From contig CAMBPQ010000019.1 in NCBI GenBank assembly GCA_945869735.1, forward strand, positions 1-47,184: a stretch of DNA of 47,184 nt. The letters run 5' to 3'. The notes beneath the pieces were generated by a model, which worked only from the letters and a program-made list of their open reading frames with translations, did no database searches and was not told the DNA's origin. Below are positions 1 to 47,184 of the stretch, piece after piece. The first letter of the stretch is position 1; each line of letters begins with the position of its first letter. The position numbers were made by a program, and so were the translations under genes. This DNA is from Planctomicrobium piriforme (GTDB taxonomy: Bacteria > Planctomycetota > Planctomycetia > Pirellulales > UBA1268).

Positions 1-341
1 TCGGCGACATCATCACCGACCTGGGCGGCATTCTCCAGGGAGGCATGGGTGTGGCGGCCGGCGCCAACCTCAATCCCGACAAGGGTGGCGTGAGCATGTT
101 CGAGCCGATGGGGGGCAGCGCGCCCAAGTACACCGGCCAGAACGTGATCAATCCGATCGCCGCCATCAACGCGATGGCGATGCTCCTGGAGCACAGCGGC
201 CACCCCCGGTCCGGCGCCCGCATCGACACGGCCGTGGCCCACGTCACGGGCACGAAGATGAAGAGCCAGGCCGCTGGCAAGATGGGCTACGGCACACGCG
301 AGGTGGGCGACCTCGTCGTAGCAGCACTCAAGACAGCCTGA
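1..341 (+). CDS. leuB: 3-isopropylmalate/isocitrate dehydrogenase family, C-terminal part (5' end outside window)
   Basis: The reading frame is open from base 3 and ends at TGA 339-341, giving about 112 residues of the C-terminus. It contains GDIITDLGG, a glycine-rich GVAAGANLNP stretch, and MFEPMGGSAPKYTGQNVINP. This is the C-terminal signature of the beta-decarboxylating dehydrogenase family (LeuB, Icd, tartrate dehydrogenase), where these loops bind NAD(P) and metal-substrate. LeuB oxidises 3-isopropylmalate in leucine biosynthesis. The SAPKYTGQN form also occurs in related enzymes, so leuB rather than icd or a tartrate dehydrogenase is a probable call, not a certain one. The gene converges on the minus-strand oxidoreductase and overlaps its 3' end by 14 bases, leaving no room for a separate terminator. 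Confidence 0.75.
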   Translation, partial: GDIITDLGGILQGGMGVAAGANLNPDKGGVSMFEPMGGSAPKYTGQNVINPIAAINAMAMLLEHSGHPRSGARIDTAVAHVTGTKMKSQAAGKMGYGTREVGDLVVAALKTA

Positions 342-1338
342 CGCGGAGCCCTTCGGTCTGGCTACGTTCAGCGGCCTGCACGATTTGCATGGCGCGGAGG
401 GCGTCGTCGAGGCCGCTCATGTGCCTGAGCAGGCTCGTCACCATGCGGTGAAACTGGGCGAGCATCTGCTCGCCCACGGGCCGATCGCTGTCGAGTGATT
501 CCTGGTGACGTCCCGCGGCGTCGAACCAGACGAGCGTGCTCGGGAGGTCGACAAACGCGATCCCGGAATCGCAGACGATCTGGAGGCCCGGCGGCGGGCG
601 GAAGGTGACCGCTTCCTCCCAGACCCGCGGCATGTAATAGCCGCAACTGATCTGGGCGAGCGGTCCGTCGCCGGGACGGCCGGTGTGCGAGAAATCGAGG
701 CTCATCATTTGGTAGTCGTCCACCTCGACACCGGGTGATTCGGCGTGCCGCACGGCGACCACGCTGGTGGGTTCGACGCCCGCTACGTAGCGGCACCAGT
801 CGACGAGTTCGATGAGGTCGCGGGCCTCGCTGCGGCGGTCGCGAGCCGGAGCCGATGCGGGCATCACCGAAAGCGGAACTCGCCGGTGGCAGAAGAGCAT
901 CCGTGGCGTACCGAGCCGCGTGGCGATCAGTTCCTTGAGGCGGACGGTCGCCGCCGCATGCCGCCGTGGCAGTTCGGCCATGAAGGCGATGCCCGATTCC
1001 TCCACCCGGCGGCGCAGCACCTGCGCCTCATCCGATGCGAAGGGGAGTGAGATCGCTGAGTAGACGGCCTTGCCGTGGTCGCAGGCCGCGAGGATCGGTG
1101 TGGCCCCGAACCACTGGTCGGCCAGGTAAAGGATCGCGTCGATGTCATCGCGGGCGGTCAGAGCCCGGAAGCCGTCGACCGGGGTTGTCCCGAGTTCGGA
1201 GGCTGCACGCTCGGCCCGGTGCGCCACCTGCTCGCAGATCCCGCGGACCTCGAACCGGTCGGACAGCGTGCGAATGGCGGGAAGGTGTCGCGACTCCCAC
1301 TGGTCGCCCAGGCCGACGATGCCGACGCGGAGTTTCAC
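328..1338 (-). CDS. Gfo/Idh/MocA-family oxidoreductase
   Basis: This 336-residue protein starts with MKLRVGIVGLGDQWESRHLP, a Rossmann NAD(P)-binding motif (GxGxxxxxH) typical of the Gfo/Idh/MocA family. The length fits the family: an N-terminal nucleotide-binding domain of about 120 residues followed by an alpha/beta substrate domain. Members oxidise or reduce sugars, inositols and related polyols; the substrate cannot be read here. The canonical EKP catalytic motif after strand 4 is not visible; the equivalent segment reads AVYSAISLPFA, so activity may differ or be lost. Its start overlaps the 3' end of purD by 4 bases, indicating co-transcription with purD. Planctomycetes carry many members of this family. 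Confidence 0.85.
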   Translation of the reverse strand: MKLRVGIVGLGDQWESRHLPAIRTLSDRFEVRGICEQVAHRAERAASELGTTPVDGFRALTARDDIDAILYLADQWFGATPILAACDHGKAVYSAISLPFASDEAQVLRRRVEESGIAFMAELPRRHAAATVRLKELIATRLGTPRMLFCHRRVPLSVMPASAPARDRRSEARDLIELVDWCRYVAGVEPTSVVAVRHAESPGVEVDDYQMMSLDFSHTGRPGDGPLAQISCGYYMPRVWEEAVTFRPPPGLQIVCDSGIAFVDLPSTLVWFDAAGRHQESLDSDRPVGEQMLAQFHRMVTSLLRHMSGLDDALRAMQIVQAAERSQTEGLRVRLS

Positions 1339-2666
1339 GAGATCGTCTCCGCGGTGGTGGCTTCGGCGGCGAGCATTTCCCGCTCACGGTCGATCCCCTT
1401 GTCGGCGATGTCCTTGCGACACCAGGCGCCAGCCCAGCGAATCTCTTTCACAGCCGTATAGGCCTGGAGCTTCGCGCGGGCCAGCGAGGTGCCGCGGGCG
1501 GTGACGGCGAGCACCCGGCCACCGTCGGCCACGCTTCTGCCGTCAGTGAGCCGAGTGGCCGCGTGGAAGACCTGCACGTCGGGGAGAGTCGCCGCAGCGT
1601 CGAGACCGCGGATCGGCTGGCCTTTCGTGACGGGACCGGGGTAGCCCTCGCTTGCCATCACGACGCTCACCGCCGCTCCGTCGTACCAGGTTGGCGCCGG
1701 GCAGGATTCCAGCCGGCGATCGACGGCGGCATCGAGCAGTTCGAGCAGACTCGACTCCATGCGGAGGAGAAGTGGCTCGCACTCGGGGTCACCGAAGCGT
1801 GCATTGAACTCGAGCACCTTCGGTCCCTGCGACGTGAGCATCAGGCCCGCGTAGAGCACGCCTTGAAACGGTACCTTGGCCCGCCGCATCGCGTGAACCG
1901 TCGGAACGAGGATCTTCGCCTCGATTTCCGCAAGCAGTTCGGCATCGACGAACGGGGTCGGGCAGTAGGCACCCATGCCGCCCGTGTTGGGCCCCTCGTC
2001 TCCGTCGTACGCCGCCTTGTGATCCTGGAGGGGAGGGAGCGTGACGATCGTGCGGCCATCCGTGATCGCCAACACGCTCACCTCGACGCCATCGAGCCGT
2101 TCCTCCACGAGGATGCTGCCCGCGGCTGCAGCGAGCGCCGGATCCTCGGCGAGCGACTGCACGGCCGCCAGCGCCGTGGCGCGGTCGCCGCACACGAACA
2201 CACCCTTGCCGGCGGCGAGGCCGTCAGCCTTGACGACGACAGGCATGTCCTCGCGTGCCTCGAGATATTCACGGGCACGGGCCGCTGAGCGGAACTCGCG
2301 GAACATCGCCGTCGGCACGTCTCCGCGGTGGAGAATCTGCTTGCAAAACGACTTGCTCCCCTCAATCTGCGCGGCCCGTTGGGTTGGCCCGAAGATCCGC
2401 AGACCTGCGGCAGCGAAAGCGTCGACGATCCCGGCGACGAGCGGTGCTTCCGGTCCGACGACCGTGAGATCGACCTCACGCGTGCGCGCCAGTTCGAGCA
2501 ATGCGGGGATGTCGGTGGCCGCAACGGGCACATTTTCCGCGATGCATGCCGTACCGGCGTTGCCAGGGGCGACAAGCACCTCGGCACCATCCTGAACGAG
2601 TTTCCAGGCGAGCGCATGTTCCCGACCGCCGTTGCCTACGACGAGAACCCGGCGCGATCGAATCAC
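1335..2666 (-). CDS. purD: Phosphoribosylamine-glycine ligase (GAR synthetase)
   Basis: PurD ligates glycine to 5-phosphoribosylamine with ATP in the second step of purine biosynthesis. The N-terminus VLVVGNGGREHALAWKL and the internal ADGLAAGKGVFVC, GPNTGGMGAYCP and EFNARFGDPE motifs are diagnostic of the ATP-grasp GAR synthetase family. I chose the GTG start at 2666 because an AGGAG lies 8 bases upstream and it places the glycine loop near the N-terminus, giving 443 residues, close to the usual 420-430. An in-frame ATG at 2708 would add 14 residues unlike the family. The gene runs into the Gfo/Idh/MocA gene with a 4-base overlap. Confidence 0.95.
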   Translation of the reverse strand: MIRSRRVLVVGNGGREHALAWKLVQDGAEVLVAPGNAGTACIAENVPVAATDIPALLELARTREVDLTVVGPEAPLVAGIVDAFAAAGLRIFGPTQRAAQIEGSKSFCKQILHRGDVPTAMFREFRSAARAREYLEAREDMPVVVKADGLAAGKGVFVCGDRATALAAVQSLAEDPALAAAAGSILVEERLDGVEVSVLAITDGRTIVTLPPLQDHKAAYDGDEGPNTGGMGAYCPTPFVDAELLAEIEAKILVPTVHAMRRAKVPFQGVLYAGLMLTSQGPKVLEFNARFGDPECEPLLLRMESSLLELLDAAVDRRLESCPAPTWYDGAAVSVVMASEGYPGPVTKGQPIRGLDAAATLPDVQVFHAATRLTDGRSVADGGRVLAVTARGTSLARAKLQAYTAVKEIRWAGAWCRKDIADKGIDREREMLAAEATTAETIS

Positions 2667-2880
2667 GGTGCTTGCTCCTGTGGTGGATGGTGCCCGGCGG
2701 ACATCCATTAAAATGCAGCCGCTTCGGGACCGTGGTTGTACTCCAAGGTCCTCGCCCCCCGTCTCTCGCCGGCTTTTGTTCAGGCGCAGTAGATCGGCCA
2801 GATGGGGGGTGTGGGGATGTGCGCATGGCCAAAATGTCGAACAATAGGTGAATCGCGGGCGAACCGCGGAGAAGACGACG

Positions 2881-2908
2881 TTGACAGTCCGGTGGTGCCC
2901 GATACAGT
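2881..2908 (+). promoter_or_regulatory. Predicted sigma70-type promoter of the respiratory cluster
   Basis: A perfect TTGACA (2881-2886) is followed after 16 bases by TACAGT (2903-2908), which matches TATAAT at 4 of 6 positions. It lies about 130 bases upstream of the Rieske start codon, and no stronger candidate is seen in the gap. The predicted transcription start, near 2915, coincides with the beginning of the inverted repeat, as expected for a repressor-controlled promoter. This is a sequence match only. Confidence 0.5.
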
Positions 2909-2914
2909 TAGGAA

Positions 2915-2940
2915 GAGTTCGTGAAAAACTTCACGAACTC
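2915..2940. promoter_or_regulatory. Perfect 11-bp inverted repeat, Rex-like operator candidate
   Basis: The arms GAGTTCGTGAA and TTCACGAACTC are exact reverse complements separated by AAAC. The core TTCGTGAA-N4-TTCACGAA has the arm length, spacing and GTGA/TCAC centre of Rex sites (TTGTGAA-N4-TTCACAA in actinobacteria), with one changed position per arm. Rex represses respiratory genes when NADH/NAD+ is low. The repeat sits at the predicted transcription start of a quinol-oxidising and oxidase gene cluster. An mRNA 5' hairpin is an alternative reading. Confidence 0.45.
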
Positions 2941-3040
2941 GCGCAATCGCGGTCGAAACATGCTTTTTACGCGGTGCCAAGGTCCGTGACTGGGGATGTG
3001 TACCCCCGGTGCCAGGGTCCGCCCGCGCTGAGGCTTCCGT

Positions 3041-4120
3041 ATGGCAGAGAAGAAGAAGATGACGGTCGCCGAGATTCTGGCAGCGGCCAGAGCGACCGGC
3101 GGTCAGGATTCGGCAGCGAAGCCTGCCGCGCTGAAAGAACCCGAGGCTGTTGCGGAGCAGTCTGCGGTCGAAGTCCCGGCAAAGCCTGTCCCGAAACCGA
3201 AGCCGGCCGCAGCCAGTTCCGCAGCGGGCGGCGCTCGTCCTGGAGTGGCCGATATCCTCGCGATGGCCCGGGCCAAGAAGGCTGAGGCCGCTGGAACCGC
3301 CGCGCAGGCTGTGTCCGAAAAACCTGCAGCTGCTGCCGTGAAGCCGGTGGCATCGAAGCCGGCACCCAAGTCCCCTGCTGCCGTCGGTGCTGCGAAGACA
3401 GGCGTGCAGCGTGACACGGCAAGCATCCTCGCCGCGGCCCGAGCGGCCGCAAAGCCGGGCCCGGTTGCCAAGGCCGATGCGCCCTCCCGGCCTGCCCCGA
3501 AGCCCCGGGAAACCGCCAAGCCGATCGAGGAGAAAGCGGCGCCCCCGCGAACGGTCGCCACGTTGCCAGCCAAGCCAGTAAAGCCGGCCAAAAAGGGGGC
3601 CGCTGACGGCGAGGATCGCCGCGGCTTTCTTCAGATCGCCATGGGTTCGGCAATGGCGATGGGGTTCACGGCCCTCTCGGTCACTGGTGGCCTGTTCACG
3701 CTTGGGTTGGCCCGATTCCTCTTTCCAAACGTCCTGGCAGAGCCGCCCAGCAAGTTTAAGGTGGGCTCAAAGGATGGTTTTCCTGCCGGTAAGGTCGAAA
3801 CGAAGTTCGTCGCCCAATACGGCGTGTGGGTCGTAAACGGGGATTTTCAAGGGCTGCAGCAGGTCTATGCGCTGAAGACCGTCTGCACCCATCTGGGCTG
3901 CACGCCCAGCTGGCTCGAGGCCGAGCAAAAGTTCAAGTGTCCCTGTCACGGCAGCGGGTTCTACAAGGACGGCGTCAACTTCGAGGGGCCGGCTCCGCGG
4001 CCGCTCGAGCGATATGCGATTCGGGTGGCTGACGACGGCCAACTCGAAATCGACAAGAGCAAGTCATTTCAGGAAGAGCTCGGCCAGTGGGCCGACCCCG
4101 ATTCGTTCGTCACCGTCTGA
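3041..4120 (+). CDS. Rieske 2Fe-2S protein of the cytochrome bc/b6f-type complex, with long N-terminal extension
   Basis: The Rieske subunit passes electrons from quinol at cytochrome b to the c-type acceptor. The C-terminal domain has both cluster motifs: CTHLGC (C282, H284, with C287 for the disulfide) and CPCHGSGF (C300, H303 as ligands, C302 for the disulfide). A twin-arginine-like signal anchor, DRRGFLQIAMG with RR at 193-194, precedes one hydrophobic helix, as in Tat-inserted Rieske proteins. Ahead of it lies a 190-residue Ala/Pro/Lys-rich extension containing three copies of a short helical motif (TVAEILAAARA near 8, GVADILAMARA near 68, DTASILAAARA near 125). By Tat topology this extension would stay on the cytoplasmic side. 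First gene of the cluster; the ATG at 3041 has a GAGG upstream. Typical Rieske subunits are about 180-200 residues, so this is nearly double. Confidence 0.93.
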   Translation: MAEKKKMTVAEILAAARATGGQDSAAKPAALKEPEAVAEQSAVEVPAKPVPKPKPAAASSAAGGARPGVADILAMARAKKAEAAGTAAQAVSEKPAAAAVKPVASKPAPKSPAAVGAAKTGVQRDTASILAAARAAAKPGPVAKADAPSRPAPKPRETAKPIEEKAAPPRTVATLPAKPVKPAKKGAADGEDRRGFLQIAMGSAMAMGFTALSVTGGLFTLGLARFLFPNVLAEPPSKFKVGSKDGFPAGKVETKFVAQYGVWVVNGDFQGLQQVYALKTVCTHLGCTPSWLEAEQKFKCPCHGSGFYKDGVNFEGPAPRPLERYAIRVADDGQLEIDKSKSFQEELGQWADPDSFVTV

Positions 4121-4141
4121 GCAAGGGAATTTTTTTAGGCC

Positions 4142-4915
4142 ATGGCCATCGGCGAGACCATCCGCAGCTCCCAGATTTGGAAGAGCATCTTCCGCCATCC
4201 GATGCCGCTCGACCGGCGGAATCGGATCGTGGTCATGCTGACCAACTTCTTCCTCCATTTGCATCCGGTGTCGATCAAGAAGCAGGGCATTGCCCTGTCG
4301 TTCACCTGGTGCATGGGCGGTGTGACGTTCTTTCTGTTTCTGGTGGAGACCGTCACCGGCGTGCTCTTGATGTTTTATTACCGTCCCACGCTGGAGTGGG
4401 CCTACAACGACATTCTCGCGCTTCGCGACGTGACGAGTCTGGGCATCCTGCGAGAGCTCCATCGCTGGGGTGCCCATGCGATGGTGATCACCACCTGGCT
4501 CCACATGTATCGTGTGTTTCTCACCGGCAGTTACAAGCCACCCCGGGAGTTCAACTGGGTGGTCGGGGTGATCCTGCTGCTGCTCACGCTCCTGCTGTCG
4601 TTCACCGGCTACCTTCTGCCGTGGGACCAGTTGGCGATCTGGGCGATCACAGTGGGGTCCAACATGGCTCGCGCCACGCCTTTTCTCGGCTACGAGGGGC
4701 CTGGACAGCAACTGCTCACGATCGGTGGCATCGACATGATCACCGACGCCTCCGACGCCCGGTTCGGCCTCCTGGGCGCCAGATTCGTCGGTGAGGAAAC
4801 CCTCAACCGCTTTTACGTTCTCCATTGCATCGCGATCCCGCTGGCGACGGCGCTGCTGCTTGCGATCCACTTCTGGCGCGTGCGAAAGGACGGCGGCATC
4901 AGCGGCCCGCTGTAA
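4142..4915 (+). CDS. Cytochrome b, N-terminal (b6-like) subunit
   Basis: This 257-residue membrane protein binds the two b haems of the quinol-oxidising complex. Helix B carries H107 and H121 (H-x13-H, in [20 protein letters not shown]) and helix D carries H228 and H243 (H-x14-H, in the segment beginning [10 protein letters not shown]). The x14 spacing is the b6-type pattern rather than the x13 of mitochondrial cytochrome b. [12 protein letters not shown] matches the conserved loop after helix C. It ends after the fourth core helix, so the remaining helices come from the next gene, 9 bases downstream. The split b6/subunit-IV layout is also seen in menaquinol:cytochrome c reductases of other bacteria. 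Confidence 0.95.
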
Positions 4916-4924
4916 TACCACCCC

Positions 4925-6250
4925 ATGCATTCATCCGGCTTTTTCCTGAAGGACGTCGCGGGTTTTCTCGGTGGCTATTACGCGTTCATGGCGATCATGA
5001 ACGGCGTCGCGGCGCTGCTTCTCTGGCGGAAGAAGGGGCAGATTGGCTGGACACTGGTGTGGACGGTGTTTGCCGGGTTTTTGTTGGTGCTGGCGAGTCT
5101 CGCGCTGTCGGGGGCTTCCGATCTCGTGCCGGCGCTGCCGACGTCGGTGCGTTCGCTCGTCAACCGGTTCTCGGGGCCTGTGCTCTACACGCTCGGCACG
5201 TTCGTTCTGCTCACGGTGCTGTTCATCTTTCGGCGGTTCTTCGTGCAGCCGATGGTGGCGTGGTCGATTCTCAACGCCATGCTGCTGCTGATGGGGCTTT
5301 CCATGGCCGACGAGAACTTTGCGTCGATCGTCATGAAGCCCGACAATGTGCCGATCGTTGGGCTGGTCTTTCTATTGGCGTTTTTCACGTGGCTGGCCAC
5401 GAGTCAGGCCGTCGTCAACGACGACCGTATCGCCCGTGGTCTGCCGACGGTCGAGAAGGAGAACGACGAAAAGGTGCTTGTGTGGCCCGATCTGGTCTAC
5501 ACCGAACTGATTTGCATGGTTGCCGTCTCGGCCTTCCTCCTGCTGTGGGCGATCTGCCTGCCGGCACCTCTCGAGGAACCCGCCTCGAGCGTCAAGACAC
5601 CCAATCCGTCGAAGGCGCCGTGGTACTTCCTCGGGCTCCAGGAGATGTTGGTCTACTTCGACCCTTGGTACGCGGGCGTCGTGCTACCTAGCCTCGTGAT
5701 CTTCGGGCTGATGGCCATGCCCTACCTCGACTTCAACAAGAAGGGTAACGGCTACTACTCGATCGAGGAGCGGAAGTTCAGCTACCTCACGTATCAGTTC
5801 GGTTTCTTCTTGCTGTGGATCACGCTGATCATCCTCGGCACCTTCCTTCGCGGACCAAACTGGAACTTCTTCGGGCCCTTTGAGTTCTGGACACCTTATA
5901 AGGTTGAGGTCCTCAACAACGTCGACCTGCCGCAGATGTTCTGGGTGAATCTTCTTGACCAACCGCTGCCCAAGGCTCCGTCGGGCGCGAGTGGGCTTGT
6001 TCAGGCGGGCTACATCCTGCTGCGGGAGGCCCCCGGGCTACTCGTCATGGGGGCGTATCTGGTGCTGCTGCCACCGCTGCTCGCGGTCACGGTGTTTCGC
6101 GGATTCTACGCGAAGATGGGCTTCATTCGATACATGATCATGGCCAATCTCATGCTGCTGATGCTCACGCTCCCATTGAAGATGGCTTTGCGGTGGACGC
6201 TCAACCTAAAATATATCGTCAGCATTCCGGAAATTTCGCTGAACTTCTAG
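4925..6250 (+). CDS. Cytochrome b, C-terminal (subunit IV-like) subunit with extra transmembrane helices
   Basis: This supplies the C-terminal half of cytochrome b. The segment KTPNPSKAPWYFLGLQEML is the quinol-site region; APWY replaces the PEWY of canonical complexes, as in several bacterial menaquinol-type b subunits. The protein is 441 residues, far longer than the roughly 160-residue subunit IV. The first 180 residues hold about four additional hydrophobic helices before the conserved region, and further helices follow it. It sits between the b6-like gene and the multihaem cytochrome gene and is clearly part of the same complex. The role of the extra N-terminal helices is unknown; they could anchor the large cytochrome. 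Confidence 0.88.
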   Translation: MHSSGFFLKDVAGFLGGYYAFMAIMNGVAALLLWRKKGQIGWTLVWTVFAGFLLVLASLALSGASDLVPALPTSVRSLVNRFSGPVLYTLGTFVLLTVLFIFRRFFVQPMVAWSILNAMLLLMGLSMADENFASIVMKPDNVPIVGLVFLLAFFTWLATSQAVVNDDRIARGLPTVEKENDEKVLVWPDLVYTELICMVAVSAFLLLWAICLPAPLEEPASSVKTPNPSKAPWYFLGLQEMLVYFDPWYAGVVLPSLVIFGLMAMPYLDFNKKGNGYYSIEERKFSYLTYQFGFFLLWITLIILGTFLRGPNWNFFGPFEFWTPYKVEVLNNVDLPQMFWVNLLDQPLPKAPSGASGLVQAGYILLREAPGLLVMGAYLVLLPPLLAVTVFRGFYAKMGFIRYMIMANLMLLMLTLPLKMALRWTLNLKYIVSIPEISLNF

Positions 6251-6310
6251 GGCCGACCGACGGAACCGGCGAGCTGATCCTCGCGCTCGCCCAGCCTGCG
6301 ACAAACATCC

Positions 6311-9300
6311 ATGCCTGCAACAGAACAAACCTGGCGTAATCTCAAACTTCTGCACGTCGCGTTTGCCGTCACGGCCGTCCTGTTGCTTCTGGCAACGGTG
6401 CTGATGCTGACGGCGGATCACAACCGCCCGTGGAAGAAGTACGCCCGGGAGTTCCGAAACCTCGAGACGTGGTCCGCCGTCGCAAAGATCGATGAGCAGG
6501 ACTCCAAGGCGTTTGAGTCGCGGCGGGAGGAACTCGAGGCGGCGCTTGCGGAAGCCCGTCGGGCCGATCTCGATGGCGACGCGGCCCGGGCGTTCGTGGC
6601 TACGGTGCGAACCGTTCCCGAGGACGCTCAGGCTGCGGACCTGGCGGAACTCGACATCGATCAGTTGCAATCGCAGAAAGATCCGGAGGAGCGGCTCGTG
6701 CTTCGGGGCGACTTGCTCGCGCGACTGCAGGACATCGTGAAGCGGGCAAAGTTCCGCGAGGACAACCTCGCCGGCAGCCTCAAGCTGCGGCGGGCCAAGC
6801 TCGACAAAAACCGTGCCGACTATGAGTTGTCGGTTGCCGAGGAGGCGCCGGACGAGAGGCAGGCTGAGCTTCTCACGCTCGCTGACTCAAAGCGTGCGGA
6901 AGTGTCGGCGGCGACGCTCGCCTTTCAGGCGGCTAACACGCACCGCAAGTCGCTCGACGCGCTCTTGCAGCGCATCACGAAGCCCGAGGATGAGGCGGCC
7001 AAGGCAGTGGCTGACCACCGCAAGACGTTGGTGCAGTTGCAGAAAACCCTCGAGCAGCGGCGGCCCAACGTCGGCAAGAGTCTTCTCGAACTGCCGGTGC
7101 TCGACGCCTTCAACAGTCCGTTGCGGGTCGACCAGATCTGGCTGCCGCAGCTCACGCTCAACAACAACTTCCGCGACGTCGCTCGATTTGACCGGTGCAC
7201 GACCTGTCACCGCGGCATGGATAAGTCGCAGGCTGGAGCTCCTTTGGATCCGGCATATCCGCAGGCGCAGGCGATCGAAGTCGCGCTGCCAGCAACTGCC
7301 TCTCAGCCCGCGGCGAACATGAAGGACATGAAGGACATGGCGGCCGGCGACGGTAACGATCAGTTGGAATCGCGCTATGGTCTTCGGCTGGCGGCCATCG
7401 GCCTCGTTCAGGCCGACGACCCGACCATCAGCGTCGTCGTGCCCGAGTCGCCAGCTGCCGCGGCCGGCCTGCAGGCAGGTGACGTGATCACGGCGGTCGA
7501 CGGCGGCAAAGTCCTGACTCGAAAAGCTGCCCTGACCGCTCTTGAGCTTCCCTCCTCAGGCAAGTCGTTGACGCTCGCCGTCCGCCGCGGGGTGCCGGAG
7601 CCCTACTCCACCCATCCGCGGCTCGACTTGTTTGTCGGAGATTCGAGCCCTCACCCAATGAAAAACTTCGGCTGCACCATCTGCCACGGGGGGCAGGGGA
7701 GTTCTACGAGTTTCAAGTGGGCATCGCACTCGCCCAACACCCCCAAGCAGTCTCATGAGTGGCATGATGAGTTTGGGTGGTTCAACAATCACCACTGGAT
7801 TTTTCCGATGCTTCCGCAGCGGTTCGAGGAATCGAGCTGCCTCAAGTGCCATCATCAGGTCGTTGATCTGGAGCCGAGCGAGAAGTTCCCCGAGCCGCCG
7901 GCCCCGAAGCTCGTCGAGGGCTACCACCTGATTCGTTCGTATGGCTGCTATGGCTGTCACGAGATCAGTGGCTGGGCGGGGCCCGACAAGCGGATCGGCC
8001 CCGATATGAGGGTCGAGCCCAACTTCCATGAGGTTGCCGAGGCGCTCGCGGATGACTCCGGGCTCAAGGCCCTTGGCGACACCGTGGTTCGCTGGGTGTC
8101 GGATGTCCGGTCGAGCCCGGACGGTCGCGAGTCGCGGAATCGCCTTCGTGAAGCGATCGAGCGGGATGCGGCGGCCGGCGCCGATGCGAAGCTCTCGCAG
8201 CGTTCCCATCAGATGGCAACGCTGCTCAAGGATGTGGAAACGCCCGGCACGTTTCCGAAGGTTGGCCCCAGCCTGCGGTACGTGAGCTCCAAGGTTGGAT
8301 TCGATTGGCTGTATTCGTGGCTCCGCAACCCGCAGGAGTTCCGCCCCTCGACCAAGATGCCGCGGTTCTTCGGCCTGTGGAGCCATCTCGAAGGCAAGCA
8401 ACTCGAGGAATCGAAGCGTTACGAGCCGCTCGAGATTCGGTCGATGGTGCACTACTTAACCGCTGCGAGCGCTGCGTTCGACTATGTCAAGCCGTATGAG
8501 GGGATCACCGCGACGGCCGACGTGGCACGCGGGCGGAAAGTCGTGCAACTCCGCGGCTGTCTCGCCTGCCACCAGCACGACGACTTCCCCGAGGCAGCGA
8601 GCACGCACGGACCCAATCTCTCGCGGATCGGGGCCAAGGCGTCGTCGATTCCGCAGGGCAAGCAATGGCTGTACAGCTGGCTTCGCGAACCCTCGCGATA
8701 CCATCCTAAGACGATCATGCCGAACGTGTTGCTCGAGCCGGTGCCACTCGCCGACGGCACCGTCAGCGACCCTGCCGCCGACGCCACGGAATATCTCATG
8801 ACTTCAGGCCGCGACTGGAAGCCGGCCCAGGAGTGGAAGGTGGAGACTCTCGACGGCGAAACCGGGTTTCCGATGGCATCGGCCGGGCCGCTCTCCGCGG
8901 AGGAACGGCAGGCGCTCGATGAACTGGCCCTGATGTATCTCAAGGAGCGGTTCACGACGACCCGCGCGGAGCAGGTTCTCCAGGCCGGGCTCCCTGCCGA
9001 TCAGGCCGGCATTCTGGGCGACGAGCGGATGTTCGCGGGGCTCGCAGGTCCCACGCGAGATCAGACGTTGCTCTCATACGTCGGCAAGAAAACCATCAAC
9101 AAACTCGCCTGTTATTCCTGCCACGACATCCCGGGGTTCGAGGATGGCAAGCCGGCCGGCGCAGCCCTCGCTGACTGGGGCCGAAAAGATCCGTCGCGGA
9201 TTGCTTTCGAGCAGGCATCGCACTTCGTCACCCGCCAACTCGGCGGCGGTCACGGCCATGGTAGCCATGGCGGCCACGAGGGCGATGCCCATGGCAACCC

Positions 9301-10930
9301 GGTGGCCGAGTCGGTGAATACGTCAGCCGACGATCAGCTCTCGCCGGAACTGGCGTACGCCTCGAAGGCGGAAGGCGGGCACTTCGATCCGGAGTCGGTC
9401 GATCCTGATACGGGCTATTTTCTCCAGAAACTCCTTGGCCACGAGCGGGAGGGCTTCCTCTGGCAGAAGCTCCGGGCTCCGCGGAGTTACGACTACAAAA
9501 AGGCGGAAAACAAGACCTACAACGAGCGGTATCGGATGCCGCAGTTTCCCTTCAACGATGAGCAGCGCGAAGCGGTCATGACGTTCGTGCTCGGCTTGGT
9601 GGCCGAGCCTCCAGCCCCGCAGTACGTGCACCAACCGGCTCCCCGGGAGCAGGCCCGCCTCGACGGTCTCGTCGTCGCCGAGCAATACAACTGCGGCGGG
9701 TGCCACGCGCTCAACATGGATCGCTGGGACATCCGTTACACGCCGGGATCGCTCGGTGAATCGCCGCTCGCGGCAGACTATCCGTTCCTTTCGCCGCACT
9801 TCACCCCGGATCAGGTGGCAGCGTCGGTCGCGACCGATCGTCAGGGCCGTCGCAGGACGACGCTCGTGGGCATGCCAGTGCTTGATCCCCAGACGGGCAG
9901 GCCGCAGTTTGTCGATGAGGATGGAGTGCCGATCGAGGAGGGAGACACCGAGTCGGTGGCGCACAGGCCGTTCACGCTCTGGCACGATGCGCTCGTCGAC
10001 GGTGAGCCGCGAGTTGTCGGCGGTCAAAACGTTGTCGTGCCCGAGGACGCGATCCTTGCCGGACGTCACTATCCGGCCAAGGGGGGCGACCTCGCGAAAC
10101 TGCTCTTCCCGGTCGTGATCGCTGACGAGAAGGCTGTAAACCCCAACGTGAAGGCGGACGACGCCTGGGGATGGCTCCCGCCCCCGCTGGTGGGCGAGGG
10201 CAGGAAGGTCCAGTCGGCCTGGCTCCACAAGTTCCTGCTCAATCCCCATCCGATCCGTCCGCCTGCCGTCCTGCGGATGCCCAAGTTCAACTTCGATTCG
10301 AAGCAGGCCGCAGCGCTCGTCAACTACTTCGCCGCGGTCGACGGGGCGGACTACCCGTACGTCTATGACCCGCGTCTCGACGAGAGCTCGCTGGCGGAGG
10401 TCGAGAAGTCGCATCCCGGGCATCTCGAGGGCGCGCTGAAAATCGTGACCAACAACAACTACTGTGTGAAGTGTCATCTCTTGGGCGACTACACACCGCC
10501 CGGCAGTGTGAAGGCCCTCGCGCCGCAGTTGCAGAAGGCGCACGAACGGTTGCGGCCCGACTACGTGCACGGCTGGATCGCCAACCCGAAGCGATTCCTG
10601 CCGTACACGGGCATGCCGGTCAATATTCCGTTCGACAAGCCGGTCAGTCAGGACCTCTATCGGGGCACGAGCGAACAGCAACTCGACGCCCTCACCGACC
10701 TGCTCATGCACTTCGATGCGTTTGCAAAGAAGAACATGTCGCTGGAGGCCTTCCTGCGGCAGCCGGCACCGGCCGCCCAGCCGGGCCAGCAGCCGGCGGC
10801 TGAATCGCCGCGGGCCGCCACGGAATCGCCGGCGTCTGACCAGAACCGCACCTCAATGAAGTCTGTCTCGCCGGGGAGTTCGCCTCTCTCCGCCATCGGC
10901 TCCCCTGAGTCGTCGGCCACACTAAACTAA
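6311..10930 (+). CDS. Giant octahaem cytochrome c with coiled coil and PDZ domain
   Basis: This 1539-residue protein probably replaces cytochrome c1 as electron acceptor of the Rieske/b complex. Order: an N-terminal anchor helix (about 12-34), a charged coiled-coil region (about 50-265), CTTCH (296-300), a PDZ-like domain (about 356-430, with AAAAGLQAGDVITAVDGGKV), then CTICH (455), CLKCH (510), CYGCH (546), CLACH (750), CYSCH (934), CGGCH (1128) and CVKCH (1385). That makes eight CxxCH haem sites. A Gly/His-rich stretch lies near 977-996 and the last 55 residues are a Pro/Ala/Ser tail. The segments between later haems look like repeated mono-haem cytochrome c modules with distal methionine candidates (for example PSTKMPRFF, PKTIMPNV, ILRMPKFN-like). 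It lies 60 bases after cytochrome b. A PDZ domain inside a respiratory cytochrome is unusual. Confidence 0.93.
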   Translation: MPATEQTWRNLKLLHVAFAVTAVLLLLATVLMLTADHNRPWKKYAREFRNLETWSAVAKIDEQDSKAFESRREELEAALAEARRADLDGDAARAFVATVRTVPEDAQAADLAELDIDQLQSQKDPEERLVLRGDLLARLQDIVKRAKFREDNLAGSLKLRRAKLDKNRADYELSVAEEAPDERQAELLTLADSKRAEVSAATLAFQAANTHRKSLDALLQRITKPEDEAAKAVADHRKTLVQLQKTLEQRRPNVGKSLLELPVLDAFNSPLRVDQIWLPQLTLNNNFRDVARFDRCTTCHRGMDKSQAGAPLDPAYPQAQAIEVALPATASQPAANMKDMKDMAAGDGNDQLESRYGLRLAAIGLVQADDPTISVVVPESPAAAAGLQAGDVITAVDGGKVLTRKAALTALELPSSGKSLTLAVRRGVPEPYSTHPRLDLFVGDSSPHPMKNFGCTICHGGQGSSTSFKWASHSPNTPKQSHEWHDEFGWFNNHHWIFPMLPQRFEESSCLKCHHQVVDLEPSEKFPEPPAPKLVEGYHLIRSYGCYGCHEISGWAGPDKRIGPDMRVEPNFHEVAEALADDSGLKALGDTVVRWVSDVRSSPDGRESRNRLREAIERDAAAGADAKLSQRSHQMATLLKDVETPGTFPKVGPSLRYVSSKVGFDWLYSWLRNPQEFRPSTKMPRFFGLWSHLEGKQLEESKRYEPLEIRSMVHYLTAASAAFDYVKPYEGITATADVARGRKVVQLRGCLACHQHDDFPEAASTHGPNLSRIGAKASSIPQGKQWLYSWLREPSRYHPKTIMPNVLLEPVPLADGTVSDPAADATEYLMTSGRDWKPAQEWKVETLDGETGFPMASAGPLSAEERQALDELALMYLKERFTTTRAEQVLQAGLPADQAGILGDERMFAGLAGPTRDQTLLSYVGKKTINKLACYSCHDIPGFEDGKPAGAALADWGRKDPSRIAFEQASHFVTRQLGGGHGHGSHGGHEGDAHGNPVAESVNTSADDQLSPELAYASKAEGGHFDPESVDPDTGYFLQKLLGHEREGFLWQKLRAPRSYDYKKAENKTYNERYRMPQFPFNDEQREAVMTFVLGLVAEPPAPQYVHQPAPREQARLDGLVVAEQYNCGGCHALNMDRWDIRYTPGSLGESPLAADYPFLSPHFTPDQVAASVATDRQGRRRTTLVGMPVLDPQTGRPQFVDEDGVPIEEGDTESVAHRPFTLWHDALVDGEPRVVGGQNVVVPEDAILAGRHYPAKGGDLAKLLFPVVIADEKAVNPNVKADDAWGWLPPPLVGEGRKVQSAWLHKFLLNPHPIRPPAVLRMPKFNFDSKQAAALVNYFAAVDGADYPYVYDPRLDESSLAEVEKSHPGHLEGALKIVTNNNYCVKCHLLGDYTPPGSVKALAPQLQKAHERLRPDYVHGWIANPKRFLPYTGMPVNIPFDKPVSQDLYRGTSEQQLDALTDLLMHFDAFAKKNMSLEAFLRQPAPAAQPGQQPAAESPRAATESPASDQNRTSMKSVSPGSSPLSAIGSPESSATLN

Positions 10931-10988
10931 GAGAGTCGGCTTGCTGTCCGATTCACGCCTTTTTTCGCCCACCTCTCGGAGAGCCACG

Positions 10989-11771
10989 ATGAAATGCTCC
11001 TGCTCGATATGGTCGCTCGGCTTCGCGGTCGTTGCTGTGGCAGTCATCGGCACTGCTTCGGCCGACGAGTGGGGTGTCGTGAAGGGGAAGTTCGTGTTCG
11101 GTGGCGCCGTCCCGTCCGCTGCGGAGCTCAAGACCGACAAGGACCAGGAAGTGTGCGGCAAGCACAAGTTGCTCGCCGAGGAGCTCGTGGTCGGTGCAGA
11201 CAAGGGTGTGGCCAACGTCGTCGTCTTCGTTCGGGATAAGGGTGTCAAAGTGAATCCGGAAGTCGCCAAGGCGGCCGCAGCGGAGAAGGTCGTACTCGAC
11301 AACAAGGGTTGCCGCTTCGAGCCGCATGTGGCGTTTGTCCAGGTCGGCCAGGAACTGGTTATCAAGAATTCCGACACGGTCGGCCACAACAGCAACGTCG
11401 CGACGGTCAAGAATGCGCCCTCCAACAATATCATCCCGGCCAGCGGCGAGGTGTCGGCAAAGTTCACCAGCGAAGAGGCGATTCCGGCGCAGGTCACCTG
11501 CAACATCCATCCGTGGATGAAGGCATGGCTGGTCGTCCGGCCCAATCCCTATGCGTCGGTGTCGAAGACCGACGGCACATTTGAGATCAAGGATGTCCCC
11601 GTGGGCGAAGTCGAACTGCAGTTCTGGCACGAGAAGGCTGGCTACATCGGCGAGATGACCATCGGCGGCAAGGCGGAAAAGGCGGCGAAGGGTCGCAAGA
11701 AGGTCTCCGTGGCCGCGGCCGGCACCGACCTCGGTGAGATCGTGCTTGAGCCCGCCATCTTCCAAAAGTGA
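10989..11771 (+). CDS. Secreted cupredoxin (type 1 copper protein) with C-terminal regulatory-like domain
   Basis: This 260-residue protein starts at the ATG at 10989, which has GGAGAG just upstream; a longer in-frame start adds residues that do not resemble a signal. A signal peptide ends near TASADEW. Type 1 copper ligands are visible: H133 in DTVGHNSN and C171, H174 and M177 in CNIHPWM. After the cupredoxin, SKTDGTFEIKDVPVGEVELQ looks like a carboxypeptidase-regulatory-type beta sandwich. The family is often annotated as methylamine-utilisation-like or plastocyanin-like. In this position it is most simply a soluble electron carrier between the multihaem cytochrome and the oxidase CuA; that role is inferred. 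A lipoprotein paralogue follows 12 bases downstream. Confidence 0.88.
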   Translation: MKCSCSIWSLGFAVVAVAVIGTASADEWGVVKGKFVFGGAVPSAAELKTDKDQEVCGKHKLLAEELVVGADKGVANVVVFVRDKGVKVNPEVAKAAAAEKVVLDNKGCRFEPHVAFVQVGQELVIKNSDTVGHNSNVATVKNAPSNNIIPASGEVSAKFTSEEAIPAQVTCNIHPWMKAWLVVRPNPYASVSKTDGTFEIKDVPVGEVELQFWHEKAGYIGEMTIGGKAEKAAKGRKKVSVAAAGTDLGEIVLEPAIFQK

Positions 11772-11783
11772 TCGGGGAGATCC

Positions 11784-12686
11784 ATGACGATGCACATTCG
11801 GACGATGCACATTCGGACGTCTCTGGCCCTTGGTCTTTGCCTCGTTTTTTTTGCCTGCCTCGGGTGCGGGCCACAGCGGGTCGCCGCCCCCGTCGCTGAT
11901 CGGCAGGCCGCCGAGACGATCCGCGCCGGGCTCGTAGTGGCGGCCACTGCGGCCACCGGCGTCGGGGAGGTTGCATCCTCTGGCGCCGGCTGGGCGACGC
12001 TCAAGGGCCGGTTTGTGTTTGCCGGCACTCCCGGGCAACCGAAGCCGCTTGTCGTTGACAAAGACACCGAAGTCTGCGGCAAGACATCGAAGATCTTCGA
12101 CCAGTCGTTGCGGGTCGATGCATCGAGCAAGGGGCTTGCCGACGTCGTTGTCTTTGTCCGCAAGGCGAGTCGCGTGAAGAATCCCGTGCCCGACACCCCG
12201 CTTGTCTTCGATCAGAAGAACTGCGAGTTCCTGTCGCCGGTGTTTGTTGCCCGGTTGGGGCAACCAGTGGAGGTGCGCAACAGCGACCCTGTGGGCCACA
12301 ACACCAACATCGACGGTACGAGTTTTAATCAGCTGATTCCGGCTGGTCAGTCCACGACCTACTCTCCCAACTCCGAAATGGGCGTGCCCAAGACGGCGAC
12401 GTGCAACATCCATCCATGGATGAAGGCCTATGTCCTGTTCCGCAAGGATGGCTACGTCGCCGTGTCGGCGGCGGACGGTAGTTTTTCGATCCCCGACCTG
12501 CCCGCAGGTGAGCCGCTGGAGTTTCAGGTGTGGCACGCGAGGTCAACGGGCCCAAGCGGCGGCCTCGGCCTTGAGCGGCCAGACCTCAAATGGAGCCCCA
12601 AGGGGCGTTTCGTCATCACCCTGCAGGCCGACGACGTCAAGGATCTGGGTACGCTCGATGTTCCGGCCGGTTCGATTGGCACCTGA
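11784..12686 (+). CDS. Cupredoxin lipoprotein, paralogue of the preceding gene
   Basis: Like its neighbour it has a cupredoxin fold with H172 in DPVGHNTN and C207, H210 and M213 in CNIHPWM (numbered from the ATG at 11784). A C-terminal beta-sandwich (SAADGSFSIPDLPAGE) follows. The N-terminus ends in FFACLGCGPQ, a lipobox-like stretch, so it is probably membrane-tethered while its paralogue is free. The start is ambiguous: a 15-base tandem duplication places ATGs at 11784, 11790 and 11805, and GGGGAGA lies at 11775-11781, only a few bases before 11784, so 11790 is equally plausible. The role as a tethered copper electron carrier is inferred from context. Confidence 0.87.
   Translation: MTMHIRTMHIRTSLALGLCLVFFACLGCGPQRVAAPVADRQAAETIRAGLVVAATAATGVGEVASSGAGWATLKGRFVFAGTPGQPKPLVVDKDTEVCGKTSKIFDQSLRVDASSKGLADVVVFVRKASRVKNPVPDTPLVFDQKNCEFLSPVFVARLGQPVEVRNSDPVGHNTNIDGTSFNQLIPAGQSTTYSPNSEMGVPKTATCNIHPWMKAYVLFRKDGYVAVSAADGSFSIPDLPAGEPLEFQVWHARSTGPSGGLGLERPDLKWSPKGRFVITLQADDVKDLGTLDVPAGSIGT
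11786..11817 (+). repeat. Tandem 15-base duplication over the start codons of the cupredoxin lipoprotein
   Basis: The unit GATGCACATTCGGAC occurs twice back to back. It duplicates the residues MHIRT and creates extra in-frame ATGs at 11790 and 11805 behind a single ribosome-binding site. It is probably a replication-slippage event. Confidence 0.8.
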
Positions 12687-12711
12687 CGCACATTTCGTTT
12701 TAACCACAGCC

Positions 12712-14049
12712 ATGACCAACACCCCATCATTCGTCCACCGTTCGTGTTACGCAACGCTCGCGTTTGCAATCGTCGTTGGTGCCGCCGCCGGATGCGGCAA
12801 GACGCAGCCGGCGTCGTTCCGGCTCAACATGGTGCAGGCCACGAAGACGTCCGCACCGGAGGCGGATCTGGAGAGGCCGTGGGAGAAGTGGTCGCAGGAT
12901 CGGCAATCGCAGGTCGCCACCATCCTTCTGGCGATGTTTGGCACGCCGGACGAGCCTCTTGCGCTGGCGGAATCGGGGCTCGATGAGGCCAAGCTCCGCC
13001 TCGCCGCGGGGCCGGTGCGGAGCGACATCGTGGGCCGTAAAAACGGCCTCTATCGTGAACACTGCGTGCACTGCCACGGCATTTCGGGCGATGGCATGGG
13101 GCCGACGGCCGCGTTTCTTAATCCCTACCCCCGCGACTACCGCCCGGGGAAGTTCAAGTTCAAGAGCACCTGGCGGGATGCCAAGCCAACCAGCGCCGAT
13201 CTTGTGCGGGTGTTGCACGAGGGGATCGCGGGCACCTCAATGCCATCCTTCGCGCTCTTGGCTCCCACGCAGGTTGACGCGCTCGCAGAATATGTCAGGT
13301 ATCTCAGCATCCGTGGTGAGGCGGAACTCGCGCTCTTCACCTACGCGGAACAGGAACTCGGCGGCGACGAGCAGTTGCCGACTACCCGCGAGTTCCTCGT
13401 GGACGAGATCCTCACGCCGATCGTGGGCAAGTGGGCCGCGGCCGAGGAGTCACAGATTCCGATCGCGGCCGTACCCGCTGGCGTTGACTTCGGGTTGCCG
13501 GCGAGTGACTTCGCCAACCGGGAGTCAGTGGCCCGCGGGAGGGTGCTGTTTCTCGGGGACGGTGGCTGCGTGAAGTGTCACGGCGTGACGGCGTTGGGCG
13601 ATGGCCAGGCCAACGACTACGACGACTGGAACAAGACGATCGTCGAAGTCAGTAAGGAAGTTGCAGGCAGCCTCGACGCATCTCGGCAGGCGCCGACCGG
13701 CGAACTGAGCCCGGAGAAACTCGCCGAACACCGGGCCCGGGCGGAATGGCTTCACGCATTCGTCGAGGTGCTGGAGGGCGACGCGCTGCGACCGCGGACG
13801 ATCCCGCCGCGAAATCTGCGGCAGGGGGTCTACCGCGGTGGGCGGCGCCCGCTCGATCTCTACCGCCGGCTCTATACGGGCATCAATGGCGCACCGATGC
13901 CCGGCGTGGGGCCGTCGGGGCCCGGCGGCAAGGGCAGCGTCGCCGACGCGGAGATTTGGCACATCGTTAACTACATCCGGTCGTTGCCGTATGAGTTCGA
14001 CGGTGAACTGGGGGCCGACAGGCCAATGATTGCGAAGGATCGGTTCTAG
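12712..14049 (+). CDS. Dihaem cytochrome c lipoprotein
   Basis: This is a 445-residue protein with a signal peptide ending in a lipobox (GAAAGCGK) and two haem sites, CVHCH (118-122) and CVKCH (286-290). The first domain continues GISGDGMGPTAAFLNPYPRD, typical of class I cytochrome c domains in oxidase clusters. The region around 395-430 (NGAPMPGVGPSGPGGKG, then IWHIVNYIRSLP) resembles the distal part of a cytochrome domain with an axial methionine. It lies between the copper carriers and coxB, so it probably delivers electrons to the CuA subunit. The start at 12712 gives a clean lipoprotein signal; the frame stays open upstream but is not protein-like. Confidence 0.9.
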   Translation: MTNTPSFVHRSCYATLAFAIVVGAAAGCGKTQPASFRLNMVQATKTSAPEADLERPWEKWSQDRQSQVATILLAMFGTPDEPLALAESGLDEAKLRLAAGPVRSDIVGRKNGLYREHCVHCHGISGDGMGPTAAFLNPYPRDYRPGKFKFKSTWRDAKPTSADLVRVLHEGIAGTSMPSFALLAPTQVDALAEYVRYLSIRGEAELALFTYAEQELGGDEQLPTTREFLVDEILTPIVGKWAAAEESQIPIAAVPAGVDFGLPASDFANRESVARGRVLFLGDGGCVKCHGVTALGDGQANDYDDWNKTIVEVSKEVAGSLDASRQAPTGELSPEKLAEHRARAEWLHAFVEVLEGDALRPRTIPPRNLRQGVYRGGRRPLDLYRRLYTGINGAPMPGVGPSGPGGKGSVADAEIWHIVNYIRSLPYEFDGELGADRPMIAKDRF

Positions 14050-14067
14050 CGGCCCACCTGAGTTCGC

Positions 14068-14097
14068 GATGGGCCGGGATGGGCCGGGATGGGCGAG
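14068..14097 (+). repeat. Short tandem repeat before coxB
   Basis: GATGGGCCGG is repeated twice, followed by a third degenerate unit GATGGGCGAG, in the 77-base gap between the dihaem cytochrome and coxB. No function is evident; it may reflect slippage. Confidence 0.6.
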
Positions 14098-14126
14098 CGG
14101 TTTTCACGAGCAGGGAGTGATGTGAC

Positions 14127-14918
14127 GTGGGTAAGCGATTGGCGGCAATGTTTTGGGCGCTGTTGTTTCTCGCGGTGCCGGTCCTCGGCGTGGCGACCTT
14201 TGCCATTGCGCCGGCTTACGACCACTGGCTGCCGAAGGACGTGTCGGAGCACGGTCAGAGCATCGACTCGCTCTTCTACTTCATCCTTGCATTGACGGGT
14301 GTGGTGTTCGTCGTGACCGAGGTGATTCTCTTCTGGTTTATGTGGAAATACGACGCCTCGAGACGGCCGGAGGGGGCCACGTATCTCCAGGGTAGCCATA
14401 CGCTCGAGGTGGTCTGGACGATCATCCCGGCGGCCACGCTGCTGTTTCTTGCCATCTACCAGATGAATGCCTGGGCGGACGTGAAGATGCGGCGGCCCGT
14501 GATGTCGCCGACGGTCGAGGTGGTGGCGAGGCAGTTTGAGTGGCGACTGCGATATCCGGGCCGCGACGGCACGCTCGGCACGGCCGACGACCTGTTTCTG
14601 GTGAATGACCTCCATCTGCCGATCGATGAAGACGTCCTCGTCCAACTCAAGAGCATGGACGTGCTCCACAGCTTCTTCCTGCCCAATGTGCGGATCAAAC
14701 AGGATGCCGTGCCGGGCATGAAGATCCCCGTCTGGTTCAAGGCTCGTGAAGTGGGAGAGTTTGACATCGTCTGCGCCGAACTCTGCGGCTGGGGCCATTA
14801 CAAGATGAAGGGCCGCGTGACGTTCGAGACGCGGGCCGAGTTTGATGCGTGGCTCGAGCGGAAATATGCCGAGCAGCAGGCGGTGCAACCGCAGACCGAA
14901 GTCGCTCGAGCCGACTGA
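14127..14918 (+). CDS. coxB: Cytochrome c oxidase subunit II
   Basis: This subunit holds the dinuclear CuA centre that receives electrons for the oxidase. Two N-terminal transmembrane helices (about 8-28 and 47-70) precede a cupredoxin domain with H181 (DVLHSFFLPN) and C216, E218, C220, H224 and M227 in CAELCGWGHYKMKG, a complete CuA ligand set. It starts at GTG 14127 with AGGGAG about 10 bases upstream. Its 263 residues leave no room for a fused C-terminal cytochrome c domain, so it is not a caa3-type subunit; the dihaem cytochrome or a cupredoxin upstream must serve as donor. Confidence 0.95.
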   Translation: MGKRLAAMFWALLFLAVPVLGVATFAIAPAYDHWLPKDVSEHGQSIDSLFYFILALTGVVFVVTEVILFWFMWKYDASRRPEGATYLQGSHTLEVVWTIIPAATLLFLAIYQMNAWADVKMRRPVMSPTVEVVARQFEWRLRYPGRDGTLGTADDLFLVNDLHLPIDEDVLVQLKSMDVLHSFFLPNVRIKQDAVPGMKIPVWFKAREVGEFDIVCAELCGWGHYKMKGRVTFETRAEFDAWLERKYAEQQAVQPQTEVARAD

Positions 14919-14963
14919 ACCCCCGAACAACACCGACCTTTCGCCTGATCCGAGGAACCCACG

Positions 14964-16784
14964 ATGACACCTCCCACCGCAGCCACCGCCTCACCGACGA
15001 TCGCTCATGGCCCCGCGACGCTCGTCGTGCCGAGGAAGCACCGGCCTGTGGCTGAGTTCCTCTCGACGTACGTGTTCTCGAAGGACCACAAGGTCATCGG
15101 GCTGCAGTTCCTGTTCTCGACGCTGCTCTGGTTCCTCGTCGGTGGGCTCCTCGCGCTCGCGGTTCGCTGGCAGGTTGCCTGGCCGTGGTCCGACGTGCCT
15201 GTGGTGGGCAAGCTCTTCGCGCAGGAGGGCGGCCAGATGTCGCCCGAGTTCTACACGATGCTCTTCACCATGCATGCTTCGGTGATGATCTTCCTGGTGA
15301 TCATCCCCATTCTGGCGGGAGCCTTCGGCAACTTCCTGATCCCGCTCATGATCGGCGCCGACGACATGGCGTTTCCGACGCTCAACATGCTGTCGTATTG
15401 GTTCATGTGGCCGGCATTCATTGCCTTCACGGCGAGTTTCTTCGTCGAGGGAGGCGCGGCCTCCGGCGGTTGGACGAGTTATCCTCCGCTCTCCACCAAT
15501 CCGGCATCATCGCCCGCGAGTGGCATGGGGCAGACGCTCTGGCTGCTCGGGCTGACGCTCGTGGGCGTGTCGTCGATGCTCGGGAGCGTCAACTACATGA
15601 CGACTATCATCCTGATGCGGGCCCCCGGAATGACCATGTTCCGATTGCCGATGACGATCTGGGCCATGTTCATCACCGCCATTCTCCAGGCCTTCGCCCT
15701 GCCGGTGCTGACGGCGGCGGGATTCATGCAGCTCACCGACCGTCTGTTGGGCACGGGATTCTTCTCGCCCGAGGGCAGCATGGTCAACAACGCCATTTCC
15801 GGGGCCGGCGGCGGGCAGCCGCTCCTCTGGCAACATCTTTTCTGGTTCTATAGCCACCCGGCCGTTTACATCATGATCCTGCCGGCGATGGGAATGGTGA
15901 GCGACATCCTCACCGTCTTCGCGAGGAAACCGCTCTTTGGCTATCGGCCGATGGTCTACTCCATTGCCGGTATCGCCGGCCTGGGCTTCATCGTCTGGGG
16001 TCATCACATGTTTATGTCGGGCATGAACCCGGCCCTGGGTATCACGTTCATGGTGTCAACGATGATGATCGCCCTGCCGAGCGCGGTGAAGACGTTCAAC
16101 TGGCTGGGCACGCTCTGGGGGGGCAAGATCCAGTTCACGACCTCGATGCTCTTCGCACTGTCGTTCGTTTCAATGTTCATCATCGGTGGCCTGTCGGGCA
16201 TCTTCATGGCCGCCACGCCCGTCGACATCTTCATCCACGACACCTACTTCATCGTGGCACACTTCCACTACGTGCTCTTCGCCGGCACGGCGATGGGCGT
16301 CTGGGCGGCCATTTACTTCTGGTTTCCCAAGATGTTCGGTCGGACGATGAACGAGTTCTGGGGCAAGGTGCACTTCTTTTTGACATTCATCTTTCTCAAT
16401 GGCACGTTCTTCACGATGCACATTCTCGGTGCGGTGGGCTTCCCGCGGCGGCTTGCCGACGCCTACCACTATGAGACCTTCCACCACCTCCAGCCGTTGA
16501 ACGCGTTCATGACGTACTGCGCCATGGGCATGGTGGCCACGCAGGTGATCTTCGCGGCCAACTTCATCTACAGCATGTTCTGGGGGCCCGTCGCAGGACG
16601 GAACCCGTGGAACGCCAACACGCTGGAGTGGACGGCGCCGAGCCCGCCGGGCCACGGCAACTTCGACTACCAGCCGGTGGTCTACCGCGGGCCCTACGAA
16701 TACTCCGTGCCAGGGGTCGAGAAGGACCACCTGATGCAGACCGACCCGCCGAACGCGGCGGCTGCGGCGGCTGCGGCACATTGA
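14964..16784 (+). CDS. coxA: Cytochrome c oxidase subunit I, A2-type haem-copper oxidase
   Basis: Subunit I contains haem a and the haem a3-CuB site where oxygen is reduced. The CuB histidine and cross-linked tyrosine are in SHPAVY (H298, Y302), the CuB histidine pair is in WGHHMF, and the haem ligands are in HDTYFIVAHFHYVLF. The glutamate of A1 oxidases (HPEVY) is absent; FYSHPAVY is the Tyr-Ser pattern described for A2-type enzymes such as Thermus caa3. The D-channel entry region FGNFLIPLMIGADDMAFP is conserved. At 606 residues it has about 12 helices plus a small C-terminal extension ending in an Ala run. GAGGAA lies 7 bases before the ATG. Confidence 0.97.
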   Translation: MTPPTAATASPTIAHGPATLVVPRKHRPVAEFLSTYVFSKDHKVIGLQFLFSTLLWFLVGGLLALAVRWQVAWPWSDVPVVGKLFAQEGGQMSPEFYTMLFTMHASVMIFLVIIPILAGAFGNFLIPLMIGADDMAFPTLNMLSYWFMWPAFIAFTASFFVEGGAASGGWTSYPPLSTNPASSPASGMGQTLWLLGLTLVGVSSMLGSVNYMTTIILMRAPGMTMFRLPMTIWAMFITAILQAFALPVLTAAGFMQLTDRLLGTGFFSPEGSMVNNAISGAGGGQPLLWQHLFWFYSHPAVYIMILPAMGMVSDILTVFARKPLFGYRPMVYSIAGIAGLGFIVWGHHMFMSGMNPALGITFMVSTMMIALPSAVKTFNWLGTLWGGKIQFTTSMLFALSFVSMFIIGGLSGIFMAATPVDIFIHDTYFIVAHFHYVLFAGTAMGVWAAIYFWFPKMFGRTMNEFWGKVHFFLTFIFLNGTFFTMHILGAVGFPRRLADAYHYETFHHLQPLNAFMTYCAMGMVATQVIFAANFIYSMFWGPVAGRNPWNANTLEWTAPSPPGHGNFDYQPVVYRGPYEYSVPGVEKDHLMQTDPPNAAAAAAAAH

Positions 16785-16833
16785 GGGAAAGGGGCGGGGA
16801 AGGAAACAGCTCCGTGCTCCTGGCCCTTGAATC

Positions 16834-17802
16834 ATGATAAGACTCGCCGCTTTTAACTGGACGCACGTGGTCGCCTGCCTGCTGGTTGGCGTGACGGCAG
16901 TGTTGTTGTCGTTCGGCGCGCTGGTGACCACGTACGAGGCGGCGATGGCGGTGCCTGATTGGCCCGCGACCTACGGCCACAACATGTTTCTGTTTCCCCT
17001 GGCCGAGTGGCTCAACGGTCCTTGGGACCTATTTTTGGAGCATGGGCACCGGTTGCTCGGCGCCCTGACGGGATTGATCACGCTCGGGCTCGCGGGCGTC
17101 GTCTGGCGGTCGTCAACGCATGCGGCGGTGCGGTGGCTCGTGGTGGCCGCGGTCGCGCTCGTGCTTGTGCAGGGTGGGCTGGGTGGCGCCCGCGTGCTCC
17201 TCGACGACAAAACGGTCGCGAAAGTCCACGCCTGCACGGGGCCGCTGTTCTTCGCCGTGGCCGTGGCGATCGCCGTCCTGTCGCGGGGGCGTGCCCCGAC
17301 GGCGAGCCATGAGGTTGCGACCCGCGTTCCCGTCGCGCTTCTCGTCGCCGCGTATCTGCAGCTCGTCGCCGGCGCGCAGTTGCGACACCTTGACGCGTCG
17401 GTTGAGCCCGCTACGTTCCACTCGCTCGTCGGCCTGCACATTGTCGGGGCCATTGCCGTCACCGTGCTGACGGTGGCGAGTGCCGCCGTGACGGCCAGCA
17501 CGGAGGGGTCGCCCTCGGCCCGGCTCTGGTCGCGGGGCATGCTCGTGCTGGTGGGCGGGCAGTTGTTCTTGGGCGCGGGAGCCTGGGTGGCCAACTGGGG
17601 CGTGCCGGCCGACATCATTCCCGCTTCCTGGCAGTTGTCCGAGCCCCTGCGAGCACGGAGCGTGTGGGCGGCCGCTGTTGTCACGGGGCACGTCGTGCTC
17701 GGGATGTTGATCCTCGGGGGTGCTGTGGTGCTCGCGATCGAGTCGGGCGGCTTTGGCCGGAGGGCCGCCGCGGCGGCCGCCGGCCGGAGGGCCTTCGCAT
17801 GA
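16834..17802 (+). CDS. ctaA: Haem A synthase (COX15/CtaA family)
   Basis: CtaA oxidises the methyl group of haem O to give the haem A of the oxidase. This 322-residue protein has eight hydrophobic segments and histidines at the expected helix positions (LEHGHRLLG, VHACTGPLFF, TFHSLVGLH, TGHVVLGM). The N-terminal VPDWPATYGHNM is also typical of the family. It lies between coxA and ctaB, which it overlaps by the ATGA arrangement at 17799-17802. Its C-terminal tail is an Arg/Ala-rich low-complexity stretch. Confidence 0.93.
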   Translation: MIRLAAFNWTHVVACLLVGVTAVLLSFGALVTTYEAAMAVPDWPATYGHNMFLFPLAEWLNGPWDLFLEHGHRLLGALTGLITLGLAGVVWRSSTHAAVRWLVVAAVALVLVQGGLGGARVLLDDKTVAKVHACTGPLFFAVAVAIAVLSRGRAPTASHEVATRVPVALLVAAYLQLVAGAQLRHLDASVEPATFHSLVGLHIVGAIAVTVLTVASAAVTASTEGSPSARLWSRGMLVLVGGQLFLGAGAWVANWGVPADIIPASWQLSEPLRARSVWAAAVVTGHVVLGMLILGGAVVLAIESGGFGRRAAAAAAGRRAFA

Positions 17803-18761
17803 CACCTCCTTCGTCGATCGCTGCTGAGTTCACAGCTCCGCATGTGGTGGTCGAGAGTGGCCTATCGAGCAGCGTCGCATCGTGGGCCACCGACATCTCG
17901 CGACTGACGCGGCCGCGGATCGCCGTCATGGTGCTGGCCACCGTCATCACGGCGATGTGGCTCACGGCCGGCCGCCCAGACAGCCTGGGGGCTCTGGCGG
18001 TACTCCTCCTGGGCACAGCGCTTGTGACCGCCAGTTCCAGCATCGCCAATCAGATCCTCGAGAGGGACACCGACAGGCGGATGCCGCGGACCGCGTCGCG
18101 GCCCATCGTGACAGGACGGTTGACGGTGGGATCGGCGTGGATGATCGCCGCCGTCCTGCTCGTTGCCGGGTCGGTCGTTTCCTGGACGGCGTACGGCTGG
18201 CAGCCGGCTGCGGCTGCCAGCGCGACATGGTTCCTGTACGTCGCCCTCTATACGCCTCTCAAGCGGATCACGCCGCTGAACACCGCCGTTGGGGCGGTCG
18301 CGGGGGCAATGCCCGTGGTGATCGGCTGGTTGGCGGCCGATGGACCGCAACGTCTGGCCGCGGGTGACGCCCGCGGCGCGCTCGCCGCCGCCGCACTGGC
18401 CACCGTGCTCTACCTCTGGCAGTTCCCGCACTTCATGGCAATCGCCTGGCTTTATCGCTCGCAATACGCGGCGGCTGGTCTCAGGATGCTGACGGTGGTC
18501 GATCCGACCGGTCTGCGGGCGGCTGGCCAGTCGCTCGCCGCTGCACTGGCGATGATTCCCGCGGGGCTCGTGCTGGCTGTGCCTTCCGGAAGCATCCGGC
18601 TCTTCCTGGCAGCGGCCGTGGCCGGAATCGTTTATCTTTTGGCGACGGTCCAGTTCGCCATCCGGCGGGACGAGACCTCCGCCCGCATTCTCCTGCTCAC
18701 CTCCCTGGGTTCTCTGCTCGGCCTGCTCACTGCGGCGGTCGTGTTTGGAAAGCCTGTCTGA
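17799..18761 (+). CDS. ctaB: Protohaem IX farnesyltransferase (haem O synthase)
   Basis: CtaB attaches a farnesyl group to haem B to form haem O, the substrate of CtaA. The UbiA-family signature [20 protein letters not shown] near 85-105 carries the Asp residues that bind the prenyl diphosphate. Several transmembrane helices follow (about nine in total), with [14 protein letters not shown] as a further conserved loop. I use the ATG at 17799, which overlaps the ctaA stop codon, giving 320 residues; the frame is open further upstream but that is ctaA sequence in another frame. Confidence 0.94.
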
Positions 18762-18789
18762 CCGTCTCCCGATCCCGCGAGCATCGATC

Positions 18790-19890
18790 ATGAACGCCTC
18801 TGCTTCCTCCATCAGCCACGGTCATGCTGGCGATGCTAGCCATGGCGACCATGGCGACCACGGTCACGGCCACATCACGCTGCAGTACCAGCCCGGCCTG
18901 CCACTCTCCCGTGGCAAGCTCATCATGTGGCTTTTCCTGTCGACGGAGATCATGTTCTTCGCGGCGTTGCTCGGGAGTTACGTGGTGCTCCGCTTCGGTG
19001 CCCCAGTCTGGCCCAAGCCTCACCACGTCCACCTGAGCGAGCCGATTGGCGCTTTCAATACGTTTGTGCTGATCTGCTCGAGCGTCACGATCGTGCTCGC
19101 CCTGGAGGCCGCGCGGGTCAACAAGGCCGGCCTCGCAAAGAACTGGATGCTCCTGACGTTGCTGCTGGGCGGACTTTTTCTCGGGATAAAAGGCTACGAA
19201 TACTCCGCCAAGTTCTCCCACGGCATTTATCCATCGGCGCCGCGGAGCCGGATTTACGAGCGTCCCGATCTGTATTACGGCTCCGCCGTCCGCGGCCGGC
19301 TCGAGGAGCTCCGCCGCGAGCCCAAGGACGCCTGGCAGGCGATGAAGTACAAGTGGGCCGTCGCGTGGCATCGTTCGCCGCAGGCTGCCTCACTCCACGG
19401 TTGGAAGGAGCCGGAGACTGTCGATCGGCTCAAAGAACTCGACGAGATGCCGGAGGCCGCGCTCACGGCCGAGCAGCTGGACTCCCGTCGCAAACTCCAG
19501 CAGATCCAAAAGATGGTGAGCAGCCCTGACCAGCAGGCCTTCGACATGGCGGTCGTCGCCGACCAGGTGATGCCGCTTCCGTCCGAGGGAGCCGCGGGAG
19601 CTGCGGGAAGTGGTCATGGCGGCGGCCACGGGTCGCACGGCCTCAACGACGCCTTCCCCTGGCTGCGGTTACCCACCGTCATTCCCGGCGGCAACATGTG
19701 GGCCAGCACCTACTTCCTGCTCACTGGATTCCACGCTGTCCACGTGGCGGTCGGCCTGCTCGTGTTCGCGATCATGCTCACCTGGAAGCTCAACGCGAAG
19801 CGGGCCGGAGCCATTGAGAACGCCGGCCTCTACTGGCACTTCGTCGATCTCGTGTGGATTTTCCTGTTTCCGCTGCTCTACCTGTTCTGA
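18790..19890 (+). CDS. coxC: Cytochrome c oxidase subunit III with large internal insertion
   Basis: Subunit III supports proton uptake and stability of the oxidase. Conserved helices are present at both ends: [20 protein letters not shown] near residue 40 and, after the insertion, [16 protein letters not shown] and [19 protein letters not shown]. Between helices, about residues 140-295, is a soluble, charged insertion with a Gly/His-rich stretch ([10 protein letters not shown]), making the protein 366 residues instead of about 200. The N-terminus is also His-rich ([18 protein letters not shown]). The ATG at 18790 is chosen over an in-frame start 45 bases upstream because the latter overlaps ctaB. 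Confidence 0.93.
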
Positions 19891-19941
19891 TTTCGACACC
19901 ATCGTTCGCGGCCCACGGCCCGAACCTGAAAGGCGATTTCG

Positions 19942-20445
19942 ATGAGCGACCATGGCACGCACAGTCACGGACCGGTCACCCGGGTGGGTGAGTCGGCCGA
20001 CGAGGCCCTGCACCACGCGATCGAGGAGTCGCACGGCAGCCATGAGGAGCATGCCGGGCATGGTGGCATCGGGAAGTACATGCTCGTGTTCCTCGCACTC
20101 TGCGGCCTGACGACGATGTCGTTTTTCACCTACTCGGCCGCCTGGCCGTGGCGCGACCAGCCGCAGGTGGGCTGGGCCTTCATGATGGCTGTGTCGTGCA
20201 CCAAGGCGATGCTCGTGATCCTGTTCTTCATGCACGTCTGGTGGGAGGCGAACTGGAAGTATGTGCTCACGATCCCCGCGGCGATGATGGCGATCTTCCT
20301 GGCGATTATGCTCATACCCGACATCGGCATGCGGAACCGCATGGTGTCGCAGGAACGGGCGCTGTACATGGCCCGTGGCTCGGACGTGCAGTTGCTCGAG
20401 CGGGCGTCGAAGGAGAGCCCGCTGGCCGAGCCGGCTGGGCACTGA
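19942..20445 (+). CDS. Cytochrome c oxidase subunit IV-like (small hydrophobic subunit)
   Basis: This 167-residue protein has a His-rich, charged N-terminus (about 1-45) and three hydrophobic helices (about 47-65, 78-95 and 107-125). KYMLVFLALCGLTTMSF and AVSCTKAMLVILFFMHV match the prokaryotic oxidase subunit IV pattern (CtaF/CoxD type). The C-terminal 45 residues are soluble. It follows coxC by 51 bases, the standard position for this subunit. Confidence 0.85.
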   Translation: MSDHGTHSHGPVTRVGESADEALHHAIEESHGSHEEHAGHGGIGKYMLVFLALCGLTTMSFFTYSAAWPWRDQPQVGWAFMMAVSCTKAMLVILFFMHVWWEANWKYVLTIPAAMMAIFLAIMLIPDIGMRNRMVSQERALYMARGSDVQLLERASKESPLAEPAGH

Positions 20446-20540
20446 CGGTCGGCCCGATCCACCCGCCGGTACAGTCCACCCTCGTTGAGGCGACGCCTTC
20501 CATCACGGCCTCAAGCGGTTTCATTGAGAGAAGGTCGCCC

Positions 20541-21206
20541 GTGGCAACGCCCATCGCTCCCCGCTGTTTCGCGGCTTTCCTCGTGTGGCTCTTGTTCGCC
20601 GTGGTCGGCTGTAGCAAGCCAGCACCGATCGTGAATGAGTCCCGACCTGCGCCAGTCGTCGGCAAGGTCGCGGTCGACGAGGAGACGTCGCCGAATCTGG
20701 CGGACACGCCCTTCACGCTCACCGACCAGACGGGGAAGGAGTTCAGCTCGGAGTCGCTTGAGGGCAAGGTCTGGATGGGGGCGATTTTCTTCGCCAACTG
20801 CCCGGGCCCCTGCTTCCGGGAGAACCAAGTGATTGCCGATATCCTCCGCGAGATCAACGATCCCCGGTTCATGGTCGTGAGTCTGACGTGCGATCCGGCC
20901 AACGACACGCCGGAGGCGCTCGCGAAGTATGCCGCCCGATTCGAGGCCGACCCGGCCCGCTGGAAGTTCCTCACCGGTGACCTCGCGCGGATCGAACAAG
21001 TCGGTCAGAAGACATTCCGACTGCCTGTCGAACTCGGGGTGCACTCCGAACGTGGGGTCGTGTTCGACCGGCAGGGGCGGCTGCGTGGCGGCTACCATCT
21101 CCTGGAGCCTGACCGGGTGGCACTGCTCAAGAAGCTGATCCTCGACGTTCTCGCCGAGCCGTCCTCGGCTGCTCGACCGGGCGGCCCGCAGGGAGCCACG
21201 CCGTGA
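20541..21206 (+). CDS. SCO1/SenC-family copper chaperone lipoprotein
   Basis: SCO proteins deliver copper to the CuA site of subunit II or keep its cysteines reduced. The sequence has a lipobox (LFAVVGCSKP), then the copper motif CPGPC (C87, C91) in ANCPGPCFREN and H168 in GVHSERG as third ligand. The thioredoxin-like fold is supported by SLTCDPANDTPEALAKY. I chose the GTG at 20541, with GAGAAGG 6 bases upstream, giving 221 residues; the frame is open much further upstream but overlaps subunit IV. Its stop overlaps the start of the DUF420 gene (GTGA). Confidence 0.93.
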   Translation: MATPIAPRCFAAFLVWLLFAVVGCSKPAPIVNESRPAPVVGKVAVDEETSPNLADTPFTLTDQTGKEFSSESLEGKVWMGAIFFANCPGPCFRENQVIADILREINDPRFMVVSLTCDPANDTPEALAKYAARFEADPARWKFLTGDLARIEQVGQKTFRLPVELGVHSERGVVFDRQGRLRGGYHLLEPDRVALLKKLILDVLAEPSSAARPGGPQGATP

Positions 21207-21661
21207 CCCCGCTGTTTGCCGATGCCGCCGCGGCTGCTGTGATCGGCGTGCACCCGCTCGCCACGACCAACGCGGTTCTTAACGCGCTTTCCACCGTGCT
21301 GCTTCTGACGGGCTGGGTGTTTATCAAGCGGGGCAACGTGCGGGCCCACCGGGCGGCGATGGTGTCGGCATTCCTTGTGTCGTCAGTCTTCCTGGCCTGC
21401 TACCTCACCTACCACTACCTCGTCGGGCACGTCCCATTTCGGGGGCAGGGTGCGGTCCGCGGCGTGTACTTCACGATCCTGATCTCCCACATCCTGCTTG
21501 CGGTCACCGTCCCGGTGCTGGCGATTGCGATGTTCGCCCTCGCCTGGCGGGGCCGCTGGGAGACTCACCGCCGCCTGGGCCGGATCGCGCTGCCGATCTG
21601 GCTCTACGTGTCGGTGACCGGCGTGGTCATTTACTTGATGCTGTACCACTGGTTTGCCTGA
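21203..21661 (+). CDS. DUF420 family membrane protein
   Basis: This 152-residue protein has four hydrophobic helices. The pattern HPLATTNAVLNALSTVLLLTG, then VRAHRAAMVSAFLVSSVFL and LTYHY, matches the DUF420 family (YozB/CtaM-like), whose members accompany haem-copper oxidases. Conserved histidines in HRAAM and YHY could bind haem or metal; the function is not settled, though CtaM is needed for active aa3-type oxidase in Firmicutes. Start GTG overlaps the SCO stop codon. Confidence 0.87.
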   Translation: MTPLFADAAAAAVIGVHPLATTNAVLNALSTVLLLTGWVFIKRGNVRAHRAAMVSAFLVSSVFLACYLTYHYLVGHVPFRGQGAVRGVYFTILISHILLAVTVPVLAIAMFALAWRGRWETHRRLGRIALPIWLYVSVTGVVIYLMLYHWFA

Positions 21662-21727
21662 CCCCCCGCCGCCACCGGGCGGCCTCCCGCCCCAGGCCCT
21701 GCTATGATTGAGGTCGAGGAGACACCC

Positions 21728-22039
21728 ATGCGTCAGGCGTTCAGGCGGTCAATCGGGCAGCCGCACCTCGTTGCGGCCGGCATCGCGGTGGCATTGTTGT
21801 TGTGCGCGACCGATGCGTTTGGCTGCCCCAACTGCAAGGACGCGGTCAATACATCCGACCCCGAGGGGCTGAACATAGCGCGAGGCTACTTCTATAGCAT
21901 CCTGCTGATGCTCGCGATGCCGTTCACGCTGGCAGGCTCGTTCGGGGCCTATGTGTGGCGCGAGATGCGCCGCCAGCGGGCTCAGGCGGGCGAGGGTGGG
22001 TCGATGCCCGTCGACGTTCCCGAGCGGCAGCGATCGTGA
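21728..22039 (+). CDS. Small secreted/membrane protein with CPNC motif
   Basis: About 103 residues: a signal-like helix ending in ATDAFG, immediately followed by CPNCKDAVN, then a second hydrophobic helix YFYSILLMLAMPFTLAGSF and a basic cytoplasmic tail. The two cysteines sit at the predicted mature N-terminus on the outer face, suggesting metal binding or thiol chemistry. I do not know a named family; similar short proteins accompany oxidase genes in planctomycetes, from memory. I chose the ATG at 21728 with GAGGAG upstream; an ATG at 21704 is also in frame. The stop overlaps the next start (GTGA), so it is translationally coupled. Confidence 0.75.
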   Translation: MRQAFRRSIGQPHLVAAGIAVALLLCATDAFGCPNCKDAVNTSDPEGLNIARGYFYSILLMLAMPFTLAGSFGAYVWREMRRQRAQAGEGGSMPVDVPERQRS

Positions 22040-23102
22040 CCGATGACATCGACCAGCACGACTTCGGGGCTGTGTCCGGTGGGCCGGACGCCACGGTCCC
22101 GCTGCCCAGCCGGCGGGTCGTGAAAAACTATCTGGCCACCGGGGAGCGGCGGCGGCTTTTCCTGCTGGTGATGCCGGCGGGGCTCGTGCTGATGCTCGTG
22201 CTCGGATGGGTGGAGCGGACGTGGTTTCCGCGTGGCGAGTCGGATCGGCGGCCCTCGCAGGTCGACACCCGGCTTGAGGCGGTCAACGGGCCACGCCCCC
22301 GGGGCGACGAGTTGGTGATCGAACCCGACCCCGAGCCGTTCGACGATCATCCGGCGACGCTCCTCAGCGCCTCGCCCGAATCGCTGTCGCACGTTCGCGA
22401 CGCCACGTTCTTCCGGGAGTCGGACAACGACGCTTGGCTCCAGACGTGGAACACGCTCCGCGAGACGGGCGTCGCCGCGCTCTTGCGGGCGCATCCGCCG
22501 GAGGTGAGTTTCAGTGAGTTGTTCGGCCAGCCGCGGTCGTTCCGGGGCAGACTCGTGCGGATGCAGGGGACGTTTCACCGTCTGGAAAAAGTCGGGGCGC
22601 CTGCTAACAACTACTCCATCAACGACTACTGGCAGGGCTGGATGGAGCCCCTGGGTGGGCCCGCATCGCCGGTCGTCGTCCAGAGCCTGCGGATTCCCGA
22701 GGGTATGCCGAGCGGGATGCAGATCGACGAGCCCGTGGAGATCATCGGCTACTTCTTCAAGAACTATGCGTACAACGCGACCGACGCGATCCGCATCGCA
22801 CCTCTGATCATGACGCTCGAACCGATTTGGAAGCCGAAGCCCGTGGCCGCGGAATCCCCGCTGGGCCCGTCCGGCGGTGTGACGCTCGTTGTGCTCGCCA
22901 CGATGGCTGCGCTCGTGGCGGCGACCTGGCTCGGTGTCAGCCGTGGTGGCCGACCGGTCGCCGGCCGGACGGCGACGGATCCGGCCGGGCTCGACGAGTC
23001 GCTCGCGAACCTGAAGTTATTTTCAGTCGAGGAGTCGCTCCGCGAACTCGCCAGCGACCGCGATGCCGCCGCCGAGACGCCCACCATCAGGGAGCCTGGA
23101 TC

Positions 23103-23106
<4 letters not shown>
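22036..23106 (+). CDS. Unrecognised membrane protein with possible OB-like module (first of a pair)
   Basis: This 356-residue protein has one transmembrane helix near the N-terminus (41-59) and another near 281-301. Between them lies a soluble domain with the segments RGRLVRMQGTFHRLEK and LRIPEGMPSGMQIDEPVEI, followed by GYFFKNYAYNATDA. The alternating beta pattern suggests a small OB-like barrel, but I cannot name a family. The next gene encodes a protein with matching segments. Start GTG 22036 overlaps the upstream stop codon, and the stop overlaps the next ATG, so the three genes are coupled. Its position in the oxidase cluster suggests an assembly or structural role; this is inference. 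Confidence 0.75.
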
Positions 23107-25623
<2,517 letters not shown>

Positions 25624-25627
25624 GCCA

Positions 25628-25643
25628 CGGGGAAGCCTCCCCG
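25628..25643 (+). terminator. Small hairpin after mdh, weak terminator candidate
   Basis: CGGGGA and TCCCCG are perfect 6-base arms around an AGCC loop, five bases after the mdh stop codon. No T-run follows, so it is not a typical intrinsic terminator; it could act as an mRNA 3' stabilising structure. Confidence 0.3.
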
Positions 25644-25798
25644 ATCTCGCCGCTTGCCCCACTTGCCGCGGCCGCGCGGCACACGAACCGCTGCCGTTGC
25701 CCGGGGTCGAGGGTTGCGATACAAACCCCGCAGCGGCCCGGTCCGGGCTGCCCGGGAGCCGTTTTCAGCGGATCCCCGACTTCAGCGAGGTGCGATTC

Positions 25799-26485
25799 AT
25801 GCGTGGCCGAAAGTCGAACCAGGGTCCTCGAAGTGGGCAAGCGGCGGCCGTGTCGGTCCGCTGCCCATCGCGACCCGCGATCGCCGACTGGACGAAGGGC
25901 ATGCCCGTCTTCGTGCCGCAGGGCTACGAGCCGGGCTACGACTATCCCCTGCTCGTGTGGCTCACCGATCCGACTGACCGAGGCTTCGATCTGGCCAGGG
26001 TCATGACCCGCATGAGTCTTCGCAACTTCGTCGCGGTCCAGGCGACCGGGGGTGAGGCCGCCGTCTGGCGGGCCGCTGACACAGTGTCCGCGAGGTTGAG
26101 CATTCATCCACGCCGCATCTGGCTCATCGGCCACGGCATCGGGGGCACGGCGGCATTTCGTATCGGCTGCCGTCATCCTGATTCGTTCGCCGGTGTCGTC
26201 TCGCTGGGCGGTCCGTTTCCGCTCGACGAGTCGGCCTTCGCGCGGGTCGAGGCGGTTCGCCGCCTGCCGATGCTTTACTGCTGCCGCGGCAGCAGCGCCG
26301 TCTCCGCTGCGGCGCACACCGACCGCACGCTCCGGCTGTTTCATGCGGCAGGAGCGATGCTGGCCATGCGAATCTATCCGGGCAGCGGCGAGCTTTCGCG
26401 GGCCGCTCTCGGCGACGTCAACCGCTGGCTCATGGATGAGATCTGCGGCACGTCGGCCGGACTACGGGCCCATGCCGCCGGCTAG
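25799..26485 (+). CDS. Alpha/beta-hydrolase fold protein lacking the nucleophile serine
   Basis: This 228-residue protein resembles the esterase/phospholipase branch of the alpha/beta hydrolases: FVPQGYEPGYDYPLLVWLTD, then IHPRRIWLIGHGIGGTAAFR, then PDSFAGVVSLGGPFP. The nucleophile elbow should read GxSxG but is GHGIG, so the catalytic serine is a glycine. It is therefore probably a non-catalytic, binding or structural member. I chose the ATG at 25799 with GCGAGG about 8 bases upstream; a longer in-frame start is possible. It lies 48 bases before the HATPase-like gene and may be the first gene of the export operon. Confidence 0.72.
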   Translation: MRGRKSNQGPRSGQAAAVSVRCPSRPAIADWTKGMPVFVPQGYEPGYDYPLLVWLTDPTDRGFDLARVMTRMSLRNFVAVQATGGEAAVWRAADTVSARLSIHPRRIWLIGHGIGGTAAFRIGCRHPDSFAGVVSLGGPFPLDESAFARVEAVRRLPMLYCCRGSSAVSAAAHTDRTLRLFHAAGAMLAMRIYPGSGELSRAALGDVNRWLMDEICGTSAGLRAHAAG

Positions 26486-26533
26486 CGGAGCATTGCCTCG
26501 ACCCATCGACACCGTCCCCGGGAAAGGATTCCC

Positions 26534-27067
26534 ATGACAGACGCATCAGACCGCCGATCCGCTTCCCGTCGTCGGGCCGGCACAGCCGATGCCGCGGATG
26601 AGCCGCACATCCTGGCGTTGTCCAAGACGCAGGCCTCTTCGTTGCGGGACGTGCTCGAGTCGATCGTCTCCGAAGTTCGCGGTCGCGTTGAAGGTGCCGG
26701 AGCGCGGGTGCGGGTGACGCTCGACGTCCCTGAGGGGCAGTTCGTCGACGCCGACCCGGCCCTGTTTCGCAGCGCGGTCGAGGCACTCCTGAACGCCGCG
26801 TTCGCCGCCGCCGTCCGGCCTGGTGCCGCGAGCGACGCGCCGCGAATCCGTGAGGTCGTCGTGACGAGCGTTGACGCGGACGACACCTTCGAACTCGAAA
26901 TCGCTGATTCTGGCAACCGGACGGCCGAGGATGCAGCCGCACTGGTGGGCGTCCGCGCCCTCGCCGACCGGGTCGGTGGCGATATCGTCGTCGCGGAATG
27001 TCCGGAAGGGGGCACGGCGGTCACGATCCGCCTCTCCCGGCGCCGGGGCCTGCGGAAGGCCGCCTGA
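26534..27067 (+). CDS. Histidine-kinase-like ATPase (HATPase_c) domain protein
   Basis: A 177-residue protein with a recognisable GHKL ATPase fold: an N-box-like VEALLNAAFAAAV near 86-98, a G1-like LEIADSGN (about 117-124) and a final GGTAVTIRLSRR strand. There is no histidine-phosphotransfer domain, sensor or membrane segment, so it is not a complete sensor kinase. The N-terminal 30 residues are disordered and charged. It could be a cut-down kinase ATPase, an anti-sigma-type kinase or a binding-only relic. It precedes the FliF-like gene by 16 bases, so it is probably co-transcribed with the export apparatus. Confidence 0.7.
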   Translation: MTDASDRRSASRRRAGTADAADEPHILALSKTQASSLRDVLESIVSEVRGRVEGAGARVRVTLDVPEGQFVDADPALFRSAVEALLNAAFAAAVRPGAASDAPRIREVVVTSVDADDTFELEIADSGNRTAEDAAALVGVRALADRVGGDIVVAECPEGGTAVTIRLSRRRGLRKAA

Positions 27068-27083
27068 CCGGAGGCCCGCGCCG

Positions 27084-28673
27084 ATGCACCACCCACGAGA
27101 TCGAACCATGGACGCCTCCCGTTTGGACGACCACTATCAGCGTCCCGCATCCCGAGTCACGCCGGCCCAGGTGATCGCCCTGGGGCTTGTCGCGATCTCG
27201 ATCGGCTGGGCGGCCTGGTTTCTCCGCGACCGCCCCATCAACGAAGAGGTGGAGTTGCTTCCCGGCACGGTGCTGCCGTCGTCGGAACTCGCGATCGTCG
27301 AGGCGGCCTTCGATCGTGCGCAACTCATCGGGCATCGCACTGAGGACGGCCGCGTCTGGGTGCCGCGGCCGCGGCAGAGCGCCTACATGCGGGCGCTGGT
27401 CGACGCGGAGGCGCTGCCGCGTGAGTTTGGTAGCAGCCTGAGGCGGGCGCTTGAGCAAAACAGCCCATGGCAGAGCAGGGCCGTGCAGGAGGAATCCCTC
27501 CGCGTGGCCGTTCAGGAAGAACTGGCCCATGTCATCTGCTCGATGCCCGGCATCGAGCGGGCTGCCGTGCTGTATGACGTCGATGACCGGACGTCCTTCG
27601 ATGGAACGCTTGGCGGCGCACCGACGCGAACCGCGAGCGTGAACGTGCGGACTCAGCCCGACAGTGAACTCGAACCGGTCCGTGTTCAGGCGATCCGCGT
27701 GCTCGTCGCCGCGTCGATCGCGGGATTGGAGCCGGAACGCGTCGCAGTGACCGACCTGCGGAGCGGCCGTGTGCATGCCGGTCCGCTGCAACCACTGGAT
27801 ACCGCCGACGCCGACGCGGCGGTCGACCCCGCACTTGCCCGCCGCATCATGCATGAGCGGCATTTGGCCGGGAAGGTGCGGCAGGGGCTCTCGTTCGTGA
27901 AAGGAGTCGTCGTCGACGTGAATGTCGCGTTTGCAACCGACGCCCCGCCGGAGCCCGTCGCCGAGCCAGGCCTGCCCCCCCGGCAGCAGCGGGTGGCCGA
28001 TGCCAACGCGCCTGCCGAGGTGACGATCGCAGACGATGCAGCGGCGCTACGGCCCGCCGTGGCCCGCCCCGGCGACGGCCCGGAGACGATCGTCGTGTCG
28101 CTCGCCATTCCCGAGACGTGGTTCGACAACGCCCTGCGGTCCGCCCGCGGTCACGATGCTACGGTCTCGAGCGATGCGGTCGATCACCACGAGGAGCAAC
28201 GGCTCCGCGACCATGTGCTTCAACTTCTCCCCACCGGCTCCACGCCTGATTCGCGTCGCGTCGTAATCACCCGGTTTCCTGCGAGTTCGTCCCGGTCTGA
28301 CGCCACGGCGCGGACTGTCTCCGCCGCCCCGCCGCCGCCCGCCGCCGCGACATCAACGCCAGCGGCTGGAAAGTTGAAAACACTGGGAGCCTACATCGAC
28401 GTCACCGTGCAGGCGATCAGCTCGGGCCAGCCGGCCGACGTGCCGCGCGAGGTCTGGATGGTCCTGATGGCCAAGTGCTCCGCGGTGCTCGCCTACATCT
28501 TCTACCGGAGCGGCTCGCGGGCCTCGGCGGCTTCGCCGCATGCCGCCGGCATCCCGGGCCGCCGTCGTGGCAGTGGCCGGATCGACTGGTCGTCGCTCGA
28601 CGCCCAGCCCGACCATGACGAGCGTGAAGATCGTAACGACCACGATGCCCCCGCGCCCCGGATAGCCGCTTGA
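27084..28673 (+). CDS. fliF: FliF-like MS-ring protein, divergent
   Basis: FliF forms the inner-membrane ring around the type III export gate. This 529-residue protein has one helix near the N-terminus (29-47), a first ring-building domain (about 52-115, with GRVWVPRPRQSAYMRALVDA), a second (about 125-235, with the FliF-like VLVAASIAGLEPERVAVTDL), a third partial one, and a C-terminal helix (about 457-474). The typical C-terminal FliG-binding sequence is not visible; the tail is Asp/Arg-rich. Start is uncertain: the ATG at 27084 has GGAGG 9 bases upstream; 27108 is an alternative. Its stop overlaps the fliO-like start (TGATG). Confidence 0.8.
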   Translation: MHHPRDRTMDASRLDDHYQRPASRVTPAQVIALGLVAISIGWAAWFLRDRPINEEVELLPGTVLPSSELAIVEAAFDRAQLIGHRTEDGRVWVPRPRQSAYMRALVDAEALPREFGSSLRRALEQNSPWQSRAVQEESLRVAVQEELAHVICSMPGIERAAVLYDVDDRTSFDGTLGGAPTRTASVNVRTQPDSELEPVRVQAIRVLVAASIAGLEPERVAVTDLRSGRVHAGPLQPLDTADADAAVDPALARRIMHERHLAGKVRQGLSFVKGVVVDVNVAFATDAPPEPVAEPGLPPRQQRVADANAPAEVTIADDAAALRPAVARPGDGPETIVVSLAIPETWFDNALRSARGHDATVSSDAVDHHEEQRLRDHVLQLLPTGSTPDSRRVVITRFPASSSRSDATARTVSAAPPPPAAATSTPAAGKLKTLGAYIDVTVQAISSGQPADVPREVWMVLMAKCSAVLAYIFYRSGSRASAASPHAAGIPGRRRGSGRIDWSSLDAQPDHDEREDRNDHDAPAPRIAA

Positions 28674-29275
28674 TGACACGCCACTGCACCACGGTCGTCG
28701 CGCTGGCCATGGTTGCCATGGTTGCCATGATCACGACATGTTTGGTCCGTGCCGACCCGCCCGTCGCGCCTGGTCCGGAGAGCGTGCAGATCGACGCCTC
28801 GGTCACGCCGGCTGCGCTCGTCACTGGCCTGGAGAGGGCGGCGGATGATGCGCGGCCCGGCTCCGTGTCGCTTGGACCTGCCGCCGGCACCGCCGCTTCG
28901 CCGCCGCGGTCGACCCGCCCGCTGCCCGACTGGAAACTGCTGGCGGCGATGGGGGCGGCGTTTGCCGCTCTGGCGGGCTACCGCCTGTTTTCGACCCGCC
29001 GGGGAGCGACCCTGCCGTCGGATGTGTTTGAGGTGCTCGGCGAAGCCCCGCTCGGTGGGCAACAATCGGTCCGAGTCGTTCGCTTCGGGCCGCGGACGCT
29101 GCTCGTCGGCGTGTCGGCCGCGGGCTGCCAGACGCTCGCGGAGCTCACCGATCCGCAGGCCACTGACCGCATCGCGGCTGCCTGTCGGGGCACACGCGTC
29201 CGCACCCAATCCAGCGGCGCCGCACGCGGTCAGACTCACGGCGCCGGGCCTTCGGCCGCGGAGGCCCGCGCGTGA
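28673..29275 (+). CDS. fliO: FliO-like export apparatus assembly protein
   Basis: FliO helps assemble the FliP ring. This 200-residue protein has a signal-like helix (about 9-28), a Pro/Ala-rich linker, a membrane helix (LLAAMGAAFAALAGYRLF, near 84-103), and a conserved cytoplasmic domain FEVLGEAPLGGQQSVRVVRF followed by GPRTLLVGVSAAG, the FliO core. The position directly before fliP, with a GTGA overlap, supports the call. The leader contains a repeated ATGGTTGCC triplet encoding Met-Val-Ala. Confidence 0.8.
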   Translation: MTRHCTTVVALAMVAMVAMITTCLVRADPPVAPGPESVQIDASVTPAALVTGLERAADDARPGSVSLGPAAGTAASPPRSTRPLPDWKLLAAMGAAFAALAGYRLFSTRRGATLPSDVFEVLGEAPLGGQQSVRVVRFGPRTLLVGVSAAGCQTLAELTDPQATDRIAAACRGTRVRTQSSGAARGQTHGAGPSAAEARA

Positions 29276-30150
29276 CCACCACCTCCTCGGCGATCCGGCG
29301 TCTCCTCGGCCTCGTGCTGGCCGTGGCTGCGGCGCTCTCTTCTGTGACCCTCACGGCGCTGGGGGAGGAGCCCGCGGGCGATATCCCGCGTGCCATCGCG
29401 CCGGGTGACGTTGCCGACGCGATCGCGACGGCTGCGGCGCCGGCGGCCCGATCGGCGGATGACGGCGGCTGGCTCGACCTGCTCCGGGGCAAGCGACTGG
29501 ATGCGGTGCTGCCATCGGCGGTGATGTTCGGCGTCATTAGCCTGGCGCCAGCCGTGCTCCTGATGACTACCTGCTTCGTACGGATGTCGGTGGTGCTCTC
29601 GCTCCTCCGGCAGGGGCTGGGCGCTCCGCAGATTCCGTCGAACCAGATCGTGGCGTCGCTCGCGATCTTCCTGTCGGCGATGGTGATGTGGCCCGTCTGG
29701 ACGCAGGCCTGGCGCGACGGCATGGAGCCCTATCGCCAGGGCACGCTCACTGCCACCGAGGCCTTCGACAAGGGCTCACTCCCCGTTCGCCGCTGGATGG
29801 CCGGTCAGATCGAGCAGGCCGGCAACCGTGACACGATGCTGCTCTTTCTCGCACGCCATCCCGCCGGTCCGAAACAGGCCGCGACCTACGACGACGTGCC
29901 GGTCGAGGCGCTCCTGCCGGCCTTCCTCGTCAGCGAACTGGAGACGGCGTTTGCGATCGGCTTCCGGATGCTGCTGCCGTTCCTTGTGCTCGACATCCTG
30001 GTGGCCACGCTCGTGGTCTCGACGGGGCTTGTAATGCTGCCGCCGTCGCTGGTGTCGCTGCCGCTCAAGCTGCTGGTGTTCGTGGCCGCGGACGGCTGGT
30101 CGCTGGTGGTGAGGTCGCTGCTCGACAGCGTGCGGACCCTGCCGTCGTGA
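29272..30150 (+). CDS. fliP: Type III export gate protein FliP
   Basis: FliP forms the core of the FliPQR export gate. A signal peptide (about 1-31) and a linker precede four hydrophobic segments. The family motifs are clear: VLLMTTCFVRMSVVLSLLRQ, QIPSNQIVASLAIFLSAMVM, and TAFAIGFRMLLPFLVLDI with VMLPPSLVSLPLKLLVFV. At 292 residues it is somewhat longer than E. coli FliP, mainly at the N-terminus. Start is GTG 29272, overlapping the fliO-like stop. Confidence 0.96.
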   Translation: MTTTSSAIRRLLGLVLAVAAALSSVTLTALGEEPAGDIPRAIAPGDVADAIATAAAPAARSADDGGWLDLLRGKRLDAVLPSAVMFGVISLAPAVLLMTTCFVRMSVVLSLLRQGLGAPQIPSNQIVASLAIFLSAMVMWPVWTQAWRDGMEPYRQGTLTATEAFDKGSLPVRRWMAGQIEQAGNRDTMLLFLARHPAGPKQAATYDDVPVEALLPAFLVSELETAFAIGFRMLLPFLVLDILVATLVVSTGLVMLPPSLVSLPLKLLVFVAADGWSLVVRSLLDSVRTLPS

Positions 30151-30175
30151 GCAGGGCCGCGGGAGAGAATCATCG

Positions 30176-30430
30176 ATGACCGAACAACAACTGGTCGAAC
30201 TCGTGAGGCAGGCTCTGGTCGCCGGGCTGGTCGTGGTCGCGCCGGTCCTGCTGGCCGGCCTCGCGGTGGGCGTGATCATGGGGCTGGTGCAGGCGGCCAG
30301 CGGCGTGCACGAGCCAATCGTCGGATTCGTCCCGAAGTTCGCGGTGATGGCGGTGATGGTGCTTGTCTCGCTGCCGTGGATGGTCGAGCGGCTCGCCAGC
30401 GTGTTTCGCGAGACGGTTGCCGGTCCGTGA
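30176..30430 (+). CDS. fliQ: Type III export gate protein FliQ
   Basis: An 84-residue, two-helix protein of the export gate. LVEVVRQAL-type start (QLVELVRQALVAGLVVVAP) and VGVIMGLVQAASGVHEPIVG followed by FVPKF match the FliQ pattern QAATQxNEQTLxFxPK. The gap to fliP is only 25 bases. Length and topology are normal. Confidence 0.95.
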   Translation: MTEQQLVELVRQALVAGLVVVAPVLLAGLAVGVIMGLVQAASGVHEPIVGFVPKFAVMAVMVLVSLPWMVERLASVFRETVAGP

Positions 30431-30470
30431 AAGACGGCGGCGGCAGCCCGCCCGCAGGCAGGAGCCCATG

Positions 30471-31268
30471 ATGGCCGCGACATGGTTGACAGAGGTTGCC
30501 TTCCCCGGCCCGATCGTGGCGGCGGGTGTGTTTGCGCGCATGGCCGCTGCGGTCGCAGTGGGCGGGGTGCCGATCGCAGTGGGTGTTGGCTTTCGCGTGC
30601 AGGCTGCGGTCGCAGTCGCGCTCACGCTGGCCGCCGTGCCGGCGGCAGGTGCCGTGATGCCCGCGACATCGCTGGACTCGCGGCCGCTGGTGTTGCTCGT
30701 GCTGGCGGAGGCGATCGTGGGCCTCGTCTTGGGCATGGCGGTGGCGACGGTGCTGGCGGCCGCGGGCTGGGCCGGTGGCATTCTCGGCAGCGCCACGGGC
30801 CTGTCGTGGTCTGATGACTTCACGCCGGAAGGCGATCCGCAGACGGCCGGCATGGCGCGGCTGGCCTGGTGGATGGGGCTGGCGGGATTCCTCGCCGCGG
30901 GCGGCCACCTCCATGTGGTGGCGGGGCTTGTCGACAGCGTGCGACTGCTCCCGATCGGCACGGCCTGCGGTGCCGACGGTCGCTGGAGCGCGAGTCTCGA
31001 GACGATTGCCACCACGATGCCGTCGGTAGCGATCTCGCTTGCCATTTCGCTGGCGGTGCCGGCGCTGGCGGCGGTGCTCGCCTTCCATCTCGTCGCCGCG
31101 ATCTGCGTGCGGACGGTCCAGTTCGACCCCGGCCAGGGAATCCTCCAAGCTGCCGCCTCGCTCGTGCTCTTGGCGGCAGTCTGCATCGGCACCGATTCCT
31201 GGATCGGTGGCTTCGCTGCGGTCGTGGAGGCGCCGCTCGAACGCTGCCTCCACGACGTCCGGCCCTAA
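30471..31268 (+). CDS. fliR: Type III export gate protein FliR
   Basis: A 265-residue protein with about six helices. The early segment VFARMAAAVAVGGVPI and the middle segment LVLAEAIVGLVLGMAVAT followed by WAGGILGSATGLSWSDDF correspond to the conserved FliR region (EllIGxxlG, then GqxiGxQxGLs). AGGAG lies at 30460-30464, making the second of two adjacent ATGs (30471) better spaced than the first (30468). FliR completes the FliP5Q4R1 gate in known systems. Confidence 0.92.
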   Translation: MAATWLTEVAFPGPIVAAGVFARMAAAVAVGGVPIAVGVGFRVQAAVAVALTLAAVPAAGAVMPATSLDSRPLVLLVLAEAIVGLVLGMAVATVLAAAGWAGGILGSATGLSWSDDFTPEGDPQTAGMARLAWWMGLAGFLAAGGHLHVVAGLVDSVRLLPIGTACGADGRWSASLETIATTMPSVAISLAISLAVPALAAVLAFHLVAAICVRTVQFDPGQGILQAAASLVLLAAVCIGTDSWIGGFAAVVEAPLERCLHDVRP

Positions 31269-31301
31269 TGATGCACCCTCTCACCTGCCCGGCCCGCACC
31301 C

Positions 31302-32045
31302 ATGTCTGATTCATCCGACCGCGTGATTCCCGCAACGCCCCGCCGACGCGAGGCCGCCCGCCGCCAGGGCGGGATGCCGACGGCCGCACTGCCAGCGTGG
31401 GTGGCCACGGCGGGCACGGCCGTTCTCCTTCTGCCAGCGTGGGCCGCCACGACGATGCCCGCCGCTGCCGAGATGCTCCGCGGCACGATCTCCGGCGCGG
31501 CGCGGGCCGCGCGGCACGGCGACGTGGCGCTGCCTGCCGTGATCGCGGTGGTGGTGCCCACCGTCGCTCTGGTGCTTGCCGCCGCGGCCGCCGGGATCGG
31601 CGTGCGGATCCTGCTCGATGGGTTTTCGTGGCAGCCGGCGCGGGCGCTGCCGATGCTCCGCCGGATCGATCCCTTGGCGGGATTGGCCCGGATCTTCTCG
31701 TTTCGCACGCTGACCACTGCCGTCGGCGCCGGCATCGGCCTCGCCGCGCTGGCGGCCGCCGCGGCCTGGTCGCTCCGGCCGCTGCTCGCCACCACGGCCA
31801 CCATGGCCGGGATCTCAGAGTCGACACTCGTGGCCGCCGTCGCCTGGCGATCCGCCGCCTGGCTCTTTGCCGCCGCCGCGATTGTGGCGGGGTGCCGGTG
31901 GGCGCTTGCCCGCCGTCGATTCGAACGGCAGATCTGCATGACGCCGCAGGAGTTTGCTGAGGAAGCCAGGAGCGCCCAGGCCGACCCGAAGATCAAACTG
32001 CTCCAGCGGCAGCGACCGCGTCAGCCCACCGCCGGCACAGCGTAG
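31302..32045 (+). CDS. flhB: FlhB-like export gate protein, lacking the C-terminal autocleavage domain
   Basis: The 247-residue protein starts with the FlhB-type ATPRRREAARRQGGMP and has four hydrophobic segments (about 29-49, 77-98, 135-160 and 175-200). The last part, RRRFERQICMTPQEFAEEAR followed by DPKIKL, matches the FlhB linker after helix 4. It then ends at QRQRPRQPTAGTA, before the NPTH autocleavage motif and the roughly 130-residue cytoplasmic domain that normally sets export specificity. I saw no NPTH-containing frame downstream. The 3' end overlaps the oppositely oriented sulfotransferase gene by 25 bases. Confidence 0.85.
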   Translation: MSDSSDRVIPATPRRREAARRQGGMPTAALPAWVATAGTAVLLLPAWAATTMPAAAEMLRGTISGAARAARHGDVALPAVIAVVVPTVALVLAAAAAGIGVRILLDGFSWQPARALPMLRRIDPLAGLARIFSFRTLTTAVGAGIGLAALAAAAAWSLRPLLATTATMAGISESTLVAAVAWRSAAWLFAAAAIVAGCRWALARRRFERQICMTPQEFAEEARSAQADPKIKLLQRQRPRQPTAGTA

Positions 32046-33241
32046 CCGTAGCGGTCGAGGAAGGGACGACAGCGGGTCGCGATCTCGGCCACGAGTCGCG
32101 GGTCGTGGCGGTAGGTATTGGTGCGATAGCGTTTCATCGTCGCCGCCTCCCGTTCGAGGGCGGGCCGCAGGCGGGCGAAGTCGCCGAGGTCGAGCCATTC
32201 ATAGCTCTGCTCCATCGCGGCCACCGGGTCCGCCACGAGGTCTTCGTAGCGGATCTCGTGGAGCCGCTCCGGGGCGAGGTGGGCGCGATCCCGCTCGAAG
32301 GCGGCGTGCATCTCCTCGAACGCGGCGAACACGTAGCGCTCGAGCGCCTCGCCACGGTCGACCTGCAGCGACTGCACATCGTGGAGCGACTTCCAGAGCC
32401 GCAGCGTCGAGGGAATCACGACGAACGGGTCGCGGACGACATGGAGGAAACGTGCCTCGGGAAACATCTCCGCGAGCACGCCGACCCGCGCGGTGTGGGG
32501 TGGGCTCTTGAGCACTGGCCGCCGTGGATCGCGAACGGCGAGCATGTTGAGGAAGCGGTGGAGGGCTCGTTTCCACCGGGCCAGTTCGGCGGGTGGCAGC
32601 CTGGTGAGGTCGAGCGCCTCCGGGTGATCGGGGCTCGTGACCGGAAACGCCATGCGGCGGTAGCAGGAGGGCGCACCGAGGTTCATCAGCGCAAACTCGT
32701 CCTCCTGCGGCCTGCTCCAGCCAGCGGCCACGTCGTCCATCGGCCGCTTCGCCGGGATCATCCACGACAGCGCCCGGGTGAGCACGTCTTCGGTGAGGAG
32801 GAAGTGGCCGGGGGCAAAGCATTCGTAGGTGTTTGGGCAGCAGAACCGGTCGTCGAGCATCGCCAGTTCGTGCATCATCGTGGTGCCACTCCGCCAATGG
32901 CCGATGATGAACAGCGGCGGCGGGGTGGCCGGACGGTCGCGGAGCCGGCGGCGGAACCGTGCGTCGGAGAGCAGACCCATCAGCGAGTTGAAGGCCGAAG
33001 CCATCGAGATCGTGGCCACGAGTCCCCACTTCGTGAACGACGCCCGGCAGCCGTGCCTCCGGACGAGGTCGAGCCACACGCCGGTCGGCATGCCGTGCCA
33101 GAACCTCGGGCTCCACCACGGATAGGCGTGGAACGTGTCCTTCGTAGGGGCGGGGGTGTTCGCCATCGATGCTGCCGCGTCTGGGTGTTCCGGAGTCGTC
33201 GTGGTCGCCGGGGCCCTGGTGTCGCGGCGGCTGGACATCAT
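32021..33241 (-). CDS. Sulfotransferase family protein
   Basis: Sulfotransferases move a sulfuryl group from PAPS to a hydroxyl or amine. The 5'-phosphosulfate loop is IIGHWRSGTTMMHELA (about 112-127) and the 3'-phosphate loop is FLHVVRDPFVVIPSTLRLW, giving both PAPS-binding motifs. The 406-residue length, a C-terminal LHEIRYEDLVADPVAAMEQ and the final YRTNTYRHDP region fit the Sulfotransfer family common in planctomycetes. The ATG at 33241 has GGGAGT upstream; an open frame extends further but is Arg/Pro-rich noise. Substrate unknown. It follows the thioredoxin-like lipoprotein gene by 16 bases. Confidence 0.88.
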   Translation of the reverse strand: MMSSRRDTRAPATTTTPEHPDAAASMANTPAPTKDTFHAYPWWSPRFWHGMPTGVWLDLVRRHGCRASFTKWGLVATISMASAFNSLMGLLSDARFRRRLRDRPATPPPLFIIGHWRSGTTMMHELAMLDDRFCCPNTYECFAPGHFLLTEDVLTRALSWMIPAKRPMDDVAAGWSRPQEDEFALMNLGAPSCYRRMAFPVTSPDHPEALDLTRLPPAELARWKRALHRFLNMLAVRDPRRPVLKSPPHTARVGVLAEMFPEARFLHVVRDPFVVIPSTLRLWKSLHDVQSLQVDRGEALERYVFAAFEEMHAAFERDRAHLAPERLHEIRYEDLVADPVAAMEQSYEWLDLGDFARLRPALEREAATMKRYRTNTYRHDPRLVAEIATRCRPFLDRYGYAVPAVG

Positions 33242-33257
33242 GGTAGCCGACTCCCGT

Positions 33258-33833
33258 TTATCGTACGGGGGCGGCGGTGCCGGCGGCCATCCGGCCCGGG
33301 CGATGTGGCGAGGTCGGCGTGGCCAGCACGTCGCCCATCGCGGTGGCAAGGTTGGAGGCGGCCGATGATCCGGTGGCTCGAAACCGCTCCGTGCGGCCCG
33401 CGTCGAGGAGGATCACCGTCGGAAACGCCCGCACGTCGAAAGTGCGGCAGGCAGTCTGATGGCGGTCGGCGTCGACGGCCACGCAGACGAATCGCCGCGA
33501 GAGCTCCACGACCCGCGGGTCGGCGACTGCCGCCTGACCGAGTTCTCCGCTCCAGCGGCACCAGGCCGCGCGAAACAAGACGAGCATCGGTAGGCCCGCA
33601 TCGGCCGCCCGCCGAGTGCCGGCGTCGAACCCCTCGACATATTCAATGACGGCCGCGCGGGTGGGCGTCGTCGGTGGTCCAGCGATCAGTCCCGCACCAC
33701 CGGAGCCCGCGGCCACCGACGACCACCACCGCGTCTCCGCGCCATCCACCGCCTGCTCGTCGCGCACGCTGCAGCCGGTCGCCAGCGCGGCGGAGACGAG
33801 CGTGAAGACGGCGAGGACACGGATCGCGGACAA
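33258..33833 (-). CDS. Thioredoxin-like lipoprotein with single active-site cysteine
   Basis: A 191-residue protein with a lipobox (AALATGCSV) and a thioredoxin fold: LPMLVLFRAAWCRWSGEL, then FVCVAVDADRHQTACRTFDV and the cis-proline segment RAFPTVILLD. The active site reads WCRWS rather than WCxxC, so it cannot form the usual disulfide; it might act as an isomerase-like, peroxidatic or binding protein. It is the promoter-proximal gene of a two-gene minus-strand unit with the sulfotransferase. Confidence 0.83.
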   Translation of the reverse strand: MSAIRVLAVFTLVSAALATGCSVRDEQAVDGAETRWWSSVAAGSGGAGLIAGPPTTPTRAAVIEYVEGFDAGTRRAADAGLPMLVLFRAAWCRWSGELGQAAVADPRVVELSRRFVCVAVDADRHQTACRTFDVRAFPTVILLDAGRTERFRATGSSAASNLATAMGDVLATPTSPHRPGRMAAGTAAPVR

Positions 33834-34007
33834 GGGTTCTCTCCCGGGGAAAGCGGGTAAGTAGGGGGCCGTCGCTCCTATGCCAAGTCAGGTTGGCGGA
33901 ATCCTGGCAAACCCGGCAGTCCGCGGCGACGGGGAGGCCCGCGAGACCGCATCTGCCTTTGGTGAAGCGTCGAGAGGGCACCTTGGAGAAAGGAGGCGAG
34001 GGGGTCG

Positions 34008-34063
34008 GCGACGAGACTTTTGCCGCCCCCGAGCCGGCGTTCCACGGAAGTCGAATGCGCTCC
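34008..34063. repeat. Dispersed repeat, copy 1
   Basis: The first 31 bases, starting GCGACGAGACTTTTGCCGCC, are identical to those at 38418-38448. After about 12 divergent bases the two copies share TCGRATGCGCTC. It lies in the non-coding gap 33834-34127, which otherwise shows no gene. Translated short frames across such copies look like spurious proteins. Confidence 0.85.
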
Positions 34064-34127
34064 AAACACCCTGTCTCTGAGAGCCGCTGACCGCTACCTT
34101 CGCTCCGGCCTCCGGACGCTCTTGCGC

Positions 34128-34949
34128 GTGAACACGCCGTCTTCCACCGCCGCGCTGCTCGTCGGCGTCGCGACCCTCGTCGCGTCGTGCGGCCCAGGGT
34201 GCAGGCTCGTTCAGCGGCGCGACCCTGTGCCACCCGAGGTGGCCGAGGCCCGCAGGCTTTGCAACGAGGGGCTTTCCGCCGCCGACCGCAGCGACCTGGT
34301 GCGGGCGGAGGGACTGCTCGAACGTGCCGTGAAGAGTTGCCCGCTCGACATCGATGCCCGGCGTCACTACGCAGAGGTACTCTGGAAGCGGGGCGAACGG
34401 CTCGAGGCGGTGACTCAGGTTGCCGAGGCGCTGAAGATCTCGCCGGGCGATGCGTCGCTGTGCGTCGAAGGGGGCGGCATGTACCTCGACATGGGACTGT
34501 TCGACGACGCGGAGCGGCTCGCCCGCGAAGCCGTCCGTGTGGTACCGGGTTCTGCTGAGGCCTGGCACCTCCGCGGCGAGGTGTCGCTCGCCCGTGGCCA
34601 GCCAACCCCCGCGCTCGCCGACTTCCATCGAGCGTTGGCCATCGATTCCGATCACCGCGGTGCGCTGCTCGACGCGGCGGAGGCCTACCGGCGGCTCAAT
34701 CAGCCCCAGCGAGCGCTGTCGACCTTGGCCATACTCGGTGAGACGTATGGTCCCAACCAGACGCCGGCAAACGTGCTCGTGATGGAGGCCCACGCCCAGG
34801 AGGCCCTCGGCCGTCCGGAGGACGCGATCGACAGTTACCGGATGGCGATCGCGCGGGGCGAAGCATCTCCCGACGCGGCGACTCGCCTCGCCGCGCTGGA
34901 AGGAGATGTCACAACGGCCGCCCGACCGGCGGGTACCACCCGGCAGTAG
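34128..34949 (+). CDS. TPR-repeat lipoprotein
   Basis: About 273 residues from the GTG at 34128, which gives a clean lipoprotein signal (LVGVATLVASCGPGC). The rest is a solenoid of tetratricopeptide repeats: LLERAVKSCPLDIDARRHYA, then repeated units with the ALxIxPxxxxA pattern, up to AIDSYRMAIARGEASPDAAT near the C-terminus. TPR lipoproteins act as scaffolds at the envelope; the partner is unknown. It is convergent with the ABC permease gene, with only three bases between their ends. Confidence 0.85.
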   Translation: MNTPSSTAALLVGVATLVASCGPGCRLVQRRDPVPPEVAEARRLCNEGLSAADRSDLVRAEGLLERAVKSCPLDIDARRHYAEVLWKRGERLEAVTQVAEALKISPGDASLCVEGGGMYLDMGLFDDAERLAREAVRVVPGSAEAWHLRGEVSLARGQPTPALADFHRALAIDSDHRGALLDAAEAYRRLNQPQRALSTLAILGETYGPNQTPANVLVMEAHAQEALGRPEDAIDSYRMAIARGEASPDAATRLAALEGDVTTAARPAGTTRQ

Positions 34950-34952
34950 CGT

Positions 34953-36626
34953 TCACTCGCCCGTCGTCGTGCGGCCGGTGAGCAGGTCGAAGGCGGCGAT
35001 CGCCGGCACCAGCAGCGCCAGCGTGCCGAAGCCGTAGGCCACGAGCACCGTGAGAAACACCTGCAGGCTGCTGCCCTGAAGGAAACCCGTGATGGCCACG
35101 AACGTGAGCGATGGCAGCAGGGCCGACGTCCAGCCGATGGCGGGCGAGGGATTGCGGGCGGAGAGCGCCGCATAGAGTCCGACGGCCCCACCGACGATCG
35201 CGGCCAGGAACGGGGCGAGCTGTAATTCGAAACTGCCGCCGAAGGCGACCATGATCCGCATCGCGGTGGCCACGCCCACGGCGAGGAAGGCGACGATCCC
35301 CAGGGCGACGGCGATGGCGCGGCGGGAGGTCGGGTGTGACAGGCCGGCATAGACGCCAAGCACCGCCACAAAGAACGTGAGCACGGCGAGCCCGACAACG
35401 AGGTAGCTGCCGTACTCCGGCGTGGCGAGGCCCAGAGGCACAAGCGCTCCACAGAGCACAAGCGGCAGGACGACCATGTCGGCCGCCGATGCGAGCACGC
35501 CCAGCAGCTTGCCCCAGACAAACTCCCGCGGCTCGAGATCGCTGACCAGCAGGAGATCGAAGGTGCCGCGGTCCTTCTCGGAGGTGATGCTCGTCACGGC
35601 GAGTGCCGCGACGGCCAGCAGGCTCGCCAAGACCATCGGCACGATCGCTACGGCGATGGCGAGTCGGTCGGGTCGCGTGGCCCGCGCCTGCGCCACGACG
35701 CCGGCGACGGCCGCGGCGAAGAGCACGAGCCACGCAATCCGCACAGCGATGATCGCGCGGCCGTGGGCCCGCGTGCGAATCTCCCGCCAGAGCACAGGAT
35801 TGCTCCACACCTCCCGCGCGGGCCCGCGGCCGCCGGCCGCGAGATTTCCGGCCACGCTCGGCCGCAGCTGCTCGACGGTGTTCCAGCGGCGGGCCCGTGC
35901 GATCGCCCAGCCGCTCGAGACGACGATCATGCCGCCGCAGAGGCCGAGGAAAGGAAGGAGCATCTGGCCGCCACTGGGCGCGAGCGCGGCAAACAGGCTC
36001 CTGGCCGGCGAGATGGCGGCGGCCGCGGCCGGGCCCCAGGCCGTGGCGGCCGCCTCGCCCAGAGCTAGCCAGGCCACGAGCGCAAAAGCGGTGATGGCCA
36101 GCGACTGAAATGGGGTGTCGCGCCACAGCGCTACCGCGTTGGCGATGCTCGCCGCCGTGGCGGCCGCCGCTGCGGTGACGAGAAACAGGCGTGCGATCTG
36201 GATCGCGGTTACACCACCGAAGGTGGCCGCGAGGGCGAAGACGGGCACGGCCGCCACGAGCAAGAGGCCGACCCGCAGCAGGCTGCCAGACAGTTTTCCG
36301 AGCACGAGTTGGGCGTCATCGAGCCGGCTGACAAGGAGCAGTTCCAGGGTGCGACGGTCCTTCTCGACGCCCACGGCCACCACGCTGGTGAGGGCTGCGG
36401 CAAACATCGCGAGCACGAGTTGCAGGGGTGCCAGAATCCGCATCAGCGTGCCGCCGAAGCGGGCCGTGTCACCGACGGTCGCGATCGTCTGGGTGCCGGT
36501 GACCACCAGCCAGCACGTGGCCACGATGCCCAGCAGGGTACCGGCGTACACGCCACGGGTGGCGTAAAGCGCCCTCGTGCGGGGCGCGATCAGCACTTCC
36601 CGCTCGCAGACCGCGCCAAGAAGCAT
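34953..36626 (-). CDS. ABC-2-type transporter permease, two fused homologous halves
   Basis: A 557-residue membrane protein with about 12 helices. Two halves look homologous: VEKDRRTLELLLVSRLDDAQ with LVLGKLSG in the first, and SEKDRGTFDLLLVSDLEPRE with FVWGKLLG in the second. The EKDRxTxxLLLxSxL motif is the cytoplasmic coupling segment of ABC-2 permeases, so one polypeptide probably makes a full permease dimer. No ATP-binding subunit is in the window, so the partner must lie elsewhere. Its start is divergent from the secreted TPR gene. Confidence 0.87.
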   Translation of the reverse strand: MLLGAVCEREVLIAPRTRALYATRGVYAGTLLGIVATCWLVVTGTQTIATVGDTARFGGTLMRILAPLQLVLAMFAAALTSVVAVGVEKDRRTLELLLVSRLDDAQLVLGKLSGSLLRVGLLLVAAVPVFALAATFGGVTAIQIARLFLVTAAAAATAASIANAVALWRDTPFQSLAITAFALVAWLALGEAAATAWGPAAAAAISPARSLFAALAPSGGQMLLPFLGLCGGMIVVSSGWAIARARRWNTVEQLRPSVAGNLAAGGRGPAREVWSNPVLWREIRTRAHGRAIIAVRIAWLVLFAAAVAGVVAQARATRPDRLAIAVAIVPMVLASLLAVAALAVTSITSEKDRGTFDLLLVSDLEPREFVWGKLLGVLASAADMVVLPLVLCGALVPLGLATPEYGSYLVVGLAVLTFFVAVLGVYAGLSHPTSRRAIAVALGIVAFLAVGVATAMRIMVAFGGSFELQLAPFLAAIVGGAVGLYAALSARNPSPAIGWTSALLPSLTFVAITGFLQGSSLQVFLTVLVAYGFGTLALLVPAIAAFDLLTGRTTTGE

Positions 36627-36659
36627 GTGGTTCCCAGCCCGTACGGCCGGCCCATGGAA

Positions 36660-36678
36660 ATCCCTGCCATCCAGGGAT
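36660..36678. promoter_or_regulatory. Inverted repeat in the divergent ABC permease/TPR gap
   Basis: ATCCCTG and CAGGGAT are perfect 7-base arms around CCATC, in the 117-base gap between the divergently transcribed permease and TPR genes. It could be a shared operator. No clear promoter hexamers were recognised next to it. Confidence 0.3.
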
Positions 36679-36743
36679 AGAGTATCGCAATCACGGGGCC
36701 ATGGGGTTTGCCCCCGAAAAACTTCTCCGAGGAGTGCCTGAGC

Positions 36744-38129
36744 ATGGTATCCGGCTTCACGTTTTTGACCCGCCGGCTGGTTGCCGCCGTCGCGTTCATG
36801 GTGCTCGCCGGGGGTGCCGTTACGGCACGGGCCCAGGTCACCGCTCAGGCGTTGATCGGCAGCGCCGTGTCAGACGACAGCATGAACAAGGAAATCAACA
36901 ACGCGATCGCGCGGTTTCGCGACCGCGACATCGACGGCTGTCGAGCCATCCTCGAGCGGGCCAAGAGCAATAATCCCAAGATCTCGCCTCCGGGAGTCAT
37001 GATGGCGACGCTCTGGCTGGCCGTGAACCAGCTCCCTCCGGCTCGCGAAGAACTCGAGAACGCCGCCGTGAAGTATCCGGCGGATCCCGAGGCCTACCTC
37101 AAGCTCGCCGACCTCGCGTTCGGCGAGGGGCGGGTCACCGACTCCGACGTGCTCTTCGAGAAGGCCACGAAGCTGACGGCCGCGTATGTTGAGAACCCGA
37201 AGCGGAAGCGAGACTTCGACATCCGTTGCGAGGCCGGAACAGCAGCTGTCGCCGAGCGCCGGCGGCAGTGGGAGTTGGCTCAGAAGCACCTCGCCGCGTG
37301 GATCGAGCTCGACCCCGACAATGCCGGTTCGCGGCTCCGCATGGGCAACGTGCTGTTTCAGCTCGGCAAGGAGAGCGAGGCACTGGAGCAGTTTCGCGAG
37401 GCGAAGAAGATCGACAAAAACGCGCCGCTCCCGGAAGTCGCCATGGCCCAGCGGAGCGGCGAGGCGAAGAGTCGCGACGCCACCAAGAAGTGGATCCAGG
37501 ATGCCATGAAGGCGGCTCCGACCGATCCAGGGGTGCAGCTCTTCGCGGCCCGCTGGTATCTCCAGCAAAACGAACTCGAGGCGGCGAAGACGGCAGCAGA
37601 AACTGCCCTCAAGCTCGATGCCAAAAGTCTCGAAGGGAAGTTTGTCCGCGGGCTCGTGGCGCGGGTGGGCCGTGACTACAAGACGGCCGAGAAGTTTCTC
37701 AACGAAGCCCACTTCCAGTCGCCGGGTAACTTTGATGTCAGCAACTCGCTGGCGCTCGTGCTGATCGAGAGCGAGGACGAAGAAGCCCGTCGCCGGGCCC
37801 TTGAACTCGCCGACACCAACGTGGCGAAATACCGCGAGAACACGCCCCAGCAGATCCCCGCAGTCACGTCGCTGGCGTGGGTGTTTTATAAGCTCGGCCG
37901 CCGCGAGGATGCCGAACGGATTTTGGAGCAGGTCCGGCAGAGCAACGCGCTCTCCACCGACGGGGCCTTCTATGTCGCCACGATCCTCGCGGATCGTGGG
38001 GAAAAGGATCTCGCCAAGAAGATCCTCGACGAGGTGCTGGCCAACGAGCCGATGTTTGCCACGCGCCCCGACGCGGTCGACCTGCTGGCGAAGCTCAAGA
38101 AGGCAGCCGGCGTGCCGGCGTCGAACTGA
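36744..38129 (+). CDS. Secreted TPR-repeat protein
   Basis: 461 residues from the ATG at 36744 (GAGGAG about 10 bases upstream). A signal peptide ends at AVTARAQ. The remainder is helical repeats of TPR type: LAAWIELDPDNAGSRLRMGN followed by LFQLGKESEALEQFREAKK, and later units LGRREDAERILEQVRQSN and DLAKKILDEVLANEPMFATR. The region before it (about 60-150) is also TPR-like. It is probably periplasmic or surface-exposed, with a protein-binding role; no catalytic domain is seen. The REP cluster follows its stop codon. Confidence 0.85.
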   Translation: MVSGFTFLTRRLVAAVAFMVLAGGAVTARAQVTAQALIGSAVSDDSMNKEINNAIARFRDRDIDGCRAILERAKSNNPKISPPGVMMATLWLAVNQLPPAREELENAAVKYPADPEAYLKLADLAFGEGRVTDSDVLFEKATKLTAAYVENPKRKRDFDIRCEAGTAAVAERRRQWELAQKHLAAWIELDPDNAGSRLRMGNVLFQLGKESEALEQFREAKKIDKNAPLPEVAMAQRSGEAKSRDATKKWIQDAMKAAPTDPGVQLFAARWYLQQNELEAAKTAAETALKLDAKSLEGKFVRGLVARVGRDYKTAEKFLNEAHFQSPGNFDVSNSLALVLIESEDEEARRRALELADTNVAKYRENTPQQIPAVTSLAWVFYKLGRREDAERILEQVRQSNALSTDGAFYVATILADRGEKDLAKKILDEVLANEPMFATRPDAVDLLAKLKKAAGVPASN

Positions 38130-38167
38130 CGTTGTCATCAGGAAGCCCAACGGCGCGAGCCGTGGGC

Positions 38168-38248
38168 GGTGGCAGGACGTCTTCCCCGCGCTCGCGCTTG
38201 GGGCTTCCTGACGGGAAGCGCCGCGGATCGGAATGTGTTGCGTCGGGT
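38168..38248 (+). repeat. 81-base direct repeat, copy 1
   Basis: Identical to 38322-38402 except for five bases at 38177-38181. The shared 67 bases (38182-38248) include a reverse REP unit, a GCTTCC-TGACG-GGAAGC hairpin and the trailing GGAATGTGTTGCGTCGGGT. Confidence 0.92.
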
Positions 38249-38321
38249 GCCCTCAAGAAGCCCGGAGCGCAAGCGATGGGAAAGCGGGCGGTGATCGTGG
38301 CGGTGGTGGGGAGTGGGACGA

Positions 38322-38402
38322 GGTGGCAGGCCATATTCCCCGCGCTCGCGCTTGGGGCTTCCTGACGGGAAGCGCCGCGGATCGGAATGTGTTGCGTCGG
38401 GT
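38322..38402 (+). repeat. 81-base direct repeat, copy 2
   Basis: Second copy of the repeat at 38168-38248; 67 consecutive bases (38336-38402) are identical. It runs directly towards copy 2 of the dispersed 31-base repeat. Confidence 0.92.
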
Positions 38403-38417
38403 CGCCGCGGCGATAGA

Positions 38418-38473
38418 GCGACGAGACTTTTGCCGCCCCCGAGCCGGCAATACACCACAGTCGGATGCGCTCG
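38418..38473. repeat. Dispersed repeat, copy 2
   Basis: The first 31 bases match 34008-34038 exactly and the last 12 match with one change (TCGGATGCGCTC versus TCGAATGCGCTC). It ends the REP cluster, suggesting that it belongs to the same family of intergenic elements. Confidence 0.85.
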
Positions 38474-38515
38474 AGCGCTGACACGCCGACGCTTTCTGCG
38501 CGAGGCCGCGGCAGC

Positions 38516-38890
38516 TCAGCGAGGCGTAGTCTGCCTGGTGGTTCGCGGCTGAGGGGCCGCGATCGGCTCGGCCTTTGGAGCCGGCGCGGCGACGGTGGCG
38601 GGCGCTGCCACTGGGCCAGTCGGCATCGCGCGGATCGTGATGCCACGGCCGATCGGTGCGCCCGGTCCGACCGGCACCGCCGTGTCGGGGCTGGTCCGCA
38701 TCGCCCGGCGGCGGGCGCGGATGCGGTCGCTCCGCAGGGGAATGCCGGGGTAGGCCTCGATCGGCACCTCGAGGCTCGGCAGTCCGACGCGGCTCCCGTC
38801 GCCGAAGTAGGTAAACATCTCGATCGCAAGGCAATCGGAGACCATCACGGCCAGGATCGCCGCGCAACTGATCAGTCTCAGGCGATGCAT
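38516..38890 (-). CDS. Small secreted protein of unknown function
   Basis: 124 residues from the ATG at 38890. A signal peptide (LRLISCAAILAVMVSDCLA) is followed by IEMFTYFGDGSRVGLPSLEV and PIEAYPGIPLRSDRIRARRR, then a Pro/Ala-rich tail. I do not recognise the family. The frame is open 38 residues further upstream, but that part has no signal and overlaps the divergent spacing before the next gene. No strong ribosome-binding site is visible. It is convergent with the REP cluster and divergent from the membrane protein gene at 39039. Confidence 0.6.
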   Translation of the reverse strand: MHRLRLISCAAILAVMVSDCLAIEMFTYFGDGSRVGLPSLEVPIEAYPGIPLRSDRIRARRRAMRTSPDTAVPVGPGAPIGRGITIRAMPTGPVAAPATVAAPAPKAEPIAAPQPRTTRQTTPR

Positions 38891-39038
38891 GGGGAAGTGC
38901 TCAGGGATGGGCGCTGCGGTGGTGGCGAAAACCCACCACGAGGTGGATCGGTCGGCCGAGGTCCACGGGGAGACGACTTCTTTCGCAGCCTTCCCAACCG
39001 GCACGATCCGTTCGCACGCGGCAGGGTAGGCTGGCGGA

Positions 39039-40028
39039 ATGGTGGAAGTGCTCGATCCGGCGTTCGTTTCGTGTCTGGCCGCGATGGCCGTGGTGGTCGC
39101 GGCTGCCGTCGCCGCCTACCTCGTGCGGGGGTCGACGGCCGTGCCGGCCGCCCTGTGGGCGGCGGCGGCCGCCCTCATCTTCGGTCTGGAGATGGCTGCC
39201 CGCGTGGCGGGCTGGCTGGTGGATCCGGCGGCGATCGCGTCGACGAGGCTGGTGGTCGCGGCGCTTTTTTTGTGTCCGACGATGGCGATCCTCGGCGCGA
39301 AGCGGCCGCAGCATGGGGTCTGGCAGTTCATCGTCGGGTCACTGGCGGGCGTGCTCGTCATGCCGGCCCTCTCGGCGACGCTCGTGCGGCCCGGCTCGAT
39401 GCCCGACGTGCACTCCGTGCAACGATGGTTTATGCCGCTGCTCGTCGCCGTGGGCTGGATGAACTTCGCCGGCACGCGGCATGGTGCCGCGGCTGCGGCC
39501 GTCTCCGCTGGGCAGTGCCTTCTCCTCCGGCCGTTCCTTCCCTTCGTCGAGTCCGGCGGGATCGTGGGGATGGAAGTCACCGACGCTCTGGGAGCCTGCC
39601 TCGTGGCATTGGGAGCGGTGCTCGCCGCCGGGCAGTCGGCCGGCTGGCCGGTGGGCATCCGCGGCCGAGCGCCCGCGACGGAGTTTGCCCCGAAGCCGCT
39701 GATGCAGGAGCCGAAGCTGCTGATGCGGGAGATCGACCTGCCATTCCTGGCCCTCCGGGAAACGCTCGGCGCGGCGTGGGCGTTGCGAATCGCCGAGCGG
39801 TTCAACGTGGTCGCCGAAGCGCGGGGCTGGCCGTGCCGGCTGCGGTTCACAGGGCTTGAGGCGGGGGGCGATCCCGACGATCGCTCCTGGCATCGTGATG
39901 CCGTCCGCAGCGCCCGGGCACTGCTGCATCGGTTTGTCTCCGACGCGTGGCTGCGTCGCCACACGTCGCAGGGGTTTTTGCCCGGTGAATATCGATCGCG
40001 AGTGGCCCCTCCTGAGGAAGGGCTGTAG
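39039..40028 (+). CDS. Unrecognised multi-pass membrane protein
   Basis: 329 residues with about seven hydrophobic segments between residues 8 and 205 (first PAFVSCLAAMAVVVAAAVAA, later AVSAGQCLLLRPFLPF and LGACLVALGAVLAAGQ), then a soluble C-terminal domain of about 110 residues containing LPFLALRETLGAAWALRIAE. I recognise no named family or catalytic motif. It probably sits in the cytoplasmic membrane with a cytoplasmic tail. The 83-base gap to the DUF3467 gene makes co-transcription possible. Confidence 0.65.
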   Translation: MVEVLDPAFVSCLAAMAVVVAAAVAAYLVRGSTAVPAALWAAAAALIFGLEMAARVAGWLVDPAAIASTRLVVAALFLCPTMAILGAKRPQHGVWQFIVGSLAGVLVMPALSATLVRPGSMPDVHSVQRWFMPLLVAVGWMNFAGTRHGAAAAAVSAGQCLLLRPFLPFVESGGIVGMEVTDALGACLVALGAVLAAGQSAGWPVGIRGRAPATEFAPKPLMQEPKLLMREIDLPFLALRETLGAAWALRIAERFNVVAEARGWPCRLRFTGLEAGGDPDDRSWHRDAVRSARALLHRFVSDAWLRRHTSQGFLPGEYRSRVAPPEEGL

Positions 40029-40111
40029 ACTTCTGCTCTTCACCCGGAGCCCGCGGATGTCCCGCGACCATGCACCGGCGGTCCCGTTCCGTTCTCTTCT
40101 GGAGTGCTTCC

Positions 40112-40429
40112 ATGACCGATCAGCCCCGTCCTGCCGAGCCGATGCAGGTGCCCGTCGACGAGTCGCACATCCTCGCGACCTACGCTAATTTTTGCCGCGT
40201 GACCGGCACGCCGGAGGAACTGATCGTCGACTTCGGCCTCAACAAGCAGGTGGGTGGCACCGCTCCCGAAACGATCCAGCTGACGCAGCGGATCATCGTC
40301 AACTTCTTCACCGCGAAGCGGCTGGCCTACGCCCTGCAGATGGCGGTCGTGCGGCACGAGCAGGCCTTCGGCCAGCTCGAGACTGACGTGCAGAAGCGGG
40401 TCGTCCACCAGCAGGCGGCCAAGGCCTGA
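40112..40429 (+). CDS. DUF3467 family protein
   Basis: 105 residues from the ATG at 40112 (TGGAG upstream). The segment ANFCRVTGTPEELIVDFGLN followed by IQLTQRIIVNFFTAKRLAYA matches the DUF3467 pattern, a small soluble protein widely found in planctomycetes and other phyla; its function is unknown. It is followed by a perfect inverted repeat and then the GAF-HlyD gene. Confidence 0.85.
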   Translation: MTDQPRPAEPMQVPVDESHILATYANFCRVTGTPEELIVDFGLNKQVGGTAPETIQLTQRIIVNFFTAKRLAYALQMAVVRHEQAFGQLETDVQKRVVHQQAAKA

Positions 40430-40445
40430 CCATCCGACCGATGGA

Positions 40446-40481
40446 CATCCGGCACCGCGAAACCTTTCGCGGTGCCGGATG
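40446..40481. promoter_or_regulatory. Perfect 17-bp inverted repeat (strong hairpin) between DUF3467 and GAF-HlyD genes
   Basis: CATCCGGCACCGCGAAA and TTTCGCGGTGCCGGATG are exact reverse complements separated only by CC. As RNA it would form a very stable stem just after the DUF3467 stop codon. There is no T-run, so it is either a Rho-independent-like stop without a tail, an RNA processing element, or a DNA palindrome bound by a protein. Confidence 0.6.
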
Positions 40482-40518
40482 AACAGCGGCTCCAGGTACG
40501 GCACGGCCGATCGCAACC

Positions 40519-42639
40519 ATGACGAGTTTTGAAGAAACAGAGGAGTTCGAGCGGGCCAAGCGTGAGATCCACGACTTCCTGGCTGCGCTCGAGCAGAAGG
40601 CGCACGGCGACATGGCCGCGGCCGAGTTTTTCGAGTTTCTCCGCGGCGGCATGCATCGGCTGATGGAGTCGGTGTCCGAGGTGATCTGGGTCGTGGGTGA
40701 GGGTGGGCAGGTCGAGCCGATCTGCCACGCGGGCACCGATCAGGCGGCCATCTCCGGTTCTCAGGAAAACGTCGACGGGCACAACTCGCTCGTGTCGGCA
40801 CTCTTCAGCGGTGACGGCACGCTCGTGCCACCGGGTGCCTCGGTCACGGGGCCAGACGGGGGAACGCTGGCCACCAACCAGAGCGGTCTGCTCGTCATCG
40901 CCGCGCCGATCGATTCCACGGCCGGCCGCGCGGGGCTGATCGAGGTCTTGCATCACCCCAATCATGAGGATGTCCAGCGGGGCTACCTGCGATTCCTCGG
41001 ACAGGTGTCGGCGTTGGCGGCCGTCTACCTCGACCGCCAGCGGAGTGGGCAGCAGGTGGCAGCCCAGCGGCAGCAACTCGTCGAACTCGACGCCCAGCAG
41101 TCAACACTGGCGCAGGTCGAGCGGTTTAGCCGGGCCGTCCACGAGTCGCTCGACCCTGTGGCGACCGCCTTCGTGATGGCCAACGAGGCGCGACGCATCA
41201 TCGGCTGCGATCGGGTGAGCGTGTTGGTTCGGCGGCGGGGGAAGCTCCGGCTGGAGGCGGTGAGCGGCCAGGAGTCGGTGGAACGGCGGGCCTCGGCCGT
41301 ACAGGCAATCGAGGGCCTGACCCGCGTCGTGGCCAAGGCGGGCGATCCCCTCTGGCATCCCGACGCCACCGCGGAGGTCCTGCCACAGATCGAGCAGGAA
41401 CTCGAAAACTACATCGATGAGTCGCATGCCACCGCGATCGCCATTATCCCGCTGGAGAAGCCGCGGCCGACGATGGTGATCAAGCCGGGGGGCGTCGACG
41501 CGGTGGCCGTCGCCAAGGCCGAGGCCGCGCCCGCGACCACCCCCGAGCCGATCGGGGCTCTGGTGGCCGAGTGGTTCTCCTCCAATACGTTCGATGGTGG
41601 CCGGCGGGCGCGGGTCGAGTTGGTGGCCGAGCACGGCAGGGTGGCGCTGGGCAATGCGCTGGTCCACACGCAACTCCCGCTCTATTCGCTGCTCTCGCTG
41701 CTCGGCAAGTCGCGGGTGTTGACCACCGCCCGCAACCTCCCCCGGACGATCATGGCGGTCATCGCGGCTCTGGCCGCCCTCGCGGCGCTCGTGTTGGTGC
41801 CGGCGGAGCTGCGACTCGAAGGCAAGGGCACGCTCGAGCCCGTCCACCGTCGCGAAGTGTTTTCACAGATCGACGGCGTCGTGGAGAAGATTGAGCCCGG
41901 CGTCGAGGGCGGGGCCGACGTCGAGGCCGGCCAGCTGCTCGCCTCGCTGCGGAATCGCGATCTGGAGGTGGCGATCGCCGACGTGCTCGGCCGCAAGGCG
42001 TCAACCGAGGAGCAGCTCGTCTCCACCCGCCGGTCGCTCCTGGAAGACGACAAGATCTCGGCCGACGAGAAGCTGCGGATGGCCGGGCGGCGGGCTCAGT
42101 TGGAACGGGAGGTCGAGAGCCTGGCATCGCAGCTCGCGCTCTACGCCGAGAAGCGGAAGGAGCTGGATGTCCGCAGCCCGATCGCGGGCGTGATCGTCAC
42201 CTGGCAGGTCCGCGACCTGCTGCTCCTGCGGCCGGTCGAGAAGGGGCAGGTGCTGATGAGCGTGGCCGACAAGACGGGGCCCTGGGAGCTCGAGATCAAG
42301 ATGCCCGACGATCGCCTGGGGCACATCAACCGCGCTGCAGCGGCGGCGAAGCAGTCTGGCCGCGAACTCGAGGTCGACTACATCCTGGCCACCGACCCGG
42401 GCACGCGGCACCACGGCACCGTCAAGGAGATCCACGAGCAGGCGGAGGTCCGCGGCGAGGAGGGCAACACGGTGCTCGTGCGGGTCACGATCGACCCGAC
42501 GCGGCACGAGAAGGAGGAGCTTGGCGCGGGGGCGAGCGTGACGGCGCGGATCGCCTGCGGCAAGCGGTCGCTCGGCTATGTCTGGTTTCACGACGTCCTG
42601 TCTTTCATTCAGACGCAGGTCCTGTTCCGGCTCTGGTGA
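40519..42639 (+). CDS. GAF domain-HlyD fusion protein (membrane adaptor)
   Basis: 706 residues. The N-terminal ~400 residues are soluble, with a GAF-like domain around 205-370 (VERFSRAVHESLDPVATAFV, CDRVSVLVRRRGKLRLEAVS). A single membrane helix follows (about 408-428). The C-terminal part is a HlyD-type membrane-fusion region: barrel-sandwich lipoyl-like segments REVFSQIDGVVEKIEPGVEG and KELDVRSPIAGVIVTWQVRD flank a coiled coil (about 480-550), with a terminal beta domain. The layout implies a cytoplasmic sensory part coupled to a periplasmic adaptor. It precedes a HlyD adaptor and an M50 protein gene by short gaps, so the three probably work together. Confidence 0.88.
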   Translation: MTSFEETEEFERAKREIHDFLAALEQKAHGDMAAAEFFEFLRGGMHRLMESVSEVIWVVGEGGQVEPICHAGTDQAAISGSQENVDGHNSLVSALFSGDGTLVPPGASVTGPDGGTLATNQSGLLVIAAPIDSTAGRAGLIEVLHHPNHEDVQRGYLRFLGQVSALAAVYLDRQRSGQQVAAQRQQLVELDAQQSTLAQVERFSRAVHESLDPVATAFVMANEARRIIGCDRVSVLVRRRGKLRLEAVSGQESVERRASAVQAIEGLTRVVAKAGDPLWHPDATAEVLPQIEQELENYIDESHATAIAIIPLEKPRPTMVIKPGGVDAVAVAKAEAAPATTPEPIGALVAEWFSSNTFDGGRRARVELVAEHGRVALGNALVHTQLPLYSLLSLLGKSRVLTTARNLPRTIMAVIAALAALAALVLVPAELRLEGKGTLEPVHRREVFSQIDGVVEKIEPGVEGGADVEAGQLLASLRNRDLEVAIADVLGRKASTEEQLVSTRRSLLEDDKISADEKLRMAGRRAQLEREVESLASQLALYAEKRKELDVRSPIAGVIVTWQVRDLLLLRPVEKGQVLMSVADKTGPWELEIKMPDDRLGHINRAAAAAKQSGRELEVDYILATDPGTRHHGTVKEIHEQAEVRGEEGNTVLVRVTIDPTRHEKEELGAGASVTARIACGKRSLGYVWFHDVLSFIQTQVLFRLW

Positions 42640-42670
42640 GCCGAGGGCATCGAGAAGGAGTGTCAGACCG

Positions 42671-43588
42671 ATGAAAATAGTTATGACCATCGCCTTGTTC
42701 ACCGCCGTGACGTGCTTTGGCATGCTCGGGTCGGCCGCGGAGCCCGATCGCCCCGCTCCGGTGCTCGAGCGGTGCCTTGTGTCGCTCATCGACGAGGCGA
42801 AGCTCTCGGTGGGCGAAGCCGGGCTGCTCGTCGAGATGCAGATCAAGGCCGGAGACCGGGTGACCGCGGGGCAGGTGATCGCGAGGATCAACGACGATCA
42901 GCCGCAGATGGACAAGCTCCGGGCCCAGGCCGAGCACGACCAGGCGATCGCCAAGGCCAAGAGTGACGTCGACGTGCGGTATTCGCAGAAAGCGCAGGCC
43001 GTGGCCCAGACGGCCTCCGTGAAGGCGGAGCAGTCGCACAAGACCGTGCCCGGATCGGTCACCGACGTGGAGCGCGACCGGCTGCGTCTCGAATGGGAGA
43101 AGAGCGGTCTGCAGATCGAGCAGGCCCAGCTCGAGCGGACGCTCGCCGACCTCGCCGCCCGGGCGAAAGACGTGGAGGTGAAGACGGCTGACATCAACAT
43201 CAAGCGCCGGCTCGTGACGGCGCCGCTCGATGGCGAAGTGGTCGACGTGCAGGGCAACCTCGGGGAGTGGATGCAGGTGGGGGCGCCGCTGGCCCACATC
43301 GTCCGCACCGACAAGCTCCGCGTGGAGGGCTACGTCGATGCCGCGAAGTGGGATCCCGAGCAGGTCCGCGGCAGGCCGGCGACGGTTGAGGTCACGCTCG
43401 CCAACAACCGCAAGGAGACGTTCGAGGGCCGAATCTCGTTCGTCAGCCCGCTCGTCGAGAGCGGCGGCGACTACCGCGTCTTTGCCGAGGTCCCCAACCG
43501 CAAGTCGCCAGGCTCCGATGAATGGCTGCTGCGTGCCGGCCAGACCGCCACCATGACGATCCATTTTTCGCAGCCGGCTGACCGCTGA
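42671..43588 (+). CDS. HlyD/RND-type periplasmic adaptor protein
   Basis: 305 residues with a signal peptide (MTIALFTAVTCFGMLGSAAE). Then come the lipoyl-like half EAGLLVEMQIKAGDRVTAGQ, a coiled-coil hairpin (about 80-180) and the second half RRLVTAPLDGEVVDVQGNLG, followed by a beta-barrel with FEGRISFVSPLVESGGDYRV. This is the standard membrane-fusion-protein order. The ATG at 42671 has AAGGAG about 11 bases upstream; the in-frame upstream extension overlaps the previous gene. No outer-membrane channel gene is in the window. Confidence 0.9.
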   Translation: MKIVMTIALFTAVTCFGMLGSAAEPDRPAPVLERCLVSLIDEAKLSVGEAGLLVEMQIKAGDRVTAGQVIARINDDQPQMDKLRAQAEHDQAIAKAKSDVDVRYSQKAQAVAQTASVKAEQSHKTVPGSVTDVERDRLRLEWEKSGLQIEQAQLERTLADLAARAKDVEVKTADINIKRRLVTAPLDGEVVDVQGNLGEWMQVGAPLAHIVRTDKLRVEGYVDAAKWDPEQVRGRPATVEVTLANNRKETFEGRISFVSPLVESGGDYRVFAEVPNRKSPGSDEWLLRAGQTATMTIHFSQPADR

Positions 43589-43628
43589 GCGGGCCGGAGA
43601 GCAGCCCTGAAACCCCTGTCACGCCCGT

Positions 43629-45860
43629 ATGTCGACCGCCGACGCCTTCCGTTCGAGCACGACCCGTGGCGTGACATTGCGCCGCCGCGGCGATCTCGTC
43701 GTTAACCGGCAGGTCTACCAGGGGCAGGCGTGGTGGGTGGTGAAGGATCCGATCTCGCTTCACTACTTCCGGTTTCGGCCCGAGGAATATGCCCTGCTCG
43801 AGATGCTCGACGGCCGCACGAGCCTCGATGCCCTCAAGGAGCAGTTTGAGGCAAGGTTTCCGCCGCGGCGGATCAAGGTTGACGAACTCTCGCGGTTCAT
43901 CGCCACGCTGCACCGCAGCGGCCTTGTGATCGGTGACCGGCCGGGGCAGGGGCCGCAGCTCTTCGAGCGGCGGCGGCAGCGGATCTGGAAGCAGTGGACG
44001 GCGTGGCTCGCCAACATCATGTCGATGCGGTTTCGCGGCATCGACCCCGACTGGCTGCTCAAGCGGCTCGACCCGGGCTTCGGCTGGCTGTTCTCGCCGC
44101 CGGCGATCGCCGCGGCGCTCGTGTTTGTCGCCAGCGCCGTGCTGCTCGTGCTCGTCAACTTCGACATTTTCCGGGCGAAGCTGCCGGAGTTTCAGCAGTT
44201 CTTCGCCGCCGGCAACTGGCTCTATCTGGCGATCGCGCTGGGTATCACAAAGGTCCTTCACGAGTTTGGCCACGGGCTCTCCTGCAAGCACTACGGGGGC
44301 GAGTGCCACGAGATGGGCGTGATGCTGCTCGTGTTCACGCCCTGCCTCTATTGCGACGTGTCAGATAGCTGGATGCTGCCCAATAAGTGGAAGCGGGCCG
44401 CGATCGGTGCAGCCGGGATGTATGTCGAGGTGATCATCGCCTCGATTGCCACGTATCTCTGGTGGAACTCGCATCCGGGCGTGTTCAACCAGCTCTGCCT
44501 CGACGTGATGTTTGTCTCCAGCGTGTCAACGATTCTGTTCAACGCCAATCCGCTGCTCCGCTACGACGGCTACTACATCCTCTCCGACGTCCTGGAGATC
44601 CCAAACCTCCGGCAGAAGGCCAACACGATCCTGCAGCGGCTTGCCGCGCGGTGGTGCCTGGGCATCAAGCAGCAAGACGATCCGTTTTTGCCGCAACGGA
44701 AGCTCGGCCTGTTCGCCCTCTATGCCGTGGCCTCGAGCCTCTATGGCTGGATCGTGACGGCGTCGATTTTTCTCTTCGTCTGGAACGTCTTCAAGCCGTA
44801 CCGGCTGGAGGTGCTGGGGCAGATCCTGGCCTGCGGCGCGATTTGGGGCTTGGTGATCCGGCCGCTGCAGGGGATCATCAAGTTTTTCAAGATCCCCGGG
44901 AGGCGCGACGAGGTGAAGTCGTTCAACATGCTCGCGACGGCGGCGGTGGCGGTGGCGGTGCTGGCGGGCATCGCGCTTATCCCGCTGCCGCAGCGGGTCT
45001 GGTGTGCTACGGAACTGCGTCCCCGCGGCGAGGAGACGGTCTACGTGCCCGTGCCGGGCCGACTGGTGAGCCTGGCAGCGCAGCCGGGATCGTTGGTGCA
45101 GAAGGGGGATGAGCTCGCCCGACTTACAAACGTTGATTTGGACCTTGAGATCGCCGACCTCGACGGGAAAGCCACGCAGTTCGAAAGCCGGCTCATGAGC
45201 CTGCAGCGGGAGCGGTTTTCCGATCCGGCGGCCGGCCTTGAGATCGGCACCGTTCAGGAGTCGCTCTCGAGCGTTCGCGAGCAGCTCGACCGGAAGCGGA
45301 AAGACCGGCAGGAGCTGCGGCTCGTGGCCCCGCGGGACGGCGTCGTTCTGCCGCCACCGAGCGTGAAGCCGCAGCCCGACGCCGGGGGCAAGCTGCCGAG
45401 CTGGACGGGCAACGCGCTTGATGACCGGAATCTCGGCGCGATGTTTCAGGAGGGCACGGTGCTCTGCATGGTGGGGGATCCGGAGCGGTTCGAGGCGGTG
45501 ATGGTGGTGGATCAGACGGAGATGGAGTTTATCGCCGATGGGCAGCGGGTGGATCTCAAGCTCGATGCGTTTCCCTGGCAAACGTTCACGGGCACGGTCG
45601 ACCAGATTGCGGAGACGCACATCGAGGCGGGCTCGGAGCGGCTCTCCGTGAAGGCGGGTGGCCAGGTGCCGACGGAGACCGACTCGTCGGGTCGCGAGGT
45701 GCCGATCTCGACGAGCTACGAGGCCCTGATGACGCTCGACGATGCCGAGGCGGTGTTCATCCCCGGCATGCGGGGCACGGCGCGGATCCAGGTGGGCAGT
45801 CGCACGGTGGGCCAGTGGCTCCTGCGGCTCCTTTGGCAGACGTTCAACTTCCGGATGTGA
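43629..45860 (+). CDS. Membrane metalloprotease (M50/site-2 type) with PqqD-like N-terminus and HlyD-like C-terminus
   Basis: 743 residues. The first ~110 residues form a winged-helix PqqD-like domain (YFRFRPEEYALLEMLDGRTS, RIKVDELSRFIATLHRSGLV), a type that binds leader peptides in RiPP pathways. A multi-helix M50 core follows, with the zinc motif HEFGH at 211-215 and the third-ligand motif NPLLRYDGYY at 307-316. The C-terminal ~270 residues after the last helix form a HlyD-like lipoyl/coiled-coil region (VYVPVPGRLVSLAAQPGSLV, RKDRQELRLVAPRDGVVLPP). M50-HlyD proteins of this type occur in peptide export systems; no precursor peptide is seen here. It starts 40 bases after the HlyD gene. Confidence 0.9.
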   Translation: MSTADAFRSSTTRGVTLRRRGDLVVNRQVYQGQAWWVVKDPISLHYFRFRPEEYALLEMLDGRTSLDALKEQFEARFPPRRIKVDELSRFIATLHRSGLVIGDRPGQGPQLFERRRQRIWKQWTAWLANIMSMRFRGIDPDWLLKRLDPGFGWLFSPPAIAAALVFVASAVLLVLVNFDIFRAKLPEFQQFFAAGNWLYLAIALGITKVLHEFGHGLSCKHYGGECHEMGVMLLVFTPCLYCDVSDSWMLPNKWKRAAIGAAGMYVEVIIASIATYLWWNSHPGVFNQLCLDVMFVSSVSTILFNANPLLRYDGYYILSDVLEIPNLRQKANTILQRLAARWCLGIKQQDDPFLPQRKLGLFALYAVASSLYGWIVTASIFLFVWNVFKPYRLEVLGQILACGAIWGLVIRPLQGIIKFFKIPGRRDEVKSFNMLATAAVAVAVLAGIALIPLPQRVWCATELRPRGEETVYVPVPGRLVSLAAQPGSLVQKGDELARLTNVDLDLEIADLDGKATQFESRLMSLQRERFSDPAAGLEIGTVQESLSSVREQLDRKRKDRQELRLVAPRDGVVLPPPSVKPQPDAGGKLPSWTGNALDDRNLGAMFQEGTVLCMVGDPERFEAVMVVDQTEMEFIADGQRVDLKLDAFPWQTFTGTVDQIAETHIEAGSERLSVKAGGQVPTETDSSGREVPISTSYEALMTLDDAEAVFIPGMRGTARIQVGSRTVGQWLLRLLWQTFNFRM

Positions 45861-45880
45861 TGCCCCGTCGCACAGGTTTT

Positions 45881-45970
45881 CAGAAAGCCCTGAGCGCAAG
45901 CGACGGGTATGAGGCGTGATCGCGACGAGTGTCGTTCAGAAAGCCAACGTCGTGAGCCGAGGGGTTGAGC
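45881..45970 (+). repeat. Pair of REP-like elements after the M50 gene
   Basis: Two forward units, 45881-45907 and 45937-45970. The first (AAAGCCCTGAGCGCAAGCGA) resembles the unit at 38255-38283; the second (AAAGCCAACGTCGTGAGCCG) resembles that at 38141-38166. So both forward subtypes of the 38-kb cluster recur here, in the opposite order. Confidence 0.75.
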
Positions 45971-45996
45971 GAGGCACGGAACCGCCTCATCTGATG

Positions 45997-46017
45997 TAGA
46001 ATAGTTGTCACAGTGAC
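45997..46017 (+). promoter_or_regulatory. Promoter -10 and palindromic operator candidate of the toxin-antitoxin pair
   Basis: TAGAAT (45997-46002, 5 of 6 matches to the -10 consensus) is followed at 46007-46017 by the palindrome GTCAC-A-GTGAC. Antitoxins commonly repress their own promoter through such a site. No good -35 hexamer is visible at 17 bases upstream. Confidence 0.35.
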
Positions 46018-46045
46018 CTCCCCTTTCTTCAGGAAGCCTGCCGAT

Positions 46046-46252
46046 ATGGAAGCCGTCAACCCGCGGTATCTCGTCGACGAGCACCAGACCCCAACGGATG
46101 TCGTGTTGACCATCGAAGAGTGGCGCCGGATTCTCGAGGAGCTCGAGGAGCTCGAAGACATACGGGCCTATGATGCGGCGGTGACAGACCGCGAGACGAG
46201 TGTGCCGCTTGACCGTGTGGCCGATGAGATTCGCCAACGGCGTGGGCTTTGA
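46046..46252 (+). CDS. Antitoxin of a RelB/Phd-like type
   Basis: A 68-residue acidic protein: LVDEHQTPTDVVLTIEEWRR then a Glu/Leu-rich helix ILEELEELEDIRAYDAAV, the usual form of the toxin-neutralising half of RelB/Phd antitoxins. Start at ATG 46046 with AGGAAG about 11 bases upstream; the DNA-binding N-terminus is short. Its stop overlaps the toxin start (TTGA), indicating translational coupling. Confidence 0.78.
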   Translation: MEAVNPRYLVDEHQTPTDVVLTIEEWRRILEELEELEDIRAYDAAVTDRETSVPLDRVADEIRQRRGL

Positions 46253-46503
46253 GCTACGCCGTCGAGGTTTTACGGTCGGCTGAAAAGAAAATCGAGCGAC
46301 TGCCGGCTGCCTTGCAGGAGCGGATCCTCGCCGCCATGGAGGCTCTGGCTGAAAAGCCACGTCCGGAGGGCTGTAGCAAGCTCACAGGCCGCGAGGCATG
46401 GCGTATTCGAGTGGGCGACTATCGGGTCATCTATGAAATCCATGACGACCGGCAGGTTGTGATCATCGTCGTCATTCGGCACCGTAAGGACGCCTACCGG
46501 TAG
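46249..46503 (+). CDS. RelE/ParE-family toxin
   Basis: An 84-residue protein with the RelE fold: YAVEVLRSAEKKIERLPAAL, then the basic core LTGREAWRIRVGDYRVIYEI, and a C-terminal HRKDAYR with His-Arg-Lys-Tyr residues typical of the RelE mRNA endonucleases. Start is TTG 46249 overlapping the antitoxin stop. RelE cleaves mRNA in the ribosomal A site; ParE poisons gyrase. The HRKDAY ending favours RelE. Confidence 0.88.
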   Translation: MSYAVEVLRSAEKKIERLPAALQERILAAMEALAEKPRPEGCSKLTGREAWRIRVGDYRVIYEIHDDRQVVIIVVIRHRKDAYR

Positions 46504-46537
46504 CCGTCCGCACGTGTTTGCGGCGGGATCAAAGTAC

Positions 46538-47184
46538 ATGCCCACGCTCGACCGGATCACGATCTACCCCGTCAAATCGCTCGACGGCGTCGATGTGGCC
46601 GAGGCCCGAGTGCTCCCCTCTGGGGCGCTCGAGCACGACCGCCGCTGGCAACTCACCGACATGGAGGGCCGCGTGCTCAACGCGAAGCGGTCGCCCCTCT
46701 TTCACGCGATCCGAGCGGAGTATGACCTGGCAGACGTCGCTGAAAGCGGCGACGCGGGCGTGGGCGGCGTGCCGCGGCTCGGGGCCAACGTGATCACGCT
46801 CGCGATCGATCCGGCCGCGATCGCGGCCCGGGGGATCCCCGGGGTTGAGCGGCTGGCAGGGCTTGCGGCCGACACGTTTCCGCTGGTGCCGGGGCCCGAC
46901 GGGCCGTGTGCCTGGCTGGCGGAGGCCTTCGGGATCGGCGTACTGTTGTTGGAGCGGCCCGACGGGGGGTTTCCGGACGACCGCGAGGCCGCAGGGCCCA
47001 CGGTGATTTCCACGGCCACGCTCGTGGAGGTGGCGCGGTGGTTTCGCCTCGACGTTGACGAGTGCCGGCGGCGGTTTCGGGCGAATCTCGAGATCGGTGG
47101 CTGCGACGCCTTCTGGGAAGACTCCCTGGCCAGTCCGGCACGGCCGGAGTTGCAGCCGTCCCTCGGTGAACTTCCCTCTGATCT
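46538..47184 (+). CDS. MOSC-domain protein (3' end outside window)
   Basis: The frame is open from the ATG at 46538 to the window edge, 215 codons. It begins LDRITIYPVKSLDGVDVAEA, then EHDRRWQLTDMEGRVLNAKR, the MOSC N-terminal beta-barrel. Then PTVISTATLVEVARWFRLDV, and RRRFRANLEIGGCDAFWEDS with the MOSC core cysteine. MOSC proteins are molybdenum-cofactor sulfurtransferase-like and include YcbX and mARC, which bind molybdenum cofactor and reduce N-hydroxylated compounds. There is no clear ribosome-binding site. No gene is known upstream other than the toxin. Confidence 0.85.
   Translation, partial: MPTLDRITIYPVKSLDGVDVAEARVLPSGALEHDRRWQLTDMEGRVLNAKRSPLFHAIRAEYDLADVAESGDAGVGGVPRLGANVITLAIDPAAIAARGIPGVERLAGLAADTFPLVPGPDGPCAWLAEAFGIGVLLLERPDGGFPDDREAAGPTVISTATLVEVARWFRLDVDECRRRFRANLEIGGCDAFWEDSLASPARPELQPSLGELPSD

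Follow-up and report, generated by a model that had tools for sequence, protein, structure and literature searches.

The results revealed that a planctomycete genome lacking detectable rod and hook proteins retains the export gate of a flagellar type III system, and that its FlhB ends before the cytoplasmic switch domain. By analogy with laboratory mutants of Salmonella, we put at about even the chance that this gate is locked in late mode and controls sigma28 without a flagellum, the export of FlgM being presumed.

The window, that is, the whole stretch of 47,184 nucleotides analysed here, is contig C19 in the assembly of a planctomycete MAG (G000; 3.17 Mb, 95% complete). Pfam and profile searches located genes for a hydrolase-like and a HATPase_c-like protein, followed head to tail on the forward strand by fliF, fliO, fliP, fliQ, fliR and flhB. 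The coordinates and contiguous order of these last six genes, as proposed by an earlier sequence-only reading, were correct, and all six gave Pfam matches. The features were as follows:

25901..26485, + strand: alpha/beta-hydrolase-like protein (start codon uncertain), a conserved neighbour with weak Esterase/PHB depolymerase matches
26534..27067, + strand: HATPase_c-like protein, fast-evolving (PF02518, E 4e-5, under the curated cut-off)
27108..28673, + strand: FliF-like MS-ring protein without the FliG-binding tail (PF01514, YscJ_FliF, E 6e-17; AlphaFold model)
28578..28589, + strand: RIDW motif in the cytoplasmic tail of FliF, nearly invariant in the family f1 (20 f1 FliF sequences aligned)
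28673..29275, + strand: FliO (PF04347, E 6e-9)
29272..30150, + strand: FliP (PF00813, E 2e-62)
30176..30430, + strand: FliQ (PF01313, Bac_export_3, E 1e-17)
30468..31268, + strand: FliR (PF01311, Bac_export_1, E 8e-25)
31302..32045, + strand: transmembrane part of FlhB with the linker DPKIKLLQRQ and no cytoplasmic switch domain (PF01312, Bac_export_2, E 3e-27, 96 bits)

Every gate protein was nearer to flagellar than to injectisome models in profile comparison; FliP scored 213 bits with the flagellar model versus 119-165 bits with the injectisome SctR models. The gate genes were intact, contiguous and under purifying selection, with dN/dS values of 0.08-0.38 against two relatives. The neighbourhood, with cytochrome oxidase accessory genes at one end, then mdh, and the sulfotransferase and TPR genes at the other, was conserved in most related MAG loci, as judged where contigs were long enough to show it. 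The hydrolase-like gene occupied the same position in most f1 loci and also adjoined fliF in L146, and the HATPase-like gene preceded fliF in f17 (L149) and f3 (L151) as well. The sequence-only reading had singled out these two proteins as unusual for a flagellum. Both are real and kept in place throughout f1, but since they also flank fliF in families whose loci retain FliG, FliH, FliI and FliJ, they look like old operon neighbours, not new parts of a special device.

FlhB comprised 247 aa, stopped after the linker (...TPQEFAEEARSAQADPKIKLLQRQRPRQPTAGTA) and covered positions 3-238 of the 335 in the PF01312 profile. As its residue 240 aligned with residue 249 of a 383-aa FlhB solved in the PDB, the protein is estimated to end at about residue 256 in Salmonella numbering, before the NPTH region. 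It carried no cytoplasmic domain with an autocleavage motif, and no autocleaving SctU was found either. A separate gene for the C domain was ruled out, with none found elsewhere in the genome at E<=10. The truncation, as had been read from the window, was present in 60/72 f1 genomes, a conservation that rules out an assembly error or frameshift, and all vertically placed f1 copies ended at profile position 223-248. The one full-length f1 FlhB (G062) lay on a 4.5-kb contig and is probably contamination.

In FliF, two membrane helices were retained along with the ring-building domains. Its AlphaFold model, of moderate quality (mean pLDDT 70, pTM 0.32), matched Salmonella FliF MS-ring structures in TM1, the ring-building domains and TM2, and its tail was disordered except for the RIDW motif. 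Alignment of 20 f1 FliF sequences and comparison with related families showed that the FliG-binding tail is absent, as the sequence-only reading had held, whereas FliF of related families having FliG retains it (...DPRAAASVLKTWIGNAS).

The reported lack of flhA proved true of the window only. A complete flhA (626 bits in a profile search of the genome) was found on contig C28 (G000:C28:8009-10111), followed by a FliA/WhiG-type sigma factor gene and then by an FlgM homologue. FlhA kept its full cytoplasmic domain and an acidic residue, Glu instead of Asp, at the D208 position. The reported absence of fliI, hook and rod genes extended to the whole of G000: genome-wide searches found no Flg_bb_rod (rod/hook), FliG_C or FliMN_C, and nothing over the cut-off for the FliI/YscN model. 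A hidden FliI was ruled out, the two best matches being the F1 ATP synthase subunits AtpD and AtpA. Because the rod and hook proteins are absent, a flagellin filament is unlikely in this genome. No secretin or needle genes were seen beside the cassette.

The distribution of these features was assessed in f1, the family of the window's genome (72 genomes in 12 genera), which is a family of freshwater planctomycetes. All genomes were assemblies, and some were fragmented. FlhA was present in 65/72 f1 genomes; among the high-quality ones, FlhA was found in 34/34 and FlhB in 31/34. Rod and hook proteins (Flg_bb_rod) were detected in 0/72, and the same search, as a positive control, gave 4-7 matches in every flagellated genome searched within the order. 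Across 197 genomes of the order, FlhB was bimodal, being either full length or ending near profile position 222-248. Rods were found in none of the 20 non-f1 genomes listed with truncated FlhB alone, versus 8/8 genomes with a full FlhB copy (four with both copies and four full-length controls), an association between truncation and rodlessness with a Fisher p of 3e-7, uncorrected for relatedness. G194 was an exception, being rodless with a near-full-length FlhB whose C domain lacked the NP motif. Five further genomes, rodless (G073, the single-contig G076, G205, G209) or with rods (G125), stood outside this comparison, their FlhB range not being among those listed.

A tree of FliP, FliQ, FliR and the transmembrane part of FlhB (50 rows, IQ-TREE) showed that the truncated set is polyphyletic. 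The truncated f13 pair grouped with full-length f13 (100/100), L149 grouped with full-length f17 (99/94), and a truncated f15 clade stood separately (99/98); further truncated lineages were an f17 pair and f1, the latter on a long branch (2.6) that marks a fast-evolving gate. The supported branches force at least four independent FlhB truncations, and a single origin was ruled out, occurring in 0% of bootstrap trees. The truncation, whose conservation in relatives the sequence-only reading had proposed to check, is recurrent in the order. A second, paralogous system beside a native flagellum had been suspected from G163, G175, G184 and G193 and was rejected, as the tree showed the truncated copy to be the native one; the full, NPTH-bearing FlhB copy in these genomes is very divergent and was probably acquired. 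The rodless loci of f13, f17 and f3 still encoded FliG-, FliH-, FliI-, FliJ- and FliN-like proteins (the domains being confirmed by Pfam in L146) and an FliF with the FliG-binding tail. Since the other rodless families still have these proteins, f1 is the most reduced stage among them.

A link to sigma28 and FlgM, which the sequence-only reading did not contain, was observed in the loci read. The genes flhA, sigma28 and flgM were adjacent in most f1 loci, and in L120 they lay beside genes that flank the flhB cassette; in other families (L141, L143, L146), flhA and the sigma28 gene adjoined flhB. The FlgM match, encoded together with the FliA/WhiG-type sigma factor, was weak but conserved (PF04316, E 8e-7, under the NCBIfam cut-off). 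Identity across f1 was 82-95% for sigma28 versus 48-81% for FlhA. At the rodless loci of other families the FlgM model found nothing; the gene may lie elsewhere in those genomes. No linked substrate or chaperone genes other than FlgM/sigma28 were recognised in f1 loci.

In most of 20 f1 loci, the flgM leader had, in one constant position, a conserved TSAAG-N-GYCGATRA element, which we read as a putative sigma28-type promoter; the leader corresponded to no Rfam family. The motif drawn from this element was searched, at a tolerance of one mismatch, in 22 genomes of the genus, and its matches were more than twice those of the reversed pattern. One recurring site preceded flgM (13 genomes, as judged from contig position) and another was TCAAGTTTGSCG...GCCGATAC (17 genomes). 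The latter preceded an IHF/HU-family gene by about 155 bp in 14 of the 17, those whose DNA was read, so that a predicted sigma28-type promoter precedes the IHF/HU gene in at least 14/22 genus genomes; a sigma70-like TTGACA...TAGGCT promoter was present below the sigma28 site. A third motif site preceded cysK-like genes in four genomes. No sigma28 site was found before the fliF operon, and the idea that sigma28 controls that operon was dropped.

FlgM is the classic late substrate, for whose export sigma28 acts as the chaperone. In Salmonella, the cleaved C domain of FlhB and Fluke (Flk) hold the apparatus in early mode (PMC13344023). In strains without rod/hook genes and flk, all mutants exporting FlgM-Bla were changed in the FlhB C domain, one of them carrying a stop at codon 258, and late locking also required the loss of Fluke and raised expression (PMC13344023). 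The f1 state, with FlhB ending at about residue 256 and no rod or hook, is by this analogy the natural counterpart of the codon-258 mutant. Additionally, raising the proton motive force allows type III export to proceed in the absence of the ATPase complex (PMC4230889).

Based on these analogies, FliP, FliQ, FliR, FlhB and FlhA would form a gate within the FliF ring, with FliO, that persisted after the lineage lost its rod, hook, C-ring and export ATPase. As FlhB lacks the domain that keeps the gate in its early state, receptive to rod and hook proteins, a permanent late mode would be expected, and the gate would run on proton motive force alone. FlgM, encoded with the gate, would be its late substrate, with sigma28 taken as the chaperone; its export into the periplasm would free sigma28 and so set the output of sigma28 promoters, if regulation runs in this direction. 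The putative outputs, unrelated to swimming, are flgM itself and the gene for an IHF/HU-type DNA-binding protein, and perhaps cysK as well. We propose FlgM as the exported protein because of the linkage of flhA, sigma28 and flgM and because the loci offered no further recognisable substrate or chaperone. The retained FliF, FliO, FliP, FliQ, FliR, FlhB transmembrane part, FlhA, sigma28 and FlgM make up just the set that FlgM export calls for; of the parts searched, those serving early substrates, rotation and the ATPase are gone. A wider and more tentative suggestion, which we regard as possible though somewhat improbable, is that the flagellum became, on repeated occasions in planctomycetes of this order, a purely regulatory organelle: a rodless, late-locked gate whose main job is anti-sigma export, governing a sigma28 regulon with a nucleoid protein among its members.

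The conservation of the gate under purifying selection would also fit a general secretion device that delivers unknown proteins (adhesins, enzymes, effectors) to the periplasm, or outside via some outer part, and is merely regulated by sigma28/FlgM. FliH, FliI, FliJ and a FliN of 74 aa are retained in other families, as would suit the loading of substrates. However, FlgM and sigma28 are the only linked substrate and chaperone recognised in f1, and flgM and the IHF/HU gene, not genes for secreted proteins, follow the best sigma28 sites; we consider this explanation unlikely. Moonlighting of the gate proteins without export has a precedent in non-flagellated Lysobacter, where retained FlhA, FlhB, FliI and FliR act for type IV pili and modulate twitching (PMC7277350). 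FliP and FliQ are dispensable for this role in Lysobacter, whereas f1 keeps a complete, ordered gate including both, and such a role is by this comparison quite improbable here. A relic in decay, left from a lost flagellum, would explain the graded absence of parts between families and the long f1 branch, but it is hard to reconcile with the low dN/dS values, the near-constant presence of FlhA and FlhB in high-quality f1 genomes and the repeated removal of the C domain alone from FlhB, and we give it little credence. Even granting that the genomes are MAGs, the unusual flagellum entertained by the sequence-only reading, with rod, hook and filament proteins diverged past recognition, is scarcely credible when the rod/hook search that found several matches in every flagellated genome searched found none in f1, and FliG, FliMN and FliI are also missing from G000.

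Several points weigh against the reading that we prefer, a late-mode gate exporting FlgM. FlgM is a weak family match, and its model found none at the rodless loci of other families. Late locking in Salmonella depended on the loss of Flk and on raised expression as well, the function of the f1 gate may have shifted since it is fast-evolving, FlhA carries Glu where Asp208 would stand, and the sigma28 promoters are sequence-based predictions. The suggestion of a secretion device distinct from flagella and injectisomes holds as far as gene content goes; its export activity is something that we infer. Taken together, the findings suggest that a type III gate can be used without an attached appendage, a point relevant to whether simpler exporters gave rise to flagella and injectisomes or derived from them and by what steps, and the parts list is small enough to reconstitute a minimal type III exporter.

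No report of planctomycete flagellar remnants or of such a gate system was found in the open-access literature searched. In the available portion of Andrei et al. 2019 (PMC6461901), a flagellar apparatus is assigned only to some freshwater groups, and no discussion of retained gates was found there. Compared with the flagellar export gate (FliPQR-FlhB-FlhA, FliF and FliO), all gate proteins are present and flhA adjoins the sigma28 gene, but G000 lacks the rod, hook, FliG, FliMN, FliI, the FlhB switch domain and the FliG-binding tail of FliF. Injectisome-type NF-T3SS share a homologous gate and inner ring and likewise have no motility parts; unlike them, G000 has neither an SctN-type ATPase nor an SctU switch domain, and its sequences are nearer to flagellar models. 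The short and long 'Myxo' NF-T3SS of Myxococcales are similarly reduced, conserved loci that lack motility parts and were at one time regarded as relics, but in the trees of Abby and Rocha 2012 (PMC3459982) they branch with injectisomes, whereas the f1 gates branch among the flagellar sequences of their own order (separate trees). Lysobacter enzymogenes also retains export genes in a non-flagellated bacterium, but there a single lineage is concerned, FliI is kept and needed, the role is linked to type IV pili and FlhB truncation is not mentioned in the available text (PMC7277350). The closest likeness is to the flhB truncation mutants of rod- and hook-less, flk-null Salmonella (Chevance et al. 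2026, PMC13344023), in which FlhB is cut at nearly the same residue, rod and hook are likewise missing and FlgM is available as a late substrate. Those mutants came from laboratory selection, whereas the f1 truncation is natural and fixed family-wide, truncation arose at least four times by our tree, and the C-ring and ATPase are lost in f1 as well. The planctomycete gates represent a version, found in nature and arisen more than once, of a mutant that laboratory selection has yielded only recently. They therefore provide independent evolutionary evidence on the purpose of the FlhB switch domain: where the rod and hook are gone, the domain is gone and the gate stays.

Among the 22 genus genomes searched with a sigma28-type motif built from the flgM leader, 17 retained the following candidate promoter, as judged from sequence conservation:

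G000:C12:48777-48804 (L187:7778, minus strand): putative sigma28-type promoter in the Planctomicrobium piriforme genome, conserved in the genus.

An IHF/HU-family gene was located downstream of the site in 14/14 of the site-bearing genomes whose DNA was read, and a sigma70-like promoter lay directly downstream of the sigma28-type site at this gene in these 14 genomes. Another putative site, ending in GCCGATAA or GTCGATAA, occurred near cysK-like genes:

L202-L205, four genomes: sigma28-like site, 30-100 bp upstream of cysK-like genes.

The flgM leader itself was long and contained conserved blocks:

G000:C28 (L004) 11168-11498: flgM leader.

One block, GTCGCCGGAACGCGGAAGCGCGGCAAC, could form a predicted hairpin with a GGAA loop. 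Predicted folding was only slightly better than that of shuffled sequences, and an Rfam search of the leader returned no match.

In the window's family (f1), whose FliF has lost the FliG-binding tail, the FliF tail carries a nearly invariant motif that is predicted to form a short helix:

Window, 28578-28589: RIDW motif.

Long single reading frames suggested an apparent FliF-FliO fusion in one group and FliO-FliP fusions in others (L014, L016, L018, L020, L021; L008, L011, L013, L017). FlhA of genus g10 (L122, L123) showed profile positions 405-455, comprising the linker and the start of the cytoplasmic domain, to be missing or diverged.

One contig of an f1 genome carried full-length proteins in a family that is otherwise truncated; it is probably contamination:

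G062:C272 (L043, L080), 4.5-kb: full-length FlhA and FlhB.

Among the order's flagellated genomes, most have NPTE rather than NPTH in full-length FlhB (L129-L136, L207-L226), and the motif is altered further, to NPAE and NSAG, in full-length FlhB of two genomes of the related family f13. In four genomes (G163, G193, G175 and G184), the native truncated gate (L137-L140) is accompanied by a second FlhB that is very divergent and has the NPTH motif (L216-L219). Rods are present in all four, a picture that resembles reacquisition of a flagellum.
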